The notes under the pieces are model-generated. The model saw nothing but the letters and a program-made list of their open reading frames with translations. It made no database searches and was not told the origin of the DNA. Below, piece after piece: positions 1-64,000 of a DNA stretch of 64,000 bases; positions within the stretch are counted from its first letter, which is position 1, and every line of letters begins with the position of its first letter. The DNA comes from Paracyclopina nana (taxonomy: Eukaryota > Arthropoda > Copepoda > Cyclopoida > Cyclopettidae): positions 11,780,001 through 11,844,000 of the forward strand of contig JAGUCH010000001.1 of assembly GCA_019096065.1 (NCBI GenBank). Reading direction: 5' to 3'. The position numbers and the translations under genes are program-made.

Positions 1-3000
1 GAACCTGTCACTTTCATGATATTAATTACATGGGCCATATTATTGCGTTTGAGTGACAAGCCAACTTCATTAATGGGGACACGGCGCGAGTTATAATAAC
101 GTGACGTAGTAGTAGTATGCCCACGTGAAGGTGACAAATGATGATGGTTGTCAATTGAGCCAGGTGCATGAGTGTGGTGCACTACCCTTTTTCCTCCCTA
201 CATTACATGACTCTAATTAAGCTCACTTTTGAAATCTTAATTTTGTGCTGCTGCTGGCAGCTTTTTGGGGGAGGCTAGCTTGGAGTTTTTCAAAAGTGAG
301 TGCAAAATGTTTGCTCAAGTCTGCTAGCTACTACGTACTACTTGCCGCGCTTGTAAAATGCACTTTGATGACATGTGCTTAATAACAGGAAGCATAGCAG
401 GAGCGAATTTGCTGCTCTCACCTTTTGTGTGTCCATGTTTTGTTGTCATTCATCATTTGTCACACGTACGTTTTAGAACTTTAGCAAATTACCCGTGTAG
501 TTAATCATCATCATGGGACTTCATGATGACAAAAGCAGCAAGCAGTCAACAGAGTGAATCAATCAAAAAAAGGCGTCAGGCTCAAAAAAGACTGCTGGAA
601 ACTCATCAAGTTAAAAGCGGAGCAACGGCTGCAGCGCAACAGCGGCGTGCCGGATCGTGACTTGCGCACAAGTCAGCCCTCCGCGCATGCGCAGTGGTTA
701 GCGTTTTTGGATAATTCAAGTGGCATAACAGTTTTTTTCTCTCGCTCTCTTCTGGCGCGTTAATGGATTTTTAATTTTACTGGCCACGCTGGTGAAGAAA
801 TATTAGTGCGGCCAGTTGGTGGATCTTAGTGACTTTGAAGAATGTGAACAAACAACCATCAAAGAGTGACAGGGTGCCTTTGATTGATGAGCTCTTTCTG
901 ATTACAAAAGCTCAGAGCGTATAGTGTGCTATGCTACGACGTACCTGCACGGCGCAAATTGCAATAATATCTGGATTTTTGGGAGACTTTTTCATGGCGT
1001 CCATTAGTGCCATCATCATTCGTCACGTCAAGCCAATACAAAGCAGTCGGTCCAGATCTGACGCCAATGAACAATTCGTCAAATTCTTAATGCGTTTCCG
1101 GGGCTTCTTCTTCCACTTTTATTGTTCAAGAACCTCATCATGAAGATGACGAATTTCTTGGCAGCCGACACAAAGACATTACTCATATGGGATAGAAAAT
1201 GGGCGAAAATAACTTGACTTTTTCTCTTTCGTCAGCTTATGGTGTCGCGTCATCTCGCGTGCATAGGCATCATTGGGTGCAGTGACTGCAGGCGTGCCGC
1301 GCCAACAACAGCTGACTGTGACCGGCCTAACAGAGTTCAGCTTTTATCATTACATACAGTTACTTTTCAGGCTGCGTAAGGCTACGTCGTTCCATCTAAA
1401 CCATCTTCTTGGAGCATGATGCAAGAAAGAAGCATTTGTCATTTGTCTGGTCATCATTGTTTTGTGTAATAATGACTCTTTTGATTGGAATGTTTCCATC
1501 CATGTTCTGACTACCTGCAGATGCTGCGCTGTCGGATGTCATTTGTCACCTCTATTGCCGCTACAGAGGGTCTGTAAAAACCTGATGACAGGATCATCCA
1601 AGATGGTAGATGGCACACTGGGAAAACGACATCAAAACTGAGCGAACGTCTCAATTTAATCCAGCATTTGAGAGCTCACACCACGGTGAGCCCGCGCGCG
1701 CTGTTGGTCCGCGCAGTGCGTGTTAACGACATGTCATTACGCACACTGAGTGAAATATTTACCGAATCTGTCATGAGCGAGAGAGGTGGCTGGGAGCGCC
1801 ATGATGTGTGCACATCATGCTTAAAACGCTGTAATCATGGACCTTCTGTGCTTGAAACGAAGCACCTAGTGTGATGGCTCAATTCGTGGATCTCCCTTTG
1901 TTTCCCATGATGATGCAGTCAAATTGGCTCATGCTCAACATTTACTGAAGATACGTAATAAGCCTTTGGCGTGACAGCTGAAATAGTGTGTCATGTCACA
2001 TAGTTTATGGCCTGACCAGGATTCATTCACGGCCCATTTGTCGATTGGACGTCCGTTGGCATGAATAATATGCTTTCACAAAAAGTTTGGCTTGTATATG
2101 TCACTGTCACGCGGCTCTAGTACAACATGTGTCATATTGTGAAAAGAAGGGAGTAAAGGTCCACATATCATCATTATCACTCCGCCGCCATTGCTGCTGC
2201 CGCTGTCACGCCCAAATACGAAATGGTCGCAGTATCACAAGGGAAAATATGTATTGGATTTATAGCAGAAACGATTTTGCACCCGAGCTTGCCATCAGAC
2301 ATTCACAATGGGGAAAATTGGGTAAGATGCAGTAGTTAAAAAGCTTTTGTTTACACTTCCGGATCCAACCACGTGGTAGCTAAACAAAAACTTTGCTTAG
2401 AATACATCTGTGATACTTAGTTGACAATTGGAGCCGGATTTTGAAACGGATCTTTTTTGCTATGTTCTGACAGTAGCAAAGCTAAATTGTTGATAGGCTT
2501 CACGAGAAATAGCTAGGTTTTAATGAAGCTCTCGATCGTAATGACAAATGTGTCGTGATTCATCACGGAAGCCCGTCAATCAATGCCATGAGCAGACTCG
2601 TTTATCGAAATGCTCGTTTTTCTATGTGAGTTCAGCCAAAGCATTAGCTCTTTAGAGTTATTTAGCTCCAGTTTTGAATCATTGCGATGGCAGGCTTTGA
2701 TTTGCAGCAGTTCTTTGTGAGAGATTTGAAAAATCGCGGATTTTAGCCCCAGTGTGCCGAATAAAACTTGGGGGAAAGTGTGAAGTGTGAAAGGAGCAGA
2801 TTGATGGCTGCCATTAGAGTTTGACGTCCGGACCTGGACGACGTTTCTGGCTCGTCATGTTTTCCCAACTGCGAGCTGCTGTTGGTGAAAAAATTGTAGA
2901 AAGCCCTCGTCATCTATATGCCATTTCTTTGTTTCTTCTCAATGATGACGAAGCCCCATCATAGGCTCTGATGATGATTTACGGATACCCACTTTGCAAT

Positions 3001-6000
3001 AAATCACAGAGGTCTTGCTCCTCCTCTCTTCACGAGCAGAGTTGAAGTATACCATAACTCGTTCACTCCAAGCACACTGAGGGATGCCATTCTTTAAAAC
3101 TCCAATTACCCTTACCCATTTTACATGAAGAATGGCGCCCTCGAGCTCGGTCTCTGCAATGAGTCTGCATAAGCGTGCATTTTTTGCCATTTCTTGCCGT
3201 TGAATGTTACTTAATTCATACTATTAATTTACAAGGTCCAAATTGAGGCAGTTATAATACCTAGTCTTGCTGAGCTGAATTTTTCGCGTGTGAATAGGCG
3301 ACAAGCTTGCAATGCATCAATGGAGTTAGATGACGTGGTTTCTACAACATGTGTGTGACATGGAGCCAACAATAAAACTCAACACTTCGACTCTTGGCAA
3401 TCTTCAGAGATCTATTCCAAAGGGAGGAGAGAGGAAAAATAAAATCATTTTTTCCTGCCAGGAGGATGTTGAAGAAGTAGCAGCAGCACTACTCTATTTT
3501 CAAGTCTCACCAAGATTAAAGGGAATAAATCTGTGGAGCTGGAGCAGCTCTTTGCTACACATTTGTCATTGATGCAAATAAGTTTTTCTGACATGAGTTA
3601 TAGGTGACAACTAGGCGTACTTTCTACCTATCACACAGTTGGAGTCCGCGAGCAAGAGCTGTAAAAAGAGAACAAAACTCAGCCGAGCACCCAAATAATT
3701 GAGAGAGCAATTAGCCGCAAACAAAAGGAAAAATGCTTTGTTCGCCCTGCTGGAAATCCGCCACAGCATTTCATTGATCATTCAAAAAAGTAGGGGATTT
3801 AAAATCATCGAAATGAAGTGAGAGCTTAAAGATGCGCTTCTTACAGGTCTCGCACGCGCTTTATCAAATACTGCTGGAATATAATTCCACAGCTGCCAGC
3901 TGACTAATATTTTTGAAAAGTAGGTGGAGCAGTGGTTCTTGATCTCTTTTCAAATTCTAGCCCTGGGTTCCAATTATAGCCCGAGATTTATGCCCTTTGT
4001 TACCACAGGCCACCCTGACTGACTCGATTTGAAAAATCAAAGAAAAAGCTCTAAAATCGGAGGAATTTCTTGTCGCAAAAAGAGAAAGTCAAGAAGTACT
4101 TAAAGAGCAAAAAAAAAAAAAAAAAAGATAGACAACCGCGCGACGTACAGCAGCTTCTCAGGCCAGGCTGGAAGTTTACTAAGGCTAAATATTTTACAAG
4201 GAATTTGTAATGCACTAGCGGGGGTATCTTGGCATCATTGTTCCATTTGTGGTGAGGCCTTTTTAAGAAAACAACTTGCGAGACAGCCTGGCGCAAACGC
4301 TAGACTCTATAGCGCAGACTGAACGGCGCCAATCGTTGTGTGTTCCATCTCGCAGAATATCCAGCCTCTGCAATGCTGCTAGTGATTGATTGGCAGGAGA
4401 AAAAGCAAGACACAAATCAGTGAAGCAAGCGAGCAAATGTAGAAAATTGAGTATAACCTTTTTTACAGAGGGAAAATGACCAAAAATAAGCTCCAGTAGC
4501 TGTTCAAGTTGGCCAATTTAGAAAGCATCTGCTTCTGAGGAGACGTGGACATCTACTGAGGAAAGACAGATAGCATAGATGACCATGAGAAGTGCTAATC
4601 TCTCACGAAAGCATTTTTGCAACAACAACTGTTGTCAAAATGACCTAGCTTTGTCCTTCTTCCTTGATGAAATTGCGGCATTAGGGTCTAATGGCGAGGC
4701 CAAGATGACAGAATTTGCTATAATTAAATCTACTTTGACCACATCTGAAAGTTGACACCGTAATTGGCCTGAAAACTGAGGTCTGTCTCCACTTTGGAAG
4801 GAAACCAACGAAATTCTAGTATTCGAACATTATAGCTTTTTGATTAGCTCAGTACGTTCATTAATTTGCCAATGCTGATCAACATTTCAAGTGCCATTGA
4901 TGAAGTGGAATAAGAATCTTATAAACTTTGCATTGAAAGCTCTGTACAGCTTCTCCGAAGGCGTCGTCACACAAATGAAGCATATCAGACTTTTTGGCCT
5001 GTGAAGGTAGAAGAAAATGGGGTTAATGTTTGTCTTTGCAGCTGACTGATGCTTTTTTGCCCCTTCTTTCACGCATTTCTGCGTGCTGCTCCTCCTGGAC
5101 AGCTCCTTCAATCAGTTCAATTATGGACAAGTCTCACATTTCTCTATGCAAGGCCATCATTCATTCCCAGTATTTTAGCATACAAAGCTCGAGACTTAAA
5201 ATATGTCCTCCTGTTAGGTGATTTAATGGAGCGGGGCGGCGTTTTATGAAAGGAGGCCACAAATCAACTTTGGCCTTATAATTCTATACACTTGACGACG
5301 TTTGAAACATTGATCCTTTAGCTGAACTAATCAACTTTTAAAATAAATTATTTCAATTTATGAAAATGCCATGCAGCCATCTGGAGGCGGAGTTGTTTGA
5401 AACAACAGCAAAAAATTCTGCATTGTTCATTAGGGATGTCACTCAAAATGAGAGCATTTGTCTGCAGAAACCAATAACTCCTCAGGGAAAATTGCTTTTT
5501 ACCAAATGCTGTGTGCACACTGAGAAAAGGCCAACATTTCTATGCAAACGTTTACGTACAGGGGCTTTATATCAGTTTTAACTATATTGTAGTATATTGC
5601 AGACTGTAGTAAATGGCGAGAACAGTAGACACACTGGCGCCAAGCCAGACTCACTATTGGTGCCAAATGTGCGTTTTGCCCTCAGTGCTCGTAATATGCA
5701 CGACGCATCGCAACTAATTGCATTTTGAGGGCCATTTTTCTCGTTTTTTCAAGGCAAAATGATAGGCAATTCATCGATAGCCATGTACCTCATCATGCTC
5801 CCTTCATATCATAATTGGCTGTTCCGGGCAAAATGGCCATAAATATCCCTCGAAACACCAAGCAAATGAACGTTATGCGCATAATTTTGCCATTTCAGCC
5901 CCTGCCAGTCTATGGAATGCTGCCAAATCATAGCAACAAAGCCTTTCGTTCGATAGAGAGCAGTGTATGCACTTTAAGTGTAGTTGCGGCTGAGATGTCG

Positions 6001-9000
6001 AGAAGCATAAAGAGTTTACATATGCAAGTTGTCATTTGTAAATATGCAATGATCTTAATTGTAGGTTTTAGCTGAATTGCTGAAGCCTTTCTTCTCAGTA
6101 AGAGACGTACTTTATTCACCAACTGCTCCAGTTCAACATTGATCCCATAGCATTTGAACGATGAATGGGACGTTGGATGGCCATTAAAAGCATCTCATCC
6201 CGTGTAGGAAAGTCGTGAGCCATAAAATTGTTCCATCCCATTACTTTCTGCCCCAAACTGATTCTTTTCTCGTCTATAAATATTGAGGAAGGTTGATTAT
6301 TCCACGACAAGAATGGCGCACTGAACAAAACAACAACCCTTTCACTCCTACTCGCGCATACGATTTACAAATGAAGGTCATCTTTTGCATTTTAAATTTC
6401 GGCTCAAAATCCGGGAAAACATACACCCGTGTGTTAGCTTCGTTTGGTGCAACTTTTGATCAGAGCATTAGGAAAGGAAAAATGTGTACTACATTGCAAA
6501 TAGAAGTTTTCAGTGAAAAAAGACAACAAATGCTGCGACAGTCTTAACGCAAGCTTGGTAAGCATGCATAAGGTGAACCCGAGAAGGATGAAGATAAAAG
6601 CTCTTCTGTCTCCAGACGTGATCTGAATGCTCGAATTCGATTCAGCAAGAGCATTAACACCCAGAAAAAAGCACCTTACCCTTGCTTGACCAAAAACCAT
6701 TTTCTGAGGACCTGATGCATCTCTAAGCAGCTTTCTTTCAGTCAATGCATACAGTGTGAGCCATCTTATTCACTGAAGGCAGCAGACTGCAAAATAAAGT
6801 GATGAGCAATAGGCCAACGATCCTTCATTACAAATTGCATCAAAAGACATGAAAGCCCACCCTTGATGAAGGAGGAGAAGAGTTCAGCATTATTTTGAGC
6901 AAACAAAGAGAGCAGAAGGTTCATTAAGATCAAGTTGCCTCTTCATCAGAGCACCTCTGCTGGTCATCATCTAAAGGAGGGAAGATGACACCAAATGATG
7001 ATTGCTAGCAAAGCTACAAAGAGCGTTGTCAGCAGACAAACACTCTTATTAAAGAAAACCAGCTTGCCCCCCACCATCCAGCAACTTTCTTCTAATTAAG
7101 CCAGTCTGGCAACTCTGGTTAAATGATGGTCGTGACTCAAAAGAGATGGGCCTGCGCTAACGGCTTCTCGTCTCCATAGCGAGCCAAGTGCACTTTTCAA
7201 GTGTTTTTGAGCCAAAGAGCCGAGCCATTTCCTCTGCAGTAGCTGGTGGAGAAAAAAATGATCCCATCTAATTAATGGTGACCATAGAAAAGAAAGCTGC
7301 TGGGGTGGATGTTGACACTTTAGCAAGGGAAAGCTAGGTGTGACCACCACAAATTCCGATCACGTTTGTTCTCACCTTTCTTTCTTCTTGTCAGCTAGAT
7401 ACCAGCACATTTGATACCTGATGGCCGCCATTGTTCCAATTTCTTTGCAGGCTCTTGGGGAGTCTTAATCAGGAGAGACAAAGCCCATATCCCTGCATCA
7501 TCGTATTTCACCACTTCTTTTTATGGCATCTGCAGAGGCATTGATAATTTTCATAAATTAGCAACCCGAGATGCTCGCCGCCAAGCAATTAGCTTTCCAC
7601 TTCTTCAAGAGAAGATAACATGAGATACACATCTCAATTCTCGGCTAGATCTTTTCTTCTTCTTTTTTAAAAGCTTTTGGGTTATTCATTTGCACAAAGT
7701 TCAGCTTTCACCGAGCACTTCTTCCTTCCTCCATAATTAGTTTGGCTTTAATTGGTGAAAGAAATCAACACTGCTACTTCTGACTTGATTTTGAGCCAAG
7801 GTTGCACTTATCAACTTGGTAGCTCTACACTTTTCTAATTGGATTTCAAGCATTTGAGCTCCAAATTGAAAGATATTTTCCTTCTTCTGAAGAGTGGGGA
7901 TTTCGGTTGTCCAGGTAAGCTTGTTCAGCATCAGCTTACACAGCTACCAAATATTCAGATTTCAGCATTGATGACTGTAGTTATTAATTAACCACGAAAG
8001 TATATCATCTTACCTCAAAGGAGCGTCAATTACAGGCAAACCGAATGAAAATGGAGCGAGTAAGTTGATGCTTGGTTACATATCACCAAGATGTACCGAA
8101 AAAAGCCATCATTTGTGGCTACATGACAGGACACACTGTGTTTTAAAAACTTTCCTCCCAATTGGCTGGCATTCGGGTGACACTTATTTAGGTAGCTAGC
8201 TAAGGAAAAGTTTTCTTTGGAGGTTTGTTACTCCTCCATTCATGTGGCGATCCCAGATCCTTTTTTCTCCTCTTGTCTTCAAATGTTTGTGACGGGTGAG
8301 AACAATGATCATAGCTCGTAGTTGTGCCAGGATCCTTGGCCCGTTTTCACGAAAGCTCAGGATTTCACCACTTCATCCTCACATCGAGGGCATATTCAAA
8401 TTATCAGCCATACCAGAACCAAAAATTAAGTAGACAGTTGATTTCGGCGGTTAGCTACTAATATTGGACGAATTTGATTGTTAAGGTAGCGCCCCAGTGT
8501 TGTGTTAGCAGAATCAGCTAACCGCTATGATGCACCGGGCCAGAAAATGTAAGGCTTGAACGGATCCGATTTTATGCTCTCTTTTGGCAGCGCTTTCTTT
8601 GTTTTGCCCCCTTTTATTCCATACATCGCGTTGGTCACATGTATGGAATGTCAGTGAAGAAGGAAATTTCTGAGCTGGTCAGCTGCGATGATGATGATGT
8701 GAAGGCAGTGAGTTGGTCGAGATTTTGTCGCTATATCCAGTCGTCTGAGACACTTGTCAAAGATGTCACAGACCCTGTCCTTCTCAAAGGCAAAAAGTGT
8801 GTAAGAATTCCACATGACATGGCTGTCACAAATTGAGAAAGGAAAGCCCCACTAACCCGGACTTTGTCAATGGGCTTTCGTCATTAGACATCAGCCATGC
8901 TTCGTTTCACACGTCATCTCAAAAACTTTTTACCTCGCTTGCTGATGAAACTCCCAAAATTAATTTCAATCAATTCCATCGAGTTTTAAGGGCCGTTTAT

Positions 9001-12000
9001 TAATGTTGAACACTAAAAATTACTTTATCTGACGGACTCAGATTGAAAGATGGAACTTGCAATTGCTGAGAGGGCCTTTTATGAATATATTAAATCTATG
9101 TTTATTGTTATAAAATCTTTTTTAAACTTTGATGAATGATACAACTTTTAAGAACATAAAATTGCCTCTTTTGAAAGTAAACCTTATTTCCGGAACTCTA
9201 AGTTCCAAGATAACTTTATGAGTATTTTAAGCTTGCCTTGTTAAAATAAGGCTATACATCAAATGTTAGAGAGAGTGTGAGTAAAACTAAGTGGACAAGT
9301 CATGCATATGTGTGATGTGAGTGTGCATGAGTCAGGGCTTTTGATCAGCACGTCAAGTTGGTCTATGAAGAGTCATCATCATGTTGCCAAGTCTTGGCTT
9401 TCATTGCCATTTCTCAATAATAATAAAGGGAGGAGGGAGTCTTTCATATAGAATGATGTCCAAGTCAGAGAATTGGCTGGATGTTTGATGAGGTATCTGG
9501 TAGCACTCTTTTAACCACAGTGTTACCACAAAAAATAAAGCATTGGTTGGTTGCCATATCTTACAGGGGCTAGAGCAAAATAATGTTCATCTGGAATATT
9601 GGCTCTTTTCACGCCAAATATCCAGCCCGAGATGACAAGGAGACAATGCTAGATGATGACTGTTCCAATATTGGCCCCAGTAGATATCTGTGTAGAAGAA
9701 TCAATCTGGAATGCTAGCAGCAGTTGTCAGTCCTCAATTAGAAGTAGGAGTCCTGTGAAAAAGAGAGAGAAACCTGGGGAGAGAACAAAGCCTGAGGCTA
9801 CCATGTTCAAAATGACTTCAATAAATCCAAGGTTCCCTCTTTGTCTTGGCTCTGACTTTGAAAGATTGGCATCATCAAGTGGCTCAATTTTATTTCTGAC
9901 CTAACTCAGCTTGCTTTGATGAAGTTGTAAATGTCGACCCCTAATGGCCCTAAGGAGCCAGTCTCTATAATTTGGAGCTCGGTGATAGATGGCGCTTGTG
10001 CACACCTCTTAACTGAAACCAATAACAAACTTTGATGAGGCCATAAAACTGGCTCAAAATAGAGTTATTCCTACTACACCAAGGCCAAATCAAAGGCTCC
10101 ACTTTAGCCACTTTTCAATTGCCTCAAGAATAGTGTTAAACTTGCGTTAAGCTACCCATTTACACTAGTACTTCTGAAGATTCAAAGAAAGCATGATAAT
10201 TTTTGGCTCCAGATGTTACCTTCGTCGGCTGAATATAATGATAATAAAATCAGCTCCAGACTTTTTAATACCCTTGGATTGGACCATGAAAAGTTTGACG
10301 AGGCCGTAAAAAAGATCTGCGCAGCCCACATTGTTGATCAGCAATGTGTGGTTTGAGTTGCCAATTCATGGTGATTGAAGAAGACCATGATGGTCATTGG
10401 CGGCTTATTTCTTTGGCTCTACTTTTGAAAGGCAGCTGTTGTCGGTGTCAGCGACGCACAGTGTTGATTAATGGACTCTTTGGAAGATTTCCTAGCCACA
10501 GGATCCTATGATGACGGCATGACAAAAAATTTGAGGTGATATTCAATAATAATCGGGCTAAAGCCAGTATAAACATTTGGCGCGCGTATGTTGGTGTCCC
10601 CTTGTGTCAATCAAGCTCATATGATTAGGTATCAAACGGATTTCAACGGATATTGACCGCAATCTACTGAAGCTAAGGAGTAGCAAATAATCTCTCAGTT
10701 GACAATTGTAAATAAGCCCAATTAAGCCACAGGCCAATTGATGCGAGTTAAAAGCCACCACAAAACCAGTCTAGCTCATCTGCAGCGCTGCGGTCAGCTC
10801 ACCAAACAAAACGCGTCGTTTAAGTCCGTTAAATGCCTGTATCGCTATGCGGGGATGCAAAAAGTGCGAGAAAGATGATGCGTGATTGACATGTGGCGCC
10901 ACCACGTGCGCAATGTTTACTTTTTAGCAAGCCGTGACCGTTGCAATTTTTTTGAGTCCTTGCAAGTTTGGGCTCCAGATTTGAAAGAGATGTCATTTTT
11001 CATGTCAATTTGGAGTGAATACCATTTGATCACAAGCCCCGGGGTAGCCTTGGGCGGAGAACGACGTTGATAAATGCATCTGTCACTGACCCACCCCGAT
11101 AGCAGACGTTTGACTGATTACTCCTCAAAGATCGAGATGATGATTCTTCTTCTTGCATAAGCTTTTGTGATGACTGGCAGTTGCTGCTTCAATCTTATAT
11201 ATTTGGCAGCCATTCCAGATTATCACATCTATGTGGCTCAGTTGTACTGCAGCTTGAACTGAATTGAGTGAGATCAGTATAATACAATCAAGTAGCGTCG
11301 CATTTCAAATATGGCGTATCAGGCCATCTTTGACACGTTTTATTAATCACTGCAATAATATCTAATTAAAACTAAAAGGCCATCTTATTTATGGCATTCA
11401 GATTCTCATTTGAAAATCAAGTTTGGCTCCCATAACTCAAGTGCCCAATCAAAACACATCCATCAGCCCGTAAGAAAAAACATAGCATTTTCATAACAGC
11501 TTGCATGGATAGTTGGTGGTGGCTCGCGTTCGCTTAGAAGCTAAGCAAAGTGACATGAATGACAATTCATTTTCTCAATCCCTAGCTGGAATTCTGTCAA
11601 CTAATGAGCCCACATAGCGCAGTAGTTGCACGGAATTGTGGCCAGTGACGAATTACCGCGTCTGATGGACATTGATGAATTATGACCAGGCAGTATGGCT
11701 CTAATACAGTTTATTGGAAAAGTATTGGACATGTGAAGGATAAGCTAGTCATTCAGACGGCATTTGTTTTGCATGACACCTCACTTTGAAGCCTTGATCA
11801 ATGACAGGAAAAGAGGGCGGCAATGCAATGAAGAAGATTATTATGATCATTACGTTTTGATTGAGAGGGCTCGTGCCCGAGGAGTCCCCTTTGCACTACT
11901 AGCTGCTGAATGCAGCAAGAAAGAGACAAGCACTTGACAGCAGACATGACATTTGATGATGACCCTTCTGTTGATGTTTTTTTCTTCTGAGGACACTTTC

Positions 12001-13005
12001 AATGGCAGCCATCCATCAGCATTCGTTTTTGTACACCAGCAATCCAAATTCTCAGCTTTCTTAAGAGTAGTGTCAATAAAAGTTTTGGCTCAGCAGGACA
12101 GACAGGATTGGCAGTTCCTGTCATCCTCTGCCTGCAAAAGTGTGAGGAGGCCAGAAAAGCCCTCTTTTTTCTTTTCCCCCTGACTGATCTGATTGACCAC
12201 AGTGATAAAAAGGGAGAATTCAGCGCCCATTTGAGGGCAAGATTGAAGATGATTGACATTGATTTGGTTTAGACAATCATGTCGATCAAAACTTCAATTC
12301 TTTTGTTGCTTTTGTGTGCTTAGCAGTCAGACAAAGTGGTAGCCTTAAACAAAGAATGTCTGCGTAAGCTCCTGAATGGACAGCAGATAGTGAAAATAAA
12401 GCTATTTGTATGTTCCCTCTATGTTAAGTTTTCATTGTTTTTTGTGACACCAGTTTAATGACATATTGCAACAAAGCGGCCGTTTAAATTGGTTGCCCAT
12501 AGAGAGCTGTTCAAAAGTGTTCTTCTTAAATTAATCATGATTTAGGTTTTTGATGTGTTGATGAGGCAGCTCGCAGTGTTTAAGCCATGATAGATAGAGA
12601 AAGCCCCCCTTTTTCTCTCAAACTGCTGCTGCTGCAGGCTGCGGTACTAGCTAGAAGGTGAAATTGTGTGTGTGCATATACAGAGAGACCATCAAGAGGC
12701 AAGTTTATGGTCCCGTCGTCTTTTCTGAGCAAATGCTGCTGCTACTTCGTTTCGGACTGCAGTAGTAAGAAATCTTCAAGCTGTCACAGACTCGAGTGCA
12801 CATCATAATCCCGGGGAAGCTTTAACTGAAATTTATTTCATCTTAACATGACAACAATGGAAGTATACTGGAAAGAGTCGTATAATATCATATTAATAAT
12901 GGGGCGGTGGGCAATAGAATTGTGCTACTCTCGAATTTTTCAAGAGCTCGAGGCCATATATAATGTAAAAGGGCCAAAAAGGGATGCTGCTGCTTCTTTC
13001 GGCTT
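1..13005. other. Gene-free region 3' of teashirt, candidate regulatory DNA
   Basis: I see no convincing coding sequence: open frames are at most about 100 codons, scattered, and show no domain or splice continuity. No transposon-like inverted repeat was recognised. There is an 18-nt A run at 4109-4126. The first 3.6 kb carries six copies of TGACAAAT/ATTTGTCA. TTTATGGC/GCCATAAA occurs at about 2004, 5836, 6219, 7520, 10040 and 11388. Together with low repeat content beside a developmental transcription-factor gene, this suggests cis-regulatory DNA. That role is inference. Confidence 0.5.
4109..4126 (+). repeat. Poly(A) tract, 18 nt
   Basis: An uninterrupted run of 18 A residues. No retrocopy or target-site duplication is evident around it, so it is recorded as a simple repeat only. 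Confidence 0.9.
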
Positions 13006-13011
13006 TTTATT
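13006..13011 (-). terminator. Candidate poly(A) signal of the teashirt-like gene
   Basis: AATAAA on the minus strand about 330 nt downstream of the stop codon of the teashirt-like gene. A second AATAAA lies further on at 12832-12837. Either could end the transcript; the first is nearer. Based on motif and position only. Confidence 0.45.
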
Positions 13012-13340
13012 ACTACTGTAAATATAGAGTACAGTGAGCACTGAAGCGGATAAAGATGGCTGCTAGACTATAGGGCTATACTTGCGTACGTATTAGAAGG
13101 GGGGGAATGTATGAATTTCAGAGCCCGAAAGTGTTCCTTATATGCTTAGAGGGCGCCGCTGTACGCTCGCCAACTCAGGAGCTAAAGAGAGCTATGTATG
13201 TAATAAAGCTTGGCCTCTTCACGTATACACTATACACGATCGCCGCGAGAGTTTTTCACTTTTTTTCAGAACGCGTATAGAGCACAAGAAGAAGGGTCTA
13301 CGCAGCTGCTGCAATTGAAAAATGACTAAAATGGAATAAG

Positions 13341-16300
13341 TTAAGGCTGACTGGAACCGCAAGACAGTTGCTTGGCCAACTGAGAATACTTCTGGAACTT
13401 GGACTGCGCGTTCTCCTCCTTGGACTCGGTCGGGCTCTTCATCATCTTGAGGCCATCCGAGGCAGCGCTCGAGGCCGTTGATGAAGCCACGGAGGCTGCA
13501 GGATTATTAGCGGGGGAGGCCATCATCATGCCGCCATCTTTGACAAAATGCATCTTGCTTAAGTGATGGCGATAGGCGCCCTTCGATATGAACGGGGTGT
13601 CGCAAAAGGGACACTTGAGCAGGCTGTCATTCACCACTGCCTGGTTGCAGGCCCAGGAAAAGGCCAAGATGGCGCCGGGGTCCGAGGACGGACCGCCAAA
13701 GGCCGCGGAGCCGTTGTTGCTGTTGGCGTTTTTCGCGCCACTGCCCGACTTCTTCTCAGTCTTGTCGCACAGCATTTGAAGTGCGGCCAAAGGGTGGCTT
13801 TTCTTCTTCGGCTTGGCAGCCTCGGCAGCTGGCGCTTCGTCCTCGGAGGCCGCTGAAGGGGCTTCTGGAGGCTCCTCCTCTGCTGGGGTCGCCGCAGGCG
13901 AGGGCGACCTCACCACAGACGACTTTGGACTCTCGGCGGCCTCGCTGCCATGGTTTTCGTTGTTGGCAGCCTCTGCGGTCGCAGCCTCGGAGGCCGATTG
14001 CCGTTCATCTTCCTCCTCACCATCATCACCTTCTTCCTCTTCAATTTTCGACTTTTTGACTACTGAAGCCGCGAGTGGGACCTCTTCAGCTGGAGCTGGG
14101 CTCTTCGAGGCCGCCGACTTGGCCGAGGGCGGCCTCTCTGAGGCTGCTCGGAAGCGGTCAGGTGAGCTGCATTCACTGCTGTTACTTCTGGTCGTGGTCG
14201 AGGCCGCAGACGAAATGGCATGCGGAAAAAAGCCGGGTGGGAAGCCGCCCGCTGCAGCCACTGCGGCCGCCATGTGAGAGGGCGACCTGAACATGGCCAT
14301 CGGGTCCATCAACGGCTTGTTGTAGTCCACGCCCTCGTCGATGCCCAGCCGCTGCAAGATGCTCATGTTGCTATCCGGCAACCTCTTCTTCGATCCAAAA
14401 TTGTTCTGGACCATCTTCTCCAAGGAGCCCAAAATGGACTTGGGCTCATCCTCTTTGTTGGAGGCCGAAATTGCGGGTGGAGAGGGGGAAACGAGCGACT
14501 TTTTCACCATCGTCGGGGGCGACACAGAGGGCGTTCGTGTACCGGCCGAGCTCGCGAAAAAGCGAGTCAAGTCGGCCATTGAGGTCACGACAGAGGCCGC
14601 TGCCGCCGCGGAGGTCGCTGCCAACGACGACGAGGCCGGCTTCGAGGCCGGGCCAACGCACTGTCTGATGTGTTCCACAAAGAGGTGCATGAGTATCTTG
14701 TCTCCGCACTTTTCACACGAAATCCTGCCCGCTGGGTCACTCGGCTTAACTTGCCCGCTGAGCTCTTGCTGAGCCCGCTCCAGCTCCAACAGCTTCCGTA
14801 CGGGCAATGACTTTTTGCGCTTCTCCTTTTGGCCTCCAGAGGACAAACCAGGCGACGAGGAAACAGTGGGGCTGGCCATCATGCCCACAGCAGCCCGCGG
14901 ACTCGTGCTGCCCGCTCGTGCCCGCTGTTGTTGTTGGCTAGGTGGGGTCTCGTCTTGCTTGTAGTGGTTGTTCTTCACCATGTGATCGCTCAGATCCTTG
15001 AGCGAGGAGAATCCCTGGTCGCACACTTTGCAGGTCAGCACTGCGTTGACGTGGTTCTGCGACGAGGCCGCGGCCTCGGGGCTCTTCCAAGACATGAGCT
15101 GCTCCTGCGAGATCACCTTGGTGTAGTGCTTGGTCTCCTGCATATGCTTGGTCATGATGTCGAGGCTGCGGAAGCTCTCGCCGCACCACATGCACTTGAG
15201 AATGTCTCTGGTTTGCTGCTCTCCGCGGCCAAGCCACACATCTTGGCCTCGCACCAGTTTCCTCGGCATGGGCAGCTGCTCCTTCAGAATGTCCCTCGAC
15301 TTGGAGGACGTCGAGGTCGTAGAGCCAACACTCGAGGCTGGGGGCGGCCTCAGCACACCCGGTGAGGGGATTGGAGGCCGTGCAATCGAGTTTGTGGGCA
15401 TCGTCGAGGCCGGCATGGTGGGCGAGGCCGGAATCGAGCCCCCGAAGTGCTTCGTCTCCTTCATGTGAGTCGTCAAGCTCTGCAGGCTGGGGTAGCTCTC
15501 CTTGCACCAGACACATTTGAAGATCTCTTTGTTGCTTTCGGGGCCGCGATTCAGCCACTGGGACTGCCAGGCCGACGGCCTCGAGGCCTGGGCCAATCGT
15601 TGCGAAGCCGACGTTGAGGCTGCCGAGCTGACGGCGGCCAAGTTGTTGTTACCCTTGGCAATCTCGCTCATCCTTTCGAGGGGGTTTTTGGGCTCAGCAG
15701 CGGTGGCCATCTGCAGCCGGGCCAAGGTCTCGGGGGTGAGGCTGCCCGAGGCTAAAAGCGGGTGCAAGAAGTGCCACGAGTTGGCCAGAGCAGAGGCCGA
15801 CAATTTGTCATCATAGCTGAGCTTTGGGACTTTGGCGCCGGCTGGGCTGTCAAGAGCCTTTTTGGCGCCGGACAGATCCAAGGGCGACTCTGTCAGCCTC
15901 GGCGATGAGGCCGGTGAGGTCTTCACCGAGGACAGGTTAAGCACTCCGGCCAAAGCTGCCGCGGAGGCCATTGAGGCGTCCTCGTGGTCCTCGTGTTTTC
16001 GCTTCCTTACTTGAGCAAGGGGATTGATTGAGTCTCTGACGGCCTCGGAGGCCGCTGCAGCGTTGCTCTGCTGAGCAAGGAGCTGGAGTTGGGCCAGTTG
16101 CACGGCGTACAACGAGGGGTTCAACGAGAGTAGAGTGGGGTTTAAGAGGAGAGCGGGGTTGGTTTTGAGCAGGTTGCTCACCATGTCAGCCTCCGAGGTC
16201 ACTGGCATCTTGAGTAGCGGGTTCACAAGCGAGGCTGCTTGTTTCAACAAGTTGACCGCTTCATCGGCGTCCTTCTTCGTGCTGCTGAAATTCAAAATAC

Positions 16301-17443
16301 GAGTTGATGCTTTTTGTTTTCCTTTTTGCACGGGTCAACCGTTCGGTCAATTTTAAGGCTTTCGGATTCATGCGTACGACAGCCAATTTTGCCTTGAATT
16401 TCGTTGTTAATCAGATATGCGATCGCAAATTGACCTGAATGCGTTGATTTGCTCTATTTTAATTACCCGTTGGTGTGGTCGGGCTCGAGGGCCTCGAGGG
16501 TGGGCAGGGTGCCCTCCTTGTCGGTGGACGAGGCCACCGAGGCTGAGTCCGAGTTGTGATCTTGGTGCGAGGAAGGATTATTTTGTCCATTCTCGGGAGG
16601 ATTTCCACTCGCGTTGTTTTCGCCTGTGAACATTACAAATGATGAACGTTAAAAGCAATAATTCATCGTTGAGAGATGTTAATGGCCGAAAAGGAGCCAT
16701 AAAGGAGCGTGAGTCTAGAATTAGATGCAATTTCTGCTCTGCTGCAGCAAATCCCCTAGCAGCTCAATGTGGACACAAATCACGAGTGCGCGCGCGCGTT
16801 GAGGCCATAAAGGTTGTCAGGTCCGGACCATCCGTCAGTCACGGCCCGTTTGGGATGTTATGGCGCTACTTTCTCATGAAAAGCCATGAGGCCAAGGGGT
16901 GAAAGCCACTTTAATCGCAATTGCCCGAGAATTTGCCGATAAATCACCACGTGGCTCGATTGAGCAGCAATCGCGCCGATTGATGTGGCGATGGAAATGT
17001 GGTCAAAGATGCCGCGCAAACTCATCAAAATTGGTGCAAAAGTTGCGCTGAGCAATAAAACCGGAGCGATTGCGGGTCTTCTCCGTGCTCCTCGTGGGAA
17101 CAATCAGTCACTACAATAAGAAGGTCGCGATGACCTCGGACGACGATCATCTTTGCAAAGCGCGGCCTCTTTGCCAAATGGCTGTAAAAAGGCGATCGGA
17201 CCGCGTAGAGCCTCTGGCAAGCGTTTCCTTACCGTCCTCCGAGGTTGCTCCCGTCTTTTGGGGGCAGTTTTGCTTCCGCCTCCCCATTTTCTTGTCGATG
17301 AGCCTCTGTACGACTGAATCGAGGCTGCTCGAGGCCAAAGTTGCAGCGGAGGTCAAAGAGTTGGCTTCAATGGTATTGTTGTTATTGCTTGACTCACACT
17401 TGTCTCGCTCCACCTTAACAGTCATGTTTCTGACAAAGGCCAT
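13341..17443 (-). CDS. tsh: Teashirt/tiptop-type C2H2 zinc-finger transcription factor (3 coding exons)
   Basis: Coding exons, minus strand: 17443-17233, 16623-16467 and 16284-13341. Junction phases (1, then 2) match and both junctions rebuild glycine codons, giving 1103 residues. Features in order: a Ser/Asn-rich N-terminus; a PLDLS motif near 257-261, typical of CtBP recruitment; three widely spaced C-x2-C-x12-H-x5-H fingers near 380-403, 487-509 and 541-563; a C-x2-C...H...C knuckle near 646-665; an acidic Glu/Ser/Ala stretch near 870-890; and a C-terminal finger near 1014-1035. This finger type and order are diagnostic of the Teashirt family, nuclear DNA-binding repressors that act with Hox, Hth and Wnt inputs in trunk and appendage patterning. 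Teashirt and tiptop cannot be separated here. A pyrimidine tract ending in CAG just before the ATG at 17443 hints at an upstream, probably untranslated, exon. The last exon alone could start internally at 16331 (996 codons), but the phase-matched upstream exons argue against that. Confidence 0.9.
16285..16466 (-). other. Intron 2 of teashirt-like gene
   Basis: 182-bp intron with donor GTAATT after two bases of a glycine codon and acceptor TTTCAG. Reading straight through gives the alternative in-frame Met at 16331. Confidence 0.8.
16624..17232 (-). other. Intron 1 of teashirt-like gene, with two TTTATGGC-type sites
   Basis: 609-bp intron with donor GTAAGG and acceptor TTCACAG. It carries GCCATAAA at 16696-16703 and 16804-16811, both on the plus strand. 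Such sites fit a Hox/Caudal-responsive intronic element, which is inference. Confidence 0.75.
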
Positions 17444-18310
17444 GAGTGAGGCTGGAGAAGAAGGCTGCCTGACTGATCATGACAGCATGAATTCGAGGCC
17501 GAAAATGAGTGTGAGGTCGCGTCTCGAGGCCTTCGGATCAACTGAAGAAATGTGATCAGATCGGATGCGCTCGCGCTTTTCGGCCACGCTCGCTCCAAGT
17601 GCGTTCAACGGCGATTGGCGGCGCGAATCGCCGCCGGCCGAATTTGGGGTCGCGACGACAGAAAAATCTTGTCCGTCACCCGTCTTCGAACCGCATATGA
17701 CAGAGCGATGACGGCATCACACGGCCATTTTTGGGGGGGCTTTCTTTTATGGCCTCGCAGGCTTTCGAATTTGACCTCACACCGATCGATTGAGTTGCTG
17801 CCGCGCTGCTGCTCCTGCCGGCTGACAAAAATATCCAGCCTCAAGTTCGCGCAAAGTATCGAGCCTGATGATGGGTTTGATTGGAAGATATACATCAGAC
17901 GAGTGTCACGAGCAGCAGAGAGTCCGCATCCATCACCACTTCTGATAGATTTTGGCAACTCGATAGATAGATTTTGAGAAATTATTGCTGAACGAAGAAA
18001 ATCCAATGCCTGATTAGTATCACGGCCTGCTTCAATCTCGGCCACGGCGGATGATTTAGAACGCCACGCTTTGATCATAAAATTCTGATTGGCCTCCCAA
18101 ATTCGTGCTAAGCTTCAAGAGACAATCAGAAATAATGGCTATTGTTATACTGCTATGTAACTTGGAGGGCATTTTTCCAGAAGAAGGCTTCTTCAGCGGT
18201 CTAGACATTGCGGAGCCCTTTTGTTTACCAAACGCTCGCTAGCTCGGTAACAGTGGCTGAAAATCTTTCCAATCATAGCAGCGAGAGAGAGAGAGAGAGA
18301 GTGAAATATT
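17444..18310 (-). promoter_or_regulatory. Putative 5' flank/promoter region of teashirt-like gene
   Basis: CpG-richer than its surroundings up to about 17.7 kb. It contains TTTATGGC at 17746-17753, a possible splice acceptor directly before the ATG, and a (GA)9 run at 18283-18301 that could bind a GAGA-type factor. No TATA box could be assigned. A 157-codon open frame at 17605-18078 has no recognisable domain and is treated as chance. Confidence 0.35.
18283..18301 (+). repeat. (GA)n microsatellite
   Basis: About nine perfect GA dinucleotides, roughly 840 bp upstream of the teashirt-like start codon. Confidence 0.9.
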
Positions 18311-21300
18311 TGAGACCTTAGAAAACCGCGCTCGGCCCCGCGCGATCTAATAACTGATAATCACAGGGTTCGGTGAAGAGCTAGGCGGCGATAAATCTAC
18401 AACAGCTTTGCTTATATGCTAGCGGCTGCTAGTGGCCACCCTGGGAAACCTGGGTAAAAAATGAGTTCCTGTGCAAGAAGCGGCTGCGGAGCTCCACTTT
18501 TTGAACGGACTTTTTAGCAGGCCAGGACCCCTGAGTGCACATCTAACTAGCCAGCCGGAATGGGTATGAAGGAATAATATACGAGGGAACATCATAAACT
18601 ATGGATCTGTGAAATGGCGTGACACTTACAATGGGTTTTGAGCTAAGATACAAGAGCACATAATTCAAAAGTGGGGGGCGGAGCTGAACCTGAAGTAAAA
18701 CGCGAATTCCATCTCTTGGACCATCTGGAGAAGATATTCTTTACTCACTTGCTAATCAACGCAGAACCTACTCTGCCTTTGACCATCTAGCTTGACGTTT
18801 TCGTGTCCATGTCATTAGCAATAGATTCTGGTTGGTGACATCACAGCACGCAAATACTCTAACTATGAGCTTCTTCATTGATTAACACAATTGTGCTTTT
18901 TTCAGAGAACAAGGATTGCAATCATCATTTTTAACTCGCTTATGATGATGACACATCAGCATCACTTGAAAAGCATTTAGCATTTCCAGCACATGACGAG
19001 GAGATCAATCCTGAAGTTATTGTACGAGCAATTATCAGCTTTTTATTGTGGCCACTTCAAGCCCTATGGAAAAATGCTTGATACGAAAGCGCTAAAAAGG
19101 GTCGATTAAAGGTGAGAAGAAGGTGCGCAAATATGCTTGCCTCCAGAAGGTGTCTATTTGGTCTTAAATGTTCACACGTAATCAGGGCCGAAGACTGACA
19201 CCTGTCAGCTCCGTGATAACTTGAGCGGTCATTAGGTGGCACGCAGCCGTCAACTTCTATCAATCAACGAGAAGTTCTTGTTAGTATAACTAAATTGTTC
19301 CACCGTCTCTACGCAGCTTCGAATACTTTTGATATATACAGATCAAATGCACAGCTAACACACACGTTTGATGAAGATGAATAACCTTTTTGCTTTAATG
19401 AATCCGGATCAAGTTGCAAAATGATGAATATGCCCCCAGTTTGTCTCTGCCTTTGTTGCTGCTCTTACCTACAGGAAATCGAGAGATTTCTCAAAAGCCG
19501 CAACAAATTTGGTACTGCCATAATTACAAAGTGGAGCAGCTAAAAATTGCTCAGGCCAAGTCACCAATTTCAGTTTGCTAATGTTATTTCCCCTACAGCA
19601 TTTGTGTTGCTATTATATTGCGAGTGCTCTGGCATTTCATTTGGGAAGCTTGTAAGCAGAAGAAGAATCCTTCAGAGAGGAGAAATGGAAAATGCTCTCT
19701 GTGTGAATAATGACTATAGAACTATTTGAATGGGTCTACGCGGGTTTTTGATTTGAAATCTCGAGTAGAATGATAAATGATTGTGCGTGTGATTGGCGTT
19801 TGTAGCAATGGGCTTCCATCATCATCTACATGCTAGCTAAAACTTTTCCATCTATCATCAACGCGAACTGTCAAAAACATCCTAGTAATGCAGTCATTAA
19901 TGAGAAGTCATAGTAATACCATGATAATTGAAGTCGATACACCAACAAAGAAGAGCGAGCCCTGGAGGTACAGTAAAGACACAGTGGGCAGCACACTGGG
20001 CTACGCGCAAAAAAAACCACCAGCAAATTCATTTCAATTTCTCCTAAGCGTACTAATACTCTGCTTTTTCCCAGAAAGTGGATAGTTGAAAAGATGGCTC
20101 ATTTGTGACCAAAAACAGAGCTTGTGGCTTTTTTGCAGAATTGCCCACAGTGAATTAGCGAGAGCGTAGGTTTTTGGTGTCGACGGGTGGTAGAGACACT
20201 ACCAATGACTAGATGACTTTGATGGATTGTTCCGCAATGACAACCACAATACTATAGCACTCTATACAGGTGCTTCACAAAAAATCGATCCGTTTTGTCA
20301 ACTACTACGAATCATGACATTTAAAGTTGCTTTGACGAAATGAGAATCGTGGTGGGTAGTCTCAACGACATTTATGCTGAATGGTGACGGAAAATTTTAG
20401 GATAGTAGTAGAGCTATGCAAGAAACTTTGATGTTGTCATGCAATATGGAGATTGCACACAATTCGTTTGTCATGTAAGTGTTAGTTATTTGTCGTGGCA
20501 TTTGAATGATCCCAACCAGGTAAATCGTAGTTTGAATTGTTGGTGAACGATTGAAAAGTAGTATAAGTTTTCCGTACTCTCCAGCAACTAGATCTTAACA
20601 AACATCTCTCACTATGTGCCAAACTAGTCAGCCGCACTTGTCGACGCTTAGTCTCATAGACTAACTCTTTTTCTCAACCGCAGGCTCCAAAACTAGTCAG
20701 CCATTTTGGAGATGCCAAGCACTCAAGTGGACGGAAGAAATGCTAATGCCATGTGGACTACGACAATCTAAACGAGGTTTGACATGGTTGTTATCGAAAA
20801 GTAGTTGTAGCAAGCAAACTTCTTTTTGCAAATAAACGAAACCTTGTACTTGTTTTCAAGCACGATAATCCGAAAATCTGACCGCTATGCGCAAAAAACT
20901 GTTTTGAATCCTCGGTTATGAAGGCTGCGTTTGCCTTGCCTACAGCCATTGGCCTCTTGCTGAGGCCTTCAGCAAATCAAATGGCATTGTTTGATGTCAT
21001 ATGCAGCAATATTTTATTAATCACTTAAATAATTTGTCTCCAAGCCTGAGTTTTTTGCCAAAGGTCCAAGGTCCCAGAGCCTGCCTTATTCGAATCCAAA
21101 CTTGTCTTTCCGGTAGTCCAAAATCGCCGGCTCCGAGTTGATTTCAGCAGCGCCGAGCCCGCGTAGTCTTCAAGCCTGAGTTTTTGCCAAGTCCAAGCCC
21201 CCTGAGCTTGTCTTATTCAAATCCAAAATTGGCCGGCTCCCGAGTCGATTTCGGCAGCGCAGAGCTCGTAGTGGCCAAGGGGAAACGGAAATGGACAAAA

Positions 21301-24300
21301 TTGTAAACAAAGTTCATGAGCAATTTTAACTTTCATTTTTCAATCACGAATTGCTCTAAAGTAGTCCCAAGAATTGTAGAAAAAGAACTCTTCCGATCAC
21401 TCTGACATCTGCAACTCCTTGTGCCAAAACCCATTTGCAGAAGGATCATCAAAACCTAATATAAGGGGAAAAAATATATTTGTTGAAAACAAATACAAGT
21501 TTGAGACTACTTTAAGGAAGTTAGGCTGACATTACTTTGCACATCAAATGTACTCAAAAGTGGTCTCACCATTATACTACTTTTCGATGCACTATCTTGG
21601 TAAACCTTGTCGGATCGAAAAGTAGTTCTTGTTTCGCGAAAAGCGATACAGCACGGGAAAATTTTTCCTGGTTGGGATGTGTCATTGTTGGCTTGAAACA
21701 AGGGCCAATAATTCCATTTAGCGTAATTTTGAAGTGACGCGTAATATATGCGCGAGTAATGGCTGTCAACGAACGGCAAGCCCAGTCATTTGAAATAATT
21801 GCTTGACTCTCAATCCATGATGGCTCTTTCGTCTGGGATGACCACTAAATTCTAGGTGAAAAATGAATACCAATTATTTGTGCCATTCCTCGCTGAGGAA
21901 CCAAGATTGAAGTAAAGTAGTGAATGTCCTGCCATGATGATCTATCGCGTCGTTATTTCTCGTTGTAGAAAATTGCGACTGTCAGCCTTCCCTGTGATGG
22001 ATGGATGGCAGAGCTGACGACGAATAATATACATCAGGACACACACAAATATAGTAGAAGTGTCCGTCTCCGAAAAAATGTAGTCATAATTCAGATTTCA
22101 ACTCTGACGCTAATTAAAGCAGACATTTTGATGCATTGGGGCCATTATTGGCAGAGAAAAAAAATTCTGTCTGGAAGTGGAATAGTGAGTATGCAAATAA
22201 TTACTCGAGCTATTTCAAATTAAGCCAAGATGAGGGAGGTCATTGCCATAAATTCAAGCTCATTAGACAGAGTGGAACGCAAAACCGCCCATAAGCTATT
22301 GACAGGAGGCCATATGCTCTCTATAATTCAGAGTCTGCTGCAATGACTGCCATATTTCAAAATCATAACCCATTCTTCTTTCTGGCATCTCTATGAACTG
22401 CCCTCGCTGTATGTAGTAACAGATCTGCTATAGCCTAACACGTCTCAATTCCATCATCAGTGAAAAATGGACTAATTATGCACGGGATTGGAGAGCAGCA
22501 GATGAACGCCGCACATGAAATTAAGCCTGTATATACCACCACAAGCTATAATACCCCCCTGAAACTGCTACAATGAGATATGAACCCGCTGCGATCGAAT
22601 ATTGCAGCAATCACATTTTATGGGCATGAAAGGCAGTTAACTCCAATTGGATCGACGTATCATTAGATAAACAGCAGTCAAATGAAATTCACTTTCCCGT
22701 GATGAGCTCACGATCCGAGTCTTTTCATGTTAATCATGCTCGAATCACGAAAAATGCAAAAATTGTCGTGATGGCATATCCACTCGCACTTTTGATCACA
22801 ACATTGATGGCCTTTACGCTTCATTATAGCCTTTGTTTGGTTTCCCATTCATGCAGCGCTGATACACTAAATACGTACACGTATGTTTTTAAGCATCTCT
22901 TCTCGTTTTGGGGAAAAAAGTCCAGGCCCGCATTTTCTCGTCAAAGGGCCCAGAAGCCATGAAAATGGCCTCTCTCCTACTGCGCTACCACTCGAGTCAA
23001 AAACTCTTTTTTATGCGCCATTTGCCCCTCTGTGGCAGCCGTCCAATCTTGTAATTGACATCGCGGATGATTTGTAGAAATTGCCCTGACGAATACTGCT
23101 ACGTTCTGGAAGACTGGAGCACACAGGGCCAAACGTCGAGAGAAAAGCGTTAACTCTGCAGTCACGATAAAGCAAACAGATGGGAAGGGCCTCCTCGGCT
23201 GTGCTCAAAAATTGTATAGGTAGATGGAAGAAAACATCAATATTTATGGGTTGTGCATGATGCATTTAGCATTGCTGGCGTGAAAAGAGTTGAATGGCCA
23301 AAGTTGAGCCCATTTTCTCAAAAGGTTGTAATTCACGCTGATGCTTGCTCGAAAAAGCCCCGCCTCCCCATCTACCTCCTATAAAAGAGCGAATTTTCAT
23401 CATGATGGACGAAAAACTAATCAAAGCTCGTCGTCGTCGTCAGCTGCAGCTAATATTTATGTCCCAAACTGCCCTGTAATTTTCTAGGTAAAATTCAGGA
23501 AACGATCGCTAATGAAAAATTATTTATAGTGACTTTTCAGCCCAGTGTGCTTTCGTCAGTGGCCCAGTGTGTTTTTAGCAATATCCATGCTTCATCAAGA
23601 CCCCCTAATTACGAATTATTTATGGGACTCTTGATAAAACTGGAGCTGCCATCTGCTGCTGCACTGCTGCCATAATTTGGCAGATGATCCGGGCATCTCG
23701 ACTACATAGTGCTACATACAGTGGTGAGTCTTGAATCTGCCATAAACCATCCTCAAGTTTGACGTGCACCTCGTTACATGTACATAGAACTAGCGCTTGC
23801 GCATGGGGCCATAACTTTTGTGCAACATGTCTGCAAACGATGAGATATGGCCATCTAAAAATGAATTCTGGCCCCCTATTCCCAAGCCTATACCTCACCT
23901 TCCCTTCGATCACCACAATCGACCCGCGTGCACATTAAGGTAAACGCACTTTGTCTCACAGCACTGAAAACTGACTTTCGTTTTGCTTCTCCTCAACTTC
24001 CGCTCAGCGAATTGAGCCCGCTCAGCTGATTTTGGCTTGAATCTCTCTTTTGTTGTCAAGGCGAACGCAAAACGATGACCGGCCCGTCAGCAAGCGCAAC
24101 AACGGTCAACATGCTTCAAAATTAGGTCGATTAAAGCGATAGTTTTTTTTCACGTTCACAATTGCCGCCCTAGTTCTAGAGGCTCGCTTCGATTTGGGGT
24201 AAAGTGAAACTAGAATATAGCAATGCCATAATTCTGCGGTCATGCCAAAACGACGCCGCGCTGGTTCCAAATGGCTTCTTTTTCCAGAGCTAGATGTATA

Positions 24301-27300
24301 CCAGAAAGGCTGGATGTTTCTTGAGGATTTGATCTTATCTCTTGTCGTTGCCGTTCGCTATCTTTATGAACTCGCAGCATTTTCACAAAATAACTTGCAT
24401 TTCCCAGTAAAAAACGAAAAGCCAAGCACGCTTCCAATCTTTAATGTTGGATTTAACAAGAATGTTGGACGTAAAATGATGACGGAATGTAGTTCGACTT
24501 TGGTGGATCTCGCACAAAAGCTACAAATCATTGGGGCAGCGATAAAAGCTGTCAGACGGATGCCATCACTCAGTTCGGGGACCATTTCCTTTGCGAGCAA
24601 TCATTGCACACTGTGGAATCAATCAAAAAAAGTAACGAAACCTAGAAATGCCCAGAATTTTCTTGGAGCGCCGATTTGCCCAAAAAACATGCATTCCAGT
24701 CTTGATAAAGGGAACGCAAATTAAGCTAATTAACTCTTTAATGGTGTACTCACGCGTTAATGTTTATCTAAGAGCTCAACTGGCTTTGTAGGCCCCCGAT
24801 TCATTGAAAAATCAAACCGGGTTATAAAACGTTCGAAATGGCCCCTGGAGAAGAGAAAAGTTGCATCAAGGGCCTTGAAAAGAGTGTTTGGTGGGATTGA
24901 TTTACGGGCTAAACTGGTTGCCGTTCTTTTTAAGGCCTAATTTTCATGATGTGCAAAATTATTCAGGAGCCCTTTAAAATAGGCTGTCGAGTCTCATAAA
25001 TTCGGGCTAAAGAAAAGAAAACGGCTCAAATGAGATTGTGAGCCTTTTAAGGGTTCGCGCCAATCAATGAGGGTCAAAGTCATAGTAAAATGAAGGTTAG
25101 CTCAATGCTGCAGCTGGTAGCGCTTTTTTCAAAACAGCGCTACCTCAAAAAGGACGCCTGCTATCGACGGCATCTTTTTTCGCTTATCGTCCACTTCTTC
25201 TGTTTAGTATTTCCCCCCATTTCCAGATGTCAAGGTTCCCATCCATCCCTTTGGTGAAATATTTCCCTGGATCACGTCTGATCGGGAAATTTATGAGCAC
25301 AAGTTAGCCAGGACACCCTGGCGAGACGTGAATAGTGAAGGCTGTACATCAAGTTGTCATAAATCAGAGGATTGCTTCCATCTGATGGCGTCCACGTTTC
25401 AAATAGTGTTTTGAAAACTTGCGCAAAAAATCCTCAATGGTCTGCTGATGTGAAGAAAACGTCACAGGAATCCAGATTTACGGCCTCTGACTCATACTCC
25501 TGAGCCATTATGACTGTTGTGGGATCACATCATATGTGTTTGGAAGAGATAATGGCTAGCTGCACTGGCAGAATTATGGCTAAAATATTCCTGCTATAAT
25601 AAAACCAAGATAGATGGCCAGCTAAAAGTCACTCTTTATATACCAGTCTTCTGCGTGGAGGAAAATAATAAGCCCAGATAGCAAAAAAGGATCTGGAGCA
25701 GACAGCTTTTTGCATGATTGACCTTTTTTGTGTGCAGCAACTGCAATTCGATATTATTGCAAAAAAGAAGGGTGACATGGTGTGTTTATTGACACAAATG
25801 CTTCTTTAGGTCATATTCGTTTGAAACTTTGAGTAAAGCGAGTGGTGAGACTAGCCGGGCCGGGCCGGGGTCAGCGTACTGCGTTGCACGCTATGATGTA
25901 AACATAATGTGTTGTCAATTTGGGGAGCCCAAGCCGTTGTTGGCCATGCGGTGCTTTTTGAATGATTGTTTTTGGCATGAATCAGCAGCGTTTTGCATAC
26001 TACTATGCTGTGATGGGTAAGGAAATGCAATCTCTTCTTGAAAAGTTGCTAAAGTGCAAACATGCCAGACGCACTCGTCACAAAAGCTTTAAAAGTGACA
26101 GCCTAGTCAAAAGGTGTGTCACAGACATCAGAATCCATAAGAGGCGGATCCCAATAATGTGGAGTAGTAGCAGCACGCAGAAATTACAATTGTTTGTGAC
26201 GTTTAGATTATGGCCCTTCCAGGATATTTGTAGGCAGCCATAAGTAATTGCCAAATTCCTAATTGAAAATAAACTTCCAGTTTTGCTGACTCCCATTAGT
26301 CAATCATGGACATTACCGGCGCTCTCTCTTTTTTGCAATAGGGGCGCCAGTTGATTGATTTTTTCCTTTGCTTCTTGACAGCCAAACTTCGGCACTTTTT
26401 GTGATGACAAATCGGCCTAATTAAAACGTCATCCGATCTCGGTTGACGCGGCGTCTCTGCCATTTTATAAATGGACTCTGAAAATAAAGGCTATTTCTAG
26501 CCAACCAACTGGAATTCGCTTAAAGCCATGAAAATCGTAATTATTTTTGGTTCCACGTTTGGGGTGTTTATGTGTGCGCCAGAATGTGATGCATAACAAA
26601 AAAAAGGGGCAGAATTTATGGCACATCGCGAGTAGCTGGCAGCCGTATGATTTACAACTCTCTGGCATTATAGGAGCTAACTGCAAAATTTGAAGCCAGT
26701 CCAGGGAAGACTGAAGTTTGTTACTCGCGCGCACACAAACTGATTGCTGGCAAATGAGTATGATGGAAAGAATTATGACTTCCCTGCTCCCATAAAGACT
26801 TGGCTCGGAGCTAATTTTTTCAAAGCGCTCTATTCAAGCCTTTAGCCATGGCACAAATTAATTTCAGAAAATGCCTTTGGTTTTCTTATGCAATTCTGGC
26901 TGTCGTCATGGCAATTATACTTTGGCTCAGTCATGTGACCAGTTTTAAATAGCTTTTATTTGAGCTGGTAACAAGACTCAGCCTTTAAGGTAGCAAAAGG
27001 AGAAACTAGAGCATCGTCACTCTCCTTTTTTTGGCGATGATGCTTGATTAAAGCTGTGTGAGCCTCATTTGGGTGCCATCAGTCATGTGCAATGTGCGCA
27101 TGCATGAGCAGTTATTTGTTTTTGATGCGTGACCGATCAGCTGACGAGTATATGGTATAGTACGTAACTCTTTATGAATAAACACTTCCGACGACGACTC
27201 AGATATTCATTACTGCATCATGCATCAGTAAACTGGTAAGCAAAGCAAAGAAATGAGGCCTGAAGATGGATGCTTCCGTCGTCATAATCTATAACCAACT

Positions 27301-29061
27301 TTTTTCCTTGTCAAAAGGTGCCCGCCATTCTCAATGTCCCATAGCTCGTATCCGCCAACAGAAAGAAGTGAAGCAAGCTTATGTCGAGTAAAAATCGGTA
27401 AAAATATCCACTTTTACTCTATTTTTGAGCAGGTTGTGCCTAAATAAAGGAAAACTAAACCCGAATATAGTGAGACTGACCTTTTACAGTTTGCGTCCAA
27501 AAGCTAAATTGGCCTTTTCAACATCATTTTCCCAATGTTTTTCGCCTAGTTCACGTTCAAAGAATGCTTTATGGATACGCTATTTAAAAAAAAATTGTCT
27601 TCAGAAAAATGTAAATCTGCTGCTGACTATCTATGAACGAGTTCAGCTTGGGACCGAGCAACATTTTCATGGGCAAATTTTGCTATTTCATCTCATCTTA
27701 ATTAAGATTTTTCTTTACAATACATCTTTCCTCATATTTCTTGGTTAAAAGTTAAAATCTGAATTTTCACTTAACAGAAAATGTTTACTAAAGGACGCTT
27801 ACTTGCTAAAAATATTTTTGTGTACTTTTAAGTTGACTTAAGGTCGATCCGATTTATTCTGCTTCAGCTGGAGCTTGTCAAGAAAATAATTCTTCGTTCA
27901 TTCAGTGGGTGTTTTTTTCCCTAGGAGTTTGGGACAGACATGAACTGGACATTACATTTGTTTAACTGTTTTCAATTAAAAATGCTAAATGTGGCATAAT
28001 TGAAAACGGCGGCATTTGAATTCAAAGCCTAAATATTGATGGCATGGTCTCATTACCTCGTCCAATGATGATGGATGTGAAGAGGAGGTGCGTTCACACG
28101 AGCATCGAATTGTGCAGCCAACGAGAACCGAGCGATTTACAACCTGGCCGCATTCATCATCGAATCGCAGGTTAGGACTTTTTTGCTCCCCGCTCCGCGG
28201 AGAATTGAAAATTGCCGAATTTTCATCAAGCATGGCAGAAGGTGCCACTTTTTTAAAAAGGCTTAGAAAGCTGCTGCTGCTCTGCTGCTGAAGGAAGAAG
28301 CTCGTAATAGAAAGCTGCAATCTTGGTGTGTGTGTGCGGCCGGACCATAAAAAGTTTTGCTCTAGCCACTACTACAACTATGTCATCTTGGCAAAAGTGT
28401 ACAGTCAATCTCGATCCTTTGAGGCTGAGGCTGGCGGGAAATGGTCCTTGGATTGACAGATGGCCAAAGTCTGACAGCCTTTATCGCCGACCCCATGATT
28501 TGTAGCCACGTCATTGCAATGCTTCAGAAATGACGGCAACGGCTCAGCGGCGAAAACCGACTTTCTTTTATCGTCCTTCTTCTGGCTGCATGGAGATGTG
28601 AATTGACAGAGCTCAGCTGGAAGCATCAAAATGGCACTTTTTTCAGCTCATGCACATCTAATTTGTCTTTTTGAATATTAGGGAAAACCGAGGTTTTGAC
28701 CCAGATTCAGGACGAAAGGGAGACATCCCTCCAATTGACCCATAAGGTAAATCTCGCAAGTAATTCTGCAGATGAACAGCAGTAGCAGCAGCAGCTGGGA
28801 AATGACTGCAGAAGATTTTTCGTCTGCCAACATTTGTGGCACTTCTGCAAAATAATAATATACCTTTTATTAGCCTCGCTCAAAGTGATTCAGATTTATG
28901 GCGTTCAAGTCCCATTGTGGCGGCTCCAGGGCTTGCCAATCTTTGTCAGGGGCCCACTTTGCCAAGCCTCTACAGCTGCAATAATAAAAGGGAGCTTTTG
29001 GCCAAAAATTGCATCTTTCCACCATTTATATGCTTCTATAGTATAGTAGTAGTATATATAC
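18311..29061. other. Gene-free region 5' of teashirt, mostly single-copy
   Basis: No coding region is supported. A 160-codon frame at 24242-24724 and several shorter ones lack domains and splice support. TTTATGGC/GCCATAAA occurs at about 22245, 23739, 26614 and 28894. Repeats are limited to the tandem pair near 21.1 kb. Between 20.5 and 21.7 kb the phrase GAAAAGTAGT recurs in both orientations, for example at 20552, 20800, 21580 and 21617. Confidence 0.5.
21041..21271 (+). repeat. Imperfect tandem duplication, two copies of about 100-125 bp
   Basis: Copy 1 is about 21041-21166 and copy 2 about 21171-21271. Both start CAAGCCTGAGTTTTT, continue with CTTATTC-AATCCAAA, and end CCGGCTCC-GAGT-GATTTC-GCAGCGC. 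A fragment with the same CCGGCTCC...GATTTCGGCA core sits near 38.62 kb, so this is a dispersed repeat family. Its class is unknown. Confidence 0.75.
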
Positions 29062-29261
29062 ATCCCCACCAGAACTTAGGTTCCCGATTCGAGAACGAAT
29101 GTTACACGATTCCTCCAAAGTATGTAATCGGTAAAGAATCGTTCTACGATTTTGTCTCGATTAGTCGGTTAATTTGACTCAAAGAAATAATCGTTTATGA
29201 TTATTACTCGAATTCTTGGCAAAGAATCTTAAACACAAATCTCGATAAACATTCTTTGATG

Positions 29262-29730
29262 AATATTTCTTGACTATTCAAGAACTATTCAGTAATGTTC
29301 AATTCAACAACTTTTCAATAATGAATACTTTTTGATAATTCAAGAACTATTCAAGAACTTTCAATCATCAACTTTTCAACAATAAATTATGCTTATTTTT
29401 TCAAGAACTATTCAGTGATGTTCATTTCAGCAACTTTTCAACAACAAAAGCTTCTAGACAATTCAAGAACTATGCAAGAGCTTATGTTCAGTAGCTTTTC
29501 AATAATGAATGAAACTTGAGTATTCAATAACAATTCAGGAATGTTCATGTCAATAACTTTTCAAGAATGATTATTTTTTTCTTAGTTCAAGAACTATTCA
29601 CATACTTTTGTTCGAGAACTATTAATTATAAATACTTTTTCACAGTTTCAAGAGCTATTTTGAACTTTTAATTTCAGCAATCTTTCAATTATGTATTCTT
29701 CTTGAGCAGTCAAAAACTATTCAGTGACAC
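29262..29730 (+). repeat. Degenerate tandem array, about 61-bp period, about 8 copies
   Basis: Each unit contains TTCAAGAACTATTCA, then a GTTCA-type spacer, CAACTTTTCAA and an AT-rich tail. Copies can be followed at about 29276, 29338, 29400, 29462, 29520, 29586, 29647 and 29709. The array lies wholly inside the inverted-repeat-bounded element. Confidence 0.75.
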
Positions 29731-29833
29731 CTGGACTTAAAAAACATGTCCAAGTACTCTAAAAATTAAAGCTAGCTCCATCTAGAGTATGTTCTACACA
29801 ATATTATAGCTAAAAAAGCCCAAATCAGAGTGA

Positions 29834-29905
29834 GTCATCTGTGGTCTAGAGGCAAGGCACTGGATTCCAAATCTGAGGTTCATGGGTTTGAGTCCACCCT
29901 GGGTA
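29834..29905 (+). other. tRNA-like sequence (degenerate; tRNA-derived SINE or pseudo-tRNA)
   Basis: An A-box-like TGGTCTAGAGG at 29842, a TTCCAAA anticodon-type loop (CCA, tryptophan) at 29865-29871, and a B-box-like GGGTTTGAGTCC at 29884-29895 occur at about the right spacing. The acceptor and T stems do not pair well, so this is not a functional tRNA gene on this reading. Confidence 0.35.
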
Positions 29906-30309
29906 AACTTTCATATTGGCTTTTCTAACTTTCTTTCTTTCAGTAATAAGCGGCCATCATTGTTTAAAGAATGAGTAAGCCTAATCAAAAAGCTAGAAAG
30001 CTATAAAAAATAATTTTTGACAGGTCCCTGAATAATAGCTGAAATCAAGTCCTTGAATACTAACTGAACTCAATAGATGGAAAGTTCCCGAAAAGTTCCT
30101 GAATAATCTGCTGAAAGTGGCCAAGCATAAGAAATGATCAGGAAATAATCAACTTTGATTTTCAGTTACTTTTCTTTAGCAAATTGATTTCTCAGCATTG
30201 AATTCCGTCACCTATTTGCAACCGAGACAAGTAATCATCGAGAGCTAAAATCAACCATGATAAGTAATCGATTATTTAACGAAAAAAAGGGAAAAGTTCT
30301 GGTGGGGAT

Positions 30310-31176
30310 ATAACTGGTAGAATGTTTTTCTTTCCTCCATCACTTCTACCACGTACAATATACTGTACTAAAAGTTGATCTGTTTTGATCACTGCTCACA
30401 GTACGATATACTCTTTTGTGTCAAAACAGTGTCATCGCGAGTGTCAAAAGTGGGGGGAAATTGTGATGGGAAAAAACGAACGCTTTCCTTTGTCATTGAC
30501 AGCCATTTCATGCGCTACCTACTTTACTATGCGACCCTATTAAAAGAGAGAAAACCCAAGACATTTTTGGCCTTTTGAACGGCATATGGATGTCATCACG
30601 GACGAACAGAGATCGCCTTTGAGTAGCAAAATGAGGATAAACACGTTGTCACTCAAGCCATGGGACGCATTCAAAATATTTGCCCACCTCAAGGCTAATT
30701 ATTTGGTGAGGAAATTGCAAATACTCACACCTACCTCCAATATTCTAGGGAGGAATCAGACAAAGAAAACGAGTCCATCATTCTTTAGCTAAGGTTTATA
30801 TGCAGTATAACCCATGAGGTGAGTGAGCAAAGTTGTGCTAGAATTTCTGCAAGCAAAATAAGTAGCCAAGTTTGCTTTTCATAAGCTACTTTTGACGATT
30901 TTGGCCTGTCTAATTTTTGTCTCTCCAAGTCTGGAAGATTTCGAAGCCCAGGGGTTCCACAAATCTCCACTCATACGTGATTTGTGAGCTGCCACAAACG
31001 GCGGGATAGTTTCATTTCCTTCACACCTATATCCTTCATTGTGCCCATTCATCTCTGGGTTTACATTATGAGCTGGCTTTCCTCCTCAGTTCACTGCAGT
31101 AGCAGTACTACACTGATATCACCGTACTTGCTCTTAGCTTCGTAAGACTGAAACAAAAATGTTTGATGCAGTCAAA
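30310..31176. other. Gene-free interval
   Basis: Short frames only. No repeats or recognisable motifs noted between the two mobile-element islands. Confidence 0.5.
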
Positions 31177-31321
31177 GGCTCATTATCTTCCGCGTCTTTG
31201 ATCGTAGCATGGTTGCGGTTGTTATCGGTTCTTATTTACTGACGAGGTTGCGATGTCAGTAAATAAGAAGCGATAACAACCGTAAGCATTCCACGATCAA
31301 AGACGCGGAAGATAATGAGCC
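31177..31321. repeat. Long near-perfect hairpin (about 66-bp arms, 12-bp loop)
   Basis: The left arm, 31177-31243, begins GGCTCATTATCTTCCGCG. The right arm, 31256-31321, is its reverse complement with only about five mismatches, and the loop is 31244-31255. Outer and inner ends are fully paired. This is either a young foldback element or a transcribed hairpin. No target-site duplication was identified. Confidence 0.85.
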
Positions 31322-31380
31322 AAAGAGTAACATTCAATGAGGAGGACAATACACATATTCAATGGTTCAAAAGCACGAAT

Positions 31381-31769
31381 ATAGCTTGTTCTCATAAAAC
31401 TCAGTAAGGCAGGTGGTAAGCAAAGCAAGGCACTTTGGAAGCTTATAACTCAGTAAGTATTGAGCCGATTGGAACCAAATTTGGAGGTATTCATAAGAGC
31501 GTATTGAAGAATCTCCATACCAATTTTCATCAGGATCGGAGGTCTCTAAGGAGGTGGCTGATTTTTCTCCTTTGCTTAACTGATTTGCCTCACTTTCAGT
31601 AAGGCGGCCTTAGCGTCCTCCAATCCGGATGAAAATTGGCATGAAGATTCTTCAATACGTCCTTATGAATTCCACCAAATTTGGTTCCAATCGGACGAGT
31701 AGATGCTGCGATATAAGCGCGCAAAGTGCCTTGCTTACCTTATAGAAATGTTTATGAGAACAAGCTTAT
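31381..31769. mobile_element. Foldback/MITE-like element with about 150-bp diverged inverted arms
   Basis: The left end ATAGCTTGTTCTCATAAA at 31381 pairs with the right end at 31751-31769. The arms continue through AAGCAAGGCACTTTG, GATTGGAACCAAATTTGG, GTATTGAAGAATCT and CCAATTTTCATC, each present once per arm in opposite sense. The centre is about 31555-31600. There is no coding capacity. It lies 60 bp from the perfect hairpin, so the two may form one composite. Confidence 0.75.
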
Positions 31770-34700
31770 GACTCATTGTACTATTTGGGACTCGGCTAAA
31801 TATCAAGCCGTTGTGATGCAGGTCATAAATAACTTTGGGCTCCTCGGATCAGTTTTCCCTCACCGGCCATTTGGCCAGCCTCATTCTTGTCACGTGTTGA
31901 CGAGAATGGAGACAAAATGAAACAAGACTGCTGCACCACCGTCCATGTCTTATTTCCTCATTTCTCACTTTTTTGCTCATTTTTCTGCCTTCCCTTCTTA
32001 CTCTCAAGACATCTCATGTCTCCGCTACATATTTCTCATGACTTGCAACCTTTAATTTGGGTAAGTTTTTCATTTATTCAGGCATACTCATGATAGCAGG
32101 ATGGTCGTAAAAAGACCATAATGTTCCCAAGTAATTCAAAAATTAGCATTAGCCCCACTTTTCAAGCCTAGATAGCGATTTAAACTTTCAAGCCGAAGCC
32201 GAGAGTGGGATAGCTAAAAAAGGTCAATCATAAAGTTGCTGCAAAAAAGAGTGTAATATCAAGGGCGTATGTAACGAGCGATGACATATTCATGTGATGC
32301 CATAAATTGTCTCTACCCAATTCTAAAGGTTGGCCCGATCTTTTATCATCGTCTTGGCATTCACTGAGTCGTGCATGTCAGCTTTTGGCGGATCCTTGAA
32401 TAGCCAAGCTTGCAAGTCATAATTTTGAAAAAAAAAACTATAATCAAACCTTGATTGATCCACTGTGACTGACAATATTTCAGTCAACTGAAGCAGCTGC
32501 CACGGGCCAAGACCTTTTCAAAAAATGCCAATTCACCCTTTTTTTATTTGGAGACGACACGTGGGACTTGCCAGTCATTCCACACTGGGGAAGCACAATT
32601 TAAGGGGAAAGGTTGCGTGACTCTAAAGGACCAAATTTCGCCGCGAGTTAGCTGAAAGTTGAGCGGTCCTGAAAACAAGCAGGAAATCTCGATCTGCGCT
32701 GATTTTGATCAAGTTTTGGTGAAATTTCAAGGAATGCCCTTGGTTGGTGCACAACAAAGTTGGACAGAGACGAATGGTGGCAAGAAAAGATGATATGGAA
32801 AAAGGTGACCGATTTACTAAGCTCGAGTCTGCTATTCAACAATGGGGCAAGGATGACAAGCAGATCGACGGATTCGATACTGCCAAGGCATCTGGCTTAA
32901 TGATGCTGCCAGCCATCATCATAGTCGTCCCTAGGCCGCGGTCATTTACAGCTATTAAAGCCTCGACCGCCAGATCATGTGACACTTTCATTTTCAGATC
33001 CTGAAAGGATTTGTGACTGACTTTCTTCGATTCATTGTGACGAGTCAACCAAAGTGGAATGAAACCCAGGAGAGCTATTGTACAGCAATTGCTTGAAAAT
33101 GCGAATTGGTGTACAGTTTTTAACGATAAAAGTATCATGTCTAGTGCAACAAATGTGGTAGCCATTCATTGGAAGTCATCCAAATGTTGTCGAAACATCC
33201 CGTAAATTTCCAATGGCCCCCTATTAAATTTTCGCTTATATGTGTGCGTTATTAATAGCAGCAGCAAATAGTGATGGATGACAGGTGATAAATGGCTGCA
33301 GATGAACGGGACAGTAGTCATTACAATCAAACTTTTCTAGATGGCAAAGTTGATCGAACAAAAGCATCAGGTTGCCCTTAAGGCTCGTCCAATGATCTGG
33401 CATTCTACGTCACTCACTTTTCAAGCAGGCCGTGTTCATCTACAGAAGCTCGACATCATCCGTAGGTCGTCTCGAGTGCTCCACAAAGAATGATGACTCG
33501 CAAGAAGAGCTTGAAAAAGAAAGACAATTGGAATTTGCTCTTCGCGCCAGCATCCTCCACAACCTCAGAATCCAATCAGAAAAAGTCGCCTGGATTAATT
33601 TGGCATAGTTGCCAGTTGAGAAAAAAGTGGGAATTAATGGAAAGCGTGCGCGCGTTCTACACATTGCTGGGATGGCATTCAGTGCAAGGAAGTTATATAT
33701 ACTACTATATGGCGGACAATTTGTCAAACGAGATCAGAAGCTTCGACAGGAAATCATTACTGAGCGATCCAACCGATGAAAAATCATGGCATACAGTTGC
33801 ACATTTTCCCCATAGCTATTGCTTGTTGTCACAATATGTGGTTGAAAATGGCGACGGAAAAAGCAACTGCAGCTTTATTTCATCTGGGATTGATTCAAAT
33901 TCACTTTTTTGGCCGCCGATGCAAAAAGGGTTTAGAAATGCACATGGCATGAGTTGGTGGCATCGAAAAATACCAGTTTGGCAGTAAATTTCAACATCTC
34001 CATCTAGCCAACCAACCAAGTGTCTGTGGTTGTGACAGGTTGATTTATCTGAAGACACGATGAGGTCCTGATGTCGACGATGGCGTCAACGTCAGACCCC
34101 AGCACTCGTAAAATAACATGTGATCTTGATCTTGAGCACACACATAGGTCTTCTCCTTCTGATTGACAAAAAAGCTGAGGCAGCCATGGCTTTATATATA
34201 GATCATAATGAGGTGTGAATCCCACACTGTTACTTGTCATTTGTCTGTGTCAACACTCACTCGAGGAAATTATGAGAAGATTGCTGCACATTGAAACCCA
34301 CCATGCTGCTCCTTTCAGTAGCAGTAATGCCACTGTGGGGAGGAAATTCCCCATCCTCAAAAAGTTCCAATATTGTAATTTAATGATGACCACTTCAAAG
34401 CAGCCACTTTGCTGCTTGGAAGTTGCAAGGTAAGTACAAAAGCTCGTGAATAGATACATGTACATGGAGCATTTTCAGCACTTTTTCTCGCTAATTTCTC
34501 CTTTGTGTGCTTGAGGGAAGGAAGTGAGGTGTCAACGATTTGATGACTCCATTTGTATCTCGCGGCTTGGAGTCTCCAGAAACCCTTTATGATTACGGTG
34601 GCGTAATCTATCGTGAATGATGATGCCAATTTGTCTAGAATTCGAGCTGCGCGTTATACTTACTACGAGCGTGGTACAACAAAGACGAAAACAGAAGCAA

Positions 34701-36148
34701 CTCCAACTGCTGGTTGCTGCACTACTAATCCAAAATTATGGACAATTCTCGGCTTAATTTGAATTCTGCTCCTAGAAAGGCTCTGGCTGTACTTTGAATT
34801 GCCTCCTCATTCCAGCTTGGAAAGCTAGCTTCATCAGCTGATTTGCTTAATTTTTCCGAACCTGCAAAGCTCACAATTTATCCTCAAAAGACCTTATTAA
34901 GTTTTTGTAGCATGTTTAAATTTTTAAAAAAAAATTCAACTTGAGAAAGTTTGATACTTTTAGCTCAGCACCTACATTAATAAATTAACTGATTCATTGA
35001 CAAGTAGTCAGTCATAAAAACCTGCCAGCAGATCATTATTTGGCATTTCAATTGAAGCTCAAATCCTAGCGAAATGTGTAAGCATCAGCCCATCCGCCAA
35101 TAACATAATTCCTTGCTGAATTGAAATGCAGCTCGCAGTCCTACTACAGCTATAAATTGTCTGAAACAGCAGCAGACATTGAAGAAAAGGGGAAACTGTT
35201 ATTATTATTCCAAACAAAGTTTTGCTATTGCTAAAAATGGCGAAAGCCCTTCTTGCTTGGTAGTAGTAGCTGCTTTCTTCCTCAGTAATTCACTCGTTAA
35301 CGGTGTAATAATTTTAATTTTAAGCTGGCAGAACCCTGCCATGCTCCAGGAATATTATGATCGTTGCTGCAGAGCACCAAAGTTTCGCCTCGTAATTTTA
35401 ACGAGAAGTTACAACCATCCGCGTACAAAAAAGCACACAGGGTAACGATGGTACGTACTTATTCATATTAAAAGAAAGGGAAGGCAGATAGCTGGGAAGC
35501 GCAAATCATTGTTTGAGTCGTATATGCGTTTTCCAATGCGATTTTATCTCAGTGTGCACGAGATTGACGGTTCCAAATATCAAAAGTAGTTTTTTAAGCG
35601 TGAGTGTGTGTCTGGCACGTATATTTACGTTATTTATGAATGGACGTAAAAATGAAGTTTCTCAATTTGCGCCAAATTAAGTTGGTACAGTTGGATACTT
35701 TCTAATTTCCCATGTATTTATGACTACATCCTCCAGATTCTAGAAGTAGCAACTGCAGCAGCTATCTTGGACATATTTATGGCACCGAGGATAAACTCAT
35801 TCCAACATTTCACATAGCAGCTCCACTCTGAGGGAAAAAAGGCCAAAGAGGCTTTAATTTCTCAGCATATGGCCACTTGCAATGTAATCATATTGTGTTC
35901 GCCTGATGCGACGGTTTGAGGGGAATTTCGCCCACTGTGGCCCTTGCTTAACACTCCAATCCTTATTCTAGAATGAACGTCCAATACTTTAGATTCACGA
36001 GAAGAAGATTGGGAAGTGCAATACAACGAGCGGTTAATTTGTGAGAGGTTGCGTGATAACGATAACTGCTAGCCCTTTTTTACGCAGCTAGGTGATATGC
36101 GAAAAGTTTCTTTGCCAGATTTGATGCTATAGTATAAGAAAGCAGCTC

Positions 36149-36190
36149 CCCGTTCATGGTCTCGATGTGCTGAATACAAATTGCTAATTT
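36149..36190 (+). repeat. Dispersed duplicate, copy 1 (partner at 46741-46786)
   Basis: A 26-bp exact match (36165-36190 versus 46761-46786), preceded in both places by CCCCG followed by TTCATGG at nearly the same distance. It falls outside the recognised mobile elements, so a duplicated regulatory module is possible. Confidence 0.7.
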
Positions 36191-37160
36191 CCTTCTTTTA
36201 GCTTAGTCTTCTTCTGCTCTGGTTCTACAGTCAAAGCTTGCTCAAGCAATAAAAGTTGAAGTGATGTGACTGCCATGTGACTTTTGTCCTATAGCAGATT
36301 CTTACATTTTAGATGATGAGCATGAAGTTGGCAAAAAAAGTTTCTGGCTAGCAGCAATTTAAGCGTGGATCAATCTGCCAAGCTTTTTCTTAATTGCCAT
36401 AAATTATATACGTATTGTTTTTCTTTTGAGCAATTTCTCCTCTATTTGATGCTAGTGCAAGGGAAAACTAATTTCGAGGCTCTTTCTGAGGCCAGTGTAT
36501 CGTGAATAAGGCCAAAGGCTGCAAATCACCACTCAAGTGTCTCAATGCTTTGAAGAAGTCACAAACAAGAAGGTGGAAAGCAGAAATAATTCTGTTGTTA
36601 TCCAGCTTTTAGACACCATCAATAAATCACACATTTCTAGAAAGCTGCACACAGCTGCCATCCTCTGATGCTCAACTAAGTAGGGTAAAAAAAAGCTGTC
36701 AAATCAAAGTCATTTTTAAAATATTTACTTCTTAGGAGCTGCTGAAAATTAAGTGCGAGGAAGCATATCTTATGCAAAGCATTACATCAGAAGTTATTAA
36801 AAGGGTTTACCAAGTACAGTGCTGAGAATGAAATATACATACTCAGGGCTATAAAGGTAGAAAGCCTCAAATGGGTGACTGATGGACGTGTCAGCTTTGA
36901 AATACGTATGACATCATTGTGACATTTCACTTAGCACAAAGTAGTTTGAGTAAAATTTAGGGTCTAGATGCATCATTTATCAGCCTGAAGTATGGGATGC
37001 AAAGTTTCCTTCTACGGGTCACATTTTCAGGAGCAGCTTTTCAGATATGTTGTTTTTTTTCGTTAAGTAACGAAATCGGTGACAAAAGTTCGAACATCAA
37101 TTAGCAAGTTAGCGCCTATTTTGCTGTATCCCAGGGCATTTAGCGCCCAACGCTTTAGAG

Positions 37161-37190
37161 GAAAGTAAACAAACTTTTTGTTTACTTTTC
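37161..37190. promoter_or_regulatory. Palindromic pair of forkhead-like motifs
   Basis: GTAAACAAA and TTTGTTTAC lie back to back, forming a short inverted repeat with arms of about 13 bp. GTAAACA is the consensus forkhead-box site. Function here is unproven. Confidence 0.35.
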
Positions 37191-38298
37191 ATAATTCACT
37201 TGCGAGTCTTTCCACTTTTCATGATCATTTCTATGGAAGAATGGCCGAAATCGAGGCTCGAACCATTGGAACTCACAAGATAGTTTATCCCGGTTTGTTT
37301 TTGTCCCTCTGAAAGCCCCAATGTGCTTGGCTTTCTAAGTTCGGCCTTTTCTTACATGGGTTGACAAATGACTGGCATGTGTCTGTCAAGACTGTCCAGG
37401 CCCACGAAAAGGAGGACAAAAATCTCGACAAGTTGACTGATGATTGCGCGCGTAGAAAGAAATCGTACATTTCCTCCGGGGCCTTCAAGGCCATCTTGTA
37501 TCAAAGGTTGCGAATCGTAGTATTCTGACAGCTCCTTGTCATGGCTTCTGGCATCAATCTAACATGAAAAGCAAAATAACAATCCCCGCATTAAAAGAGA
37601 AAGCAATGATTGTACTGGGGTGAAGCAGAATTTTGTGTACACAATCCTGGGTGAAAATAACCAAGTCAGCTGACTTTGCTCTATGGATTCTCACTAAGTA
37701 GATCCTGTCCAAATTGAATTGGATTCCCTTGAGTGCATTAAAAAAAGTCCAATTGACACATCTGACCGAATGGTGACCCAACTAGGAAAAATTAAAAATC
37801 GGGGATCGAAAATGTTTCCAGAATCTTGAGAGGAATTTTCGCCAGAATCTTACAAAACATCTCTCAGTATTGTATAAACTTGTTAGCCTCTCCTGTAGAT
37901 GAAGGAACATTTGCACTAAAAATTATCTATAAAGTGTCCCTATAAGTAGCAAATAACTTATCAGCCTATTTGGAGATGGTTGCCCCAAGCAGCCTAGCGA
38001 CAGAACAGCGACAATAATTGCTGACAGGAAAGGAACTAGATTTCCCTAATTCTTGCTAAGAATTTGAAGATGTTTGCAATTCTACTATATTGGTCCCTTA
38101 AAACCTTGTTTTTGTTGCGTATTCGAGAAAAATGCTTTTTGTGCCTTTTTGGCCTTTATGGGCTTTTATTCTTAATCAAGTAATTTGATACATAGTGCTG
38201 TTCTTCATGTAATTGAGGCCAGATATGAGTTTTCTTAGTTCTTATAAGGCTTACAAAAATGTAAGTGAAAGTCTGAACTTGCCAAGGTTTTCATAACA

Positions 38299-38377
38299 GT
38301 CCAAAATCGGTAGTTTTCTTGTCCAAAATTTGCAGTTTTGTGGTCCAAAATCAGCAGTTTTGTGGTCCAAAATTGGG
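38299..38377 (+). repeat. 22-bp tandem repeat, about 3.5 copies
   Basis: Units start at 38299, 38321, 38343 and 38365, each beginning GTCCAAAAT and mostly continuing with an AGTTTT-containing tail. A CCGGCTCC...GATTTCGGCA fragment at about 38623-38645 links this locus to the repeat near 21.1 kb. Confidence 0.75.
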
Positions 38378-41300
38378 TTTTTGGGCTCTTTAAAGCTAAA
38401 AAGTTTAAATGCAATGTTAGAATTTATTTCCTGCTTTTATTTTGTTTTGCTTTACCTTTGCAGGGAAACATGGGCCCTTTTGCTATTGTCAAGTAGTTCT
38501 TGAGCTCTGTTGGGTCTTGGTTCGTCCTTGGAAGGCTTTTATTCTTCAAAAATCATAATTTGCAACTCAAAAATTCTAATTTTGAATTCAGTAACAATAG
38601 TTGAAGGTGTCTGCTGATGGCCGGCTCCAGACTGATTTCGGCAAAATTCCAGATCATTCTTGCTCAGTAGTAGTAATTCAGATTGACTTAATTTTTTATC
38701 AAGGTTTTCTCGTGAAAATGTTCATCTCATGTCATAAAAAATGTTGCTCATTCAGAGCATCCATAAGCTTTGCTCAGCATTCTGGACAAAAGCATGTACT
38801 TGAAAACTACTGCAAAATGGAGAAAACTAGTACTTGCCTCATACTAGTTTGCTACAGAAATCTGCAACATTTACAAAAAAGATCTCACATCGTAAACTTG
38901 CTCCTGCTATAGCCACATACATTTTACGGTTAGCCTCACTATCAAAATCATCTACAAGATCTCCAATATATATCCTACATTTCACTGTTCTATTGAAACC
39001 CTGTTCCTTCATGTCTTAAACTTGTTTAGCCACGGAAATATTTTTCCTAGTTGGGGATCCCTTGTTTATGAGGCTCATCCATTGCTCTCTCTCTCTCTTT
39101 TGGTCGGTCTCATACTCATAAAGTTGCGGCCGACTTTTGACCTCAGGTGCTGCTGCACTCGGGCAATCCTTTAATCCTGGTCTGTCACAAATCCGCAAGA
39201 TTGGACCCGTCAGAGGCGCTACTTTTTCAATCTCATCTAGAAAATCCTGCTGATCAAGTGTCCGCATTATTTGTACCAACTTGTCTCGTTTGTCGCTCAG
39301 TCAGACTTGAGCTAGCTGTCCATGCTGACTTTGCTGCTGTTGCCGCTGCTGATGATGATGAGAAAGGGAAGCTTGTCAACCTGCGCGCATTTCTGATGGA
39401 CCATTTTTCATGCGAGGAGGAGTAGGAAAAGTTAAACACCAGTTAGCGGCGGTGTACGAACGGCGTGTGCAATAATTTTGTGAAAACCGTGATCGTTTTT
39501 CGCTCTAGCTAGCCGTAACATCGAGAAAATGAGCACCTAAATTCCCATCTCTGCCATTTTTGACTAATTAACCTCCGAAGTAATTGTATTGGCTAATTGG
39601 CATCCCCGGCCGGAATTTCATCAAGGTGTGAAGAACACAAAGCTCCATTAGTCATTTCTCTGCTGAAATTATTGCTGTCTCTCAATAGATGATCATCATC
39701 AAAGCCCCACCTCTATGAAAAGCGGCTTCCATTGACAAATGGATAGACATCCTGTTCAATCAGGGACGATTTCCTCGAATTATATCGCAAAGGCTGCGAA
39801 GAAGCATAAAGTAGCGCAGTAGCATTATTAGCAAGTATAGCCTAGCTACCGCTGTCGCACCTTTGAGTAATTACTTGCAGTGATGACACTCAATAATTTT
39901 TCTTTGTATCTGATGAGCAATCACCATTTTGATTGCTTTTCTCCTGCAGTCATTAGGATCATGGCTCAATCTCGCTGCTCTCTCCGCGAGCCGTAAAGAG
40001 TTTCTCCAGATTATAGTATTGGTAACTTCATACCGTATTAGTTAGCTATTTCAAGGTTCATCATACCACTAGCGCAGGGGGTGTAGCCAGACATGACACT
40101 CTGGTGGGATTTATGTCCACCATTCCCAGACGATGGCTGTAAATCTTGGCCATCGCGCAGCCGAGAGATCCGACAGGGACTAATCACACAATTCAAAATT
40201 CTTTCCACCCCTTTCTTCGTCAGGTAAACCTATATCTTGACCTGCTGCTAATAAATCAGCTGCTGCTCCCGCTGCTGCTGCTGGATAGGAATCACGATTA
40301 TTTCACAAATGGCTTCAATGCTATAACAAGCAATTCACACAAAGGTCGATTTCTTTTTCAGCAACTTTTGTCTGTAGCATCATTTCGTTTTTAATATGAG
40401 GTTTTGTTAGAGCTCATTGTTGACCGGCGCGATGTGACGCTAAAGCTTTTGAAAATGCCGCCAGGGGGCGCTGCAAAGTTGGAGTGTAACTTTCATGATT
40501 GAATGGCTTCTTTTTCAGTAAAAAACACGCCATTATCCAAAATAAATCAAGAGTAAAGGTACTTCAGGCCAAATAATCATAATAAGACTTCATTGATTTT
40601 CGGAAATGCTGCAGGTTTTTGGGCTAATTCTGTAAAAAGACAATGGAATCCTGAGCTCGAGTTTTTGTTGTAATGTGAGCTTTATCTATTATTAATTAAC
40701 TTTGCGCAGTGGCGATACACTAACCAATGATCGTTTAGAGAGGTGGTGTTATTGCTAGTTGAAAACTGAAACCAATACCCCGGCTATATAGAGTGAAATA
40801 TCTTTATATAAGCCAATTTCTGCAGATTCCTATTGGAATCTTTTAGGATTTTATCTAAATAACTAAAATTAAGGAAAGTCGGGCCGAGCCTATGTGTATT
40901 CAGGCTATGGGTTTTTACGAGCCAAAAAATGTTACGGACTTTATCGGGCCTAAATGAAATCCACAATAAGCCATTGGAGTGACAAACTTTTTCGCTAGAT
41001 GGCGCTTTTAGGGCAAGTATATTTGAGAAAAATGTCGGGCGCGAAAATTGTCACGTGATCACGAGCGGCAATTTGATTGGCTGATCGGCGGAGCCAGGCT
41101 AGAAAAATTTGGTTTCAACCATGAAAAGCTTGGAAATTTGCGTGAGTTGCATACGGTTTTATGGCTCGAAAGGGTGCCATTTTATCCATAGAATATGTCA
41201 TATTAATACAGCTTTTAGTATTAGTGCACCAAAAGCCAAAAAATAGCACATTTTTGATCGCCTATGTAGCGCAGCCATGTCAAATGTACTGGGCAAAGTT

Positions 41301-41698
41301 GCCGGGCTAGATGGCGCATGGAATCTAGTGACTTAGCGCCTTTGGCTTATTCTTCTGAGTAAATCTTTATAAGAAGCACTTTTTCTTATGATATACGCCT
41401 ATTTTACATGGTTTTGATAATGCAGGAAAACTTAACTATCTTCTTCAGCATTTTGCTCGAAAAGGTATATTTGGTTTACCACATAACCCAACCAGAAGTG
41501 TTCCCAAGTTTTCTGAAAGTTATTGTAACGTGTTAGCACTCCTTCGTTTTACCCATGTTGAGTTTATGTCGTTATGTACAATGAACTTCCGTATTCACAA
41601 TGTAAAATAGTGAATAAAATCGAAGGTGACCACTGACCAGAAAAATTGTTGTTTTCGATATTACCTAGGTGTCAAGGCAATTAATGTTATTACATATA

Positions 41699-42277
41699 CA
41701 GTCTGTTTCAGAGAATTCTACGCACTTTGAAATCAAAAGTTTGTGTTACGGATTTGAGAAACGCGGTACAAAATGGATATCGTTGGAAAGCTTGAATCTT
41801 TTGCCATATGCTTTGTAGCAGTGAAAATCACAAAATAAAAGTAAAAAAGATTAGAAAATTAAACTTTTCCGCGGCAACTTTTTTAGAGCAAAATTGCAAT
41901 TTTTAACCTACTGAATGAAACTAAAATCAAGTATTTTCATAATAAAGTCAAAATCACCGATGAACCATTTTTTATTTTAATTCTGAGAGGAACAATTAAT
42001 CCTTTATTGCAAAAAAGACAACCTCAAAAGTCGCAATTTTGACCAATTTGAAATGTGTGCATTGCAAAAAAATAGAAAAAATGGGTGCCATTTTTGAGTG
42101 CTTTTTTATTCTAGGCTTTTAATGCAAATCTTAATTAATTTTTATCAAAAGTGATATTAATAAAAAAGAAGACCAGAGTTTCAAGGTTTCCAGAAATATC
42201 CATTATGTCTAGCATTTATCAAATCCGTAACACAAACTTTTGATTTCAAAGTGCGTAGATTTCTCTGAAACAGACTG
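41699..42277. mobile_element. Tc1/mariner-like MITE (579 bp, about 60-bp TIRs, TA target site)
   Basis: The left end CAGTCTGTTTCAGAGAAT at 41699 is preceded by TA. The right end, at 42277, is the reverse complement and is followed by TA. The inverted repeats extend about 60 bp with one or two mismatches, through GTGTTACGGATTTGA. The interior is AT-rich and non-coding. The TA duplication fits a non-autonomous Tc1/mariner-class element. A small relative with the similar end CAGCCTGATTCAGAGAATT lies at 61805-61881. Confidence 0.85.
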
Positions 42278-45200
42278 TATAAAACATATAAGTTTCACCA
42301 AGGTTTTTTTCTGGCGTATAAGGGCTCAGATTTTCTGGCTGGGAATCCAGAGCATTTTTTTTCAGATTTTAAACATTTTTTTGAATTTTAAAAAATGTCT
42401 CTTGGGTAACTAAAATGGCTTCGGGCTTTTATGACTTTGTAAAAATCGGCCCGGGCGGGCTCCGACACAGGTCTTATTTTACTAGGGTCAGAAATTGTTA
42501 TCGGGCTTTCGGGCTAGGGCCTGAGCTCGATGCACTTGTATGCGTACGACCATTAGGGATTTCTGAGACTAACAGTGCAGAGTAGCAGCACAAAACGGTT
42601 CGACACTCAAATTGCGCTTATAAATTATTTTCAAAACGTGGCAAATGATCACAATTATCTTTTTTTAAATAAATACAGCGAGATGCACTAATTGTAAAGA
42701 AACATGCATCAGCAACCTTAGTATGCCCTTATCATAATTATACGTGAAACATGCTTGTCCTAGCAGAGTGACGAGCGTTAAAATTGAAAAAAAAATCGGC
42801 TAAATCATTATCACAGCTTTTGGATTAAAGATTCTTGGCGTTCGTTTGAGATTGAGTTTGACTGTTAAGACACTACTTTTCCCCTTCTTTTGGCACTTTC
42901 ACGTCGGCCCAAACTTTGGTGTCACATCCAGAAGAGTCAATTACTCTCTCTTACTTCCAATCAAGAGCAGCAGTAGGAAATTTATGGCCGTCAATCCTCG
43001 TCGTGGTCTTTTGAAAAAGTTCTTGCCCTGAAATGCGACAGGGGATTTGATAATGGGCCATAAAGCAGTGATTTATGGATGAAAACGTTCGAGTCGTCAC
43101 GCGAAGCACCAAGACAATATCAACGGTAAAATGGAAAAAATTCGGGAAATCACCGCCATTAATCACAAGATCCGCCAATTGTCGCTTCACTTTGAAGGTT
43201 TCACTTCCAAAGACAGATCGCAATGCGTTGGCCACTCCACGCAACCTCGCTCATGTTGCCTTTTCGAAGGCGTCATCAGTCAAAACACTGCCAGACTGGT
43301 TAAAAGGGACTTGAATGGCAATCAAGATGGCGGCCTCTTCAACTGTGGATGTGGTAATTTCCATTTCAAGAAGAAGAAGAAGTGTTGGTTATCTGCTGTG
43401 AGAAAAGAGGTGAACGCACTTGACGAGGAGGAGCATCTGGCATATAAAATATCACCTTTTGATGTGTCACGATTGCAGTTATGGAGCTCGCGGCTTCATT
43501 TTACATTAAAAAGTTCCCTTATGAAAAGCAAATGGAGCCATATCGTGATATGCTTCAAAGAGACCTCGGAACAATCAAAGTTTGGCTGCAGCAGCATCGA
43601 GACAACAATGATCATGCTCCTAATGGGCAGTGTCATGGTGAGCTCCGAAATGAGATTCATCCAATATACTATTTTGATATGAAGCTAGGAGGTGTCGGGA
43701 GGCCATAAACATGCCAAAACGCGCAGTGCGCGCGCGTTGCTTTTCTCATCTCATTATTATTACAGGGTTTTGTGTGGACGTTGATTTATGGAGCAGAGCT
43801 GCTGCTGCTGTTAGAGCTGGTCGTTCGGTGGCGGCATTTTTTGGTAGATCTCAATGATCACATATTTGGTCTGCCAGCTCTGGCCAAATTGACACTGATG
43901 AACGGGTGATCCGTCCAGATCAATCCATCAAAGCGATCTTTGTGTCATCTCAAAAATGCCTTGTGACACTGTCCATTTATCAAGCCCTCAAGTGTCCGCA
44001 GGACCAACTTACGGCATTTCTTTAACCATTTCTTTTTCCTTCTCTAGCAACAATAATCTCGAATTTTATTCTATGGCGGGCGCTTCAAAAAGACTCACTT
44101 TTAATAACAGCTACTGCTCTCTTAAGCACCGAATGTATGCATCAATAGAATTGCGAAAAAAGCTCGGATGCTTTTGGATAAGGGTGTCCTCAGCGTGCAT
44201 TTCCAGATCTTAGACCATTGAGCAGCAAGCTTGCATTTGATTTATGAAGGCGTGTTGATGTGGTCCTGTCAGTTTCAGACTGACTGATGGTTGCTGGGTG
44301 ACAGCTTTTATCTAGGCCACCATGATTTGTAGCCTTTGTTAAGAGCCCTCAAGGAGCCTTCATCATTTTCGGGCAAGGCCATGTGATCTGAACCTGGTAG
44401 TGGACAACAACAAATGCAACAACATCAAATTGCTCATCATCAAGGAGGAGAAGAAAGCAGAGATGAAAGAAAGAAGCTGCTGTCAACAACAGATGACACT
44501 GTCGAGTCTTCTCTCACAAGAAGAGGACATTAAGATATGTGACATTGCACGATACTACTTGTATTATATTGTTCTCTTTCATTTCCGGACCAGATCTATC
44601 TTCCATGATGATGGCAGCATCACCATTAATCCACCAGGAGCCATAATAGGTCAAGCTGGCATAAGAACAATTCAGCCCTCATGCATATATGGCAGATTTT
44701 TTTCAGCTCACTTTCCTCCATACACCACGTACGGGGCACATGGCTTTTGTCTAGAAAAGGGGTAATAATTATGGGACTTTCTCCTTCCTTTTCTGTCCTC
44801 AACCAGGACCAGGTCGTCAAGTTTGGCTTTGATCTTGGCCAGTAAGCTAAAGCTAGCGTTTGAAGTGTCAACGCCAGACTCACACAACTAATTTCCTACA
44901 TTTCACGTCGGGTTGTCGAGCAAACCTGTGCTGCTTGTGTCACTATCCTGGTCCAACTCAATCTTCTGGCCGTGGCAAGCATCAGGCTTCTTTTTTCCAC
45001 TTGATCAGAGTTGAACTTTCCTTCTTTGAGCCTGTCCACTCGCTTGGAAAGCCCCAAATTTGCAGCTTTGTTTTCCACTCATCCATGAGACGATCATGGC
45101 GAAATTGCCAGCATGAATCCCAGAAAGCCAAGGAGTAATAAAAGAAAGTAGTGCAGCATCGCATCAGCTGACCATGTATAATAAATAGCGCAAAACTCGA

Positions 45201-48200
45201 ATCCAGTAGCGATCCCCTAAAAGGCTAATGATCCATCTTGGCCCCCTTAACTTTGTGATAGATAGCAGGAGAAAAGTTATAATGGCGCACTTGCTCAATC
45301 AAAAGCTGTCGACTTTTTGTGGATCCCTGCGCGCTAATCCATATCTCATGCTGGTCATCAGACATCAGCTTCAAAAAATCGTGGAGAGAGATGGAGAAAC
45401 CTCCCCAGCCCATGATCCATTACAATTGTTTTACGGCTTTCTCGTGTTCCCTGTCAGCAGTTGTTGACCCTTACTGATTTTGATGCGCGCTACGTCCAAC
45501 TGATCTCTTTTGAATAGCGCTGCTGGAACGGCAGAGCTACCAGATTGGCTGCACTGTAGTTCTGGCTTGAGAACCACGCGGCTCGTTCCATCACTATTGT
45601 ATATATGAGAAAGCTTGGCGGTTCGCAGTTTGTCATAAGTCAGTCGGTTTGTGACATTTGAGATTACCCGAATGTCGGGATGGCCAAGATTTATATGGTC
45701 ATAACCAATGACATATGTCTGCCTTTACTCGACCTGGCGCTCCACGTACACAAAACTTAGCGGCCATAAAGAATATATAGATCTGCTGCAGAAGCAACCT
45801 CGTAAATCCTACGCAAGATACTACAGCAGTATGATAGCAGCAAAAATTCGTCAAAATCAAGGCATCTTTGGTGGGGAAAAGTGCTTTTGCACCAAACCTC
45901 CATCCTGTGACGCTCCTCCAAAATTCCTATCAACTTTCAGAGCGCGCGGGGCTTTTTGTGTAACCGTAGAACCGTAGAAAGTTCATTACCAGTAATCAAA
46001 TTAAGCCAGAGCAGCTTTCTTAATTACAAACTTTGTAGTAGCTGTAGCAGCATCAGAATTTTTTGGCAATACCATCCAGAACAGCAGTAGCAGCATCAGA
46101 AGCAAGGCGAGATTTATAACGGTCATTACTGGTGATATATCTCTGCTTTTTCGCCGCAGGACCTGCATCTACCCGTCATAACCAGAGAGACATGGTGAAA
46201 GCCCTGGCACACTGGACTTTCCAGCTCCTTTTTCACCTACCTAGCTTGCACAACAATTAAATTCCTAATGGAGCCCATTTTTTCCACTCCTTCTAGAGAG
46301 GGTGAGACTAACTCCAAAGCACTACATCTGTGGATCATCACAAGTAGGATTGACTGCAATTAGGGCTTTCCTATTCTCTGGCCAGTGTGTCGGCTTCAAC
46401 AAGCATATGACAGACAGTTTCAATGCGCAAAATATGCAGCAGCAATCAAAGCAGCCTTCAAACGAGCTCCTTTTGAGTAGATCTTGATAGGAAAGTCGAA
46501 AAAAGTCTCAGCATAATTATGCGGAGCAGAAAGCCTCTGATGATGGACATTTATAGCAATAGCAGGCGAGTTGAGTCACATCCCACCGATAAATTGTATT
46601 TTGGGCTGACAGCTGAAATGGCCATGATCCTCCTCGACTACTTTTGTACATCCGTGAGCTCACATGCCAACAGATTTGACGTCAAAGTCACGGAATCACC
46701 GCTGCTGCCATAGCTGCCAACCAGAAGCTTTTCCCCATATCCCCGCTTCATGGCTATACTATGTGCTGAATACAAATTGCTAATTTTCCTCTTCTTGTTC
46801 ACCAATGTCGCCGAGCTCTTCTTCTTGCAACTTGAGAAACACGAGAAAAGTTCTTCTTCTACACCACCCAGAGATTAGAAAGCGATTCAAAGATGCTTCT
46901 TCTGTTGGAGTAGTAGCACTAAAGCACAACCAGGCTAGCTTTCTTTTAAAGTGTCGCCTTGCGCCTTTTTAAAAATACAATATCAAAGTGGCCAGTCTCT
47001 CAACTTGGCTGGATTTCACAAAATGTCAATTTCAAACGGAGAAAAATCCCATCTGCCCTTTTAGCCTGCGAATAATTTTATGGCCAGCGTAGTAAATTGG
47101 GAAAATGTTTTTTGATACGCCAACCCCCTTTTTTTAAACCATAGATAAAACAATATGTAAAACGTCTCTGCCTAGGTTTGACACTTTGACTGACGTTTTT
47201 TGTGCTTTCGGATCAAAAGTAACATTCAAGTTTGATTGATTGCTGCTCGAATTGTGACGGATGTCAATCAAGACCAAGAGAAAGCATTGATTAAGGAAAC
47301 CCACTTAAACGCAACAATTAACCAAAACTCTCGCAACCTCTGCAGACAAAAAGGATTTTTCTAATATAGTTAGCTTAGATCCCTAATTTTGGCACATTAA
47401 GAAATTTTCTACGAGCAAAAAGATATTCATGCTTGTCCATAGGTTATTTTCTTGGTTCAAGCATATTGTCATAACTAAAAAATGCTAGAAAAATTGGAGA
47501 TGGTATCTAAAAATAGGCTCGCGTGAATTTCGTTTTTTATGCCTCAATTTTTATAGTGCTTTAATAGGATGAAAAATAAGTAAATTAGTTGCTCACCCTG
47601 TATGTCCTTAGGGTGAATTCCTCAGGGCTGTTTACACCGTCCTGGATTAGTTAAGTGGCACTGCTGCGGTCAGCTCTCAGCGTGAAACCGCAATTCACAC
47701 CCACCCTCAGCTATTCTTTTGTCTGATATCAATCTTCTATGCAAACAAACGGATTGACACGCCTACTTGAACAAAATTTGTGCCCTCAGGGCACCCAAAT
47801 GTTGCCCCAGGCTACAATATGTTTTCTCAAAGGGTGAATTGGCTCTCCAGGAGGTCACTTGACCATCAACAAGAGGTCAGCTTATCTCTAATTGAGCGGA
47901 AAAATTCCACCGAAATTGCCCAGTTACTCACTTTCAGTTTCACTGAATGGGTGTCCATTTGCTAAGGTTTGCTGGATTTTCACTAGCCTGTCGCTAGCTA
48001 GGACGCTAACTTAAACTTTACAGCTGATTACACTGCTCGTATTCCGGCAATTGGGTCATGTTTAAAGTAGAGCACTAGACTTTGATGAGTTGAACGATCT
48101 CAAAACTCAGTTCACGAAAACAGGCTAAAGTTGGCCGGCCGGTCTACGATAGCACGACATCTGCCCATTTTTGTTCCAGCCAGGCCCATCCACCAAGGCA

Positions 48201-48927
48201 TGCCTTGACGCAACTTTTTTTAGCCTCACGCAACCAAGATTCTGTCATTAGTTGGAGGGCGCCACCGTAGTCCGAGTAAATAAAAATAAGTGCTAAGTTC
48301 AAAATCAGATTCTGTCTCCGCTTGGCTCGCATGAAGTTGAGGGCACGCTAGTGAATCATGCGAGTGACGTATTTTAAAATTCGAGCTACCAGATTTGGCT
48401 TTTCTCCGACAAATTTGCCCTTATTTGGCTCTTTCTATAAGTGACATATTTTTTGTAATCAAAAAAGAGTAACTCTGCCTGATTATTTCCACAGAATTCT
48501 ATTTATTCTGTCAGAAGCCCTTCCACAGCCTAGTTAGAGCGTGTGTTTAGCTAATTTCAGCTGGTAGTTCGCTTTACATTCTAGATCATCTTGGTTCCAC
48601 CGTTTATTAAATTATGAGATACTATTTTTTTTATTTGGTATTTGGTAATTTTAGCGAGAAACCAAGAACACCTCAAATTTTCGTTCCGATCGGAGATGCA
48701 TGTAGTTTGAGCTGTTCCTTTGTAAATTTTTTCACAAAAAAGTTAGCTGCCGTTGAGAACGAGATACTCTCGTCAAAATCTGGTGATCTAGTTTAAAGGA
48801 GTAGAGTTAGTCGTGATGTCAACAGCTTATCATTATTTTTACTCAGTTTATGAAGGAGCCTATTTACATCCAACAACAGGATTAGAAAAAAGCTAGGTTT
48901 TTGTGGGCAACCTTTAAGATGGCATTT
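42278..48927. other. Gene-free region between teashirt domain and CFAP43 3' end
   Basis: No supported gene. A 183-codon frame at 43131-43682 has no recognisable domain. GCCATAAA/TTTATGGC occurs at 43058, 43702, 45763 and 47077, with TTTATGGA at 43073 and 43784. It holds the second copy of the 26-bp duplicate at 46761-46786. No poly(A) signal for CFAP43 was assigned with confidence. Confidence 0.5.
46741..46786 (+). repeat. Dispersed duplicate, copy 2 (partner at 36149-36190)
   Basis: Contains the same 26-bp exact block as 36165-36190, in the same orientation 10.6 kb away, with a related CCCCGCTTCATGG lead-in. Confidence 0.7.
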
Positions 48928-51900
48928 TTATCCTAATGATGGGAAAGACTTGTGCATGTAGGTATCCAATTGCTCTTGCAAACTCAGCATTAGCATTTGC
49001 TGTTCCTTGATTTTTGCAATCATCCTGTTCCTCTTTACAATTCTGTGCATTCTTTGGGGCTGCTTGTCAACCAGCTCATACAAAATAGCATCCCTTGAAG
49101 TTTCCCTCTCAGCTTGCAGCTTTGCATTTAATTCTTCCAGCTGTTTTTCCAGTCTTGCATTTTCAGCTTCTTTTTCAGCTGCAGCTGCCTTGATTGCTTC
49201 AGCCGCTTCTTCCAAATGCTTTAGCCTGTTTTTCAAATAGGTCTCAGAGGCTGTGGCTGCTCTATCCAATATGGCATACTCTTGTGCTAAAGTAGGCCTA
49301 TTAATATGCTCTCCAGCTTGCAAAGCATGCCTGCTCTCCTTTGTCAATTTCGTCTGCTGAATTTCTGTCCATTTTGTGAGGAGATCTTCATGCTCCATTG
49401 TTAGCTTCTCTTTTTCCCATTGAAGAAGTCTGGTGCCGCTTCTAAAATCTTTGCTCTCAGTCATAGCAGACAGTTTGGATTCGCCAAGTCTTTGGATGTC
49501 CTGATTGAGCTTGGTGATCATGGATTCAGTTATGAGAATTGATCCTGATAAGTAAGGACTCATCTTCTGTGGTTTCACTTCCAGTTGGCCATGTGGAACA
49601 GCCAATAGAATCTCGGTATTGTTCAGCTTGTAATTCCTGTCTTTTCTCCAAGTCTCTAAATTGGCTGTTGCCTCTTCCAAATCCTGAGCAGCCTTTTCAG
49701 CTATGGCATCCCTCTCACAAACAGCCATGTCAGTCTCATAAATGTCATTGTCAAGGGCTTGGATATTTTCCTCACTTACAATTTTCTTTCTTCTCAGATC
49801 GCACAAATGTTTCCAAGACTCCTCATCCACATTTTCAGGACAGTGGGTCGACCTATCAAGCTCATCAAGAGACATGGCCATTGTCACTCCGGCTGCAGGC
49901 GTTTTCTTGAGCATAGTCCCCCTGAACATGTTGCTCATTCTTTCTAGAGCTGCAGCGATTGACTTTGTCTTCAAGTCTTTGCCAGACCTTGTTGAATATG
50001 AGACTGTGGACATCGAGTCTTGACGGATGTCTTTCTTGGAGCTTGCTAAACCTACATGCTTATCCACCCCAGCTAAAGCTCCTTTTGGTCGCTTTCTGAG
50101 GCATAAGAATATTTGATTAATTATTGCCCAAAGTACCCAAACATGCAATTACCTAAAGCACTTCATTAGAGCTTCCAATTGATTAAATCCCAAGCCAGGA
50201 AATTCTTTTTTGAAGTTCTTTTCGAAGCTTTTGTCGATTTCGTACAATTGGTCTCTCTTTGCCTTTATTTCATCCAGCACTCTCCTCCCGTCAATTAAAT
50301 CTTGATCCGAAGTTTCCTTGTATTCCTCTTTTTCTCGAATTTCATTCCTAGAAAAAAGAAGCTTGTATCTGGTAGCTCTGATTTTGCAGCTGCGCTATCC
50401 AAAAAAGAACAATAGCTCTGTATCTACGATTAAGCCACCTCACTTACAAAAGACTGGATTCTTCTCTGTCGAGCTGGTCTTGAATTGCCATTCTTCTATC
50501 ATACAAAAGTATCTTGAGTTCCTCAGCCAAAATACATTTTTCAATAGCTAGCCTCATCTTGTACAGATCAAGTAGACGAGCATCAAATTGCTCTACAGCC
50601 TCGCGAATCTTACGTTTGAGCTCCACCCTGTCTACCTCCAATTGGCGTTTCCTGATCATCTTCCGCTCACTTTGCTCACTAAGAAGAGCTTCGTATTGCT
50701 CAACCGCGCTGATTTCAGCAGGGGCATAATCGACCATGGACTTTGTAGCCATGAATTCGGGCTGTGCTATATCACCCTCAACTTCAAATTCGCGGCTGGG
50801 CAATGATCTCGTTTTCTTGAATTGCTTCCTTTTAGCCTCAGCAGCTTCTTCATCCTCGATTGGCAGGTCTTCAGGAGCCACTATACAATTCAGCAAAAAA
50901 CATAATTTTTTTCAACTATCGTAAAAAGTATATGTTTTTAAAGTATTCTTCATTTGAATAGTGCTAGCAAGAAGATATTTTGTTAGCAAATAAGAAGGCA
51001 AGCAAATCGACTCGAAATTGATAAGAAAAGTACCCTGAAGAGGAGGCAAATCAAGCTCTGGGTTCTCTTTTGGCGACCACTCCAGCCTCTGTTCAATGCT
51101 ATTCATTTCTTCTTCCTCAAAATTGCCCAATTCAATAAGGACATTTTTCAAAGAGTCCCTCCAATCATTGATCTGATGCATTCTATCCTCTTTGAAATCG
51201 TACAGCTCATCAAACTTTGCGTTGAAATAGCGCTTTAGTTTTCGCACAATTTCCTGAGCAAAATCATTTCAACAAGTGTAGTAATTATTTCAAGTTGTAT
51301 CTTACTTGAAGTATAATAATTTGCTGCTTCGCCTGTCCTCTTGTGGTGACCTCCAATTGAGAATAAGGCATACATGCTGATACATCAACAAACTCGTAGC
51401 TTTTGCTGCCAAAGATTCTTTCATCAAGTGTATCGGGGCCTAAAGGCCTTCCAGGAATGGGTGGCAATTGAGGAACATTACCATGGAGATCCCCGCTAGC
51501 CTTTGCTATTTCTTTTGCTAATTTTCGCTCAGCCAAAACTTCTTCCAGCGCATCCATTTCGTCGAAAGTCATGGGCACCATTGGGTAGTTAGCCACCGAA
51601 ATCGTCTCAGTAATGCCAATGATGCTGCGCCCTTTGACCTCCATATCATCCCACACTTTTTTCCTGATCTTTTGCCCAACTTTTTGTCGGGCTAATTGCC
51701 ATGCTTTCAACTCAAACCTATATGAGGAGTAACATTAGGCTCAACCAGTTTACTCCCATTAATGTTAACACGTTACAAAATTAAGTGCTGCCAGAACGTT
51801 ACCTTAGGTCATCTTCTTTATCAAGGCCCTCGTTGACTCGACGCTGTTGCTCATCCACATCCAATTCAAACTCATGCACATCCATCCTCTCAGATTCTGG

Positions 51901-54900
51901 CAAACGGTCGTTTTCAGCCAGCAGCTCAGCAACTTTGGCTCTCATGGACTCCAACTCAGCTGACACCTCATTTATAGAGGCCTCGTACCTTTTCCTTTCG
52001 ATGGCAACTCTTGCCTCTTCTTGCTTTTCATCCCAGCTTTTGTGCTCAGGTAATGATTTAATGCTCAGTTTAGGCCTCTCAAAGAGGCTGTTAACAAAGG
52101 GCTCTGTCTTTTGAGTCAAGTTTGTCCTTGGAGAGCCCAAAAGTGGAGGGTTGGATTGGAGAAATTGAGAGGATGGCCTTCTTGACCCATCTTTAGGTTG
52201 AAACAGCTGAAGTGATCCAGTCTGATTGACTGCCAAAATGCTGCCATCTGAAGAAATGTCACACCTCCAGAGACCTCCAGTGTCATGATGGAAAAAGTGG
52301 CAGCTCAAAGATTGCGTTTTTTCTTCCAAATTGGCAGAGTGGTAAGAGAAAAATCCATCCCTTCCAAATAAAGCCAAATATCCAGCCTTAGAGCGAGCCT
52401 AATGGTAAATAGCAAATCAGCTGACAAGTTGTGTGGGTTAATTTTACTAACTTTTGTGATCTTATGCAAGTCCATTTGGTGCTCGGTGTCAGCTTTCGCA
52501 GTAGGAGTCAGCTTCGCTGCGTTGCCTTGCTCCATAACTTTGAACTTGGCCAGAATTTTCCTCCTTTGAATTACGGTGAAGAAAAATTTGGCATTTTCGC
52601 TGAGACAGATGCCGGAGCATCGCATTTTCAATTGCAGCATGCAGCTAATTTGCAAGCTTTTTTGCCCCTTATCCACCATGAAAATCGCCACCATGTCACC
52701 TGAGAACTTAACCCGTTCTCCCTCATTGATAGCACCTGGCTCTTCTGACGGCGTTGATGTTAAGCAAATGATAGTTTTGTTAACAAATGAAAGGTCCAGT
52801 AAATGGCCTTCAAATGCAGAGGAACAGCAAATTTTTAAGTACTTGTCACCATCATCTTCATCCAATTTGATTGGGAGATTAGCTAGGTCTCCTTCCAGTG
52901 ATGAGGACGAGGCTGAGCGGGCAATTTCAAAGCTAGGCTGAAATTTGGGCTTTCTAGCTCCTGTTGAACCTAAAATTCAATTTGAGATGTCGCACTTTTT
53001 GGCAACGCAATTCTTACTTTTAGCTGGTGGGGTGATTTTCTCTCCGCCAGATGTCACTTGGATGTCGCATAGAAAGATCTTGCCGAAATCAGCTCCACCG
53101 ACGACAAGAAAGTGGCCCAAATTGTCAAACTCTCCGAAATCCAATTCATGAGCATGAACGCGACTTTCATCGAAGATAGTAGCTGAGACTTCCACTATGG
53201 GCTCCCTGCTCACGTTCAGATCAACTTCCTCATCATCTCCACTGAACTCGCTATCTTCATCTGGTAATGGTGGGGGCGGCAGTATTTTAATCGATACTGC
53301 AACGCTTAAAATACGACCATCTGCCGTGAGTACGAAGAAAATGGGCAGCTTGGGATGGGGCAATAAATGCCTACACTCCATTGGTAAAGTCATGTGCCAA
53401 GCCTGGAGCAATGTTCGTGAAGGTTATTCCGTGCGTTAAAAAAGTTTTTTATGCTGCTGCTTATTACCTCTTCCTTGCTTTTCACAGAAAAAAGCTGGAT
53501 GCAATTATTGATGTCCAAAGCGGCAAAATGGCTGCTTGCAGGCTGAATGAAGGCCGCTGCAACAAACCTTTTCTTTTCTGCTCTCTCCCAAACCAATTGT
53601 GACACCACAGAATTCTCAGCTGATTGAATTTGCAAAATATTTCCCTGTTGATGGTAAATAATTAATTAGAGCGGATTGGTATGAAAATAATCCCATGCTT
53701 TTACCGATGGAGTCCATCCTATAAATCTGTAGGCAAGATGGAAATCTTGCAGATTTAAAGAGGTATGACTCAAGGCTACTTCTTTTAAGGTCGTTGCTTG
53801 GGGAAGTAGTCCTTCGATTTTGACGACAGAAATGCTATCAGGGAAAATAAGCAAGAGTCCCTCGAAATTGGCTTTAATAAAGACGTTCCTCTTGATGGGA
53901 GGCTTCAATTTTCTCTCCAGTGTCTCATCCAACAGCAAGCATTTCGTAGTTTTTTTCTCATAGTCAGTCTGAGAAGCAAACACGTTGGAGCAATATCTGT
54001 TTCTCATTCATCGGGTTTTTTACCTTGAAAATAGCCCCTTTTGAGGTCAATATGAATAGATGAGAAGGAAAGGCCCAGGTCGCTGTTATATGAGGTCCGG
54101 CCAAAGTTTCATCAAATTCTGGAATGGGCTCAGTCAAGAGCCTCATATCATTGCCACACTTTTTCACAGTCCACACAGACTAGTAGAGTACAAATGTTTT
54201 TTTTTTAAAGGAAGTGCTCAAAAAAAAGTATAAAGCTCACTCACAAGAGGCCCATTGAAGGTTTCAGTGAGCAGCAGCTTTTGTGCTTTTGGTCCGGAAC
54301 TGGGGCAAAAACTCAAATTGGTGGGTCCCTTAAATATAAGTTAAATTCATGGACTAAAATGCTATGCTCAGATTTTTCCGTATACTCCTATGGACGTTTC
54401 CATTGAATGAAGTGTGGTTCCACTCTTCCAATTCCACAAGGTAAGTTTGTAGTCTGGTACCCCCGACAGCCCGATTAAATAGCAGTCATGATTAAAGCAA
54501 AGTGCTATGTATTCCAGTTTTGCATCTCCTAGATACGCATAAATTACAATAACTTTAAGATCAGATGGGAAGCCTATTGTTGTGATTGATCTCATGTGCT
54601 TCTTTGGCATCATGGATGATAAACATTCCACTGACAAGCTTGGCGTGTGCCTTGTCGTGATACTTGTCCTTCAAGTACCGATGCAACATGGACAAGTATT
54701 TCATTTGGGTCTCTTCAATCAGTTTAAGGTCATTAAGTTCACCAATGATGAGACCATCAGTGCAAAACACCATCGTTAGAGTGATCAAAACAAGCTGAAC
54801 CTTGTCAAAATTCAAATCTTCCTCGTTCCTCAGCCAATCATTGATATTCTAAAACAATCAAGCTATCATCTTTTTCCAAGATAAAAAACTTCAGCATAAT

Positions 54901-57900
54901 TGAATTTTTCCAATGCTAGTACTTATGATTTTTGTGAGACATTATGAAAAGCTTCAATTTCTATAAAAGCTTTTTTTAAAATTAGGAAATAACCTCTGTG
55001 ATTTTTCGATGCTTCTCCTCATACTCAATGTGACGAGCCCATGGGGACGAGTAGAGAATATCGTAATTGTAGATCAAGTACTTGTCATTCAGCTTCATGT
55101 CCTCCATTTCACGGAGGACAAGCTCAACGCTGGTCGACAAATGGCGATTGGCCATGCCATAGGAGAGGAAATCGGTCATGAAAGCATCAATGTCTCCTTG
55201 CTAAACTCAAAGATCATTACAGTTGCAACGATTACAATGTAAGGATCACCTTGCAAATCAAGGACTGGTACAAGCCCACCAATCTGGACACATTGTGCCT
55301 GGCCAAAATGTGAGCATCCTTCAAATTGTGCATGTTGTGGATCCTGAACATACGGAAGAAGACCTCTGTCACCGCATACTGGTCCATGGCCTCGAAAAAC
55401 TTGACCTCTTGAAAGGAGAAAGGCCGGCCTTTGAAGCTGTGGTCAAAGCTGGACCTCATGATGGCCAAATCTGAGGCATACATTTGGTAGTAGAGCCTTT
55501 TGAAAATCTCCATGGTGACATCGTAGAGTAGCTCAGTGTGCTCCTTCTCATCTTTGCTGAAGTGGGCCACCAATGGCCTTCTCACCACAGAAGCTGCAGC
55601 CTTGCACGTGGACCTTTGAATCATTCGTTGGCACCTCTCTTCCTCTGAGAGCACCCAGCCAATTTTCATGCCAACCTCTGTGCACTTGTCAAACCTGCAC
55701 TTCTTGCAGCTTTTCCTGGATTTTGAGTCTACAGGACAGCTAGCTTGCTGGGCATCAAGGGCCACTGGGGCCACGCAACTGAACCACTTGTACTGCCTGG
55801 ACTGTACCGATCGTCTGAAGAAGCCCCTACAGGAAATGCATGTTCGGGCCCCATAATATATATGCTTGCCTGCAGGGGCAGCACACACTTTGCAAAGTTG
55901 AGGCTGCTTAATTATTGAGGAGGAGGCCATTTTCTTTATCTAGCAATTCTTGATAAGCTAAATCTCGACAAGCAAGCAAAAACCGGATTGGACGTGCTGT
56001 ACGCTAACAAATCCCTGATATTTGTTGACAATTGCCTATTTAACAATTTGCTGATCAGCCCCTCCCAGTGCAGTGGTACTACTTTGCTGGCTAATTGCGT
56101 TGTTAACTGTATCATTTATAAGCATGTCATCATAATCCTTATGACTTGCATCATTAGATAAAAGCAAAAAATGAATGTTCCAGAGCCTGATCACTCAAGA
56201 GATAACGCTACAGTGAGGTAAAAAGTGGACACTTTATTTATATGGTGGTGATTTTAAACATGCCACTTCCCATAGTGCTCAGCCAAACAGGCCAGGTCCC
56301 ACTTCAAAGTACGCCCTAGCTCGAGCGGACAAGTTGTGTAGTGAGTTTTAGATACTCGCGTTTTGAGTGAATCTTAAAGTTGAACGATGGAGCCTGATAT
56401 TTTACTTAGTGCTGCAGACGAGAGCTTCCTCGAACAACTGCTTTTGCGTCCGGATTCCGGATACTCAAGTCAACAAATCAACCCATTTGAGTGCCCAGTC
56501 TGCGGAAACGAGGCTGGGAAGCATACGCATTATGGTGGCCGAGGCTGCTCCAGTTGTAGGGCCTTTTTCCGCAGATCAGTGCAAAATCAGTCATTCGAGA
56601 AATTCAAATGCACTTCCTATTCCGGAAATGGCAGCAGGTGCAAAATCGACTCAAAATCCTGGAAATCCTGCAGGTTTTGTAGGTTTCAAAAGTGCCTTGA
56701 GAGCGGGATGAACCCTGCGTGGGTATTAAATGATGTCGAGAGGAAAATAAGGCAGGAGAAAAGGACAAAAAAGGCTGTTATCCTCCGGACTCCAGACTCG
56801 ATACTGACTGAAGATGAACTCGGCCTATTCACGCATAACAGCCAAAGATGGCGTGACCATTTCACCCAATCTTTACAAAGATTCTACGCATTTAATCCGG
56901 AGGTATTCAGGACCATGATCACATGCCTGTACCAGAGATCACTGATACCCTATGAAACTTTGATGATCATGCAGCAGACAGTGATGAGAATTGTGACCAC
57001 ATACTTTGCTGGCTCCGCCGAGATTACCAGACTCACACTGAGTGACCAGAACACAGTACTGAACACCAATGTGGCTCTCATGTGGAACACAGCCACCAGT
57101 GTGATCCTTGGGAACGTACATCAGCCTCGTGGAATTGCACTATTGATGGACAAAGTCATGAGTGACACCAGTGAGGAGTTTCAGGGACTGAGGCAAATAT
57201 TTGAGGAGCTTGATATTCAACACAACATGCCTCAGAGAGGCCTTGAGTATAACCAGGTGTACAGATCGCCATGGGCACCTAGTATCATCCTTGAAGAGAG
57301 GCACAAGGAGCTCACCAAGAAGATTGGCCAATGGCCAGTTGAAGCTTTTGAGGACAACATTGCCAAAGTTGATCCCATCATGATGTATCTTTTGTCGCAC
57401 ATTTTGCTCTATAACACAGACTTTTTGCAGCTTGAGCAGCCTGGAACTGTAGGCTCCATTCAAACCAAGTACTTGACCATGTTGCATCGCTATTTAAAGG
57501 CCAAGTTTAGAGAAGAGGCCAATAACTTGCTTGGCAGAGGAATCATGATTGCAAGCCTCACAAGAGAGTCTTACGAGATTCAGAAGAATAGGCTTCCAGT
57601 TTAAAATATTTTTGGATTAACCATTTTTTGCAACTCTTTAGCTACACTAAATAGAAATAAACCAAATTCTGGGCTTACCTTTAAGACTAGTAATGTTCAA
57701 AGGATCTGCGTAACGATACACATGTATCTGAGGCGACGGGGGTCCAATGTCACTCCAGGCCAAAATTCCGAGGTCATCACGGCCTCCAATAACCCCAACC
57801 CCTTGATTACTGTTGGGCACGAGCAGCCTCGATTTACCTGTCCTCAAAAAGACAAACTTGATGTGAGTTCGATTATGGATGGCGATGACATCCTCAGAAA

Positions 57901-58174
57901 CGGGGCAAATTGCCCCAGTGGAAATGTCCTCCACTGGTACCGTGCTTGATATTGAGTCCATGCTTGTGAAAAATGAGGACGAGCTCTTCTTCGATTGCAG
58001 CCTTGACTTTTTAGATTCTCCCACGTCATACCCATAAATGTAACCACCGTCAGCCCACCGTTTTCCTTCTAGCACAAGCTCCACCTCATTTTGGAGGGTG
58101 GGCGTGGCATCAAGAGCCTCCACACCCTCCTCTTCTCCTTCTTGAAAATCATCTTCCTCTTCCTCCTCAAACAT
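48928..58174 (-). CDS. CFAP43: CFAP43 (WDR96), axonemal WD-repeat/coiled-coil protein, 14 exons
   Basis: Exons, minus strand: 58174-57679, 54528-54386, 54328-54245, 54179-54024, 53968-53705, 53644-53468, 53402-53018, 52969-52452, 52398-51803, 51717-51306, 51253-51034, 50880-50448, 50347-50153, 50095-48928. All 13 introns are GT-AG with matching phases, giving 1748 aa (human CFAP43 is about 1665). Residues about 20-800 are WD-like blades, with matches such as ILAWSD...IHVYRY...LKG, YKLTLWNW and SVWTVKK. The rest is long coiled coil with KVWDDMEVKGRS and a C-terminal SFPSL. CFAP43 and CFAP44 form the tether of inner-arm dynein f/I1 in motile axonemes. CFAP44 is the main alternative, but the IHVYRY/LKG spacing and the MEVKGRS motif favour CFAP43. 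The start is an acidic MFEEEEEDD; a donor near 58443 hints at a 5' untranslated exon. Intron 1 hosts two nuclear-receptor genes. Confidence 0.93.
54561..55930 (-). CDS. Nuclear receptor A (divergent, lineage-specific type), 3 exons
   Basis: Exons 55930-55250, 55200-54994 and 54848-54561; both introns are phase 0 and the protein is 391 aa. The DNA-binding domain spans residues 13-88, with zinc ligands at 13, 16, 31, 34, 52, 65, 75 and 78. The P-box is CISCRGFFRR instead of the usual CEGCKGFFRR. The D-box loop C52-x12-C65 is longer than the usual x5. The ligand-binding region includes FFEAMDQYAVTEVFFRMFRI, SPWARHIEYEEKH and YLSMLHRYLKDKY, paralogous to NR-B (SPWAPSIILEERH; YLTMLHRYLKAKF). It should act as a nuclear transcription factor; ligand and targets are unknown, and I cannot assign a standard NR subfamily. 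The start has a good context (AAAATGG). The gene is nested on the same strand inside CFAP43 intron 1, and its stop lies 32 bp before the host acceptor. Confidence 0.9.
55931..56386. promoter_or_regulatory. 456-bp divergent intergenic region between the two nuclear receptors
   Basis: The two receptor start codons face away from each other across this interval, so the promoters are adjacent or shared. On the minus strand TATAAA lies at 56115-56120, about 185 nt from the NR-A ATG. On the plus strand an AT-rich stretch, TTTATTTATA, lies near 56233. Neither is validated. Confidence 0.5.
56387..57604 (+). CDS. Nuclear receptor B (divergent, lineage-specific type), intronless
   Basis: Single open frame of 405 aa with start context AACGATGG. 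The DNA-binding domain covers residues 36-108, with zinc ligands at 36, 39, 54, 57, 75, 85, 95 and 98. The P-box is CSSCRAFFRR and the D-box loop is C75-x9-C85 rather than the usual x5. A hinge rich in Arg/Lys (IRQEKRTKK, 121-129) and a ligand-binding domain follow. NR-A is clearly a paralogue: shared HYGGRGC/YYGARTC, SKSWKSC/SKSRKSC, SPWA and LHRYLK motifs. The protein ends KNRLPV without a recognisable helix-12 activation motif. It lies antisense within CFAP43 intron 1. Lack of introns, against two in NR-A, suggests a retrocopy or intron loss. C-x-S-C-R-A receptors are known from lineage-specific expansions in crustaceans and hexapods; the exact family is unassigned. Confidence 0.92.
   Translation: MEPDILLSAADESFLEQLLLRPDSGYSSQQINPFECPVCGNEAGKHTHYGGRGCSSCRAFFRRSVQNQSFEKFKCTSYSGNGSRCKIDSKSWKSCRFCRFQKCLESGMNPAWVLNDVERKIRQEKRTKKAVILRTPDSILTEDELGLFTHNSQRWRDHFTQSLQRFYAFNPEVFRTMITCLYQRSLIPYETLMIMQQTVMRIVTTYFAGSAEITRLTLSDQNTVLNTNVALMWNTATSVILGNVHQPRGIALLMDKVMSDTSEEFQGLRQIFEELDIQHNMPQRGLEYNQVYRSPWAPSIILEERHKELTKKIGQWPVEAFEDNIAKVDPIMMYLLSHILLYNTDFLQLEQPGTVGSIQTKYLTMLHRYLKAKFREEANNLLGRGIMIASLTRESYEIQKNRLPV
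57656..57661 (+). terminator. Poly(A) signal of nuclear receptor B
   Basis: AATAAA 51 nt after the stop codon at 57604. Cleavage 10-30 nt downstream would fall on the antisense of the CFAP43 exon 1 donor, at about 57671-57691. Confidence 0.65.
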
Positions 58175-59699
58175 TTTTCTCTGTATTGATCAAACTGCAT
58201 AGATTTTACTTAGAAAGCTTATGGAGCCAACAAACAGTAACGAGCTGTTAAATGGATATTTGATTGTGCTTGAATACGCTTTAATAAAAAAGTTTTTTCA
58301 AATGTTCTGTACCTATGCAGATCATTTTTAAAAGAAAAGTTATGCGACTTCAAAATTATGAAAGTGCAAATAATAGATACCAATAGTAAAGCTTTCTTCC
58401 TTACTACAGCTCTAACAATAGGGCAAAAGTAAGAATTATCTTACCTGGATCTGTAGCCCCAAACTTGAAATTTTTCAGCCTTCAAGGGCCCTAGAGTAAA
58501 CTCATATAAACGAGAGCTTAGCTCTAGGTCTCCAAGCTCGTTTAAATGGCTTTCTGCTTATTTTCCCCAGGTTCGCGAAATTGCCGTGCGGCGAGCGACA
58601 CTGCGATAGCGGTGAAGGATAAACAATAATTGCTCAATGCTCAGCTCAACTGCTGCTCAGCTAAGCTGAGTGCTGTGCTAGTAAGCCATGGGGAGCAAAA
58701 GACAGACAAAATGCAATAGATGGTGCTGATTTTTTGGTTCTTTGGCGTACGAGTAAGCGTGCGTAGCAATTGCAGCAAAAATAGCGCTTCGAACAAAAAG
58801 TAAACAAAAAGTTTTTTAGAGTTGTAGGCAACAAAATGACAAAGAAAGCTCTCTTTTTGAGCTTGTAACAGTACAATTGATTCAAGGAACAGAATGGTAC
58901 CATTTTGAGCAAGATTAATGAAAGTCAAGAAATTTTGGATCATGAGTCACATCATATCCAGACCTGAGCATGAAGGATCGAATAAGAAAAAATAGCCTTA
59001 CTTTTGGCAGCTCCACTCTGTGTGAGTTCAAAACAAACAAGTTCATCTAGTGTGGGTTCAATAAAAAGAGCAGTTTTTTTGACAAATTAGCCATTTCTTG
59101 CAATGAATTGAGGAAAAAGAATTTTCTGGTAATCATGATGGCCATGCTATAGTTGTTGTACTGACATGGCAAAAGCTAAGAAAATTGGAAAAAGCCAGCC
59201 CAAAAGTGGTGAATTGTCCGTAATTTTTAGAAATAGTCCTCAAAAACTTGATAATATCTTTGAATCTAGGGCTTTGAAAATAGGTATATTTAGCATAGGA
59301 AATCTTTTAAACTACAAGTAGTTTAGAGAACCAAGGAGAACCAAAAGATACTGCACCTCTATTCAGAGAACCAGCCAATTTTAATTGCGAGTCCACCTAG
59401 ACAAGGCAGTTCTCAGCCCTCCATGGTTTCAACTAAAATCCGCTAGCAGAAATTTGGTACTTCTAGTTTCGCCCTATAGCAGAGCAGTAAATTAATAGAG
59501 TATATCGTCCTCAGCAACAGCTGATCTTTTTTAGGAAAAAATTTTCTAAGCTAAGGCCGTAGGGCTGAAACTACGGCTCCGATCGGAAGGAAAAGTTGAG
59601 GTGATTATTGTTTTTCGACAAAATTGGCAAATACCTATAAAAATAAAAATAGCTTTCTGTTACGTAAAAAACGTGAAATATGTAAAGGCAAAAGCAAGT
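58175..59699. other. 5' flank of CFAP43, no further gene seen
   Basis: On the minus strand CCAG|GTAAGAT near 58443 is a plausible donor for an untranslated first exon of CFAP43. The upstream sequence lacks an in-frame ATG. No convincing X-box (RFX site) was found. Near 59555-59577 a 7-bp stem GCCGTAG/CTACGGC with an 8-nt loop occurs. No coding sequence recognised. Confidence 0.45.
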
Positions 59700-59734
59700 C
59701 AGATTTTGCGAATAGGTTCTGGAAAGAGTTGATA

Positions 59735-60310
59735 CCTCAAGCGGGAAACCATACTAAGACCTAAGTTTTAATACCTACGTGCTGTTTACGTTTTACGACC
59801 TAAGAACATATTTTTAATACCTAAGGCGGAGTAGCTGGAGCCAACTTTATACCTGTGTTTTAAAATCTAATGGGGTCTGTTTTAAGATCTAATGGCCAAT
59901 TTTTGTAATTTTGCGATACAGGCATTGCGTGTAGTGGTATCTAAGCCCAAAACCCCTTGTGTTAGGGAAAATTTCCAAAAATGAATCTCTGCTTGCCTGT
60001 TCAAAATCAGCTGAAGCTGAAGACGTGAAAAGTTGGGACACAAAACTCTAATAGCCTAAAAAGTGATTGGTACATAGGCTTAGTTTTTCCATCCATCAGT
60101 GCAATAGCAACAGGACTCTAACATTTGCATCAATATAGGAGTTGAAAAGATTGCCCCCGATTTTAGATCGAAAAACTCAGGTGAACATTACTTACAAATC
60201 TTCCATTTAGATGTTAAAACGACACCTTTAGGTCACAAAACAGACGCCATTAGATCTTAGAACTTAGGTTTTAAAATGGACCCCTTTTTAGGTCAGAGTA
60301 CTGGTACCCC
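59735..60310. repeat. Inverted minisatellite: ACCTAAG-type units left, TTAGGT-type right
   Basis: Left part, about 59735-59895: repeated ACCTAAG/ATCTAATGG phrases spaced about 15-25 bp. Right part, about 60200-60305: the reverse complement forms, CCATTAGATC and CTTAGGT. The pattern resembles a foldback element whose arms are short tandem repeats. It is degenerate and the edges are uncertain. Confidence 0.5.
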
Positions 60311-60889
60311 CTCAAGCATCACCAACTTGATTGAGGAACTGGTGCGAAAAAAAGAAATGAAAATTGTTTTTCCCTCTATGCTCGATCAAATGTTCGAGGA
60401 GATGCTGCGCAGCATGAGAAAATCCTAGATAAGTATATCAGCAAAAAATATGGCTACTTGTTGGTTAAAATATCAATATCTAGTTACTAATTGAGTTGGT
60501 TCCCGAATGATAGAATTAGATTGTAATCCGGATTAGAGATTTGAGCCCCCATTAAACTGCAGAACATGTCCCTTTTTATTGAATTAATGCTTTAAATTCT
60601 TAACACATGTCTTCAAGCAGAAGTGTGGCACAAGAAAGTTTGCAAGCTAGAGCAGTGATTCTTCTGATTGGATATACCCCAAAAAAGTACCTGCAGAGCC
60701 CAAAAAAAGCATTTATATTTCAAAAGTATATTTATTAACCGCTCTGTATGAATAAAGATATGCATTAGATGATTTAGATGGCTTAGATGATCATCTTTGT
60801 CAATTGTATCATTTTTAGGCCAAAAATAAATTCTGTGCTCATGTGTGGCGTAAATGTAGTAGGTTATTTTAGTACTGATGGAACGAGTT

Positions 60890-61320
60890 TTAGCTTTGCT
60901 AGAAAGCTTGAAACTAAAACCAAGCTTGAGCTACATGCACAAAAAGCTTGGGATTGCTCCAACCATTGAAAAACTTGAAAAAGCTTGAAGTCCAAAAAAT
61001 ACAAAGCTTGAAAAAGCTTGACACTAAAAAATTGCCAAACTTATCCATTTTTAATTAAAAGAAAAAAGGGCTGATTTCAAAATTATCAAATACCTAAGGG
61101 AATGCAGTTCTGAAATTAAAGTTAAAGCTATTTCTGTAATTTTTGAGTTTTTTTGTAATTTTAAAAAATCGGAATTTGTTTTGTTAAAATGCTTAAAAAG
61201 TAGAAAGCAGCATGAAAAAAGCTTGAAGTGAGAAATTTTGAGCTTGAAAAAGCTTGATAATCATTTTGAAAAACTTAGGATTGCTCTAACACCTTTCGAA
61301 AAGCTTGATCAAGCTGAAAA
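60890..61320 (+). repeat. Cluster of AAAGCTTGA-type short repeats
   Basis: About a dozen copies of AAGCTTGA or its variants, many as CTTGAAAAAGCTTGA, in two groups (60898-61025 and 61205-61320) with an AT-rich gap. AAGCTT is itself palindromic. No coding potential. Confidence 0.6.
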
Positions 61321-61804
61321 ATTTCGGCTCGTTCCATCTCTATATTTTAGACAATCACTAAGCTAAATCAAATATGCTGGCTTTTGAAATAGTGCTACTC
61401 ATAATACATGGCTCTATTTAAACCAGCATTTAGGAAAAGTAATCTGTACGATTATAATTAAATCATGCATGTTATGGAAAGGACCATCCAAAAATTCTTA
61501 TTAATGAACAAAATTAATGAATCTAATTGAATTTTATTGTAAAAAAGTATTTTAAAAGTTGGGTTTGTTTTGGCTAACTTCTCTTGCTTCATGATAAATG
61601 CATTTATCAAGCTTTGTAGAATTTAGGAAAAGCACAGTTTAGTTTGAAAATTCTGATGAAACTCTTAATTTCGATTTCGTTTTTTAATACATATTTTTAC
61701 ATAGAAGGGTCAAATGGCAGGTGGAATATATCTAAAAAAATATTTTTGGTTAAGCTTTAAAGTGGCTCAGCAGCTAGTTGCAATCCTCAAAATTAGTCCA
61801 AATA

Positions 61805-61881
61805 CAGCCTGATTCAGAGAATTGTAAACACTTTAGTGGTGGCCCATTTTTGAAGTGATCGCAATTCCATGAATCAGTCTG
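61805..61881. mobile_element. Possible miniature palindromic element related to the MITE at 41.7 kb
   Basis: The left half CAGCCTGATTCAGAGAATT is preceded by TA and is matched, imperfectly, by the reverse complement of the right half ending GAATCAGTCTG. Its end sequence resembles the TIR of the element at 41699-42277. Confidence 0.4.
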
Positions 61882-62074
61882 AATAGATGACAGCAAAAAA
61901 TTATCTATGTTTATGCATCTTGTTAACCAAGGAGATTGGTTGTACAAATATAGGTGACGAAGATGATTATCTTAATAGGGTGTTCATCTATGCCTCGTTT
62001 CCTTAAAATCTTACGACAGCCTTAAACGAAATGCTTAAGTTTTCGTACTTCTGATTAATCAAAACACTTCGGAC

Positions 62075-63265
62075 TCCTACCCTTGGATCGACAACGGACC
62101 GTCCTTGGATAGACTACGACGAACCGGCCTTGGATCGACGAAACGGATCGTCCCTGGATCGACTACTACTACTGACAGTCCCCTGATCGACGAGACGGAT
62201 CATCCTTGGATCGATTGCTAGAACACACAGTCCTTGGATAGACCAGGACTGACATGTATTTGGTTAGACACGAAAAACGAACTGTACTTGGATCGACGGG
62301 ACGAATCATCCTTGGATCGACTATGAGAACAAACAGTCCTTGGATCGAATAACGGATCATCCTTGGATAGACAAAAGACGGGTAATTCTTGCATCGACGG
62401 GACGAATCAGCCTTGGATCGACTGGGAAAACAGACTGTGCTTGGATCGAGTGGGAAAACAGACTGGGCTTTTGGGTGAAAATTACTTTAAGACATCTGAT
62501 GCTCCAAAAGCTGATTGGACCTCATGAGTTAGGTCCCACAAAGTCCAAAACCAGTCCGAACTCAAAAACTTTACTACACAGTGAGGTACACTACAGGCCA
62601 AAAACGCGGCTACCGCACCCATAGTCGTAAAACAAGGCTACACTGTAAAAATTACTTTGAGGCATCTCATGGCCCAAAAGCTGATTGGACCTCATGTGTT
62701 AGGTCCCAGAGAGTACAAAACCAGCCCTAACTCAAAAACTTAACAACACGGTGCGGTACGCTAGAGGCCAAAAACGCGGCCGCATCTGTATAGGCATGGA
62801 TCAAATGCAAGCAAAACTTAATTTTTTTTTCTAAAATTACAAAATATATCGCAATCTATCCAAGGACAGTCTGTTCTGGTAGTCTATCCAAGGACAGTCT
62901 GTTTTGACAGTCGATCCAAGGACAGCTCGTTCCAGTCTATCCAGGGACAGTTTGTCATTGCAGTCTAACTTAGTACAGTACGTTCTAGCTGTTGATCCAA
63001 GTACGATCCGTTTTTCGATGCAGGGACAGTCTGTTCTGTCAGTCTATCCAAGCACAGTTCGTTCTAGTCGATCCAGGTCCTGCTAAGTCATAGTAGTCGA
63101 TCCAAGGACTATCCGTTTCATTGATCCAAGGACTGTTCGTCTTCATAGTCGATCCAAGGACGATCCGTCTCGTCGTTCCAGGGAGTATGGGTTCTGTCTG
63201 TCTATCCAAGGACGATCCGTTGCAGTCTATCCAGGGACAGTATGTCCTAGTCGATCCAAGTACGG
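62075..63265. mobile_element. Foldback-like element with minisatellite inverted arms
   Basis: Left arm, about 62081-62470: some 15 units of 20-30 bp with the core CCTTGGATCGAC. Right arm, about 62851-63265: some 15 units with the reverse-complement core GTCGATCCAAGG. Between them sit two direct copies of about 177 bp. Inverted arms built of short direct repeats are the hallmark of Drosophila FB-type foldback elements. There is no transposase frame. Apparent open frames here are translations of the repeat. Confidence 0.7.
62469..62790 (+). repeat. Two direct copies of an about 177-bp unit inside the foldback-like element
   Basis: Copy 1 starts about 62469 and copy 2 about 62646. They share AAAATTACTTT, CCAAAAGCTGATTGGACC, TTAGGTCCCA, AACTCAAAAACTT and GGCCAAAAACGCGGC, differing at scattered positions. 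Confidence 0.85.
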
Positions 63266-63517
63266 CCGCCCAACACTTCCAGCTCATAAGACCAAAAGAG
63301 GTCGGAAAATTGGTCTAATTGAAGCTATGAAAAGTGAGTAAAAATGATCAGCTCTGAAATAGGAGGCTTAAGTAAAACGCAATTTAACGGAAGGAAAAAA
63401 TTTCCTTGGTAGGTGAACACAGCATAAGTCATCTAAATAATCTAACGCATTTAAGCAGACCTTTTAGTGCCAACCAGTTCTTAAAATACCTCGAATGCCA
63501 GGAGTGCTTCTGAAAAA

Positions 63518-63637
63518 GGGCGTTCTCATATTGGACTTTTGGTCACCTAAAACCTGATTTAGTTAACCGAAAACTGGTTTCAGTCAACCGTTATGTAAAC
63601 AGGTTTTGGTTATCAAAAGTCCAATATGAGAACGCCC
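63518..63637. mobile_element. Palindromic MITE, about 120 bp
   Basis: GGGCGTTCTCATATTGGACT at the left end is matched exactly by its reverse complement at the right end (63637). Pairing extends about 24-28 bp, and the centre is partly palindromic (AACCTG...CAGGTT). No coding capacity. Confidence 0.75.
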
Positions 63638-63767
63638 TAAAAATGACAGGACTTTTTTAGCTCAGCTCATTATTTCCATGTTTCACTTAAAGACCCACTT
63701 ATTCTATTGAAATTCAAGATTAATATATTCTATTTGATATCCACGTCAAGATTACCTAGAAGATAAA

Positions 63768-63935
63768 GGCTTAGTCTTTCGCAAGTTTTGCATAGTCACG
63801 CTATTTAAATAGCTCATAACATAAAACGTATTTAAATAGCAGCTATTTAAATACATTCAGAGACTATTTAAATACATTTTATGCTATGAGCTATTTAAAT
63901 AGCGTGACTATACAAAACTTGTGAAAGACTAAGCC
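63768..63935. mobile_element. Palindromic foldback element, about 168 bp, with ATTTAAAT cores
   Basis: The outer ends GGCTTAGTCTTTC and GAAAGACTAAGCC pair, and the arms continue for about 60 bp with few mismatches through ATAGTCACGCTATTTAAATA. CTATTTAAATAG or close variants, each self-complementary, occur several times, so the element can fold in many ways. Confidence 0.8.
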
Positions 63936-64000
63936 AAAAAATTATGAAACAGGGGGAAATGCCAAAGCTGCTGAGTTACTCAAGATTTATTTTTGATAGC

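Follow-up and report, generated by a model that had tools for sequence, protein, structure and literature searches.

Nested genes are common, and several described systems bear on the arrangement reported here. The protein gene 2mit lies within Drosophila timeless2 on the opposite strand (PMC3786989), and at the H13/Mcts2 locus, nested transcription is reported to promote intronic polyadenylation of the host (PMC13309782). In large introns, stems formed by oppositely oriented repeats were proposed to draw donor and acceptor nearer to each other (PMC2773006). Judged from its sequence, the CFAP43 locus of the copepod Paracyclopina nana, contained in a 64,000-nucleotide stretch of DNA analysed as a whole (the window), is an instance of the known nested (intronic) gene arrangement. 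Like 2mit in timeless2 as described, a complete protein gene lies in a host intron, and the opposite-strand case parallels one of the two guests, NR+. Unlike the described 2mit/timeless2 pair, the CFAP43 intron holds two guests, one per strand and head to head, which fill it to within 32 and 74 bp, and the host and guests are from other families (PMC3786989). The likeness to H13/Mcts2 is that of a nested gene in a host, and interference of the same kind may act at CFAP43; the reported case concerns one imprinted nested gene under methylation control in a mammal, whereas here there are two receptors, known from sequence (PMC13309782). CFAP43 intron 1 also has imperfectly complementary stretches, which may act like those proposed for the large introns of PMC2773006; the stems described there are in mammalian introns of more than 50 kb and come mainly from SINE/LINE copies, whereas a CFAP43 stem would be formed where the coding regions of two diverged paralogs end. 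A head-to-head pair filling a host intron this tightly offers a clean natural setting, suited to the study of how two transcription factors and a cilia gene might interfere with one another.

Structure of CFAP43 and its first intron

The predicted CFAP43 gene has 14 exons encoding 1759 amino acids, with the following parts (all on the minus strand).

57679..58174, minus: CFAP43 exon 1 with the start codon (58174), placed by reading frame and protein alignment
54529..57678, minus: CFAP43 intron 1, 3150 bp, GTAAGC..TCTAG, phase 1
54386..54528, minus: CFAP43 exon 2, placed by protein alignment and gene model
48928..54328, minus: CFAP43 exons 3-14 (twelve exons), stop codon 48930-48928, with the CC_Cfap43 domain and a PDB match

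A single GT-AG intron separates exon 1 (58174-57679) from exon 2 (54528-54386), with the donor AAAG/GTAAGC after 57679 and the acceptor GTATCTAG/GAG before 54528. The original prediction of a phase-exact junction within a conserved WD region was confirmed by a phase-1 reading frame that stays open through the join and by phmmer alignments, in which solved CFAP43 chains (9d2f_Y, E 7e-10; 9fqr_H8, 9.1e-10; 8j07_i6, 3.1e-9) run across it without a gap ('lkgdakleyialcfnh' vs 'lkgdilldytllcfsy'). The predicted intron length of 3150 bp likewise agreed with the sequence. The remaining introns had been given as 48-153 bp; their short range and upper bound held, and our model places the lower bound at 52 bp, with lengths for introns 2-13 of 57, 65, 55, 60, 65, 57, 53, 85, 52, 153, 58, and 57 bp. 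Intron 1 is thus approximately 20 times as long as the next longest intron of the gene. The same gene model carries both the N-terminal WD region and, in the C-terminal exon, the CC_Cfap43 coiled coil (Pfam, 148 bits against a cut-off of 27). All exon joins given here are predicted.

Two nuclear receptor genes inside the intron

Intron 1 contains two intact nuclear receptor genes, both complete from start to stop within 54561-57604.

55250..55930, minus: NR- exon 1, coding for the DNA-binding domain and the first part of the ligand-binding domain
54994..55200, minus: NR- exon 2, ligand-binding domain
54561..54848, minus: NR- exon 3, ending in the stop codon, with 32 bp left to CFAP43 exon 2
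55931..56386, no strand: gap between the receptor start codons, 456 bp, presumed shared promoter region
56387..57604, plus: NR+, nuclear receptor gene in a single exon, 405 aa
57656..57661, plus: AATAAA, probable NR+ poly(A) signal, whose inferred cleavage zone overlaps the CFAP43 donor
54508..54513, minus: AATACA in CFAP43 exon 2, a possible weak NR- poly(A) signal
57461..57597, no strand: inverted-repeat arm in the NR+ C-terminal codons, at the donor-side intron end (I1 and I4)
54568..54707, no strand: inverted-repeat arm in the NR- C-terminal codons, at the acceptor-side intron end (I1 and I4)

NR- encodes 391 amino acids in three exons (55930-55250, 55200-54994, 54848-54561) on the strand of CFAP43, while NR+ (56387-57604) has no introns and is on the opposite strand. 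The zf-C4 DNA-binding domain scores 57.9 and 57.8 bits in the two receptors (Pfam cut-off 21.1), and scores of this size exclude chance. Together with the intact frames, they bear out the proposal of two complete, divergent receptor genes on opposite strands nested in CFAP43 intron 1, and the prediction of a real-looking host intron around them is supported. The ligand-binding domains are very diverged: with an E limit of 0.1, Pfam Hormone_recep gave no match in either receptor; it matches two of the five members of the subfamily alignment, with a best E of 0.00083, and NR+ is not one of them. A profile of 286 positions was built from the ligand domains of five subfamily members, in which the L027 and L028 versions carried 9 and 11 extra residues, as they did in the protein window scan below. 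Its matches among solved chains include EcR (E 3.7e-6), DAF-12, and RXR, and the best 60 of 69 matches all have nuclear receptor names, with most spanning only ~50-75 of the 286 positions. By sequence, both genes belong to a diverged nuclear receptor family with many members, the 92-Mb genome holding 73 zf-C4 matches, which resembles the expanded nuclear receptors described for Caenorhabditis (PMC3517510).

Origin of the receptor pair

The locus as a whole is probably best explained by two independent, divergent receptor genes that settled in CFAP43 intron 1. This intron was most likely short at first, since the leftover spacer (74 + 32 bp) matches the size of the other CFAP43 introns, and a block with both receptors, or the receptors singly in turn, would then have been inserted. 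The longest word common to the two intron ends is the 8-mer TCTTAAAG, at 57686 and 54560; as a candidate target-site duplication it was near chance by a rough estimate and was therefore not counted as a trace of insertion. Other nested receptors were sought around the paralogs L027, L028, and L038, using 9.3-9.9 kb of flank per side, with up to nine of the longest open reading frames listed per piece and 10 compared with Pfam; the flanks of L019 (L047 and L048) were covered at the level of reading-frame listing. With an E limit of 0.001, six of the 10 frames had a Pfam match, of which two fell under the curated cut-off, and a host gene on both sides was seen for none of L027, L028, and L038 (three paralogs, of the 73 zf-C4 matches).

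Had the pair instead arisen in place, by an inverted (head-to-head) duplication within the intron, NR- and NR+ should be each other's closest relatives. As paralogs they share 30% identity across 405 alignment columns (E 7e-50), the codons at their C-terminal ends resemble each other unusually closely (nucleotide identity 0.605, first of 10 pairs in that block), and an initial tree leaving out L027 and L028 set NR- with L019 (93/90) beside NR+. Against this, L027 (on C3) and L028 (on C1, ~0.9 Mb away) have the same two phase-0 intron positions in the ligand domain as NR-, in identical alignment columns, and a tree including these two clusters NR- with them at 99/99. A constrained NR-/NR+ clade was rejected (p-AU 0.000289, in a tree that has long branches), and NR+ is a better match to L019 than to NR- (189 vs 160 bits). 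A nine-row tree of the DNA-binding domain gave no resolution among NR-, NR+, L019, and L038. The constraint test and the shared introns speak against NR- and NR+ being each other's closest relatives and led us to reject duplication in place, which we consider quite improbable; phylogeny and intron positions indicate different sublineages, and the two are therefore no fresh duplicate pair.

Two other readings concern the host. That CFAP43 exon 1 and the remaining exons are separate genes, or that the assembly misplaced the receptor block, is suggested by the disproportionate length of intron 1, but is very unlikely given the exact phase and the protein alignment over the join, a window without any N, and a genome search with the first 249 CFAP43 residues, whose three matches were all exons at this locus, so that no second CFAP43 start was found with this query. 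It is also unlikely that NR- serves additionally or mainly as an alternative 5' end of CFAP43, with spliced read-through giving a fused or two-cistron mRNA. Only 32 bp separate the NR- stop from exon 2, the first AATAAA on that strand comes 4292 nt past this stop, and our own codon-usage gene finder, with its start left free, preferred a path linking NR- to CFAP43. That fused path, however, needs a cryptic donor, drops the receptor end, and skips CFAP43 exon 2, while paralogs have the same C-terminal end ahead of the NR- stop. The ends are alike in NR- (RLPI), NR+ (RLPV), and L019 (RLPI), and NR- therefore very likely stops before exon 2. An AATAAA is also missing within 1000 nt of the paralog L028, so its absence is not special to NR-.

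Transcript ends and expected interference

With two independent receptors in the intron, the shared 456-bp gap probably drives both, and NR- is left with almost no space for its own 3' end, the NR- stop being 32 bp from exon 2 and the NR+ stop 74 bp from exon 1. Because no AATAAA occurs on its strand for 4.3 kb, the NR- mRNA probably ends inside CFAP43, and NR- and CFAP43 transcripts would therefore overlap in sense. For NR+, the transcript would end at the gene's own AATAAA, adjacent to the CFAP43 donor. The expected contact points for interference are thus the 32 bp from NR- to exon 2 and this AATAAA next to the donor, and full-length CFAP43 should suffer when either receptor is actively transcribed. 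Normal splicing would take the whole receptor block out of CFAP43.

Predicted folding of the intron

At the two ends of intron 1, the C-terminal codons of the receptors make up the arms of an imperfect inverted repeat. The predicted fold of the intron has 106 pairs between its ends, compared to a maximum of 86 in random segments (exceeding 32 of 32). It also exceeds all 32 synonymous shuffles, the best of which comes close with 104 pairs, and in a set of 500 synonymous shuffles, 9 attained the duplex energy. These values are weak evidence for end pairing beyond what paralogy alone would produce. The splice sites themselves are partly paired within the predicted fold. The folding suggests that intron 1 may be looped out by end pairing, and CFAP43 splicing is possibly aided by the paired C-terminal coding ends, joining donor to acceptor. 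If true, this would be a simple reason why CFAP43, a gene of short introns, tolerates such a large insertion.

A more speculative extension, to which we give little credence, is that a divergent paralog pair acts as a self-closing intron insert, with the stem kept matched by local conversion of the C-terminal exons. Complementary coding ends would lie at both intron ends because guest genes of the same family are oppositely oriented, the host pre-mRNA would fold donor to acceptor so that the 3-kb intron is spliced like one of ~100 bp, and conversion would maintain the stem though NR- and NR+ are otherwise from old, separate sublineages. There is a hint of gene conversion between the two C-termini in the coding sequence. 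Nucleotide identity in the last block is highest for this pair, the next being L027/L028 at 0.585, and identical codons number 12 of 22 (binomial 0.08). A protein-level window scan of NR- and NR+ was unexceptional, its value being reached by 168 of 500 permutations. In a slightly different end block, 14 of 23 codons are identical where 8.7 are expected (binomial 0.021), and a tree built from just the last exon places NR-, weakly, with L027 and L028 (76/84).

CFAP43 structure and the receptor genes within its first intron

The cilia gene CFAP43 was modeled from the DNA sequence together with the two nuclear receptor genes in its first intron, NR- on the host's strand and NR+, which is intronless, on the opposite strand.

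58174 to 48928, minus strand: CFAP43, 14 exons, 1759 aa, one terminal stop
58174-57679, minus strand: CFAP43 exon 1, 3' end ...AAAG/GTAAGC (donor)
54528-54386, minus strand: CFAP43 exon 2, preceded by ...GTATCTAG/GAG (acceptor), phase 1
55930-55250, 55200-54994 and 54848-54561, minus strand: NR-, 391 aa
56387-57604, plus strand: NR+, single open frame, 405 aa
57656-57661: AATAAA of NR+
54513-54508, minus strand: AATACA, candidate weaker signal of NR-

The join of exons 1 and 2, originally predicted to be phase-exact, is in phase 1 and is gapless in alignment to solved CFAP43 chains, and intron 1 has the predicted length of 3150 bp, while the remaining 12 introns of the model measure 52-153 bp. 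The terminal exon aligns with solved CFAP43 (9fqr_H8, E 3.1e-20) and scores 148 bits against Pfam CC_Cfap43, and residues 1-249, used as a query against the 92-Mb genome, returned three matches, all of them exons of this locus. The prediction of two complete receptor genes on opposite strands of the intron also held, as both frames are intact and each contains a zf-C4 domain.

The ligand domains of NR- (whose introns are 49 and 145 bp) and NR+ are very diverged, and Pfam Hormone_recep matched neither at E up to 0.1. With a ligand-domain profile of five subfamily members, two rows of which include a few intron-derived residues, the best 60 of 69 matches to solved chains were all named nuclear receptors, led by EcR (E 3.7e-6), with mostly only 50-75 of the 286 profile positions covered. 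No classical activation helix was seen by eye at either C-terminus. Genome-wide, 73 zf-C4 matches were found, some being separate exons of one gene, and several of the sequences inspected have a diverged signature, CxSCRAFFRR or CxSCKAFFRR, suggesting that the nuclear receptor family is expanded. By eye in this list, separate receptors lie within 5 kb of each other here and in two same-strand pairs (C8:1.265 Mb and C2:1.310 Mb), NR-/NR+ being the sole head-to-head pair.

Relationship of the two receptors

NR- and NR+ share 30% identity. Among seven proteins compared, the closest relative of NR+ is a paralog at C1:8.917 Mb, L019 (189 bits vs 160 for NR-), also its top non-self match in the genome search. 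Two further paralogs share the intron positions of NR-:

C3:1.10 Mb: L027
C1:10.93 Mb, about 0.9 Mb from the window: L028

Both ligand-domain introns of NR- are phase 0 and lie in the same alignment columns in L027 and L028, whereas the coding sequence of L019 and NR+ is uninterrupted there. The tree, which has long branches, groups NR-, L027 and L028 with 99/99 support. A previous tree from which L027 and L028 were absent gave a different picture; the shared introns provide independent support for grouping NR- with these two paralogs. A fresh inverted duplication would make NR- and NR+ sisters, and forcing that clade, in a tree with long branches, costs 33.6 log units (p-AU 0.000289). Judged from the tree, this rejection and the shared introns, the pair is one brought together or old, not a fresh inverted duplicate.

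Packing of the locus

The two start codons are 456 bp apart. The NR+ stop lies 74 bp from exon 1 and the NR- stop 32 bp from exon 2, a flanking spacer of 106 bp in total. Since this matches CFAP43's other introns in size, insertion of the receptors into an already existing short intron is the favoured reading of the sequence. The first AATAAA follows the stop by 52 nt in NR+, 42 nt in L019 and 4 nt in L027, with none found in the 1000 nt after the L028 stop. For NR- it lies 4292 nt downstream on its strand, within CFAP43, and NR- transcripts are therefore likely to be cleaved within CFAP43 at a weaker signal, such as the AATACA, or to run on. The coding end of L028 (C1:10931500-10934200) apparently overlaps an F-box frame tail to tail on the opposite strand (L051 8914-9876).

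Pairing of the intron ends

Because NR- and NR+ are paralogs in opposite orientation, matching coding ends lie at the intron termini (54568-54707 vs 57461-57597; two blocks in near register, of 83 and 18 nt, match at 72% and 89% respectively). The minimum-energy fold of the intron plus 20 nt on either side (3190 nt) has 106 predicted pairs between the first 259 and last 231 nt, the outermost in the flanking exons. Among 32 segments of 3190 nt drawn at random from elsewhere in the window (overlaps allowed, base composition not matched), end pairs numbered 0-86, and in 32 synonymous codon shuffles 5-104. The fold energy of the real sequence, -974.4, ranked below all 32 shuffles, the lowest of which reached -972.6. 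A duplex of the final 150 coding nt of both genes was predicted at -111.1 kcal/mol (shuffle mean -82.0), a value attained by 9 of 500 synonymous shuffles. As the shuffles come this close, protein homology accounts for most of the modeled pairing, and silent sites add a little more to it. Complementary stretches have been proposed to bring splice sites of large introns closer (PMC2773006). In the predicted fold, donor and acceptor are themselves partly paired, which could also hinder splicing.

Possible function and precedents

The anatomy, intact frames, family and phylogeny of the locus are established at the level of sequence prediction. The 456-bp gap may hold a shared promoter; the NR- transcript would overlap CFAP43 in sense, NR+ would contact the CFAP43 donor in antisense, and receptor and CFAP43 transcription might interfere, with the paired ends perhaps forming a loop in intron 1. 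The coupling or exclusion of expression in testis suggested earlier is possible but speculative. Such interference is reported for the H13/Mcts2 nested locus (PMC13309782) and for human nested genes (PMC3192792). In Drosophila about 6% of all genes are intronic, and these often lie on the strand opposite their host's (PMC3786989). Nested arrangements are therefore already known, and since none of the open-access titles and abstract openings listed appeared to describe this CFAP43 locus or receptor pairs in an intron, this instance appears to be new.

Other features of the window

13341-16334, minus strand: open frame of 997 aa containing spaced C2H2 fingers, resembling a Teashirt-type zinc finger gene; the stretch around it is GC-rich, reaching 61% GC
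29259-29724: tandem array in an AT-rich stretch, 62-bp unit, 7.5 copies
62081-63264: minisatellite runs of 23-28-bp units, built around CTTGGATCGAC at 62081-62470 and its reverse complement, in inverted orientation, at 62851-63264
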